Below, piece by piece: positions 1 through 36,611 of a stretch of 36,611 nucleotides of DNA (positions within the stretch are counted from its first letter, which is position 1; each line of letters begins with the position of its first letter). This DNA comes from Dehalococcoidia bacterium. Its GTDB lineage: Bacteria > Chloroflexota > Dehalococcoidia > Lucifugimonadales > Lucifugimonadaceae. The translations under genes were made by a program, and so were the position numbers. The notes under the pieces were generated by a model. It worked only from the letters and a program-made list of their open reading frames with translations. It was not told the origin of the DNA and ran no database searches. The stretch lies in the NCBI GenBank assembly GCA_029936155.1, contig JAPYUK010000017.1, positions 1 through 36,611 on the forward strand, read 5' to 3'.

Positions 1-60
1 ACTCTACTTTGGATGCCGAGCAAGCTGACCGGCAACCTAATGCGACATTACGTTCGAGGC
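1..60. other. window edge, no feature recognised
   Basis: These 60 bases lie downstream of the OsmC-like gene, which ends at 61 on the minus strand. I see no convincing reading frame, hairpin or repeat here, and the stretch is too short to judge. Confidence 0.3.
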
Positions 61-564
61 TTAGACTTCCGCCATCTCAAGCTCTTTTGTTATGTCGATG
101 CTGGTGTAGATGCTGCGGTAGACCGGGCATGAGTCGGCATGTAGATCGAAGGCGCGCTGTATGGCGTCATTCTTTTCGGCGTGAAGTGCTGCGTCGACCT
201 TCAGGTGGTAGACGACGTGTATCCGCTTGATAACCAAGATGTTGTTCTCTTTTTCGAGTTCACCAACAGTCTCTGAGTGAAGAAAACCGTCACCGGCAGG
301 AATCCCGCGAGCCTCAAGGGCACCGCCAAATGTTCCGGTCATTCAGCCGGCGGCAGCGGCGACGATGTAGTCGAGAGTAGTCGTGTATGGATCGACGACG
401 TTGTTGTCTACTCCGTAGTGCTCAGCCACTTCGGAGTGAACACCCAGCATAACGGGTCCATCGTGTGCCGGAACGAACGCCCTTCGAATCGGGCCTTTGA
501 CCCGCTCGATGCGGACATGAGACCGGTATGCGATCGGATCGTTGGTTTCTACGTTATCTGGCAA
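61..564 (-). CDS. OsmC-family peroxide/thiol protein, probable selenoprotein (in-frame TGA at 343-345)
   Basis: Two minus-strand reading frames, 564-346 and 342-61, are in the same phase and separated only by one TGA. Read through, they give 167 residues, the usual size of an OsmC/Ohr-family protein. These proteins reduce organic peroxides with two cysteines. The N-terminal part ends TLDYIVAAAAG, then the TGA codon (residue 74), then MTGTFGGALEARGI. This aligns with the OsmC segment carrying the first catalytic Cys (AAHAACFSMAL in E. coli OsmC). The second catalytic Cys is present in HADSCPVYRS (Cys146). The start is TTG at 562-564, preceded by GAGGAG with 8 bases between GGAG and TTG. The rest of the frame is undamaged. 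Sec-containing OsmC-like proteins are known from marine metagenome surveys, so Sec is more likely than a nonsense mutation, but no sel genes are in the window to confirm decoding. Confidence 0.82.
292..339 (-). promoter_or_regulatory. candidate bacterial SECIS hairpin downstream of the UGA
   Basis: On the minus strand, counting U of UGA as 1, bases 20-23 (GCGG) can pair with 36-39 (UCGC, one G-U pair). U24 is bulged, 25-27 (GCC) pair with 33-35 (GGC), and the apical loop is CUUGA. An outer stem ACCGG (7-11) pairs with CCGGU (50-54). The bulged U three pairs below the loop copies the layout of the E. coli fdhF SECIS. The loop has a G, but not in its first two positions as the usual bacterial consensus asks. 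The fold was drawn by hand, without an energy calculation. Confidence 0.45.
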
Positions 565-773
565 ATCAAGAGCTCCTCGTGAATATTCCCAAACAGGCTA
601 CAGCAGTTCCACGTCATGCTGAACTTGATTGAAGTACTCGCCTCCGACAATTCTCTCTCGGAGTAAACGTGTTCCTGTAATCAGCAATCTACTAGCAACT
701 ATAAGGGCATTGGGTTCTTCGTCCCCAATGGCTGTTTTTTCGCGGCCAGTTCGTTGGTTACGCCTGTCTATTT
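565..773. other. intergenic stretch with a repeat half-copy
   Basis: This gap lies between the mannonate dehydratase and the OsmC-like gene. At 613-636 it carries GTCATGCTGAACTTGATTGA, matching one arm of the dispersed TGTCATnCTGA repeats seen elsewhere in the window. At 708-730 CATTGGG and CCCAATG can form a 7-bp hairpin with a 9-base loop, followed on the plus strand by a T run at 735-740. There is no plus-strand gene upstream for it to terminate. No coding capacity is convincing. Confidence 0.4.
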
Positions 774-1808
774 TTACTGAACAGCTGCAGTCTTGTGCCG
801 TCCTGCTCCCTTGGTTACCCATGCCTGTTTGCGTGGTTCGTTGATGCCTTGCAGAAGTGCTGAAATGTAGCCGTAGCAGAACGCAAACGCTGTTCCCTGT
901 GCGTCGTCACCGCTGATCCACGGAACGTGGTCCGGCATCAGCATGTACTTGTACCCGACCTCCTGGTAGACCTTGATGATCTCCGAAAAATCGATCGAAC
1001 CCTCGTCCGGGAACGATTCCATGAAGTCTAGTTTGTGTCCGCGGATGTTTCGGAAGTGAACGTTGAAAATCTTGTTGCGTGAACCGAACCACCGAATCAC
1101 GTCGGCAATCTCAGCACCCGGATCGTCGAGCATCTCGGTAACCGTGCCCTGGCAGAAGTTCAGACCGTGGTAGTCGCTCTCGTGCATCATCACAAACTTC
1201 TTCATGCCTTCGATAGTCCCAAGCACCCGGGTCACGCCCATGTAGCCATCTGGTGTGTACGGATCGTGCGGGTGGCATGCCATTCGCACTTTCGACGATT
1301 CGGCAACCGGAACAGTTCGTTCGAGGAAGTAGTTGATTCGCTCCCAGAACTCGTCGACAGTCACATCACCAGCGATAGTTTTTGGATTGTCCGGGTTCAT
1401 CTTCGCCCAACGGAATGTCGAGTTCGACGCCCCACCACGGCCTTCCTCACGCTCGGAGCGGGGTATGCCGATGATGTTCATGTTGTACTTAACCGCCGGG
1501 ATGCCGACTTCGCCACACATGCGAATGATGTTCTGGATCGAGTCGATCTCGCGGTCACGCTCAGGGCTTTTTCCGAGCATGACATGCGGAGATTGCGACG
1601 TGTTCAGCGTCGACGAAGAAAGTGGAATCTGAACCATATCGAGCTCGATTCCGTAAGAGTTGACCTTGTCCTTGTGACGCTGCAGATCGTCCTTCGTCCA
1701 GCTATGCGGATCGCCTGGTGGATCGGAGCAGATGTTTACCACGCCAAGTTGCGCCCACTGCTCAAAGTCTGAATCGTTCCTTGCTGCGACCTGCGTTCCG
1801 ACGTACAT
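774..1808 (-). CDS. uxuA: mannonate dehydratase family protein (UxuA-like)
   Basis: The 344-residue product is a TIM-barrel enzyme of the UxuA family, which removes water from D-mannonate to give 2-keto-3-deoxygluconate in hexuronate breakdown. The four metal-ligand motifs of characterised UxuA proteins are all recognisable: His179 in MACHPHDP, Cys219 in GLNFCQGT, His251 in NVHFRNIRG and Asp293 in LMPDHVP. It is shorter than the E. coli enzyme (394 residues) but complete. The ATG start is preceded by GGAGG with 8 bases of spacing. No other hexuronate genes adjoin it. An HpcH/HpaI aldolase and an enolase-superfamily gene lie elsewhere in the window. The family is clear, but the exact substrate could be another aldonate. 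Confidence 0.85.
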   Translation of the reverse strand: MYVGTQVAARNDSDFEQWAQLGVVNICSDPPGDPHSWTKDDLQRHKDKVNSYGIELDMVQIPLSSSTLNTSQSPHVMLGKSPERDREIDSIQNIIRMCGEVGIPAVKYNMNIIGIPRSEREEGRGGASNSTFRWAKMNPDNPKTIAGDVTVDEFWERINYFLERTVPVAESSKVRMACHPHDPYTPDGYMGVTRVLGTIEGMKKFVMMHESDYHGLNFCQGTVTEMLDDPGAEIADVIRWFGSRNKIFNVHFRNIRGHKLDFMESFPDEGSIDFSEIIKVYQEVGYKYMLMPDHVPWISGDDAQGTAFAFCYGYISALLQGINEPRKQAWVTKGAGRHKTAAVQ

Positions 1809-1868
1809 ATTTCGTGCCTCCGGGCCTTACCTGATTTCCAACCAGCGGAGGTTAGCACTCTGATGTGC

Positions 1869-2497
1869 TCACGTGGTGTTTTTGTCGATGGAAGCGGCGG
1901 CAATCGCTGCTTTGATGGCGCCATAATTTACAACTGCGAGCTGCTCAATCGAGCGTGCACGGGTACCGCTGATCCTCTCAACATCGTTCGAAATCATCTC
2001 GGCAGTCCCCGAACGAACCTCTTCGTATATGACTGAAATGTCGCCAGCACTTGCCAAATGCTGAATTTCGAGTTTGCTCGGTAACTTTCAGGATTAGCGT
2101 CGACGTACGTTATTGGTGATCCAACCACATCACTAAATGCATTTGCCACTCGCTCCATCGAGATTTTTCGGTTCCGGTGATCAGTGCGTAGTCGTTCAAT
2201 GGTGTGCCACTGGCGAGAAGCTCAGCCGAAGATTCGCCTATGTCGTAGGTGTCGACCGCGCCGATCTGACCGTTACCAGTCGGCACTTCAAGCATGATAT
2301 TTCCGTTGGAGTCGACCTTGAAAAGGTCTAGAAGCCCTTCCATGAAGTAGTTGGGCCAGATGAACGAATACCCGACGTCCATCTTGCCTCGTTCGAGGTC
2401 ACACACTATCGCTCGAACGCCGACGCCACGGATGACCAGCGATTCGACTACTCGACGCCCAGTTTTTTCCGGTCGCTCCTGTTACAAGAACGGTCAC
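1869..2497 (-). pseudogene. decayed NmrA-type NAD(P)-binding protein gene
   Basis: Reading on the minus strand from a GTG at 2497 gives VTVLVTGATGK, the glycine-rich nucleotide-binding start of an NmrA/atypical SDR protein. The frame then shifts to GRRVVESLVIRGVGVRAIV, passes an apparent internal deletion (about residues 40-130 of a normal protein are missing) and continues with NYFMEGLL, GQIGAVDTYDIG and ALITGTEKSRWSE. It shifts again to ANAFSDVVGSPITYVDANPE near 2150, and a third time near 2080 into ASAGDISVIYEEVRSG and NDVERISGTRARSIEQ. At least three frameshifts plus a deletion mean it cannot make a normal product. The surrounding genes are intact, which argues against poor base calling as the cause. 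Confidence 0.75.
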
Positions 2498-2517
2498 GAG
2501 GCCCCTAAATGCACACC

Positions 2518-4020
2518 CTAAATCTGAGGTAACGTGCGTCGCAGCGCCTCGAGCCAGCCCGAGTACAAAGAGTTTCGCTCAGACTCTCTCATCGATGGTT
2601 CGTAAATTGCCGAAGCCTTCCACATCGACTCAATTTCGGCATCAGATTTCCAAAGTCCGACACCTCGACCCGCGAGGAAGGCTGCTCCCAGTGCAGTGGT
2701 CTCGGTAACCCTAGCGACCTCTACCGGTCGATCGAGCATGTCTGCCTGAAACTGCATAACAAACGGATTGTCGCTCTGCCCACCATCAGCACGAATCGAT
2801 TGGATAGATCGAGATCGCCCCCCCTCCATCGCATCGACAATATCTTTCACTTGATAAGCGGTCGACTCTAGAGCGGCTCGCACGATGTGGTTTTTATCAC
2901 TTCCGCGAGTAAGGCCGGTTATCGACCCGGTGGCGTCAGGTTGCCAATGCGGTGCGCCCAGCCCAACAAAAGCCGGCACAAAGTACACTCCTTCGTTCGA
3001 ATCAACTGCCATCGCCATGTCGATAGTTTGGGGCCCATTGGAAATGACTCCGAGACCATCTCTAAGCCATTGCACGGTAGCCCCTGTGACAAATACGGAG
3101 CCTTCGATGGCATAAGTCTTCCTAGACCCTATTCGGAATCCCAGTGTCGCAAGTAACCCCGTTTCATTGTCGTCCGAATGCTGAAGAGGAACCGTGGCGC
3201 CTTTATTCGCCAGCACAAATGCGCCGGTGCCATAGGTGCACTTTATTTGACCGTTCTTGAAGCACGCCTGCCCGTACAAAGCAGCATGCTGATCGCCCGC
3301 CATCGCTGTTATCGGTATCTCGGCTCCAAAGACTGATTTGTCGGTAACACCAAAATCGTCCGCTGTTCCTCGTACTTCGGGCAACATTGCCTCGGGAATG
3401 TTGAACAGATCAAGCATCTCCGGATCCCACTGCAGATCATGAAGATTGAGAAGCATGGTTCGAGAAGCGTTCGTTGCATCAGTGGCGTGCACCTCACCGC
3501 CTGTCAGGTGCCACAAAAGCCATGAATCAACTGTGCCAAAGCAAAGCTCCCCCGCTTCGGCGCGCACCTGTCCATCTGGAATTACCGATAGTAGCCACAT
3601 CAGTTTCGTCGCACTGAAATAGGGGTCGACTACCAGTCCTGTGATCTGTTGAATATTTCTCGCTTGATCAGTTTTCGAAAGCTCGCGGCAGATCTCGGCT
3701 GTGCGACGATCCTGCCAGACGATGGCATTTGCAACGGGTAGACCTGTCGTTCGGTCCCAGACGATGGTCGTTTCGCGCTGGTTCGCAATGCCAATCGCGG
3801 CTATGTCATCTGGCGCAATGCCGGCGCGTTCAATGGCTTGCTTTGCGACATTAACGGCCGCTTCGGCAATTTCGATCGGATCATGCTCTACCCAACCCGG
3901 CTGCGGAAAATGCTGCGAAAGTTCAACTTGAGCAGACCCTACCGGCGCAGCCACGCTATCGAAAACTATGGCACGAGTCGAGGTCGTTCCCTGGTCAATT
4001 GCAAGTACGTGTTCTGGCAT
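2518..4020 (-). CDS. glpK: glycerol kinase
   Basis: The 500-residue product is a full-length FGGY-family glycerol kinase, converting glycerol and ATP to glycerol 3-phosphate in the cytoplasm. The N-terminal phosphate-binding motif AIDQGTTSTRA (Asp10), the substrate residues Arg82-Glu83 in NQRETT, WQDRR, the catalytic-base motif AGDQHAALYGQ (Asp243) and the C-terminal ADGGQSDNPFVMQF block are all present. The length matches E. coli GlpK (502). The ATG is not preceded by a strong Shine-Dalgarno. Neither glpF nor glpD is adjacent. The decayed NmrA gene begins just downstream. Confidence 0.96.
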   Translation of the reverse strand: MPEHVLAIDQGTTSTRAIVFDSVAAPVGSAQVELSQHFPQPGWVEHDPIEIAEAAVNVAKQAIERAGIAPDDIAAIGIANQRETTIVWDRTTGLPVANAIVWQDRRTAEICRELSKTDQARNIQQITGLVVDPYFSATKLMWLLSVIPDGQVRAEAGELCFGTVDSWLLWHLTGGEVHATDATNASRTMLLNLHDLQWDPEMLDLFNIPEAMLPEVRGTADDFGVTDKSVFGAEIPITAMAGDQHAALYGQACFKNGQIKCTYGTGAFVLANKGATVPLQHSDDNETGLLATLGFRIGSRKTYAIEGSVFVTGATVQWLRDGLGVISNGPQTIDMAMAVDSNEGVYFVPAFVGLGAPHWQPDATGSITGLTRGSDKNHIVRAALESTAYQVKDIVDAMEGGRSRSIQSIRADGGQSDNPFVMQFQADMLDRPVEVARVTETTALGAAFLAGRGVGLWKSDAEIESMWKASAIYEPSMRESERNSLYSGWLEALRRTLPQI

Positions 4021-4459
4021 ATGGTCAGTACTCTACAGATTCATCAGGCTCACCGACATGTGAATTGTCGGGACACTCTGCCCGAACCAATGGGATCATG
4101 CCGATATGGGAAATCACCGATGACCCATGCATGCCATTGTCACATCATTGAGAAATGGTCAAAACAAAGAGCGTCACCCTCGTTGCACTCGCAACACTCT
4201 TTTCAGGGTTTGTTGCTTCGTGCACATCTGCTGAAGTGCCTTCCATCGATGACATATCGTCACGGCCGAAGCTAAGGACGGCAAGTAAGCCAACACCCAG
4301 CCATCGGTCAACACCGCTCGCGTGCCTGCACCAAATCCCACGGATCCGATGACTCCTCTCGGTAAATTAGGCTGAAGCGACCGCCGCAACCTACTTCACC
4401 GAAGTTCTGCCAAACCATCCGCACCAACACTCCTCAACCTCTCAGAAAACGTGACATCG
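4021..4459. other. intergenic region between glpK and the NHL gene
   Basis: This 439-base gap holds one possible lipoprotein remnant on the plus strand (4155-4352, listed separately). I could not find a convincing terminator, riboswitch or repeat in the rest of it. The flanking genes are both on the minus strand, so glpK's promoter should lie at its right-hand end near 4021-4150. Confidence 0.4.
4155..4352 (+). pseudogene. possible lipoprotein remnant with signal peptide
   Basis: The 65-residue frame begins MVKTKSVTLVALATLFSGFVASCTSAEV, a good bacterial lipoprotein signal: positive N-terminus, hydrophobic core and a lipobox-like FVASC with the lipidated Cys at about position 23. After some 40 residues the composition turns arbitrary. 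A neighbouring frame continues with NTARVPAPNPTDPMTPLGKLG and another with ATAATYFTEVLPN, as though a longer secreted protein had been frameshifted. There is no clear ribosome-binding site. It could be a real small lipoprotein, a decayed gene or chance. Confidence 0.3.
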
Positions 4460-5473
4460 TCACTCCTGGTGGAGGGTTACGGATCGCATTGGCGGGGCGA
4501 ACTGATGGGGTTCGAGATGGATGGCCTCTTTCTGGTAGATCTGGATGCGGTACGACCCGGTGTCGGTGATGTACAGCCGACCCTCGCTGTCGATAGCTAT
4601 CGAGCGCGGCTGACGTAGTCGTTTTTGTGGCTCCAGCACCGACATGTCACGGATTCGGTTCGGGGCAGCATTGGTCATCATGTACTCACGCCCGGTCTTC
4701 GAAAGCGTCGCATCGCCGATGAACTTGTCGACGTAGCGGGCTTCAGCATTGAACTGCTGCACACGGTTATTTCCGCGATCACAAACGTAGATGTCGCCAT
4801 CGAGATCGACCGCAACGTCGGTAGGTCGATTGAACTCACCGTTCGCACTACCCGACTTACCGAACATCATGATGAATTCGCCGTTTGATGAGAATTTCTG
4901 AACTCGGTCATTCCGCCAGTCGGCAACGTAAATATCGCCCAACTCGTCGACCGTGATACCCCAAGGGGAGTCGAACTGCCCATCATCGCAACCGAAGCTT
5001 CCGAACGCGCTCAGGAACTTGCCCGTTTTCGTAAACTTCTGCACCCGGTGATTCTTTGAATCCACCACCAGAATGTTCTCATCAGCGTCGAACGCGAGCC
5101 CGGCAGGTCGGTTCAGTTGCCCCTCAGCCGAACCCTGCTCACCAAATAATCTTAAAAATTCACCATCTGAATTGAACGACGAAATATTGTCGTGGGCCTC
5201 ATCAGATATGAACAGCGTCTCGGTCGAATCAGCGATTATCGATACCGGCCACTGTAGTTCGCCTTCGCCGTCACCTACGGTTCCAAAGTTGCCCTGGTCC
5301 TCATCATCAACCGTGTATTTACGTATCTGAACGAACCCCTCCTGCCGATTCAGGATGTAGATTCGCCCCTCTTTACCAAGCGCAAGATCAACTGGGAAGT
5401 TGGTAATGCGACGCATGCCGAGCGATTTCAAATACGGGAATCCCGCTCTTAGTAGTCCGTATGGTCGTGCCAT
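4460..5473 (-). CDS. NHL-repeat beta-propeller protein
   Basis: The 337-residue product is built of about five to six NHL blades with the recurring pattern G-Q-F-x-x-P-x-G-[IL]-x-V-D ... D-I-Y-V-x-D-x-x-N-x-R-V-Q-x-F. Examples are GQFDSPWGITVDELGDIYVA and GEFNRPTDVAVDLDGDIYVC. Such propellers bind proteins, RNA or small ligands, and the repeats alone do not give a function. No signal peptide is seen, so a cytoplasmic location is likely unless export is unconventional. The ATG has CGGAG 9 bases upstream. It starts 18 bases after the DUF1501 stop and is probably the last gene of the DUF1800-DUF1501-NHL operon. Confidence 0.88.
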   Translation of the reverse strand: MARPYGLLRAGFPYLKSLGMRRITNFPVDLALGKEGRIYILNRQEGFVQIRKYTVDDEDQGNFGTVGDGEGELQWPVSIIADSTETLFISDEAHDNISSFNSDGEFLRLFGEQGSAEGQLNRPAGLAFDADENILVVDSKNHRVQKFTKTGKFLSAFGSFGCDDGQFDSPWGITVDELGDIYVADWRNDRVQKFSSNGEFIMMFGKSGSANGEFNRPTDVAVDLDGDIYVCDRGNNRVQQFNAEARYVDKFIGDATLSKTGREYMMTNAAPNRIRDMSVLEPQKRLRQPRSIAIDSEGRLYITDTGSYRIQIYQKEAIHLEPHQFAPPMRSVTLHQE

Positions 5474-5491
5474 AAATATTTCTCCGGATTG

Positions 5492-6637
5492 TTAAGCGGT
5501 TTTGAAAGGCTGCAGCTGTTCGTATTTGCCATTGACTATGTCGACTGAATCGACGCTCATCCACTGCTCAAGCAGGGTTGCGTAGACGCCACGGAAGTCG
5601 AACGTGTGCGCCAGGTCTTCGCCGTTCGCAAACGTCTTGGGATCCATCGACGGATACTCAGCATACAGACCACCCTCGACCCTATCGCCGATGATGAATG
5701 CGCCTCCTCCAGAGCCGTGATCCGTGCCGCTGCCGTTGTCTTGTACCCGTCGACCGAACTCGGTGAACGCGTAGATCACAACCTCTTCGGCCACATCGTG
5801 CTCGCGAAGATCGTCCATGAAATCTCGAAGCGCGCCCGAGAGTTCGCCCAGCAGCTTTTCGTGCGCTGGCATTTCGATCGCGTGGTGATCGTAGCCGGGG
5901 TGTTGAACATAGAAGATTTGTGTGCCGAGTCCAGCTATGTGGGTTCGAGCAACGTCACGAAGCGCTTTTGCAAGGCCATTGTCCTCGTACTCAACTGTCG
6001 ACTCATATTGCCCCGGAACTTCCTGCAGCCGGTCGATGCCCGTCAAAACGTCGTCACCGGTCTGCTGCAGATACGCCATCGTCGGGCCACTTCCGATACC
6101 GGGAGTGTAGAAGCGTTTGAAAATATCCATAGCTTCGGCACGGTCTTCCTTGATCTCAACCGACGTCATCAGACCGTAGCTATCGAGATCACCGACCGAC
6201 GTTACGCGCACACCCGGTGCAGCCATTGCACGAGGCAGTCCCCGACCGAAGCTGACTCCAGTCAGGACGTTTTGCCCATGGGGATCTATCTGGCGAATCG
6301 CCTTTGCCAGCCAACCTTCCGTCGCAATAGTGTTCGGCTCAGCGGTATGCATGATGTCCATCGCTCGGAAATGCGATCGGATGGCGTTCTCGTAGCCAAT
6401 GCCCTGAATAATCGCCACGTCGCCGTTGTCGTACATCTCTTTTAGCGGAGTGGCAGCCGGGTGGAAACCGAGCTTGTCATTGATCTTTATGACCTGATCT
6501 TCTTCGATTCTCACCGTGTGTCGGGAGTCGTAGTAAATGCCTTCAGTGAACGGTACGAGCGTGTTCATGAAGTCGTTGCCACCGGTCATCTGTAACACCA
6601 CCAGCACAGGCGCTTTTCCGTTTCCGTTTGTTGTCAT
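5492..6637 (-). CDS. DUF1501 family protein
   Basis: The 381-residue product matches DUF1501, an alkaline-phosphatase/sulfatase-fold family of unknown function commonly paired with DUF1800. Signature pieces are VVLQMTGGNDFMNTLVPF at the N-terminus, RSHFRAMDIMHTA in the middle, and the metal-site-like FTEFGRRVQDNGSGTDHGSG near the C-terminus. Many DUF1501 proteins carry a Tat signal. This one starts directly with the core domain, so it is probably cytoplasmic. The ATG is preceded by AGGAG with 9 bases of spacing. It lies 41 bases after the DUF1800 gene and 18 before the NHL gene. Confidence 0.92.
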   Translation of the reverse strand: MTTNGNGKAPVLVVLQMTGGNDFMNTLVPFTEGIYYDSRHTVRIEEDQVIKINDKLGFHPAATPLKEMYDNGDVAIIQGIGYENAIRSHFRAMDIMHTAEPNTIATEGWLAKAIRQIDPHGQNVLTGVSFGRGLPRAMAAPGVRVTSVGDLDSYGLMTSVEIKEDRAEAMDIFKRFYTPGIGSGPTMAYLQQTGDDVLTGIDRLQEVPGQYESTVEYEDNGLAKALRDVARTHIAGLGTQIFYVQHPGYDHHAIEMPAHEKLLGELSGALRDFMDDLREHDVAEEVVIYAFTEFGRRVQDNGSGTDHGSGGGAFIIGDRVEGGLYAEYPSMDPKTFANGEDLAHTFDFRGVYATLLEQWMSVDSVDIVNGKYEQLQPFKTA

Positions 6638-6678
6638 GTGAACTTTCTCCTATTGAGAGTCGGTCGAAATGCCGGGTA

Positions 6679-8064
6679 CTAGGCGTACTGAAAATCGGGA
6701 GTCGATACGATAAGGCGGAGCATTCTAATGCTGCGAGACCGCTCTTCTTCGCCTTCAGTGTTTGCGGCGAACTGGATGAGGGCTTCCCGTGTTGAATCTT
6801 CAACGGCGATAGGACCGAGTACATCGAGCGCGCTATCGACGAACAATTCGGGGGTCTCTAATGAACCGCTAGCGACTATCCGATCGATGATCGCTTTGAT
6901 TCCGGGTGAAAGCCCGTCGCTGAACTCTTCAACAGCGAAGTTGATGCGTTCGGTCAGGTTCCCACCGTCGATCCACTCCTTGCCCGTGTGCCAACCTTCA
7001 ACTGTTGGAGGGTCGAGAAGTATCTGGCCCATGGTGAAGGTTGTCGACTGTGGGTACTTTGCCAGACCGGGCTTGAAGTCAGTGTGCTCACCGGTCAACA
7101 TCAGCACTCCTGCAACCATTTCGATCGGGCTTTTAACTTTTTTAGATCGGGCGTTCTTGAACGAATCGGAGTTGAACATCACTCGAAGTGTGCTCTTGAC
7201 CTCACCATCGGAATCTATGAACGCCTTCGACATCGCGTCGATCAGTTCAGGATCCAGCGGGTCGAGATCGTTCCAGCTGGGCACCTGAGGTTCGTCGGCC
7301 ACAAAGAAGTTGTAGAGATGGCGACAGATGAAGGCTGCACAGGCAGGTTGCTCGACAATGATATCGATGATGTCGCCGCCATCGAGATTGCCTTTGTGAC
7401 CCATAAACTCTTTTTCACCGTTGTCGTGATCGTCTTCTCTAAACAGGAAATCAGCGGCATAGTAGCCGTGCGGGTAGAGCGGCGGAGACTGTGCGAAGGT
7501 CCAGCCCGTGAACGCACGTGACGCGTGTTTGATATCGATTTCAGAGTAGTTGCCGACGCCAAGTGAGAAGAGTTCCAACAACTCTCTGCCCCAGTTCTCG
7601 TTTGGTTCGCCGAGATGATTCTCGTTGTTGTCGAGCCAGAAGATCATGGCGGGATCTTTGGCGAGATCCATGAGGATTTCTCGCATGCCCGACATGCCGT
7701 TCCGCCTGAACATCTCGATCTGGTTCGACGATGAGAGGATGTGCTCGTTTTTTACGAGTCCAGTGGCGAAAACTCCGTGCCAGAAGAGGGCCATCTTCTC
7801 CTGCAACTGGTTTCGGGAGTTGAGCATTCGGTAGAGCCAGATCGCCAGATAGGCGTGTGGTGCCTCGCCACCGAGGTACCGAGTGAGATCGTCGTTGGGG
7901 ACGCCGGTTTCAGGGGTCGGATCCAACAGAAACTCTACGATGTCCTCGTAGGACTGCTCGGAGAGTTGATCGATCTGATCTCGCGTGGTCCCAAAGCCTG
8001 CTCGACGATATAGATGCGCAATCAGCGCCGGGTCTGTATTCGACTCGACTGCTTTCGTACTCAA
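6679..8064 (-). CDS. DUF1800 family protein
   Basis: The 461-residue product is a typical DUF1800 protein: LIAHLYRRAGFG at the N-terminus, QEKMALFWHGVFATG, then the diagnostic NENWGRELLELFSLGVGNYSE and ASRAFTGWTF. Its biochemical role is unknown, and genes of this family almost always precede a DUF1501 gene, as here. The start is TTG at 8062-8064, chosen because GGGAG lies 9 bases upstream and no in-frame ATG is better placed. No signal peptide is seen. It heads a three-gene minus-strand operon. Confidence 0.92.
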   Translation of the reverse strand: MSTKAVESNTDPALIAHLYRRAGFGTTRDQIDQLSEQSYEDIVEFLLDPTPETGVPNDDLTRYLGGEAPHAYLAIWLYRMLNSRNQLQEKMALFWHGVFATGLVKNEHILSSSNQIEMFRRNGMSGMREILMDLAKDPAMIFWLDNNENHLGEPNENWGRELLELFSLGVGNYSEIDIKHASRAFTGWTFAQSPPLYPHGYYAADFLFREDDHDNGEKEFMGHKGNLDGGDIIDIIVEQPACAAFICRHLYNFFVADEPQVPSWNDLDPLDPELIDAMSKAFIDSDGEVKSTLRVMFNSDSFKNARSKKVKSPIEMVAGVLMLTGEHTDFKPGLAKYPQSTTFTMGQILLDPPTVEGWHTGKEWIDGGNLTERINFAVEEFSDGLSPGIKAIIDRIVASGSLETPELFVDSALDVLGPIAVEDSTREALIQFAANTEGEEERSRSIRMLRLIVSTPDFQYA

Positions 8065-8278
8065 TACGATGAACTCCCGTGATGCCCGTTGTAGATCTGG
8101 GCGTAAACCGTTCGCACCATATGGCTCAGCTTAATACAGCCATATTTTCGGCGCAGTCTAGAACGCTCGGGCGTTGAGGGCAATATGTGAGGGGCACGAA
8201 TGTGGCAATTGGGGTGGGTTAGTTGGGTATTGCTTGCATGCGTATGTCATTGGGCATCGGACCACCAATGCTCGTCAC

Positions 8279-8395
8279 TGTCATGCTGAATTTGCTTCAG
8301 TATCTATCTCAAGATTGCCGCGAAAAGGCTGTCTTGTGGAATCCACAATGCGCTGCAAGGGGGTAGAAAGATCCTGAAACAAGCTCAGGATGACA
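8279..8395. repeat. MITE-like inverted-repeat element, copy A (117 bp)
   Basis: The left arm begins TGTCATGCTGAATTTGCTTC and the right arm ends CAAGCTCAGGATGACA. They are imperfect reverse complements about 27 bases long, around a 60-base centre. The same architecture recurs at 19077-19206 and 20764-20877. There is no coding capacity, so any movement would need a transposase from elsewhere. Confidence 0.65.
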
Positions 8396-8423
8396 TTATT
8401 GCGCGAAAGTTTCAGAATCCGCT

Positions 8424-8462
8424 GATTGCCACGTCGCTCGTACCTCGCTTCTCGCAATGACA
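8424..8462 (-). repeat. TGTCATTGCGAG-type short repeat
   Basis: Read on the minus strand the segment begins CTGTCATTGCGAGAAGCGAG and ends CGACGTGGCAATC. A second copy in the opposite orientation lies at 9516-9551, on the other side of the aldo/keto reductase gene. Confidence 0.6.
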
Positions 8463-8475
8463 GTCGTTAGTGCCC

Positions 8476-9414
8476 CTACCCGTCCAAAATCCCGTTTAGC
8501 TCGTCCATTTCGTCGTCGGTGAGTTCCCATTCGGCGGCGGCGGCGTTCTGGCGAATCTGGTCAGGGCTACTGGCTCCGGCGATTACCGATCCAACTGACT
8601 TTCGACCGAGAAGCCACGCAAACGCCAGCTCGACCATCGTGTGGCCGCGCTTTTCAACAAACACTTCCAACTGATCGAGAATGTCGAAGTTCGCCTCTGA
8701 AAGCCGCTTGCCTTGCGCCGCTGGCGTAAGTGCCAATCGAGTGTTCTCTGGAACGGCCTCGCCCCGGCGGTACTTTCCGGTCAGGAAGCCATGCGCAAGA
8801 GGGAAGAACGGAAGTGTGCCAAGTCCGTACTTCTCAGATACAGGCAATACCGCCCGCTCGACTCCACGTTCGAGCATTGAGTACTCGGGCTGCGACGAAA
8901 TAAATGGCGTGTAGCCGTTGTGTTTCGCGGTCCATTGAGCATCTGCAATGCGCCACGGATCGAAGTTCGAGAGGCCGATGTAGCGCACTTTGCCGTCTTT
9001 TACAGCGTCGTCGAGCGCCCGAAGTGTTTCGTCAATCGGAGTGTCTGGGTCCTGTCGATGAATCTGGTACAGGTCGATATAGTCGGTCTGGAGCCTTCTA
9101 AGCGATCCCTCAAGAGAGTCCATGATGTGCTTGCGAGAACCGCCTTTGCCGTGGGGTCCGTCTTCCCATAGCATGCCAAACTTCGTGGCGATCAACGTCT
9201 CATCCCGCCTGTCGATAAGCGAGCGGCCGATGATCTCTTCCGAGTTACCGTGCGAGTAGATGTTGGCCGTGTCGATGAAGTTGATTCCTTCGTCGATGGC
9301 AGCAAAGATCACTTCACGGGCTTCCTTGAACTCCATCCGACCACCAAAATTGTTGGTGCCAAGGCCAATAACGCTGACCTCAAGCCCGGAGTTTCCAAGG
9401 TGTCGGTATTTCAT
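8476..9414 (-). CDS. aldo/keto reductase
   Basis: The 312-residue product is an NAD(P)H-dependent aldo/keto reductase with the full catalytic tetrad: Asp48 and Tyr53 in FIDTANIYSHG, Lys78 in ATKFG and His119 in LYQIHR. The N-terminal GLGTNNFGG, SSQPEYSMLERG and the C-terminal VIAGASSPDQIRQN cofactor-binding block are also present. The length is normal for the YhdN/Tas-like single-domain group. The substrate cannot be read from sequence. The ATG has only a weak AGAG upstream. The gene is single and is bracketed by inverted copies of a short repeat (8424-8462 and 9516-9551). Confidence 0.94.
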   Translation of the reverse strand: MKYRHLGNSGLEVSVIGLGTNNFGGRMEFKEAREVIFAAIDEGINFIDTANIYSHGNSEEIIGRSLIDRRDETLIATKFGMLWEDGPHGKGGSRKHIMDSLEGSLRRLQTDYIDLYQIHRQDPDTPIDETLRALDDAVKDGKVRYIGLSNFDPWRIADAQWTAKHNGYTPFISSQPEYSMLERGVERAVLPVSEKYGLGTLPFFPLAHGFLTGKYRRGEAVPENTRLALTPAAQGKRLSEANFDILDQLEVFVEKRGHTMVELAFAWLLGRKSVGSVIAGASSPDQIRQNAAAAEWELTDDEMDELNGILDG

Positions 9415-9515
9415 ATGTTTCTACTCTTGAGTATTGGATTTGGACAGTTAGTTGGTGAGCGCACTTCTTGACCCGGGGTGATTATAGTGGGCGTTTAGGA
9501 AAGTAGGGTAAGCCC

Positions 9516-9551
9516 TGTCATTGCGAGGAGTTCGACGACGTGGCAATGACA
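9516..9551 (+). repeat. TGTCATTGCGAG-type short repeat with perfect terminal arms
   Basis: The segment begins TGTCATTGCGAGGAG and ends GTGGCAATGACA. The outer 9 bases, TGTCATTGC and GCAATGACA, are perfect reverse complements. It ends 15 bases before the ATG of the membrane protein at 9567, so it may be part of that gene's leader or promoter region. Confidence 0.65.
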
Positions 9552-9566
9552 AGCTATACCTAACCC

Positions 9567-10109
9567 ATGACACTCGAACAACTCGTAATAGGTCTCATAC
9601 GCATCGCCGGATCGCTACCAGTGCTTCGGTGGGCGTTCGCTGGAGCGTTGATCGCGATAGTGGTCGATTTTTCCGACCTGTTCTTCATGGGCGTGCTCGA
9701 TCTCGGCGGACTCCGCAACTACCAGGCGTTCGATAAGTGGGCCGACATCATCTACATGCTCACGTTCCTGTGGGTGGCGAGTAAGTGGGTCGGTCCTGAG
9801 CGTGCGGTTGCTCTGGCATTGTTCGGGTTCAGGATGGTTGGGTTCATAGCGTTTGAGTTAACAGGTAATCGGCCGATATTGCTGATATTTCCGAACGTGT
9901 TTGAGTTCTGGTTCGTGTTCGTTGCTGTCCGACTCCACTACTGGCCTAAATACGAGATGACACGCGAGCGAATCGTGAAGTGGTTGTTGGTAGTGCTGGT
10001 ATTGAAGTTAGGTCAGGAATGGGTGCTGCACGGCGGCCGGTACCTCGACGATTTCACGCTGTTCGAAGCAGTCGAAGCCATCTGGGATTTCGTGATATTT
10101 TGGGGTTAG
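9567..10109 (+). CDS. multi-pass membrane protein of unknown function
   Basis: I do not recognise a family. The 180-residue product is strongly hydrophobic with about five to six membrane segments (near residues 20-42, 58-73, 78-97, 103-122, 137-153 and perhaps 164-179). Acidic residues lie at the end of the first segment (DFSDLFF), and the aromatic-rich stretch FPNVFEFWFVF is conspicuous. There is no signal peptide beyond the first segment. The ATG has no Shine-Dalgarno, and an inverted repeat ends 15 bases upstream. TATACC at 9555-9560 could be a -10 box of a leaderless transcript, but this is only a guess. It is a single gene. Confidence 0.75.
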   Translation: MTLEQLVIGLIRIAGSLPVLRWAFAGALIAIVVDFSDLFFMGVLDLGGLRNYQAFDKWADIIYMLTFLWVASKWVGPERAVALALFGFRMVGFIAFELTGNRPILLIFPNVFEFWFVFVAVRLHYWPKYEMTRERIVKWLLVVLVLKLGQEWVLHGGRYLDDFTLFEAVEAIWDFVIFWG

Positions 10110-10125
10110 CGCAGGTCAACCCTCG

Positions 10126-10158
10126 TCCCGACCGTAGCGAAGCGGAGTGGAGGAATCT
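10126..10158. repeat. half-copy of the dispersed repeat (right-arm type)
   Basis: The sequence ACCGTAGCGAAGCGGAGTGG followed by AGGAATCT resembles the reverse complement of the right arm of the element at 20764-20877 (CTGAAGCGTAGCGCAGTGGA followed by AGGATCT). No partner arm is visible nearby. Confidence 0.4.
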
Positions 10159-10285
10159 AAGGTGACTTGGTAGGCTGCGACTGTCGAAGCAGAACCAAGT
10201 TGTGGCGCTCGTGAACTGGTAACGTGCGTGATCACCCAAGATCCCCCTACCAAGGTCGGGAACAGGGTGATCCCAACGTAGCCCC

Positions 10286-12001
10286 CTACCAAACCTGCGC
10301 GTCGCCTTCACGCCTAGGGTCTGATGCCGCAAAAAGCGTGCCGTTGTCGATGTCGACCTGAATAGCGCCCTCGCTTCCGGCACCAGCCCACGCATCAGTA
10401 TTTCCAATCATTTGGCCTCGCTTTTTCAGGTCGTAGATCGTCTCATCACCAGCTCTTCCTTCTATATCTAGCGAATCTGATGACGGGTACGGGCACATCG
10501 AGCCGGTATTGGTCTGATTGTGCGTCCAACGCGGTCCATCGATCGCCTCAGCAACGCTCAGACCGAAGTCGAACACACTCGTCACTATCTGCAAATTGGT
10601 CTGAACCTGAGTGTCACCCCCGGGAGTGCCGCATACAAGTTCCAGATGACCGCCATCCTCGACCGGCTTCGAAAAGACCATTACCGGGTTCATTGTGTGG
10701 CGAACGCGTTGACCCGGGTTCAGGAAGTCGATGTGATTGGGGTCGAGGTGCCAGTAGGTCATCCGGTTATTCAGTAAAATCCCGGTCGAACCCGCGATTA
10801 CGCGTGACCCGAACATCGTCTGGATGCTCTGCAGTTCACCAACCGAGTTGCCCCAACGATCAATCACGCAAAAGTGTGTCGTGTCGTTGCCAGCAGCATG
10901 AACCCGACCACCTCTACGATGCTTCTTCGATGAATCTGGCGAACGATCCATGAACGCCCAAGGATCGCCCTCTAAAACATTCTCGGCAGCCTGTTCGATA
11001 TCAATCAATTTCGCACGTTCTGCCAGGTATTCGGAGTTCAAAAGTCCTTCGATCGGCACGTCGACATAGCGAGGATCGGCAACGTAAGCCTCTCGATCAG
11101 CAAACGCCAGTTTCTTCGCCTCGACCATTAACTGAATCGACTCTGGCATCATGTAGCCGTACTGCTCGGGATCGAACTGTTCGTACATACCAAGTTCTTC
11201 GAGTAAAACGTGTCCGCTGGTGTTCGGCGCAGCCTCGTACACCGTTCGACCACGATAGTTGATCGAAATGGGTTCTTGCCACTCAACTGTGTGTCGTTTC
11301 AGGTCTTCGTAGGTGAGCAGTCCGTCAGTCTCTTCCGAGTATCGAGCAATCTCTCGGGCAATATCACCTTCGTAAAACGCGTCTCGACCCTGATCAGCAA
11401 TCTGCCTGTAGGTACGAGCCAGGTCCGGATTACGCCGAATCTCACCTGGCTTCAACCAGTTACCGCCTGGCGCGAAGACCGGACCCGATGTCGATGAACT
11501 ACGAAGAACAGAATTTTGAGCCATTATTCGAGATTGAAAAGCCGATACGGGAACCCCGTCTTCACACAACTCAATCGCAGGCTCCAGACACTGCGCCAGC
11601 GTCATCGTGCCGTACTTTTCGTGGGCACTGAGTAACGCATCAACGATCCCCGGCACTGAAGTGCCCATTATGCCGTTCTGTGGAATGCCATCGGGGTACT
11701 TGTCGGCAGTCGCAGCCAACGGAGCGGCTCCGGTGCCGTTGACCACTTCCACCGTTGCGTTCGCCGCCATGTGAACCATCACAAACCCGTCTCCACCAAT
11801 CGACGATCCCTGTGGTTCGGCAGGACCAAGTGCAAAAGCCACCGCAATCGCAGCATCCACAGCGTTTCCGCCCCGATGGAGTATTCGCATTCCGGCCTGC
11901 GTCGCCAGCGTATGGTTCGCCACTACCGCTCCCTTGCTGCCTATTTTTGGCGGTCGGTACGCCTCACCTATCAAGCCGTGCGGAGTGTTGGTACTGTCCA
12001 T
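10286..12001 (-). CDS. ggt: gamma-glutamyltransferase
   Basis: The 571-residue product is a full-length gamma-glutamyltransferase/hydrolase, an Ntn-hydrolase that cleaves itself before its catalytic threonine and then hydrolyses or transfers the gamma-glutamyl group of glutathione-like substrates. The large-subunit motif ILHRGGNAVDAAIAV, VVNGTGAAP and SVPGIVDA are clear. The predicted cleavage site and nucleophile is Thr374 in GNDTTHFCVID, followed by the TPGGD block. No signal peptide is seen, unlike periplasmic E. coli Ggt, so it is probably cytoplasmic. The ATG lacks a strong ribosome-binding site. It stands alone on the minus strand. Confidence 0.95.
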   Translation of the reverse strand: MDSTNTPHGLIGEAYRPPKIGSKGAVVANHTLATQAGMRILHRGGNAVDAAIAVAFALGPAEPQGSSIGGDGFVMVHMAANATVEVVNGTGAAPLAATADKYPDGIPQNGIMGTSVPGIVDALLSAHEKYGTMTLAQCLEPAIELCEDGVPVSAFQSRIMAQNSVLRSSSTSGPVFAPGGNWLKPGEIRRNPDLARTYRQIADQGRDAFYEGDIAREIARYSEETDGLLTYEDLKRHTVEWQEPISINYRGRTVYEAAPNTSGHVLLEELGMYEQFDPEQYGYMMPESIQLMVEAKKLAFADREAYVADPRYVDVPIEGLLNSEYLAERAKLIDIEQAAENVLEGDPWAFMDRSPDSSKKHRRGGRVHAAGNDTTHFCVIDRWGNSVGELQSIQTMFGSRVIAGSTGILLNNRMTYWHLDPNHIDFLNPGQRVRHTMNPVMVFSKPVEDGGHLELVCGTPGGDTQVQTNLQIVTSVFDFGLSVAEAIDGPRWTHNQTNTGSMCPYPSSDSLDIEGRAGDETIYDLKKRGQMIGNTDAWAGAGSEGAIQVDIDNGTLFAASDPRREGDAQVW

Positions 12002-12273
12002 GGAACCTAGGGCATCCTTGCCTGTTTACTGGTAAGACTTGGGGCGAACTCCCGCAAGTACACGATTTCGCCGGCAGTCTAGCAGTACGAAATATGAGGA
12101 TTAGTTAGTAGAAATCAGTTGTGTGTCGAAATGGTGTGGACCAGATGTCGAATCAGATATTCCCAGCCTCGCCCGAGAGATGAACGGGCTGACTATATAA
12201 CATCCGCACTATCGACCACGTTCACTTATCGCACTATAAGTACACTAGCGAACAAGCCATTGAGGCACGCGCC
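12002..12273. other. intergenic region upstream of ggt
   Basis: These 272 bases separate the ggt start from the decayed epimerase gene on the other strand. They should include the ggt promoter, but no box, hairpin or repeat stands out. Confidence 0.3.
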
Positions 12274-12753
12274 ATGACCGCCATCGCCAAGGGAAGACAT
12301 GCCATCTTCGGTACTGCCCCTGTTGGGTCCGCGCTGGGCTCGCGCCCTTCAGGATTCCGGCCGCACAGTTGTGTCTATTCTGATCAACGAGTATGGGTCT
12401 GACCGCTTTAATACGACTCTGATGCGCGGCGATCCAACCGATTTCTAGCGCCGGGCGTGCGAAGGCGCAGATGTGATCTACGCCTGTTTAAGTGGGTCCG
12501 CCGATGAGTGAACTATCCAATTCCCGCAAATACCCGACAACCTGATCGAGGTCGCTGAGTCGACCGGTGCAAAACTCGTCCACTGGGATTTTGCCCACAT
12601 GTACAGCCGACTCGAGATCCGATCACCGAATCAACTCCAAACTCAGCGAAGAGTGAATCGGCAGAGGTGCTGATCAAACTCGCCGACAAGATAATCAACT
12701 CAACGTGGACAGGTCGGATAGACGGCGTGGTCGGTCGATCTGCCGATGTATAA
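12274..12753 (+). pseudogene. decayed NAD-dependent epimerase/SDR gene
   Basis: The first frame gives HAIFGTAPVGSALG, a nucleotide-binding glycine motif. A shift then leads to ALQDSGRTVVSILINEYGSD and on to a TAG just before RRACEGADVIYACL. Another shift gives IPDNLIEVAESTGAKLVHWD, and a last one gives LIKLADKIINSTWTGRIDGVV and ends GRSADV at a TAA (12751-12753). The order of pieces follows a normal extended-SDR epimerase, but with at least three frame changes and stops, and the C-terminal third is missing. It is therefore a pseudogene. Intact genes on both sides make sequencing error an unlikely full explanation. Confidence 0.75.
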
Positions 12754-12855
12754 CGTTTTACCGAATTGGGTCAATTTCGTAGCACTGCCCATTTGGCGCA
12801 AAAAGTGAACCTTATGAGTCATCCCAGATCGGCATAACCGTTACAGGAATACTTA

Positions 12856-13410
12856 TTACTCTTCTTCGGTGTACGGCAGTACGAATCCAGCGTCGGAGAA
12901 CGCCTCCCAAACGCTATCCATCGCGGCCGTTATCTTCTGCTTTGCCTCTTCTGGAACATGGCAATTCGAAGCCAGAAAGCAGTTACCCGAGTAGAGCTGC
13001 TGGATCTCATCTAGCTCATCACAGGCAGTCGCAATCGAGGTCGAATACTTACCTGCGGGAAGTTGAGTCAGATTCTCGGTAGCGCACGATCCCCTTCGGA
13101 ACGATACCACCTGCCAGTCGAGTGGACCTTCGGCATTGATCATCGTGCTTGCCTGCACCGATAGCCAAGGCGCAATCTGACTCGGGATGACCGCAGTGAA
13201 CGAACTCATGCTCGCTTCCTGGATTTCCTTCTGTTTCGCCAGCGCATCGAAACTGCCTTTGGTAGTCGAAATCCACTTCGGTGCGAACGGACCTAACAGC
13301 ACGACTAATACGATTGTAGTCAGAATTAGAATCGTGAGCATCGACGGGTTACGCAGCTCACGCCTGAAGCGTGCGGAGCGTGATGTGTTGTTATCGAACG
13401 AGAGATCCAT
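12856..13410 (-). CDS. single-pass membrane protein with four conserved cysteines (paralogue 2)
   Basis: I do not recognise a family. The 184-residue product has a short basic N-terminus (RFRRELRNPSM), one membrane helix at about residues 25-45, and a soluble domain of about 135 residues, probably outside the membrane. The domain aligns over its C-terminal 85 residues with the neighbouring 213-residue protein. Shared features are W-x-x-VSF-x-x-G-x-C, NL-x-QLP, KY, TAC, EIQ, two further cysteines, P-x-EA and AFSDA. Four cysteines are shared, which suggests two disulfides. It lies 107 bases downstream of its paralogue on the same strand. The ATG has no strong ribosome-binding site. Confidence 0.8.
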   Translation of the reverse strand: MDLSFDNNTSRSARFRRELRNPSMLTILILTTIVLVVLLGPFAPKWISTTKGSFDALAKQKEIQEASMSSFTAVIPSQIAPWLSVQASTMINAEGPLDWQVVSFRRGSCATENLTQLPAGKYSTSIATACDELDEIQQLYSGNCFLASNCHVPEEAKQKITAAMDSVWEAFSDAGFVLPYTEEE

Positions 13411-13517
13411 GTGAAGGGGCTTGCGAATTCTGGAGTTTATCTGTCCAATTCAGATACACATGCTACGCCCGTATGTCTGTATCGGACGCCTTATTTTAGG
13501 ATGATTCTAACCACCAT

Positions 13518-14159
13518 CTAATCTCGAATCTGACCCTTATCGTCGGTGACTGGTCGAACCAAGTTCGCATCGGAAAAAGCCACTTTTAATCGATCGAGAA
13601 CGACCTGCAACTCAAAAATCGCCTCATCAGGGATGTTGCACGTTGAAGTCTGAGCGCAGTCGGCAGCGTACTTGAACTGAATCTCGTGGAGTTTCACGCA
13701 CGCAGTTTCGATGGCGTATGCGTACTTTGCACCGGGGAGTTGCTCCAGATTATCGGCGAAGCACGGGCCGTTGATGAACGACACGCTTCGCCACTCGCCC
13801 GGTACGTCAGCCTGTTGCATTCGCTCGGCCTGCCTTCGCAAAAATGGGTAGATCCAGCTGGCGGCTGTCACGTTTACGAAATGGCGTTCCCTGGCTTGCT
13901 GGACCTCACCCCAGTTTTCCTGAACTACGTTCGAAACTGTTGGGTAGATGATGGCAGAAGGTATTGCCATGGCGATGATGAGCACCAGTACCACCGTTCG
14001 CATCGGCGGGTTCCGCAAGTGTCTTCTCAGACTCGCCTTGAATCCGCGCTCTTCATCCTCGTTAACGATGCCGGACATACCGGGGTGCCGTTCACGAAAT
14101 CCGACTTTTTGGGCGTGATCCGGTTTAGACCGATCATGTGAATGTGGTGTATTACTCAC
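13518..14159 (-). CDS. single-pass membrane protein with four conserved cysteines (paralogue 1)
   Basis: I do not recognise a family. The 213-residue product has a polar, charged N-terminal region of about 50 residues, the juxtamembrane motif RRHLRNPPM shared with its neighbour, one membrane helix at about 54-75, and a soluble C-terminal domain. The domain carries WRSVSFINGPC, NLEQLPGAKY, ETAC, LHEIQ, ADC, STC, IPDEA and AFSDANLV, collinear with the 184-residue paralogue. The start shown is GTG, 17 bases after the enolase-superfamily gene. An internal ATG 27 codons later (MSGIVNEDEE) is an alternative, and neither has a good Shine-Dalgarno. It probably belongs to the transcript running from 15915 to 12856. 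Confidence 0.8.
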   Translation of the reverse strand: MSNTPHSHDRSKPDHAQKVGFRERHPGMSGIVNEDEERGFKASLRRHLRNPPMRTVVLVLIIAMAIPSAIIYPTVSNVVQENWGEVQQARERHFVNVTAASWIYPFLRRQAERMQQADVPGEWRSVSFINGPCFADNLEQLPGAKYAYAIETACVKLHEIQFKYAADCAQTSTCNIPDEAIFELQVVLDRLKVAFSDANLVRPVTDDKGQIRD

Positions 14160-14176
14160 TGGTGAAAGACCGGTGC

Positions 14177-15391
14177 TTAGTAGGGATCGACTCGGAAGTC
14201 AAAAATGACGTCTTCATTAAGTTCAAACCCAAGCCCAGGTCGATTCGGTACTTCGATCGTCCCGTCAGGTGCAATCTCGAAGTTCGGCAGAAGCAGATTT
14301 TCGACCAACGGAGACGCCGGGAATGCTATCGGGAACTCAAAATAAGGCATGTTCGGGGTAATAGCCGCAAGATGAAGCTCGGCCGCGACCCCCACAACAT
14401 GACACCAACTGTGCGGAATGCAGAGTGCGCCAAACCGGTAGGCATCTTCCGCAATGTTCAGGATTTCATGCATACCCCCGGCTCTCACTGAGCTAGGTTG
14501 AACGACATCGAGTCGCCCCCTTCGCAGCAGATCGGCAAACTCGTGCCGAGTGCTAAAACCCCAGTCCCCAACGGCAATCCTAATGTTCGTTGCCTCGGCG
14601 AGTCGGTGATAACCCTCGATATTATCGGCGGGCAGTGGAGCTTCGATGAAAAACGGCTTGAACTGCTCAATCTCTTCGATGGTTCGAAGTGCCTGCCCAA
14701 CGTCCCGCCAGCGATTCTGTACATCGATCATCAGATCACGCTTTGGCCCGAGTATCGAACGCGCCTTTTCGATCACACTAACGTCGGTCTCGACATCCAC
14801 ATTGCCAAACTGACCTGGCCACTCCTCGATCTTCACTGCATTCACTCCACGTGATATTGCAATGTTCATTCGCTCTTCAAGCTGTTCGAGGTCGACTCCC
14901 GGCGGGTAGACCGTGGCGTATGGAGTCACTCGTTTCAGCGGCTCGGTGTCGCTTGCTGTGCTAGTAAACGAACGCCATATCAGTTCGTGCACCGGCTTCC
15001 CAGCAGCTTTGCCGGTAATATCCCATAGTGCAGTTTCGACCGCGCCAATCGCGCCAATAACAACTCCCCTACGGCCAAAGACACCGGTCGAGTTGTACAT
15101 CTTTTGCCAGAGTCGTTGCACCTGAGTTGGATCTTCACCTACGAGTAACACCTCAAGACCTTGCGATGAGCGGATAATGGCGTCGATCACCAAACTCGGT
15201 GCCTCACACTGACCTATCCCCGATATCCCTTCGTCGGTGTGAACACGAACGAGTGTGATGTCGTATCCGCCCGAGCTTGCGGGCTCAGCGTTTGACGATC
15301 CTGGAGATTCCGAAAACGACGGGTTCCACGAGGTTACGGTTCCATCAGACTCGTCTCGAAGGGCGATGGTCTCGACGCTGGTTATCTTCAT
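14177..15391 (-). CDS. enolase-superfamily protein (mandelate racemase/muconate lactonizing type), divergent active site
   Basis: The 404-residue product has the N-terminal capping domain (MKITSVETIALRD ... GIGQCEAPSLV) and the barrel domain of the mandelate racemase/muconate lactonizing group. Visible active-site positions are Lys187 in AVKIEEW, Asp223 in MIDVQNRW, Glu250 in FIEAPLP, Asp276 in AVGDWGF and His327 in CIPHSWCH. Three usual positions differ: the KxK second lysine is Glu189, the third metal ligand is Asp rather than Glu, and the aspartate of the Asp-His pair (usually QPD) is Ser300 in VVQPSS. It may therefore be a dehydratase or epimerase with altered chemistry. It starts 8 bases after the deaminase stop. 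Confidence 0.9.
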   Translation of the reverse strand: MKITSVETIALRDESDGTVTSWNPSFSESPGSSNAEPASSGGYDITLVRVHTDEGISGIGQCEAPSLVIDAIIRSSQGLEVLLVGEDPTQVQRLWQKMYNSTGVFGRRGVVIGAIGAVETALWDITGKAAGKPVHELIWRSFTSTASDTEPLKRVTPYATVYPPGVDLEQLEERMNIAISRGVNAVKIEEWPGQFGNVDVETDVSVIEKARSILGPKRDLMIDVQNRWRDVGQALRTIEEIEQFKPFFIEAPLPADNIEGYHRLAEATNIRIAVGDWGFSTRHEFADLLRRGRLDVVQPSSVRAGGMHEILNIAEDAYRFGALCIPHSWCHVVGVAAELHLAAITPNMPYFEFPIAFPASPLVENLLLPNFEIAPDGTIEVPNRPGLGFELNEDVIFDFRVDPY

Positions 15392-15399
15392 GATTAGCT

Positions 15400-15915
15400 T
15401 TACGAACCTGGAGTGTGCGACTCAGCACCGTCTGGCAGATCCACTTTCAACACGCCCTCAGAAAAGTAGCCTTGCAACCGTTCGTACTCTTCTTTCAAAT
15501 CTGGCTTCGGTGCCCAGTCTTCTCCGTAGCGAACGCCAACAATACCGGCCTGAAGCATCTCTTTCGTACACCCGAAGCACGGTCGCCAAGTTGTGTAGAG
15601 AATCGATCCTTCGACAGCGATACCGAATCTCGCCGCCTGAAGAAGGGAATTCTGTTCAGCGTGCACACAGATGCACAAGTCGTAGCCGGTTCCAGAAGGG
15701 TAGTCGTCGCGATTTGAGCAACGGCCACAGCCTCCATCGACGCAGTTCGGGGTATTGTGTGGCGTGCCGTTGTACCCGGTCGAAACAATGTGACCGTCAC
15801 GAGCCAGAACCGATCCGATATGACTGCCCAGGCAGTTCGCACGTGCCCGAACGCCGACCGCAATCGCCATCATGTACTCGTCCAAGTCTGGTCGTTTTCT
15901 GATCGACTCTGCCAA
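15400..15915 (-). CDS. cytidine/deoxycytidylate deaminase family protein (dCMP deaminase-like)
   Basis: The 171-residue product has the zinc site of the deaminase superfamily: His85 and Glu87 in CVHAEQN, and Cys113 and Cys116 in RPCFGC. The STGYNGTPHNTPNC block is typical of dCMP deaminases/ComEB, which convert dCMP to dUMP. An additional cysteine group (Cys58, Cys63, Cys66) precedes the zinc site. The start is TTG with AAGGA 11 bases upstream. It is the first gene of a minus-strand run continuing into the enolase-superfamily gene and the two membrane proteins, and it is divergent from trpB. Confidence 0.88.
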   Translation of the reverse strand: MAESIRKRPDLDEYMMAIAVGVRARANCLGSHIGSVLARDGHIVSTGYNGTPHNTPNCVDGGCGRCSNRDDYPSGTGYDLCICVHAEQNSLLQAARFGIAVEGSILYTTWRPCFGCTKEMLQAGIVGVRYGEDWAPKPDLKEEYERLQGYFSEGVLKVDLPDGAESHTPGS

Positions 15916-16112
15916 CGGCTGGTGTGTCCTTGGGTGCTGAAGTTTGAAAATAAACCGGTGCGGCCTAAGCGATTTCAGGTCTTAGAAATATGCGGCTGGC
16001 CACCTTCTCCGCTGCTATCCTAGCTTGCGATTGAGCATCACGCTCCAGCTACGAGTCCTATTTTCGGATTCGACTTACATCCAATCCCAGTTTTTCTCCG
16101 TCAATTACTTCG

Positions 16113-17342
16113 ATGACATCAACTTCGTCTACACATGATTCCGAGCCTGAATCTGGCTCGCTACCTAATGCCCTCGGTCGATTCGGTCCCTACGGCGGCA
16201 AGTTCGTACCGGAAACGCTCATGGCGGCACTTGCCGAGCTTGAAGCAGCGTTCGACGAGGCACGCCAGGACGACTCTTTCTGGGCCGAGTTCGAAAACCT
16301 TCTAACGCACTACGTAGGTCGTCCCACGGCGATGTACCACGCGAAAAATCTGACCAGAAAACTTGGCGGGGCGCAAATTTACATCAAGCGTGAAGACCTG
16401 AATCACACTGGCGCACACAAGATCAACAACGCCATTGGACAGGCGTTATTGGCCAAACGATTGGGCAAGAAGCGGATCATTGCCGAGACCGGTGCTGGCA
16501 TGCACGGTGTCGCCACTGCGACTGTGTGTGCGCAGATGGGTCTTGAGTGCATCGTCTACATGGGAGAGACGGATATCGCCCGACAGTCGCCGAACGTGTA
16601 TCGAATGCGCGAGCTAGGGGCAAAGGTCGAACCTGTCACTTCAGGCAGTCGCACCTTGAAAGACGCTACCAATGAGGCGATTCGCGACTGGGTTACGAAC
16701 GTCGAAACCACCCACTACATCATCGGTAGTGTGGTTGGACCGCATCCTTACCCGAAACTTGTTCGAGATTTCCAGTCGGTGATCGGTGCTGAAGCTCGAG
16801 CACAGGTTATCGACATGGCAGGACGACTTCCCGACTACGTAATTGCATGTGTCGGTGGTGGTTCGAACGCGATGGGTATTTTCTCTGGATTCATCAAAGA
16901 TGCTTGTGTCGGGCTGATTGGAGTCGAGGCCTCGGGCGAGGGGCTCGACAAACGTCACGCGGCGACGATGACCAAAGGCCGACCCGGCGTGCTGCACGGC
17001 TCCCTCAGTTATCTACTTCAGGACGAGTATGGTCAGATTATCGAGGCTCACAGCATCTCGGCAGGGCTCGACTACCCGGGAGTTGGACCCGAGCACAGTT
17101 ATTTGAAAGACACCGAGCGCGCCACGTATGTATCGGCTACCGACGATGATGCTCTAGCGGGCTTCAGGTTGCTCAGTCGTAGCGAGGGGATCATTCCGGC
17201 GCTCGAACCTTCGCACGCCATCGGCTACATGATCAACTGGATTCCAACGCTGCCAAAGGATCAGATCGTACTCCTGCTGCTCAGTGGCCGAGGTGACAAA
17301 GATCTCGATACCGTAGCGAAAGCATCAGGAATCGAGATTTAG
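16113..17342 (+). CDS. trpB: tryptophan synthase beta chain
   Basis: The 409-residue product is a complete TrpB of the common (TrpB1) type, joining indole and serine to tryptophan with PLP. The PLP lysine is Lys103 in HTGAHKINN. Other motifs are [13 protein letters not shown] at the start, [13 protein letters not shown] with the catalytic glutamate, [10 protein letters not shown] and the phosphate-binding GGGSNAMG. The ATG has no obvious Shine-Dalgarno. trpA is not next to it. The following DNA holds a stress-protein fragment and a CoA transferase, so the gene stands apart from any trp operon here. Confidence 0.97.
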
Positions 17343-17397
17343 TTTTCGGGGTAGAACTGGCGAACGCCGGGAAGTTGACTAACTACCCCAACGACTT

Positions 17398-17568
17398 GAG
17401 ATACGAAACGAGATCGTCGAAGAGGCGTCTGAAATCGAAGGCAGCATCGTGGTGATGGGCTCCCACGGATTAGTTGGTCTCAAGCGGTGGGTTATAGGAA
17501 GCGTCGCAGACAAAGTCATTCGTTCGGCTCGCCAGCCAGCTCTCGTCATTCCACCCCGGACAGGCTGA
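17398..17568 (+). pseudogene. C-terminal fragment of a universal stress protein gene
   Basis: In one frame the DNA reads EIVEEASEIEGSIVVMGSHG, then LVGLKRWVIGSVADKVIRSA, ending QPALVIPPRTG and a TGA. This is the C-terminal half of a UspA-type protein, including the ATP-loop motif (here G-S-H-G then G-S-V-A-D-K-V). An in-frame stop lies at 17380 and no start codon precedes the motif. A different frame upstream (VELANAGK) may be another piece. The N-terminal half is missing, so this is a truncated, probably silent remnant between trpB and the CoA transferase. Confidence 0.75.
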
Positions 17569-17760
17569 AAATGGCGGACTGAGAACAGCCACGAAACAAA
17601 TTCTACATTCGAGAAATCGACCAAAGAGCCGATCCTTTGGCCACGGGTGATTTCGATTTGTACGCGAAATTCGCCAACACGGCGGCCCGATTGACGGTAA
17701 TATCTGCCCGAGCCACAGAATCGATCAGCGCCCAACCGTTCAAGAGATACCGATCAAAGC
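17569..17760. other. intergenic region before the CoA transferase
   Basis: These 192 bases between the stress-protein fragment and the CoA transferase start contain no recognisable motif. With the fragment and the spacer before it, the gene-free stretch from trpB to the CoA transferase is 418 bases. Confidence 0.3.
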
Positions 17761-19053
17761 ATGTCAGCAAACGAAATTCCGATGGCAGGCCCTCTACAAG
17801 GAATCAGAGTCCTAGAGTTCGGCAGCTTCGTGGCCGGGCCGTGGGGAGGGCAGCTGCTCGCCGATATGGGCGCCGACGTAGTCAAGGTCGAACCGCCGTC
17901 TGGCGATCCCTGGAGACACGCAAACCCATTCGTTAAGAACGAAAGCAGGGTGTTTATTCCGCTCAACCGTGGGACTCGAAGCATCTGCCTTAATCTGAAA
18001 CAGGATTCCGGCAAAGTCGTGCTCAAAAAACTCATCGAGTCTGCGGATGGGATCATCTCTAACAACCGGGTCGATACAGCGCGCAAGTTGGGCATAGACT
18101 ATGAATCCGTATCGAAGATTAACCCGAAGCTCGTATATGTCGACATAACGGCTTACGGCCCTCGAGGCAAGATGGCCGACATGCCCGGATTCGATCTGAT
18201 TGTCCAGGGCTATACCGGTGCCGTTATGAGCGAAGGGAAGATTACCGACAACGGACAGCCCGAGGTCGTATGGTCGTCTTCATACATAGATTTCTCTACC
18301 GGATATGCCGCAGCCAACGGGATTCTTGCCGGAATAGTGGCACGCAGTAAGACCGGAAAGGGCCAGCTCGTATCGACCAGCCTTCTCTCGAACGCCATCG
18401 CTATGCAGACGCTGCGAGTAGCCGATATCGAGGGTGTTCCGGCGCCCGCCAAGATCTGGTACGAGAATGAATATCCGGGGCTGGTCGAAAGGGATGCTGA
18501 GTACAAGGAGATTCAAGACAGCTATCAGAACGCCGTGCGTCCTCCGACATACCGCTGCTACTACCGTGCTTACAAAACTCTCGACAATGGCATTACGCTG
18601 GGGACACTCGCATTCCACGCTCGGATACGGCTGCTGGACGTGCTCGGGCTGAAAGATCCCAGAATGACGGACCCGAACTACGACGATTCAACGACGAAGG
18701 CTCACGAGATGGGCATGCAGTTGGTCGAGGATTTCGAACGCATTTTCGCTTCGAAGACCACAGATGAATGGTTCAAAGAACTTCGCAGCCACGATATTCC
18801 CTGCGAACCAGTACGATTTGTCGAAGAGATGGTCGACGACGAACAGGTTCTTGCCAACGACTACGTAATAGAAGTAGATCATCACACCGGTCACAAAATC
18901 CGAACCTCGGGACCGATTCTGCAGTTCAGCGGTGGGATGATCGAGCCCAAGTCGTCGCCTTCGCTAGGGCAGCACACCGACGAGGTTTTGGGTGACATCG
19001 GCTACTCATCTGACGATATTTCGGGGCTGAGAGACAACGGCTCGGTTAACTAA
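17761..19053 (+). CDS. family III CoA transferase (CaiB/BaiF type)
   Basis: The 430-residue product is a class III CoA transferase, moving CoA between carboxylic acids through an aspartyl-CoA intermediate. It opens with GPLQGIRVLEFGSFVAGPW, continues with LLADMGADVVKVEPP and NRGTRSICLNLK, and carries the catalytic aspartate, most likely Asp177 in SSYIDFSTGYAAANGIL. The length is typical of formyl-CoA transferase and carnitine CaiB relatives (about 400-430). The substrate cannot be assigned. A second possible start is Met8 (MAGPLQG). The gene is single, and a MITE-like repeat follows its stop. Confidence 0.93.
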   Translation: MSANEIPMAGPLQGIRVLEFGSFVAGPWGGQLLADMGADVVKVEPPSGDPWRHANPFVKNESRVFIPLNRGTRSICLNLKQDSGKVVLKKLIESADGIISNNRVDTARKLGIDYESVSKINPKLVYVDITAYGPRGKMADMPGFDLIVQGYTGAVMSEGKITDNGQPEVVWSSSYIDFSTGYAAANGILAGIVARSKTGKGQLVSTSLLSNAIAMQTLRVADIEGVPAPAKIWYENEYPGLVERDAEYKEIQDSYQNAVRPPTYRCYYRAYKTLDNGITLGTLAFHARIRLLDVLGLKDPRMTDPNYDDSTTKAHEMGMQLVEDFERIFASKTTDEWFKELRSHDIPCEPVRFVEEMVDDEQVLANDYVIEVDHHTGHKIRTSGPILQFSGGMIEPKSSPSLGQHTDEVLGDIGYSSDDISGLRDNGSVN

Positions 19054-19076
19054 CTTGAAGGCTTAACCAAGGCTAC

Positions 19077-19206
19077 TGTCATTCTGAACTTGATTCAGAA
19101 TCCCGTACAACTGCCAGTACTAAACTCCAAAGACAAGCACTGTTGATGGAAAATAGTTTTCTTGTCGAGTTTTGTTCCCTGATTCTGAATCAGGCTCAGA
19201 ATGTCA
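19077..19206. repeat. MITE-like inverted-repeat element, copy C (130 bp)
   Basis: The left arm begins TGTCATTCTGAACTTGATTC and continues AGAATCCC. The right arm reads CCCTGATTCTGAATCAGGCT and continues CAGAATGTCA. The two are near-perfect reverse complements around a 70-base centre, between the CoA transferase and an alpha/beta hydrolase. It is the same class as 8279-8395 and 20764-20877. Confidence 0.7.
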
Positions 19207-19285
19207 ATATGATGGATCGTAAAGTAGTGATCCCGATGTGTGACAGTTCATCCTCACAAGCACACCAATACGCATCGAGCCCTCA

Positions 19286-20068
19286 ATGAAGAATCCGTTG
19301 TTACGGTTGGAACGACAGGCACTTTTTGCGCCCGAAAAATCACTGCGCGGGACCCCTGATCACGTCGGTCTCGAATATGACGATGTGTTTCCTGTTACGG
19401 CCGACCGTGTGAAGTTACACGGGTGGCACATACCGGGTGCTTCGAACACCGTTTGGCTGATATTTCACGGCAATGGCGGGAACATCAGCGTTCGACTGGA
19501 TCAGTATCGTGAGATTCATCGTCGATATGGCGCGTCGATACTAGCCATCGACTACAGGGGTTACGGTCGAAGCGAGGGGTCGCCATCTGAAGCCGGGTTT
19601 TATACCGATGCGCTGGCCACTTTTGGCCTGGCTAGAGAGCTTCATAGAGCCAAGAAAATAGTCGTATTTGGAAGATCGATGGGCGGTGCCGTAGCTGCCC
19701 ATCTTGGGTCGGTGGTACCAGAAGTGGAGGTAGACGCTCTGGTGCTTGAAGCGTCGATCTCGTCGGTCCCAGAGGTGATGCGAGAACTAGCACCATGGAC
19801 ACGATTTACGCCGGTGCGATTCATTATCCGGTCTAAGTTCCCAACAACACGCTACGTCGCTAGCCGTTCAACACCCCTACTTGTGATTCACGGTGACTCC
19901 GACAGGACAGTCTCGTATAAGAACGCTGAACGCATATTCGAAGCGGCTTCACAACCAAAACAGTTGGAGATCATCCCCGGTGGAGATCATGACGGGCTCG
20001 ACCTAGTCGATCCTCAGAGATATCACCTTGTGCTGGAAGAATTCCTAAGCGGGCACGACGTCCTGTGA
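19286..20068 (+). CDS. alpha/beta hydrolase (serine hydrolase, S33/BEM46-like)
   Basis: The 260-residue product has an alpha/beta-hydrolase fold with oxyanion-hole motif IFHGNGGN, nucleophile elbow FGRSMGG (Ser131), acid Asp206 in IHGDSDRTV and His235 in GGDHDG. The N-terminal LFAPEKSLRGTPDHVGL followed by KLHGWHIPG matches the BEM46/ABHD13 group, usually membrane-associated esterases or thioesterases of unknown substrate. No transmembrane segment is evident here. The ATG lacks a strong Shine-Dalgarno. Its 3' end overlaps the doubtful convergent ORF at 20045-20542 by 24 bases. Confidence 0.92.
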   Translation: MKNPLLRLERQALFAPEKSLRGTPDHVGLEYDDVFPVTADRVKLHGWHIPGASNTVWLIFHGNGGNISVRLDQYREIHRRYGASILAIDYRGYGRSEGSPSEAGFYTDALATFGLARELHRAKKIVVFGRSMGGAVAAHLGSVVPEVEVDALVLEASISSVPEVMRELAPWTRFTPVRFIIRSKFPTTRYVASRSTPLLVIHGDSDRTVSYKNAERIFEAASQPKQLEIIPGGDHDGLDLVDPQRYHLVLEEFLSGHDVL

Positions 20069-20542
20069 GCCCGCTTCGGCAGCCGGGCTCTGATGTTCTG
20101 GCTTACGCTCCTGTGGTGACAGAAAAGGTTTACCTCGTACGCCCGAGTCGTATATAGGTCGTTCCGGTCGTCTCTGGTTCATCGACGGTGTTGGCCCGTT
20201 CGGTCGAAATTCGTTCAACACAGTGACAGTTACTGTCTCAAGCCTTACGCCATCTTCTCGCTGCTTTGCAAGATTGTCGAGAGCATTGTCGGACAGTCCA
20301 GAACTCGGGCGATGCTCTTCCGGGAATTTCCTCAGGCAGTCTCGCTCTGGAACCAGAGCAGGACGCGGAGTGGGGTTGTTGCAGGTGTGTGCCCACGGAC
20401 ACATGTATGCGATACACAGCGTGGTTTCGCCGACTGCTGGTGCACCCGCGGTGGCAAGACCGATTCTCGATAGCGCCTCGCGTTGAACACGACGCAGCTT
20501 GCGCCGTCGACGATCCATCCAGCTTTTTGGAAGTCCAGCCAT
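20045..20542 (-). CDS. hypothetical protein, doubtful
   Basis: I do not recognise a family. The 165-residue frame is rich in arginine and proline, with a basic start (SWMDRRRRKLRRVQRE) and four cysteines in the middle (TTLCIAYMCPWAHTC and ERDC). The C-terminal 60 residues look disordered. Codon choice resembles its neighbours, but there is no Shine-Dalgarno before the ATG and its end overlaps the convergent hydrolase by 24 bases. It could be a real lineage-specific protein or a chance frame. No competing frame in this stretch looks better. Confidence 0.35.
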   Translation of the reverse strand: MAGLPKSWMDRRRRKLRRVQREALSRIGLATAGAPAVGETTLCIAYMCPWAHTCNNPTPRPALVPERDCLRKFPEEHRPSSGLSDNALDNLAKQREDGVRLETVTVTVLNEFRPNGPTPSMNQRRPERPIYDSGVRGKPFLSPQERKPEHQSPAAEAGSQDVVPA

Positions 20543-20631
20543 CGGGTGAGTTGTTATTTATACGGTAAGTTCGTTAGGAGGACATAGATCGTTACACACC
20601 CCAGCATCGAACATGCGAAGCAGTGTCATGA

Positions 20632-20654
20632 TGTGTTGCGATCACCACAACACA
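20632..20654. other. inverted repeat TGTGTTG-N9-CAACACA
   Basis: Two perfect 7-base arms flank the 9-base centre CGATCACCA. There is no T run, so it is not a typical terminator. The size and spacing would suit an operator for a dimeric regulator, but no regulator gene is nearby and a chance origin is possible. Confidence 0.3.
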
Positions 20655-20763
20655 ATCTACACGGAAACGTGTGCTGTAATCATGGTAAATGGGCGGCTGG
20701 ATTGGGTTTTTCGTCATTGAAATAATCGCTAAATATCAAGAATCAACTGATCAATACACAAAT

Positions 20764-20877
20764 TGTCACCCTGGATTCATTTTCAGGATCTTTCTCCCCC
20801 TTTGCAGCGGACCGGTCGTCAACCACCTCGCACCTCCGAAGATCCTTCCACTGCGCTACGCTTCAGTCGGCATGTGA
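20764..20877. repeat. MITE-like inverted-repeat element, copy D (114 bp)
   Basis: The left arm begins TGTCACCCTGGATTCATTTT and continues CAGGATCTTT. The right arm begins GAAGATCCTTCCACTGCGCT and ends AGTCGGCATGTGA. The ends and the AGGATCTT blocks are inverted relative to each other, as in the copies at 8279 and 19077, with a different centre. Confidence 0.6.
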
Positions 20878-20959
20878 TGAGCAGGGTGTGATCCACGCCC
20901 CGCAACCATTGACTACACTTTGCATCTGACCTTCCACAACTCCGTCCAGGACTCACCCG

Positions 20960-21445
20960 TTGCCGACACCCGAACCGATCGAAGTACCTCGCAGCGCACT
21001 CGAAGAAATCTTTAAGCATGCAAGAGAGTCGTTCCCAGACGAATGTTGCGGGTGGATCACTGGTGACCACGATTCAAACACAGCCGGTGGAGTTCGGCGG
21101 GCAATAAACGCCTACGAACCTGAAACTCACCCAACCGAAAAAAATCGCTCCGCACAGACGGCATTTGTGATTTCAGACGGCGACCTTTTAGACCTGAACC
21201 GAACCCTCGACGACGATGTGCGACCCCGGATCATCTACCACTCGCATCCAAACGGACGCGCCTACTTTTCACCTACTGACAAGACAAACGCTACCGATCC
21301 ATGGGGCGATGGTCCGGCATACCCAGTACAGCAGATCGTGGTCGGCATCGATGGTGAGCGAGTAGTCGAGGCACGACTTTTCGCATGGGATAGCGATGAA
21401 GAGGATTTTGTCGAGATCGCCGAGTTCGACGGCCAGGATATTTAG
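20960..21445 (+). CDS. JAMM/Mov34-type metallopeptidase
   Basis: The 161-residue product is a stand-alone JAB/MPN domain zinc peptidase. The complete JAMM site is present: Glu28 in PDECCGW, His94 and His96 in YHSHPNGR, Ser104 and Asp107 in YFSPTD. Bacterial members release C-terminal peptides or amino acids from ubiquitin-like carrier proteins such as CysO, or act in cysteine or siderophore synthesis. No ubiquitin-like, ThiF-type or cysteine-synthase gene is adjacent, so the partner is unknown. The start is TTG with AGGA 8 bases upstream. It converges with the SDR gene, 12 bases apart. Confidence 0.9.
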   Translation: MPTPEPIEVPRSALEEIFKHARESFPDECCGWITGDHDSNTAGGVRRAINAYEPETHPTEKNRSAQTAFVISDGDLLDLNRTLDDDVRPRIIYHSHPNGRAYFSPTDKTNATDPWGDGPAYPVQQIVVGIDGERVVEARLFAWDSDEEDFVEIAEFDGQDI

Positions 21446-21457
21446 CGCAAAAGTTGG

Positions 21458-22285
21458 CTAGCGTTCTGTGATCGATCCACCATTGATGTTGATCGATTCG
21501 CCGGTGATGTACCCGGCTCGGGGACTGCACAGGAAGGCAATCAGTTCACCAACCTCTTCGTCGGTGCCCGCCCGGCGCATCGGCACCTCTGCAACCCGGG
21601 CGTCCCAGCCATCCGTTCGCCCCATGGCGTCGAGTCGAGACGTATCGGTAAGCCCCGGGCAGACGCTGTTCACCGTTATGTTGTGCATCCCAACCTCTTT
21701 CGACAGCGCCTGAGTGAACCCGTCGATCGCAAAGTTGGCAGCGTTGTAAGCGCTCGTGTTCGCCCGACCGCTCTTGCCCATGGTCGACGATAGGTTGACG
21801 ACCCGGCCGCCCTCACCCTGCTTGATCATCTGCGCAACAGAAGATTTGCAGGCAAAAAAGGTACCCATGACCTTCACATCCATCACGGTTCGGAAAACGT
21901 CAGCTTCCAAATCTAATACTGAAACTCTATCGGTACCTTTTGGGGCCGCGGCATTGTTCACTATGATGTCGAGCCGGCCAAACTCGGCAACCGTCGCATC
22001 GACCATCCGCTGCACATCGCTCTGGTCGGCAATGTTTGAGACCAGTGGGAGCGCTTTGACGCCGAACGACTCAACCTGTTCGGCAGTTGACTCGATATCA
22101 CGCCAGCCAGCATCTTTCTCGTCCTGTGGAAAGGAAGCGTGGTCGCGCCCTGTGCCGGTCACTACGATGTTTGCGCCCATTTGAGCAAGAGCCACGGCAG
22201 TCCCGCGTCCAATCCCGCGCATTCGACCCGCACCGGTAATGATCGCTACTTTGCCTTTGAGTTCGGAATCAGTCTGATCGGTCAT
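21458..22285 (-). CDS. SDR-family protein with altered catalytic tetrad
   Basis: From the ATG at 22285 (AAGGG 7 bases upstream) the product has 275 residues and a classical short-chain dehydrogenase layout: cofactor motif ITGAGRMRGIGRG, IVNNAA, VNLSST, the Tyr block and a C-terminal GESININGGS. Of the usual Asn-Ser-Tyr-Lys tetrad, Ser167 and Tyr180 are in place. The lysine four residues after Tyr is Asn184 (AYNAANFA), and the asparagine expected in the V-N-L/V-x-G motif is Lys138 (MDVKVMGTF). The codons read AAC and AAG respectively, so these are real substitutions. An upstream TTG at 22303 is a weaker alternative start. The substrate is unknown. Confidence 0.92.
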   Translation of the reverse strand: MTDQTDSELKGKVAIITGAGRMRGIGRGTAVALAQMGANIVVTGTGRDHASFPQDEKDAGWRDIESTAEQVESFGVKALPLVSNIADQSDVQRMVDATVAEFGRLDIIVNNAAAPKGTDRVSVLDLEADVFRTVMDVKVMGTFFACKSSVAQMIKQGEGGRVVNLSSTMGKSGRANTSAYNAANFAIDGFTQALSKEVGMHNITVNSVCPGLTDTSRLDAMGRTDGWDARVAEVPMRRAGTDEEVGELIAFLCSPRAGYITGESININGGSITER

Positions 22286-22379
22286 TTGGACACCCTTCTC
22301 CAATAACTACACACAACTAGGAATCCCGCACATTCTGCACGATGTTTTGAAGGGATGTCGCTGTCGAACGAAGGGTTAA

Positions 22380-23474
22380 CTACCGCTGTGGGCGCTCGAT
22401 CAGCGTCGCGTTCAACGTGACCAGAAACTCGGAACCTCGAACGACCTTGATTGTGATGTCGGTACCACTAGGGTGGTCACGAAGGAAATCGGTCAAATCC
22501 TGTCCACGCGTTATTTCGAAATCGTCCAGTTCGATGATGATGTCATCAATCTCTATTCCAGCTTCGGCAGCCGGTGATCCAGGTTCCAGCACCGTAACGC
22601 CAAAGCCCTCGCCAACTGGCAAGCGCAAAGCCCGAGCCAGCGCACGGGTAACGTCTACTCCGCCCACTCCGAGAAAGCCGGGAGGCGGCACCGGGCCCTG
22701 TGCGATAAGGCTGTATGCAGCCGTTTTCGCAGCATTGATATTGATAGCAAAGCCAATTCGATCACCGATATTGATCTTCGCTGTATTGATCCCAACCACT
22801 TCGCCGAACATATTCACAAGTGGGCCACCCGAGTTGCCCTCGTTGATCGCGGCGTCGGTCTGAACCAGACCCGTCAGGTCACCACCCACCTCGCCAACGA
22901 TAGTCCGATCGAGTGCGCTCACCACGCCTTTGCTAACTGTTGGCCCCCCGCGCAATCCCAGCGCATGGCCGATTGCTACGACATCTTCTCCAATTCGGAG
23001 TGCGTCGGAGTCGCCAAACGTTGCGGGCTTTAGCCCGTACTGGCCGGTCACTCGGACTATCGCCAGATCAAGCTGGGTATCACGCCTGAATAGTTCGCCC
23101 TCAGCAACCGTGCCATCTTCGAACGCAACCGTGATTGTCTGAGCACCCTCCACAACGTGCCAGTTAGTGAGAATTAGGCCCTCTTCATCGAGGATCACTC
23201 CTGTACCAACGCCCTGCCCACGACCGAGATTTACTGCGATCTGAACTATAGATGGCGTCAACAACTCGACCAACTCAGGGGTCGACAATGACTGTATGCC
23301 ATCCGCACGAGTCGACGTCGTCGGGAGTACCACCGGTGTCTGAGTAGGGTTGTTCTCAGATGATCCGACTAGAGAATCATCAACCGTAGCCGTTGTACAG
23401 GCGACTGCCAGCAGTGCGAAAGCCAAAGCAGCTAACACAATAATCGGGAGTGTAGAAAGGTTTCGAATGGTCAC
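22380..23474 (-). CDS. HtrA/DegP-type serine protease, lipoprotein, with PDZ domain
   Basis: The 364-residue product has a lipoprotein signal (hydrophobic core, LAVAC with Cys26), a low-complexity linker to about residue 65, a trypsin-like domain and one PDZ domain (about 265-355). The catalytic triad is His106 in TNWHVVEG, Asp136 in LDLAIVRV and Ser215 in NEGNSGGPL. Such proteases degrade or refold damaged envelope proteins. The start used is GTG without a clear Shine-Dalgarno. It is divergent from the FtsX/ABC cassette across a 104-base gap, so the two may share regulation. Confidence 0.95.
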   Translation of the reverse strand: MTIRNLSTLPIIVLAALAFALLAVACTTATVDDSLVGSSENNPTQTPVVLPTTSTRADGIQSLSTPELVELLTPSIVQIAVNLGRGQGVGTGVILDEEGLILTNWHVVEGAQTITVAFEDGTVAEGELFRRDTQLDLAIVRVTGQYGLKPATFGDSDALRIGEDVVAIGHALGLRGGPTVSKGVVSALDRTIVGEVGGDLTGLVQTDAAINEGNSGGPLVNMFGEVVGINTAKINIGDRIGFAININAAKTAAYSLIAQGPVPPPGFLGVGGVDVTRALARALRLPVGEGFGVTVLEPGSPAAEAGIEIDDIIIELDDFEITRGQDLTDFLRDHPSGTDITIKVVRGSEFLVTLNATLIERPQR

Positions 23475-23578
23475 GGTAGTGGTAATGTCTGGGTCGAATA
23501 GACCAATTCCCGTTTAGCCAGCGTATCAAGCGATGAAGATGTGCGCCTGCAACGGTTCGGTTCCTTTGGAGCCTTCGG
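23475..23578. promoter_or_regulatory. divergent promoter region, htrA-type gene / ABC cassette
   Basis: This 104-base gap must contain the start signals for both the protease (leftward) and the permease (rightward). The permease has GGAG 7 bases before its ATG. I could not assign -35 and -10 boxes for either direction. Confidence 0.45.
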
Positions 23579-26500
23579 ATGCGAAACCCTGAGCCACAAA
23601 CAGTACGGCGCCAGGCAGTTTATGTACGGGATAAATCGAGTGCGAATCTGAACCTCATAAGACTCATAAAAACCCGAGCTAGCTCCGATCCCTGGATGAT
23701 CGTCGGGCTGATGGTCGGTGTTCTGTTCGCCACAGCAACTGCAGCAGGAATTCCGCAGTACGCCCGCTCGCTGGAAATCGTTTCGATGCGAGCTGCGGTC
23801 GAAGATGTTGGGAAGCACAACCGAAACGTACACGTAAATAGCTCATGGATTCCTTTGTCCTACGAAGGCCATGTGAGTGCCGACAGCGCTGTGCGCGCAG
23901 CATCGGAAGCTCATCTCGGTGCTCTGATTGTCAATTCCACTCGACTCACGAAGAGCCGAGCCCACTGGTGGGGCTGGAACGAGAAAGGGTTGAGAACCGA
24001 CGACCTAGCATCGCAGGCGGCATTCCAGTACATCGAGAATCTTGATGACCACGTCGACTATATCAAAGGGGTGGCTCCGACCGACACAACCTCAACAATC
24101 GACGGCGAAACAACTATCGAAGTAGCAGTCGCTCACGAACGAGCTAGGATTCTCCAGATCTCAGTCGGAGATGTCATCAGCACCCAACCCGTTGATCGAG
24201 GCACTGGGCTGGTACGCGCCATCATCACCGGAACATTCGAGATGACAGACCCATCCGAGATGTTCTGGCTTCAGCTTGGGCAGGAGTACCTCGAACCCGC
24301 CATCGAAGGTCGTGACCAGCCATTGATCTTGCTTCCAACCGAAAGTTCAATGTTCTCGGTGGTCGCCGAAGCAAATGCCGGGTTGCCCGCCTCTTACGAC
24401 TGGTTCCTCTACGTCGATCCGGTGCTCATGTCGGATATGTCGATCAAGGAACTCCAAACATTTCTTGGAAATTTTCAAGCCGAACTTGAGTCAACGATTG
24501 CCCGGCCGTTCATCATCACGGAGATGACACCGAGGCTTGCGGCCATGAAGCAGCGGGCGTTATTTGGCAGCATCCCTTTGTTGCTTATGGGGCTAATGGT
24601 GCTCGCCTGCGTCGGCTTCTACCTGACGATGGCAGCAGGCCTTCTAGGTCGACGCCGGATTGCTGGATACATGATGCTAAGAAGTCGTGGATTCAATATC
24701 CGCCAGCAGTTTGGAATTCATCTTCTGAAAGCGGCTATCATTGCGATCCCGGCGGCAATTCTGGGTCCGGTTGTGTCAATCTTGACGATCGCTGTCATCG
24801 GGTATCTTCCAACATATGATGGCATCACCGGCGGAAGCACGATGCCGTTCGAGGTTGCCGCCTCAGCCTGGATATGGTCGTTCGGCGCGGCATTCGTTGC
24901 TGTTGTGATGATCACCGCGGCGTCTTCGTTCTGGGATCGATCAACATTATCGACAGCTGTAATTTCTGATGGCACGCGTGTTAGCGCACCGTGGTTTCAG
25001 CGTTTCTACATCGATGCGCTATTGGTCGCTTTGAGCGGCATTTTGTGGTGGGAAGTTGGTGCTAGAAATGGAATTGTTGTTTCAGAACGAGGAGAAGACT
25101 TCACTCCCGATCTCAGCTTGCTTGCGGCTCCAATTCTCATCGTGCTCGCGGTATCTCTTGTCGCACTTAGATTGTTCCCGATAATCACCACCGTGTTCGC
25201 CTCTTTCGGCTTACGGACGAACTCGACAGCTCTCGGTCTTGGTTTCGCCAGCGTAGCGAGACGGCCGTTTTTTCACGGTTGGCCAATGCTGGCGTTCTCT
25301 CTGGCTATCAGTACCGGCATCGTTGCCGGTTCGGTCGTATCGACCCTCGAGCGCTCAACCAACGAGCAGGTTTTCTACAGAACTGGCGCCGACGTTCATG
25401 TCGTGACCAGAGGGACGACCGGACAGGTCGATCGAAACCGACTGGAAGTGGTTCGAGAGATCGAAGCGGTCGACGTCGCAACTCCGGCGCTTAGGACAAT
25501 CGCCACGGTCGGAACGACGTCATCAGGATCGCAATTTCATCTGTTGGCGATAGACCCAATCGATTTCCAGAGGGTCGCGTGGTTCAGAGACGATTTTTCA
25601 GACTCCGAAACGTCAATCACCCAATTGGTCGATCGATTGGCAGTTCGAATTCATCCAGAAGCGATAGAGTTGCCGCCGAATACAACACACCTGTCTATCC
25701 GCGCTAACATCGATGTGTTCACGCCAAAACATGAGCTGTGGATCGTCGTCAGAGACAGTCTTGGTGATTCCCACACTCTCAACATGGGCCAGATCAGAGA
25801 AGGCTGGTTTATCACAGCGACGAACATGCCGAATTTAGCTGAGCCAATAACTATCGCTTCCATTCAGACCAGTCTGGCTGTCGGACCCGATAGCGCACCT
25901 ACGGCAACTCTGCTTGTAGACGATTTGATTGCAACAACCAGCAACGGTGAGACTCACCTGGTAATAGATTTCGATCAACCTGAACTGTGGACCGGGTTGC
26001 CCACGGCAGAAGGTGAAGACACCGGATTCACTATCACCCCTGAACCCCAGGCCATTGACGGCCTAACAGATGGCGATTCGGGAACGGGAATCGGGAACAT
26101 CTCACTGGGGCGCGGCTCATCACAGGGGGTACGGGGGATCTACCGACGAGCAGTCGACCGTCCAATTCCGATAATCGCCAACGAATTTTTTCTTGCCCAC
26201 ACCGGCGTCGGACTGCGTCGACCATTTTTAATAAATGTTCAGGGCGGACTAGTTCCCGTAGAAGTGATTGATTCAATCAAATACTTTCCCACGATCGACC
26301 CTGAGGATGGTCCATTCGTTATTGCCGACCTCGACGCCATCGTCGATTTTGTTCTTCTCAGGGGTCGCCGGAAAATTACTCCCAACGAACTGTTCGCCAG
26401 CCTGGAAGAATCCGACATCCCGGAAGCAGAGATATCTGAAAACATCCGCGGAGTCTTCCGGCTTGCGCACATCGTGTCGCGTTCTCAGCAGATCAATACG

Positions 26501-26965
26501 ACCTTTGTCGACCCGATCGCAGTAGCTGGTTGGCGGGGTATGAGCATCATTGCAACCATTGCGGCCGGTTTCGTCGTACTGATGGCATATGCCATTTTCC
26601 TGGCGGCATACTCGCTGCGCACCAAAGGAGACTCTGCCCTGATCCTCGCACTTGGAGCGAGCAGTCGTGATCACTGGATAAGTACGCTTGCCGAACTATT
26701 TCCGGCAATCCTTGTCGGCACCGCCGTTGGATTGGGAACCGGATTCGCCGTCAGTTCACTTATGGTCGGCTCTATGGCGCACACAGGGTCGGGTGGACAT
26801 CTACTACCTCCGTTCATATTGCAGACCAACTGGGCGCTTCCTCTAGTTACAATTGCTGCGATATTTTTGATCGTTCTGATCGGCGTGGTTAATTCTGTAC
26901 GGTCATTCCGCAAAATCCAAATTGCACGCATGGCACGTGAAGGGTTTTCTGCTGCTTCAACATGA
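23579..26965 (+). CDS. large FtsX/MacB-type ABC transporter permease (first of pair)
   Basis: The 1,128-residue product has the duplicated FtsX layout: a membrane helix at about 39-58, a large external domain to about 325, a group of helices from about 330 to 590, a second external domain to about 985, and three C-terminal helices (about 987-1010, 1038-1062, 1087-1108). Motifs such as RRRIAGYMMLRSRGFNIRQQ after the second helix fit the cytoplasmic coupling region. Such permeases work with LolD/MacB-type ATPases, often as mechanotransmitters or lipid/lipoprotein extractors rather than classical importers. Its stop overlaps the next start in ATGA (26962-26965), so translation is probably coupled. 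Confidence 0.93.
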   Translation: MRNPEPQTVRRQAVYVRDKSSANLNLIRLIKTRASSDPWMIVGLMVGVLFATATAAGIPQYARSLEIVSMRAAVEDVGKHNRNVHVNSSWIPLSYEGHVSADSAVRAASEAHLGALIVNSTRLTKSRAHWWGWNEKGLRTDDLASQAAFQYIENLDDHVDYIKGVAPTDTTSTIDGETTIEVAVAHERARILQISVGDVISTQPVDRGTGLVRAIITGTFEMTDPSEMFWLQLGQEYLEPAIEGRDQPLILLPTESSMFSVVAEANAGLPASYDWFLYVDPVLMSDMSIKELQTFLGNFQAELESTIARPFIITEMTPRLAAMKQRALFGSIPLLLMGLMVLACVGFYLTMAAGLLGRRRIAGYMMLRSRGFNIRQQFGIHLLKAAIIAIPAAILGPVVSILTIAVIGYLPTYDGITGGSTMPFEVAASAWIWSFGAAFVAVVMITAASSFWDRSTLSTAVISDGTRVSAPWFQRFYIDALLVALSGILWWEVGARNGIVVSERGEDFTPDLSLLAAPILIVLAVSLVALRLFPIITTVFASFGLRTNSTALGLGFASVARRPFFHGWPMLAFSLAISTGIVAGSVVSTLERSTNEQVFYRTGADVHVVTRGTTGQVDRNRLEVVREIEAVDVATPALRTIATVGTTSSGSQFHLLAIDPIDFQRVAWFRDDFSDSETSITQLVDRLAVRIHPEAIELPPNTTHLSIRANIDVFTPKHELWIVVRDSLGDSHTLNMGQIREGWFITATNMPNLAEPITIASIQTSLAVGPDSAPTATLLVDDLIATTSNGETHLVIDFDQPELWTGLPTAEGEDTGFTITPEPQAIDGLTDGDSGTGIGNISLGRGSSQGVRGIYRRAVDRPIPIIANEFFLAHTGVGLRRPFLINVQGGLVPVEVIDSIKYFPTIDPEDGPFVIADLDAIVDFVLLRGRRKITPNELFASLEESDIPEAEISENIRGVFRLAHIVSRSQQINTTFVDPIAVAGWRGMSIIATIAAGFVVLMAYAIFLAAYSLRTKGDSALILALGASSRDHWISTLAELFPAILVGTAVGLGTGFAVSSLMVGSMAHTGSGGHLLPPFILQTNWALPLVTIAAIFLIVLIGVVNSVRSFRKIQIARMAREGFSAAST

Positions 26966-29900
26966 TCGGTAACTCCTTCCAACTCATCGTCAAGCGAACG
27001 CTCGCTCACTGGCGACTGTTATCGGCAGTTGTGGTGGGTGTTGTACTCGCGTCAACGATCATGGCGAGCTCGGTCATCTTCTTCGATGCGTTGCGAGATG
27101 TCGCACTTCAAAGGGCTCTTGCTAACCACGATGCTTCCGATATCGATGTGATCGTTGAGGCAGGGCAGGTCCCAACCACTCCCGAATCACACGCAACTAT
27201 TGTCGATGCGATGAATGGCACAATCGTCCGAAGATTCGACCCGTTCCTCGACCAACGCGAGTTTGCGATCAAAACATGGACGTTCTTCGTCAATCTTCCA
27301 CCGCCTATGGTGGCGCCTGCCGATTGCACATGCCGAACCACGGTGGGAAGAAATTCTGGCAACGCTGGCGAGTTGATCGAGTGTGACTGCCGTCGCGCTG
27401 TGATGATGACGTTGCCAGACGTCGACAATCGGGTACAGCTTGTCGAAGGCGTAATGCCACGAGAGGTGTTCGACCACGGAACTGATGCCCCTCTGCTAAT
27501 TGAGGGCATTCTCGACGTGCCTTCAGCCAAAATGCTCGACATTCGGGTTGGTGACATCTATCCAATCACACCGCACTGGGAAGACATACACGCCGAAGTA
27601 CAGGTACTTGTCACTGGTGTTTATGAGCGTGTCGACCCAGAGTCGGACCACTGGCGTATTCAGAATGAGGCGTTCGGATCCCGCACAAACACGCTTCAGT
27701 TCGCAAGATTCGTCGTGCCAGAAGCCACGATTCTCGAAGGACTCGGCTCGTATCTCCCCAATATGGGAACAGACTACGCGTGGTGGCTAGATGTCGACTC
27801 AAACCGTATTAAGGCAACTGAAACAGAGAATATCCGCAACACTATCGACGCCACGGAACGAGAGTTAAAGGCGATTGTTGACGGCTTCCTGCTGAGGTCT
27901 GATCTCCCGCAGGTGCTCAGTGACTTTGAAACCGATCTATTCTTCAACCGATTGCCGATGTTCATCGTGCTGATCCTCATCGTGCTCGTAGTTCTCTACT
28001 ACGTAGTTACGCTCGCATCGCTACTCGTTGACGCACAACGCGGTGAAGTAGGTCTTCTGCGAACACGCGGTGCTACGTCTAGGCAAATTCTTGCGGTATT
28101 CGTTATTGAGGCAGCACTACTCGCCGCGATCGCTACAGCGAGTGGACCGTTCCTCGCACTATTCGGCGTTGGCTTCATCGGCGTACTGCCGATCTATGGC
28201 GAGTTGAACAACGGTGACCCGCTGCCTGTACGCCTGACATTTGCGGCATTCCGTATGGCGTTCTTCGGCGGATTGCTGGGGTTGCTCGCGTTGTTCATTC
28301 CCGCGCTGAGAGCCACACGACTCGGAGCGCTTGCTAGTCGAGTGACTCGTGCACGTCCGGCGCGACTCGCGCTCGTTCAGCGCTACTACCTCGACCTTGG
28401 GTTCTTGGGTCTCGTGCTGTTTCTCTTCTGGCAGCTAACAAAACAGGGATCGTTTGTTGCCGTAAGCCTGTTCGGCGAAACTACGGTGAATCAGCTGATT
28501 CTTGGAGTTCCAGCGATATTTCTTGTTGCAGCCGGGTTGGTGCTGCTCAGAATCTTCCCTGTAGGGATGGATTTGATGGGACGAGTGCTATCTAGGCGAC
28601 CGCTATCGACTATCACGCCTCCGGCGCTTATTCTCGGCATCTGGCAGCTCGCTCGGAACCCCGCCCATCATTCGAGGCTCTCGCTGCTGTTGATTCTCAC
28701 CGCGGCTCTCGGCGTGTTCGCAGCCAGCTTCGGAGCGACGCTTGAACAGAGCGCTATAGACCAGGCCTACTACCAAACTGGTGCCGACATCAAAATGACA
28801 TCGGTAAACATCAGGCCTGGTGGTATCTCCAACTCTGTAGTCGACTCCCTCAGTGATCTCGAGGGCGTTGAAGCGGTGTCGCCGATCTATCGCGAAACGG
28901 GGAGTATCCTAGCCGGAATCAGTTTTGATCGATTCCAGTTCGTAGGCGTCGACCTCAAAACCATTGACGATGTCGGTTGGATTCGAGATGATTTTGGGCT
29001 TACGCCGTTCGACGCGAAGGTTTCATCTCTTGATATTGGTGGAGCTGCCGGCATCATCCTCCCAGAAGATGGTCGCTGGCTCACGGCGAACATTCTCCCT
29101 CTGGTCAGGCAGCCATCGACATTCATAGTTGCACGACTCTCTGACGACAACGGCCACTTTTTCTCAATTCCGCTCGGCACGCTCGTACCGCTGGCGACCG
29201 ATCAGCTGAGATTCAAATGCCCGACACCGATTGAGGGCGAATCCCCACAGTGGTGTCGAATTGGTGCGAGTCTTCAGGCGACCAGGTTCAGAAACGTACC
29301 GGGCTTGTTACCGAAAAACCCGATCCGGCTTCACTCCCTCGGGGTTATCGATTACGAAAACGGACTTGGACCTGCGGCTCTTGATATCGACGACATAGCC
29401 GTTCTAAATAGCGCTGGAACAGAGCTGATCATTATCGAAACGTTCGACTCAGTCAAAAACTGGCGAACGATGACTCCTACCCGTGAAGCTCTGGGCGACA
29501 ATTTCGGACCTGCTTCTGCACCCGACGGCTCGCCACTCCCTAGCATTGCTCGGCTACGTTGGACGGCATCTCAACCCCGCGAATACCGAGGTCTAGCACA
29601 CGGATCGGAACTTGAAATTGTTCCGGTCATCGCCAGCACCCGGTTTGTAGAGGAGTTCGGTGGTGAAGACGGGGGAGTCATCGAAATAGCCCTCGACGGC
29701 ACACCGGTCAATGTTTCCGTGCAGGACGTTATCGAGTACTTCCCAACGATGGCACTCGACGAAGAACCGTTTCTCTTGGCCGATTTTGAAGCAATACACG
29801 AACGCCTAAACGTAACGCACACAGTCGGAAACAGGCAGCCAACGGAGTTCTGGATCGCAACAGAGTTCGGGTCTGAGCTTGTTGCATCCGATGTAGGAAT

Positions 29901-30468
29901 CCTTGAATCAGATTTCACAAGTGATCCGACCTTGAAAGCTATTCAATTGACGCTGGCCGGGCTCCGCATTCGATCCGGATTAAACACAACTGATCGAACC
30001 GCAGAGCTCGCCGGGGTGGCGTTCGACCCTCTCGTATCTGCTGGCTGGCGAGCGCTATTGGGTATCGCCTTCTTAACAGTACTAATAGTCAGTGCGGTCG
30101 GTTTCCTCGTTCACGCTAAAGTGTCTTTCGACGGTCGCCGAGCCGAGCTTGCGCTGCTGCGCACAATTGGACTTTCTATGAAGCAACTGCTGTTCCTGGT
30201 GGTGATGGAACAGGTGATGGTAATTGGGACTGCAGTTGCGCTTGGAATCTTCATGGGAGCACGTATGGGCGCGACCATCATGCCTTATCTCGCCAGTTCC
30301 GGCGAAAACGCTGTGGTTGTTCCACCTATGGCAGTTCAAATAGACTGGTTCGGTTTTGGCATTACTTTCGGGCTGTTGGGGTTAGTATTCCTTACTGTCA
30401 TCGGCGTGATATTGATTTCTGTATACCGAATGTCGATCCACCGAATAATGAGGATGGGCGAAAGTTGA
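26962..30468 (+). CDS. large FtsX/MacB-type ABC transporter permease (second of pair)
   Basis: The 1,168-residue product has the same architecture as its neighbour: an N-terminal helix at about 13-38, an external domain to about 325, a central set of helices (about 330-600), a second external domain and three C-terminal helices (from about 1030). VDAQRGEVGLLRTRGATSRQI and RRAELALLRTIGLSMKQL are the conserved FtsX cytoplasmic motifs. The first external domain carries two CxC motifs (Cys122/Cys124 and Cys141/Cys143) and the second a Cys753/Cys765 pair, suggesting disulfides or metal binding. It probably pairs with the preceding permease and the two ATPases that follow. Confidence 0.93.
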   Translation: MIGNSFQLIVKRTLAHWRLLSAVVVGVVLASTIMASSVIFFDALRDVALQRALANHDASDIDVIVEAGQVPTTPESHATIVDAMNGTIVRRFDPFLDQREFAIKTWTFFVNLPPPMVAPADCTCRTTVGRNSGNAGELIECDCRRAVMMTLPDVDNRVQLVEGVMPREVFDHGTDAPLLIEGILDVPSAKMLDIRVGDIYPITPHWEDIHAEVQVLVTGVYERVDPESDHWRIQNEAFGSRTNTLQFARFVVPEATILEGLGSYLPNMGTDYAWWLDVDSNRIKATETENIRNTIDATERELKAIVDGFLLRSDLPQVLSDFETDLFFNRLPMFIVLILIVLVVLYYVVTLASLLVDAQRGEVGLLRTRGATSRQILAVFVIEAALLAAIATASGPFLALFGVGFIGVLPIYGELNNGDPLPVRLTFAAFRMAFFGGLLGLLALFIPALRATRLGALASRVTRARPARLALVQRYYLDLGFLGLVLFLFWQLTKQGSFVAVSLFGETTVNQLILGVPAIFLVAAGLVLLRIFPVGMDLMGRVLSRRPLSTITPPALILGIWQLARNPAHHSRLSLLLILTAALGVFAASFGATLEQSAIDQAYYQTGADIKMTSVNIRPGGISNSVVDSLSDLEGVEAVSPIYRETGSILAGISFDRFQFVGVDLKTIDDVGWIRDDFGLTPFDAKVSSLDIGGAAGIILPEDGRWLTANILPLVRQPSTFIVARLSDDNGHFFSIPLGTLVPLATDQLRFKCPTPIEGESPQWCRIGASLQATRFRNVPGLLPKNPIRLHSLGVIDYENGLGPAALDIDDIAVLNSAGTELIIIETFDSVKNWRTMTPTREALGDNFGPASAPDGSPLPSIARLRWTASQPREYRGLAHGSELEIVPVIASTRFVEEFGGEDGGVIEIALDGTPVNVSVQDVIEYFPTMALDEEPFLLADFEAIHERLNVTHTVGNRQPTEFWIATEFGSELVASDVGILESDFTSDPTLKAIQLTLAGLRIRSGLNTTDRTAELAGVAFDPLVSAGWRALLGIAFLTVLIVSAVGFLVHAKVSFDGRRAELALLRTIGLSMKQLLFLVVMEQVMVIGTAVALGIFMGARMGATIMPYLASSGENAVVVPPMAVQIDWFGFGITFGLLGLVFLTVIGVILISVYRMSIHRIMRMGES

Positions 30469-30553
30469 TCAAATTGACCGTGCTGAGTGCGTGCTGCGCA
30501 GCTGAAAATGGCTGGAAAGTAAAACTTGGCCCGACAAGTAGAGGTGACTCTTA

Positions 30554-31432
30554 GTGACAACACCGAATTCCGTGTATATCGAGTGCAGCGGTCTGTTTAA
30601 AATATATAAAGCCGCCGATCTTGAGGTTGTGGCTTTGCGTGGACTTGAGCTTGAAGTCAACGGCGGCGAGATCATCGCAATTGTCGGAGCATCTGGTAGT
30701 GGAAAATCGACACTGCTAAACATCCTCGCCGGGTACGACGCGCCATCAGCCGGAACAATTCGAGTTGGTCAGTACGATCTGCTCCAGATGACCAACAAAG
30801 AGGTCGTCGAATACCGGCGCCACGAAGTCGGATTCATCTGGCAGGAAACTTCCCGGAACCTATTCCCGTATCTAACTGCGCTCGAAAATGTCGAACTCCC
30901 AATGGTCATTTCCGGTGCTCCCGGCCCAGAGCGTCGCCAGCGAGCCAAAGAACTTCTCAACGTTGTTGGGTTGTCCGACCGTGCCGATCACAAGCCGGCG
31001 CAGCTATCAGGTGGTGAACAGCAGCGAGTCGCGATTGCGGTGGGTCTATCGAACGAGCCGCCTCTCTTACTCGCTGACGAGCCGACAGGTGAGTTGGACG
31101 ACCAGACCGGTGAAGAGGTTCTCGAACTTCTGAACACGGTCAACCAGGATCTCGGAACTACGATCGTAATCGTTACTCACGACCCCGCAATCGCAACAAG
31201 CGTTGGCCGAGCCGTTGCGATCAAGGACGGCAAAACAAGTACGGAAACTACCCGCGAGGTTTCGTTCGAACGGAGACTCGGTGGTGAAGGCACTGGCACA
31301 GAAGAGTTCTTGCTCATCGATTCAGCAGGTTCGGTACAGATTCCCCGTGAATTGCTCGACGATCTGAATATCGGACGACGAGCCAAGGTAAATATCAAAG
31401 ATGGAAGGGTGACACTTGAGTCAGGCGACTGA
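30554..31432 (+). CDS. ABC transporter ATPase (LolD/MacB type) with AbrB-like C-terminal tail
   Basis: The 292-residue product has all ABC motifs: Walker A GASGSGKST (45-53), Q-loop Gln97, signature LSGGEQQ (151-157), Walker B LLLADEP with Glu176, and His209. The ATPase core ends near 235. The remaining residues include EFLLIDSAGSVQIPRELLDD and NIGRRAKVNIKDGRVTLESG, which resembles one swapped-hairpin SpoVT/AbrB unit. The start is GTG with GAGG 9 bases upstream. It is 85 bases after the second permease, and its 3' end overlaps the second ATPase by 17 bases. It should energise the FtsX permease pair. Confidence 0.94.
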   Translation: MTTPNSVYIECSGLFKIYKAADLEVVALRGLELEVNGGEIIAIVGASGSGKSTLLNILAGYDAPSAGTIRVGQYDLLQMTNKEVVEYRRHEVGFIWQETSRNLFPYLTALENVELPMVISGAPGPERRQRAKELLNVVGLSDRADHKPAQLSGGEQQRVAIAVGLSNEPPLLLADEPTGELDDQTGEEVLELLNTVNQDLGTTIVIVTHDPAIATSVGRAVAIKDGKTSTETTREVSFERRLGGEGTGTEEFLLIDSAGSVQIPRELLDDLNIGRRAKVNIKDGRVTLESGD

Positions 31433-32195
31433 ACAGATCACTGAGCGCGAGTCACGTGGCGCCAGCACACCAATTATCCAGGCCATAAACACTTCTCGTG
31501 ATTATCAGCTGGCCGGTGAGATCGTGCACGCCGTCAGCGACGTGAGTCTCGACGTTCGAATTGGTGAATTCATCACCCTCGTAGGACGTTCTGGTTCGGG
31601 TAAAACGACGCTATTGAACCTGCTTGCGGGCCTTGATCACCCGACTTCCGGGCATGTGTTATTTGAAGGCGCCGATATGGCTAACTTTTCTGAGAAGCAG
31701 TTCATTCAACTCCGCAGGTACCGCATCGGTGTCGTGTTCCAGTCGTTCGCGCTGCTTCCGCTTCTCTCGGCGTACGAAAACGTTGAACTGCCGTTGCGCA
31801 TAGCTGGTATTGGAGCATCTGAGCGGTCAAAACGCACGAACGAAGTGCTCGAAATCGTGGGGCTGGGCCGACGTGCCAAGCACCGTCCATACGAGCTATC
31901 TGGTGGTGAACAACAGCGAATTTCTATCGCTCGAGCGGTTGCGATGCGACCCAACGTGATTCTGGCTGACGAGCCAACTGGTGAGCTCGACTCTGTGAAC
32001 GCCGCCCAGATTTTTGGGCTGTTTCAGGAGATGGTTCACGAGGAAGAGATGTCGATTGTCGCGACGACGCACGACAGCACGCTCCTCGACATGGCCGACA
32101 AGATTTACACCGTTCACAACGGCGAAATCGAGCTGAGCGGAGTCGGTACTCGCGTCGATGCCGACGCCCGGTTCAAGCGCCCCGACGACGAGTAA
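31416..32195 (+). CDS. ABC transporter ATPase (LolD/MacB type)
   Basis: The 259-residue product has Walker A GRSGSGKTT (57-65), Q-loop Gln109, signature LSGGEQQ (161-167), Walker B VILADEP with Glu186, and His219. It has a short N-terminal extension of about 20 residues before the core and no AbrB-like tail. The start is TTG inside the previous gene, with AAGG about 7 bases upstream, so the two ATPases are translationally coupled. Having two different ATPases and two different permeases implies a heteromeric complex. Confidence 0.94.
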   Translation: MSQATEQITERESRGASTPIIQAINTSRDYQLAGEIVHAVSDVSLDVRIGEFITLVGRSGSGKTTLLNLLAGLDHPTSGHVLFEGADMANFSEKQFIQLRRYRIGVVFQSFALLPLLSAYENVELPLRIAGIGASERSKRTNEVLEIVGLGRRAKHRPYELSGGEQQRISIARAVAMRPNVILADEPTGELDSVNAAQIFGLFQEMVHEEEMSIVATTHDSTLLDMADKIYTVHNGEIELSGVGTRVDADARFKRPDDE

Positions 32196-32227
32196 TTTTG
32201 GGTGAGGTTCGTCACTGCGAGACTGAT

Positions 32228-32278
32228 TGTCGTTCTGAACTGGACGCAGTGTCATACTGAACTTAATCCAGAATCCCG
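32228..32278. repeat. two partial repeat arms in tandem
   Basis: TGTCGTTCTGAACTGGACGC (from 32228) and TGTCATACTGAACTTAATCC followed by AGAATCCCG (32250-32278) are two direct half-copies of the TGTCATnCTGA repeat. The second one abuts the purK stop codon at 32279. Confidence 0.5.
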
Positions 32279-33442
32279 CTACCGATTGCGGCGCCAGGCT
32301 CGGTCGCGAGCTTCAATAGCTATGCAGAGAGCGTCCTCGACAGTATCGGCAACAACGTTGATATGACCCATCTTGCGGCCCACTCGTGGCTCTGCCTTGC
32401 CGTAGAGGTGCAGACTCACACCCGGCATTTCGACAGCCCTCGCCCAGTCGGGATCGCCGTCAGTGTCTACCCATATCTCGCCAAGCAAATTAACCATCAC
32501 AGTAGGTGAGTGAAGTTTCGGCTCGGCAATCGGTAGCCCAGCGAGCACGCGTACAAGTTGATCGAACTGAGACGTATCGCAGCCGTCCATCGTGTAGTGA
32601 CCCGAGTTGTGCGGTCGAGGTGCGAGTTCATTGACGAGGAGTTCGTTCTCTTTCGTCACGAACATCTCGACGGCAATCAGACCCACTACGTCGAGTTGTA
32701 CTGCAATATCCGCAGCAAGCAAACGAGCGTTCTCAATGACGCTATCGGGGATTCTCGCAGGCACGATCGAAATATCCAGAATGTGGTTCCGATGGATGTT
32801 TTCTGATGGCGGAAAAGTCGCTGTTTTCCCATCGGATGTGCGGGCACAGATCGTCGAAATCTCCATCTTGAACGGCACAAACTGCTCAACAATTAACTCT
32901 ACGTGTCGTGCGTTCAACGAATCGTAGGCGTTCTCTATATCTTCGGTACGGGTGATGATGACCTGCCCCTTGCCGTCGTAACCCTGGGTCGCTGTTTTGA
33001 GAACCATCGGGTAGCCGAGATCCGGTCCGGCATTGTGCAGATCTTCAAGCGAGGTTACGGCACGGAACGGCGCGACCGATACACCTGCTTTCAGGAGAGC
33101 ATTCTTTTCGTGCAGCCGGTGTTGAGTAGTCCGCAGTACCGACGATGAAGGATGAACGGGAACAAGCTCGGTTGCCGCAGAAACAGAATCGGCGTCGACG
33201 TTCTCGAACTCGTAAGTCACCACGTCAGACGTTCGGGCCAGGCTGCGGGAGGCGTCCCGGCTCGAATAGGCATCGGTAATCTGACCGTCAGCAACTTGCC
33301 CTGTCGGGCATCCGGGATCAGGATCCAAAACCACAGTTTTATAGTCCATCTGGCGCGCTGCCATGGCGATCATCCGCCCAAGCTGGCCGCCACCAATTAT
33401 TCCGATCGTCGAGCCCGGGTTCAGCAGAGATTCTCGTTGCAT
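32279..33442 (-). CDS. purK: 5-(carboxyamino)imidazole ribonucleotide synthase
   Basis: The 387-residue product is a full-length PurK, an ATP-grasp enzyme that carboxylates AIR to N5-CAIR with bicarbonate in purine synthesis. Visible motifs are GIIGGGQLGRM (14-24), YEFENVDADS, the ATP-grasp block MVLKTATQGYDGKGQ, EMEISTICAR-like residues (KMEISTICAR) and NELAPRPHNSGHYT near the metal site. The ATG follows the purE stop directly (stop, a second in-frame TAA, then ATG), so the two genes form a tight operon with purE first. Confidence 0.96.
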   Translation of the reverse strand: MQRESLLNPGSTIGIIGGGQLGRMIAMAARQMDYKTVVLDPDPGCPTGQVADGQITDAYSSRDASRSLARTSDVVTYEFENVDADSVSAATELVPVHPSSSVLRTTQHRLHEKNALLKAGVSVAPFRAVTSLEDLHNAGPDLGYPMVLKTATQGYDGKGQVIITRTEDIENAYDSLNARHVELIVEQFVPFKMEISTICARTSDGKTATFPPSENIHRNHILDISIVPARIPDSVIENARLLAADIAVQLDVVGLIAVEMFVTKENELLVNELAPRPHNSGHYTMDGCDTSQFDQLVRVLAGLPIAEPKLHSPTVMVNLLGEIWVDTDGDPDWARAVEMPGVSLHLYGKAEPRVGRKMGHINVVADTVEDALCIAIEARDRAWRRNR

Positions 33443-33445
33443 TTA

Positions 33446-33955
33446 CTAGTCGCCAGACCCTGACTCAGGCTTTACATACGTGACAGCTTCGATTTCGGCC
33501 GTGATTTTCGCTCGCCGTTTTTCGACATTTTCTTGAACAGCAGGGTCGATTAACCCAACGATCTGTGCGGCCAATATGCCAGCGTTCACTGCGCCCCACT
33601 CGCCGATGGCTACTGTTCCGACCGGGTAGCCACGCGGCATCTGGACCATCGACAGCAGCGAGTCCATGCCATCGAGATGCGGGCCCACGCCGGGCACGCC
33701 GATCACCGGCAGTATCGTCTTCGCAGCGGTCATTCCGGGCAGGTGGGCCGCACCGCCTGCGCTGGCGACAATGACCTTTATTCCCCGTTCTTTCGCCTCT
33801 TCAACGAACTTAAACATCAGGTCGGGAGTTCGGTGTGCGGAAATGATACGAATTTCGTGCTCCACTCCCAGCTCTTCGAGGATATCGGCCGCGTGCTGCA
33901 TGGTCGGCAGATCCGACGTGCTACCCATGATCACTGAAACTAGTGGTTCTGCCAT
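33446..33955 (-). CDS. purE: N5-carboxyaminoimidazole ribonucleotide mutase
   Basis: The 169-residue product is a class I PurE, moving the carboxyl of N5-CAIR to C4 to form CAIR, the step after PurK. Motifs are [10 protein letters not shown] (8-17), ISAHRTPD with catalytic His41, [13 protein letters not shown] and [10 protein letters not shown]. The length matches the family. It precedes purK with a 3-base gap. The presence of purK supports the class I (PurK-dependent) assignment. Confidence 0.96.
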
Positions 33956-34059
33956 TATCTTCTAGGCTCCGACTCAAAACTCTGGAAATTGTTGACGACC
34001 GATTGATTTTACAGCCGTCCCAACCCATTGCGGGAGATTCGAGCCTTTAGAATCGTGCA

Positions 34060-34770
34060 ATGCCAACGCTATCGTTCAACTCGCTCGACATTCACTATGA
34101 AATATCCGGATCTGGCCCGCTGTTGATTCTTCATCACGGGTGGGGATCGCGGGGTAGCGACTGGGAAGAAGGCGGGTGGATTCAGGCGCTAGAACCACAA
34201 GCTCAACTTTTAGTATTTGATTCTGTTGGGCATGGGGCGTCTACCCTCTCACACGATTCTGCTGACCACACAGTTGAGAAGCGAGCTGAGGTAGTGACGA
34301 CACTTGCCGACGAAATCGGTGAGAAAAAGTTCGGTTTTCTGGGATTTTCTATGGGCGGCAGAACTGGTCTTGAACTCGCTGCTTCGAGTCCCGAGCGGCT
34401 GTCTATGTTGGCGATTGGCGGCATGCATTTACTACCTCCTTCGTTTGGCGCAGAGCGGACGAGAAGCCGAGCCCGCACACTTCGATCTGGAAGGGGTAAT
34501 TTCTCGGGTAACGACCCCCTCGCTCTTGCTACCTCGAACGAAGCTCTTCTGGAGTGGAAGGGCATAGACGGACGGCTCGATGGTCATACGGCACCGACTA
34601 TCCTTTTCTGCGGCGAGGATGATCCGCACCACAAAAACGCTTACGAAAGTTCAATCACTATGAATTTCGAATTCGTGAGTCTCCCAGATACTAATCATCG
34701 AGAAACGTTCTTCTCGTCTGAACTAGCGGTTCGCTCTGTAGCTGAATTCGTGTCGACTCACCTGTCCTAA
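34060..34770 (+). CDS. alpha/beta hydrolase
   Basis: The 236-residue product is an alpha/beta-hydrolase-fold enzyme with oxyanion motif LHHGWGSRG, nucleophile elbow GFSMGG (Ser97), an acid in FCGEDDP (Asp187 or Asp188) and His213 in DTNHRE. It is short, with a small cap region between residues 120 and 175, which suggests an esterase or C-C hydrolase of unknown substrate. It is divergent from purE across about 104 bases and 93 bases upstream of the PIG-L gene. Confidence 0.9.
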   Translation: MPTLSFNSLDIHYEISGSGPLLILHHGWGSRGSDWEEGGWIQALEPQAQLLVFDSVGHGASTLSHDSADHTVEKRAEVVTTLADEIGEKKFGFLGFSMGGRTGLELAASSPERLSMLAIGGMHLLPPSFGAERTRSRARTLRSGRGNFSGNDPLALATSNEALLEWKGIDGRLDGHTAPTILFCGEDDPHHKNAYESSITMNFEFVSLPDTNHRETFFSSELAVRSVAEFVSTHLS

Positions 34771-34863
34771 CTCGGCGGCGTACAGCACTTCTGGTGCTAC
34801 CATTTTCTGCTGTGTGCTCACTCAACGAGCCAATTTCTCTTACCCACGGGAGCTACTCAATAT

Positions 34864-35595
34864 ATGACGACCGGCGACGGTTCGAACGATGATTTCAAGC
34901 GTGCGATGGTGGTGACCGCTCACCCGGACGATGCCGAGTATGGCTGCTCGGGTTCGGTTGCGAAGTGGTGTCGAATGGGCTGGGAAGTTGTCTATGTGCT
35001 CTGCACCGACGGTTCAAAGGGATCGGAGGACCGCGAAATCACATCCAAACGACTTGTAGAGATCAGGGCTGAAGAGCAAATCAACGCTGGCAAGACGCTC
35101 GGGCTCAAGACGGTCGAGTTTCTCGGTTACCCCGACGGCTATCTCGAACCAACGCTTGATGTTCGACGAGACATCTCCCGGCAGATACGGAAGCACAAAC
35201 CCGACGTTCTCATCACAACCAACCCGACGCGTGATCTGATGAGCAGTGGCTACGTCGGCCATCCCGATCATTTTGCAGCGGGCGAAGCGGCACTTTCAGC
35301 TGTTTTTCCGTCTGCGCGCGACCATCTGACGTTCCCGGAATTGTTCAGCGACGAAGGACTTGAACCGCACAAGGTTCGAGAAGTCTGGGTGATGACGTTC
35401 GGAGACGGTGCCGATTTCTGGAATCCACTTACCGAGCAGGATGTCGATACTTCGATTGCGGCGCTGAAAGAACACACAAGTCAGGTCAATGATCCCGATC
35501 AGGCAGCTAAATGGATGAAACAACGCCGAGCCGAACTGGGCAAGAAGATCGGCGCCAACTACGCCGAATCATTTAAAAAGTTCACGCTGAGCTAG
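34864..35595 (+). CDS. PIG-L/LmbE-family deacetylase
   Basis: The 243-residue product belongs to the zinc-dependent PIG-L family, which removes acetyl groups from N-acetylglucosamine-type conjugates (MshB, BshB and relatives). The zinc site is visible: His20 and Asp23 in TAHPDDAE, and His133/His136 in VGHPDHFA. The length is typical. The ATG has GGGAG about 11 bases upstream. The substrate cannot be named because no mycothiol or bacillithiol glycosyltransferase adjoins it. A terminator hairpin lies downstream. Confidence 0.92.
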   Translation: MTTGDGSNDDFKRAMVVTAHPDDAEYGCSGSVAKWCRMGWEVVYVLCTDGSKGSEDREITSKRLVEIRAEEQINAGKTLGLKTVEFLGYPDGYLEPTLDVRRDISRQIRKHKPDVLITTNPTRDLMSSGYVGHPDHFAAGEAALSAVFPSARDHLTFPELFSDEGLEPHKVREVWVMTFGDGADFWNPLTEQDVDTSIAALKEHTSQVNDPDQAAKWMKQRRAELGKKIGANYAESFKKFTLS

Positions 35596-35638
35596 ATCGT
35601 GCGTGGGGCGCTCTGGACAAGAGGCTGGAAGCGGTCAT

Positions 35639-35669
35639 CTGTCATTCTGAACTTGATTCAGAATGACAG
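35639..35669. repeat. perfect inverted repeat of the TGTCATTCTGA type
   Basis: CTGTCATTCTGA and TCAGAATGACAG are perfect 12-base reverse complements around ACTTGAT. It is the most compact copy of the dispersed repeat, matching the left arm at 19077. It lies 44 bases after the PIG-L stop and could itself form a transcript hairpin. Confidence 0.75.
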
Positions 35670-35689
35670 TAGTGGTGTAACACTAATAA

Positions 35690-35722
35690 AAGAATCCCCG
35701 GTCGTATTGACCGGGGATTCTT
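35690..35722. terminator. bidirectional rho-independent terminator
   Basis: AAGAATCCCCGGTC and GACCGGGGATTCTT pair perfectly over 14 bases around the loop GTATT. The minus-strand transcript is followed by TTATT, so the U run is better in that direction. It sits between the convergent PIG-L and HpcH/HpaI genes and can serve both. Confidence 0.88.
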
Positions 35723-35765
35723 GGTTTCGAATGTTCAGGTAGTTCGCTGAACCGCCACACGAACG

Positions 35766-36596
35766 CTAAACGACGTCCAGCGTGTCTTCGGCTTTCACCT
35801 TGGCGACGCCACCGTGCTTCTTACCCGCAATACCGCGAAGCTGAGCGAACTCGTCTTGAGTCCCCCGGAGCAGAATGCCGGAGTCAGACGAGTGCATGAT
35901 GAATCGTGCACCGAGGTCGATTGCCGTAGTGGACGCCTCAATCGTCTGCTGGTGAATCATTGTCGGCAGACCACGGTCATCAGCCGCACCGATGACCTTG
36001 CTGAGCGTGTTGAGGTAGATCGGATTGGCGACCTCGTCAGGAATACCAAGTGAAGTGGTCATATCGTTCGGGCCGATGAACACCGCATCGATCGGTGCGC
36101 AGTCGATCAGCTCTTCAACACGGTTCGCTGCCGGCTCACTCTCGATACCCATGATGAAGATCTGGTCTTTGTGGCGGTTGTTCAGGTAGTCCTCAGACTT
36201 CTTGCTCGGGTACTCGCCAGTCTCAACAACTCGTTCGTAGTACTCGCCCTTGAGAGGGTGGGTTCGCATCTTCATGCAAGTGTGTCGAACTTCATCAACA
36301 GTCTCGCAGTAAGGAACCAAAACTCCATCGGCACCTGCGTCCATCGCCATCGCCACCCAAACCTCTTCAGTATTGGGGGTTCGAACAATTGCCGTGATGT
36401 CGAGCGACTTCATCTGTGCACACGTATCGGAAATCAACTGACGATCACGTGAGCCGTGCTCCGAGTCGATAACAACGAAATCCAGAGTGCTACCAGCAAA
36501 AACCCGTTCCCAGCGCATGCTTGCGGTGGCGGAGACCATAAATCCAAATACGGGCTTCTTAGCTTTCAGTGCAGCTTTTAGATCAGCTGGTTTCAT
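35766..36596 (-). CDS. HpcH/HpaI-family aldolase
   Basis: The 276-residue product is a class II, metal-dependent aldolase of the HpcH/HpaI family, which cleaves 2-keto-3-deoxy acids or 4-hydroxy-2-oxo acids to pyruvate and an aldehyde. By comparison with HpaI, His47 (IDSEHGS) and Arg72 (IVRTP) are catalytic, and Glu152 (MGIESE) and Asp178 (IGPNDMT) bind the metal. GADGVLVPYCET is also characteristic. The ATG has GAGG about 5 bases upstream. The substrate may be a deoxy-sugar acid, in keeping with the mannonate dehydratase in the window, but they are 34 kb apart. Confidence 0.92.
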   Translation of the reverse strand: MKPADLKAALKAKKPVFGFMVSATASMRWERVFAGSTLDFVVIDSEHGSRDRQLISDTCAQMKSLDITAIVRTPNTEEVWVAMAMDAGADGVLVPYCETVDEVRHTCMKMRTHPLKGEYYERVVETGEYPSKKSEDYLNNRHKDQIFIMGIESEPAANRVEELIDCAPIDAVFIGPNDMTTSLGIPDEVANPIYLNTLSKVIGAADDRGLPTMIHQQTIEASTTAIDLGARFIMHSSDSGILLRGTQDEFAQLRGIAGKKHGGVAKVKAEDTLDVV

Positions 36597-36611
36597 ATTG
36601 TCCTCTTCAGT

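What the first reader, a model, noticed from the sequence alone, without database searches (positions are those of the whole stretch)
61..564. OsmC-family gene with TGA exactly at the first catalytic cysteine: probable selenoprotein
The two halves are in the same frame, split only by TGA where OsmC has its first catalytic Cys (AAAAG-stop-MTGTFGG). The second Cys (Cys146), the ribosome-binding site and the whole downstream frame are intact. A random nonsense mutation could fall on any codon; this one falls on the residue most often replaced by Sec. OsmC-like selenoproteins are known from marine metagenomes. An ordinary gene caller would report two short ORFs or miss it.
Basis: partly seen in the sequence, partly recalled or inferred. 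Interest (0 to 1): 0.85.

Follow-up and report, generated by a model that had tools for sequence, protein, structure and literature searches.

The report
OsmC-type selenoprotein with selenocysteine active site
A small stress-defence enzyme gene in a marine SAR202-type bacterium has a 'stop' codon that is almost certainly read as selenocysteine at the catalytic site, and its relatives in several bacterial phyla use selenocysteine there almost without exception, although standard gene callers would split the gene in two.

Summary
On the minus strand (window 564-61) one reading frame encodes an OsmC-family protein interrupted only by TGA (345-343), at the column of OsmC's first catalytic cysteine. 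It is a real selenoprotein gene, not a pseudogene. Of 110 non-redundant homologues covering the column, 108 have TGA, one has TGC (Cys) and one TGG. They come from Chloroflexota, Actinomycetota, Acidobacteriota and other phyla. Synonymous codon variation collapses in codons +2 to +16 after TGA (observed/expected about 0.3, against 0.8-1.0 elsewhere) and a hairpin forms there, the expected signature of a bacterial SECIS element. The lone Cys homologue has lost the hairpin. The source genome (near Ca. Lucifugimonas marina) encodes SelA and SelB. Its tRNA-Sec is cut by a contig end, and the selD region is missing from the 89%-complete assembly but present in congeners. The predicted fold is OsmC (PDB 2onf, Z 14.3). 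Most likely function (inferred): a Sec-based peroxidase with Cys146 as the resolving residue. OsmC-like selenoproteins have been known since 2005, listed with motif UxxT. This subfamily has UxxGT, is almost exclusively Sec-containing and has no NCBIfam model. A few relatives carry decayed copies; this one is intact.

The parts
61..564 (-). OsmC-family selenoprotein gene, 167 residues with Sec at residue 74; TTG start, TAA stop
573..578 (-). ribosome-binding site GAGGAG, 8 nt before TTG
   Evidence: sequence
343..345 (-). in-frame TGA = Sec codon (residue 74) at the catalytic Cys column
   Evidence: 108 of 110 homologues TGA
307..326 (-). predicted bacterial SECIS hairpin GCGG-U-GCC-[CUUGA]-GGC-UCGC, loop about 24-28 nt after the UGA
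   Evidence: folds; conserved pairs; synonymous codon freeze
127..129 (-). Cys146, invariant; probable resolving residue
   Evidence: invariant in 45-row alignment; aligned with the second Cys of OsmC structures

Best explanation
The gene encodes a selenoprotein. SelB-bound Sec-tRNA reads UGA 345-343 as selenocysteine, directed by a hairpin just downstream in the coding sequence. The protein folds as an OsmC subunit with Sec74 in the catalytic position on the central helix and Cys146 as its partner. Shown (computationally): conservation of UGA, the constrained hairpin region, the OsmC fold, the Sec machinery in the genome or its close relatives. Inferred: Sec74 attacks a (probably organic) hydroperoxide, becomes a selenenic acid, is resolved by Cys146 as a selenenylsulfide, and is reduced again by a dithiol such as dihydrolipoyl or thioredoxin. 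I put about 0.97 on Sec insertion and about 0.6 on peroxide reduction as the physiological reaction; the confidence below is for the selenoprotein claim with an OsmC-type redox active site.
For: UGA at the same column in 108/110 non-redundant genes at 34-89% identity. Downstream frame intact, Cys146 and flanking motifs invariant. Synonymous variation in codons +2..+16 is 0.26-0.30 of expectation in the genus and 0.13-0.29 in Rubrobacter, against 0.8-1.0 over most of the gene. A hairpin lies at a similar distance in the groups examined. The single Cys homologue (L176) and the TGG one (L177) have lost the clean hairpin. SelA and SelB are over cut-off in the own genome. All 25 relatives with an OsmC match have SelB over cut-off, and the five relatives lacking SelA, SelB and SelD (G022, G023, G024, G032, G033) lack this gene. 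tRNA-Sec 3' end at a contig end in the syntenic place. AlphaFold model pLDDT 86.5; the best PDB matches are all OsmC/Ohr/YhfA proteins, Z 14.3 to 2onf_A.
Against: A complete selC and any selD are not in the source assembly, explained by gaps. The own gene's hairpin is not unusually stable against dinucleotide shuffles (z -0.39); against synonymous codon shuffles the genus mean z is -1.87. The loop in this genus (CUUGA) lacks the G in the first two loop positions that most other members show (GGA). The Glu of Ohr ten residues before the catalytic Cys is Leu here, with an invariant Asp one residue on, so peroxidase chemistry is not assured.
Confidence: 0.95

Rival explanations
1. Pseudogene: a chance nonsense mutation in an OsmC gene.
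For: Some congeners have truly decayed copies: G007 internal deletion and G008 truncated with two TAA; G177 scrambled.
Against: The same codon is TGA in 108/110 genes across phyla with the frame otherwise intact, and the downstream region is under strong synonymous constraint. Decayed copies look different.
Confidence: 0.01
2. UGA is read as another amino acid (reassigned code or suppressor), not Sec.
For: One relative has TGG (Trp) at the site (L177).
Against: Five long ORFs of the window end in TGA. Ordinary OsmC paralogues show no in-frame TGA. The Sec machinery co-occurs. The natural non-TGA form with an intact gene is Cys (L176). The TGG copy is truncated at the 5' end.
Confidence: 0.01
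3. It is a selenoprotein but not a peroxidase: a YhfA-type OsmC relative with another thiol-redox task, such as disulfide or selenenylsulfide exchange, or persulfide handling.
For: The acidic residue sits at C-9, not at C-10 as in Ohr (Glu51/Cys61 in PMC5962072). NCBIfam OsmC and SACOL1771 models score far below cut-off. 1ml8, which I know as E. coli YhfA, ranks second in fold comparison. A review files OsmC-like selenoproteins under COG1765 YhfA (PMC9312934).
Against: The catalytic pair and an invariant Arg (R27) upstream are kept. Ohr/OsmC peroxidases are nearly as close in fold.
Confidence: 0.35

Closest known systems
OsmC-like selenoprotein of the Sargasso Sea and GOS surveys (PMC1088965, PMC2398784; listed as COG1765/PF02566, motif UxxT)
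   Same: OsmC family, Sec in place of the catalytic Cys, bacterial SECIS, marine origin.
   Different: Those are listed with UxxT and with more Cys than Sec sequences (3 Sec and 5 Sec sequences in the two surveys). Here the motif is UxxGT (G at +3, T at +4) and Sec forms outnumber Cys forms 108 to 1. The published alignment figure is not held, so identity with that family could not be tested.
OsmC / Ohr peroxidases (E. coli OsmC 1nye, X. fastidiosa Ohr)
   Same: Fold, two redox residues in the same places, upstream conserved Arg.
   Different: Cys is replaced by Sec; the Glu at C-10 of Ohr is Leu, with Asp at C-9; about 7-18% identity in fold alignments.
Thermoplasma Ta0195 (2onf) and E. coli YhfA (1ml8)
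   Same: Best structural matches (Z 14.3 and 13.8); the Cys pair of 2onf aligns.
   Different: Cys enzymes or proteins of unknown function, not selenoproteins as far as I know; about 16-18% identity.

Membership tests
Bacterial selenoprotein | In-frame UGA at a redox residue, conserved in homologues | tested here: met
   108/110 non-redundant genes, one Cys form
[quoted passage not shown]
   Hairpin and synonymous freeze. Loop GGA in most; CUUGA in this genus, where the G is the fourth loop base; hairpin energy of the own gene is not exceptional
Bacterial selenoprotein | SelA, SelB and tRNA-Sec (SelC) in the organism | tested here: met
   SelA and SelB complete; selC as a 28-nt 3' end at a contig end in the syntenic place
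Bacterial selenoprotein | SelD in the organism | tested here: inconclusive
   No SelD over cut-off in the 89%-complete assembly; its 9-kb region is absent there but present in 6/6 congeners tested, and 17 of the 18 other genomes of the genus have SelD
Bacterial selenoprotein | Sec found in the protein | not testable with these tools
   needs mass spectrometry or 75Se labelling
OsmC superfamily (PF02566) | Match over the curated cut-off and OsmC fold | tested here: met
   39.2 bits vs 27.5; Z 14.3 to 2onf
Ohr peroxidase | Glu at C-10 before the catalytic Cys, salt-bridged to Arg | tested here: not met
   Invariant Leu64 at -10 and Asp65 at -9 (Glu51/Cys61 from PMC5962072)
TIGR03562 OsmC peroxiredoxin | Score over 85.8 bits | tested here: not met
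   22.5 bits
OsmC-like selenoprotein, UxxT form | Thr three residues after Sec | tested here: not met
   Gly77 at +3 and Thr78 at +4 invariant in 45 rows; motif from PMC1088965 Table 3

The most novel reading that the evidence does not exclude
This is a separate, old OsmC subfamily that depends almost entirely on Sec (108 Sec to 1 Cys, from SAR202 to Rubrobacter and Acidobacteriota), unlike most bacterial selenoproteins, whose Cys forms are far more common. It is distinct from the UxxT OsmC-like family and was overlooked because Cys/Sec-pair searches require common Cys homologues.
Probability: 0.5. Interest if true: 0.6.

Novelty: new variant of a known kind. Interest (0 to 1): 0.45.

Why it matters
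Bacterial selenoproteins are usually rare variants of common Cys enzymes (stated in PMC1088965 and PMC13188914). A subfamily that is kept as Sec in lineages of several phyla suggests a reaction that Cys cannot do well, and gives a natural Sec/Cys pair (L176) for testing this. It also marks a selenium demand in SAR202, an abundant deep-ocean group (own knowledge), and a gene that standard annotation splits: NCBIfam has no model that reaches its cut-off.

Tried and rejected
Pseudogene, rejected: conserved TGA, intact frame, synonymous constraint. Codon reassignment, rejected: TGA ends five long ORFs in the window and ordinary OsmC paralogues have no TGA. Other selenoproteins in the window: the only other single-TGA read-through frames lie antisense to or over longer genes. 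Rfam found nothing in the window at gathering thresholds. The best SelD-model match in the own genome (92.9 bits, cut-off 125) has counterparts in relatives that also have a true Sec-containing SelD, so it is taken as a paralogue. The 52-bit tRNA-Sec match in the own genome is tRNA-Ser GCT. phmmer against the PDB with the single protein gave nothing. A first attempt at the SECIS entropy script failed on an N codon and was repeated. Neighbouring genes (UxuA-like, carbohydrate kinase and others) gave no functional clue.

Full report
OBSERVATION. The gene lies on the minus strand at window 564-61, at the very start of contig C10 of the source assembly. It starts with TTG (564-562) behind GAGGAG, has TGA at 345-343 and ends with TAA at 63-61. 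A normal ORF list shows two pieces, 73 and 93 aa. Read through, it gives one OsmC-family protein (PF02566, 39.2 bits against a cut-off of 27.5), and the TGA falls on the catalytic Cys of OsmC proteins of known structure.

CONSERVATION OF TGA. In 60 related genomes, 25 have a match. Every match that covers the site has TGA, and none has Cys. A scan of genome contigs gave 72 loci in Chloroflexota (Dehalococcoidia/SAR202, Caldilineaceae, Anaerolineales), Rubrobacteraceae, Solirubrobacterales, Acidimicrobiia, Qaidamihabitans, Acidobacteriota and others (names are the records' own; most are MAGs, so single odd placements may be binning errors). The site is TGA in all that cover it. The search patterns did not include that codon. 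A profile search of 400 Chloroflexota genomes found 40 with a match. Together, 110 non-redundant genes cover the column: 108 TGA, 1 TGC, 1 TGG. As a control, the general OsmC family is found in 345 of 400 genomes of the phylum, and the 150 best matches listed have no internal stop.

SECIS. After the TGA the nucleotide sequence is frozen beyond what the protein requires. In the genus, observed/expected codon entropy is 0.30 for codons 0 to +11 and 0.26 for +6 to +17, against about 0.8-1.0 over the rest of the gene. In Rubrobacter it is 0.13 and 0.29 (there the last codons of the gene are also low, on few sites). In Caldilineaceae the contrast is weaker (0.27-0.28 against about 0.45-0.75), probably because those sequences are close relatives. 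The frozen stretch folds into a hairpin whose loop is about 24-28 nt after the UGA: GCGCGCU-GGA-AGCGCGC in most groups, and GCGG-U-GCC-CUUGA-GGC-UCGC with a bulged U in this genus. Within the genus the hairpin is more stable than synonymous shuffles (mean z -1.87, 11 of 12 below -1), less clearly in other groups (mean z -0.74). The own gene alone is not unusual against dinucleotide shuffles. The one Cys gene (L176) keeps the protein motif but not the hairpin.

MACHINERY. SelA (C81) and SelB (C54) are complete in the source genome. tRNA-Sec did not score there (the match is tRNA-Ser). However, contig C46 ends with 28 nt that match the 3' end of the congeners' tRNA-Sec in 27 of 28 positions, next to the same neighbouring DNA, and contig C22 continues on the other side. 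The 9 kb around selD of the complete congener genome has no match in the source assembly but has matches in all six other congeners tested. Congener SelD proteins are themselves Sec-containing. All 25 OsmC-positive relatives have SelB over cut-off; one of them (G026, 86% complete) lacks SelA over cut-off. The five relatives lacking SelA, SelB and SelD also lack this gene.

STRUCTURE AND MECHANISM. AlphaFold on the 45-row alignment gives pLDDT 86.5. The best PDB matches are all OsmC/Ohr/YhfA proteins, led by 2onf_A (Z 14.3, rmsd 2.5, 139 residues). Sec74 and Cys146 occupy the places of the peroxidatic and resolving Cys. In Ohr the peroxidatic Cys61 works with Arg19 and Glu51, and Cys125 resolves (PMC5962072). 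Here Arg27 is invariant, but the position ten before Sec is Leu and nine before is Asp, so the closest subtype may be YhfA-like. A Sec-based peroxidase is the best guess, not shown.

KNOWN AND NEW. OsmC-like selenoproteins were listed in 2005 (3 sequences) and 2008 (5 sequences) with motif UxxT (PMC1088965, PMC2398784) and remain in recent reviews (PMC9312934, PMC13188914). The present subfamily has UxxGT, is almost wholly Sec, and has no NCBIfam model over cut-off. The 2005 method required at least two Cys homologues for each candidate (PMC1088965), which could have hidden such a family. I could not compare with the published sequences, so whether it is the same clade stays open.

DECAY. Copies in G007 and G008 are broken and G009 has none; G177 holds a scrambled copy. 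The gene is therefore dispensable in some lineages; the window copy shows no damage.

Noticed in passing
L142 (G007), L143 (G008), L190 (G177): Decayed copies of the same gene: an internal deletion, a truncation with two TAA, and scattered fragments on either side of about 2 kb.
   Followed up: yes
L176 (G433) and L177 (G358): The only non-TGA forms: a Cys version (TGC) without the hairpin, and a 5'-truncated copy with TGG at the site and a damaged hairpin.
   Followed up: partly
window 8279, 8370, 19077, 19181, 32250, 35640; L152 7420-7445: Short interspersed palindromic repeat, about 26 bp (TGTCATTCTGAACTTGATTCAGAATC), several copies in the window and one just upstream of the OsmC gene in a congener.
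   Followed up: partly
L152 3133-5291 against window 777-1808: A UxuA-like sugar-acid dehydratase upstream of the OsmC gene is present as two tandem paralogues in the congener and as one copy in the window.
   Followed up: no
L144-L150: Selenophosphate synthetase of the relatives is itself a selenoprotein (motif CAGU), with its own hairpin after the UGA.
   Followed up: partly
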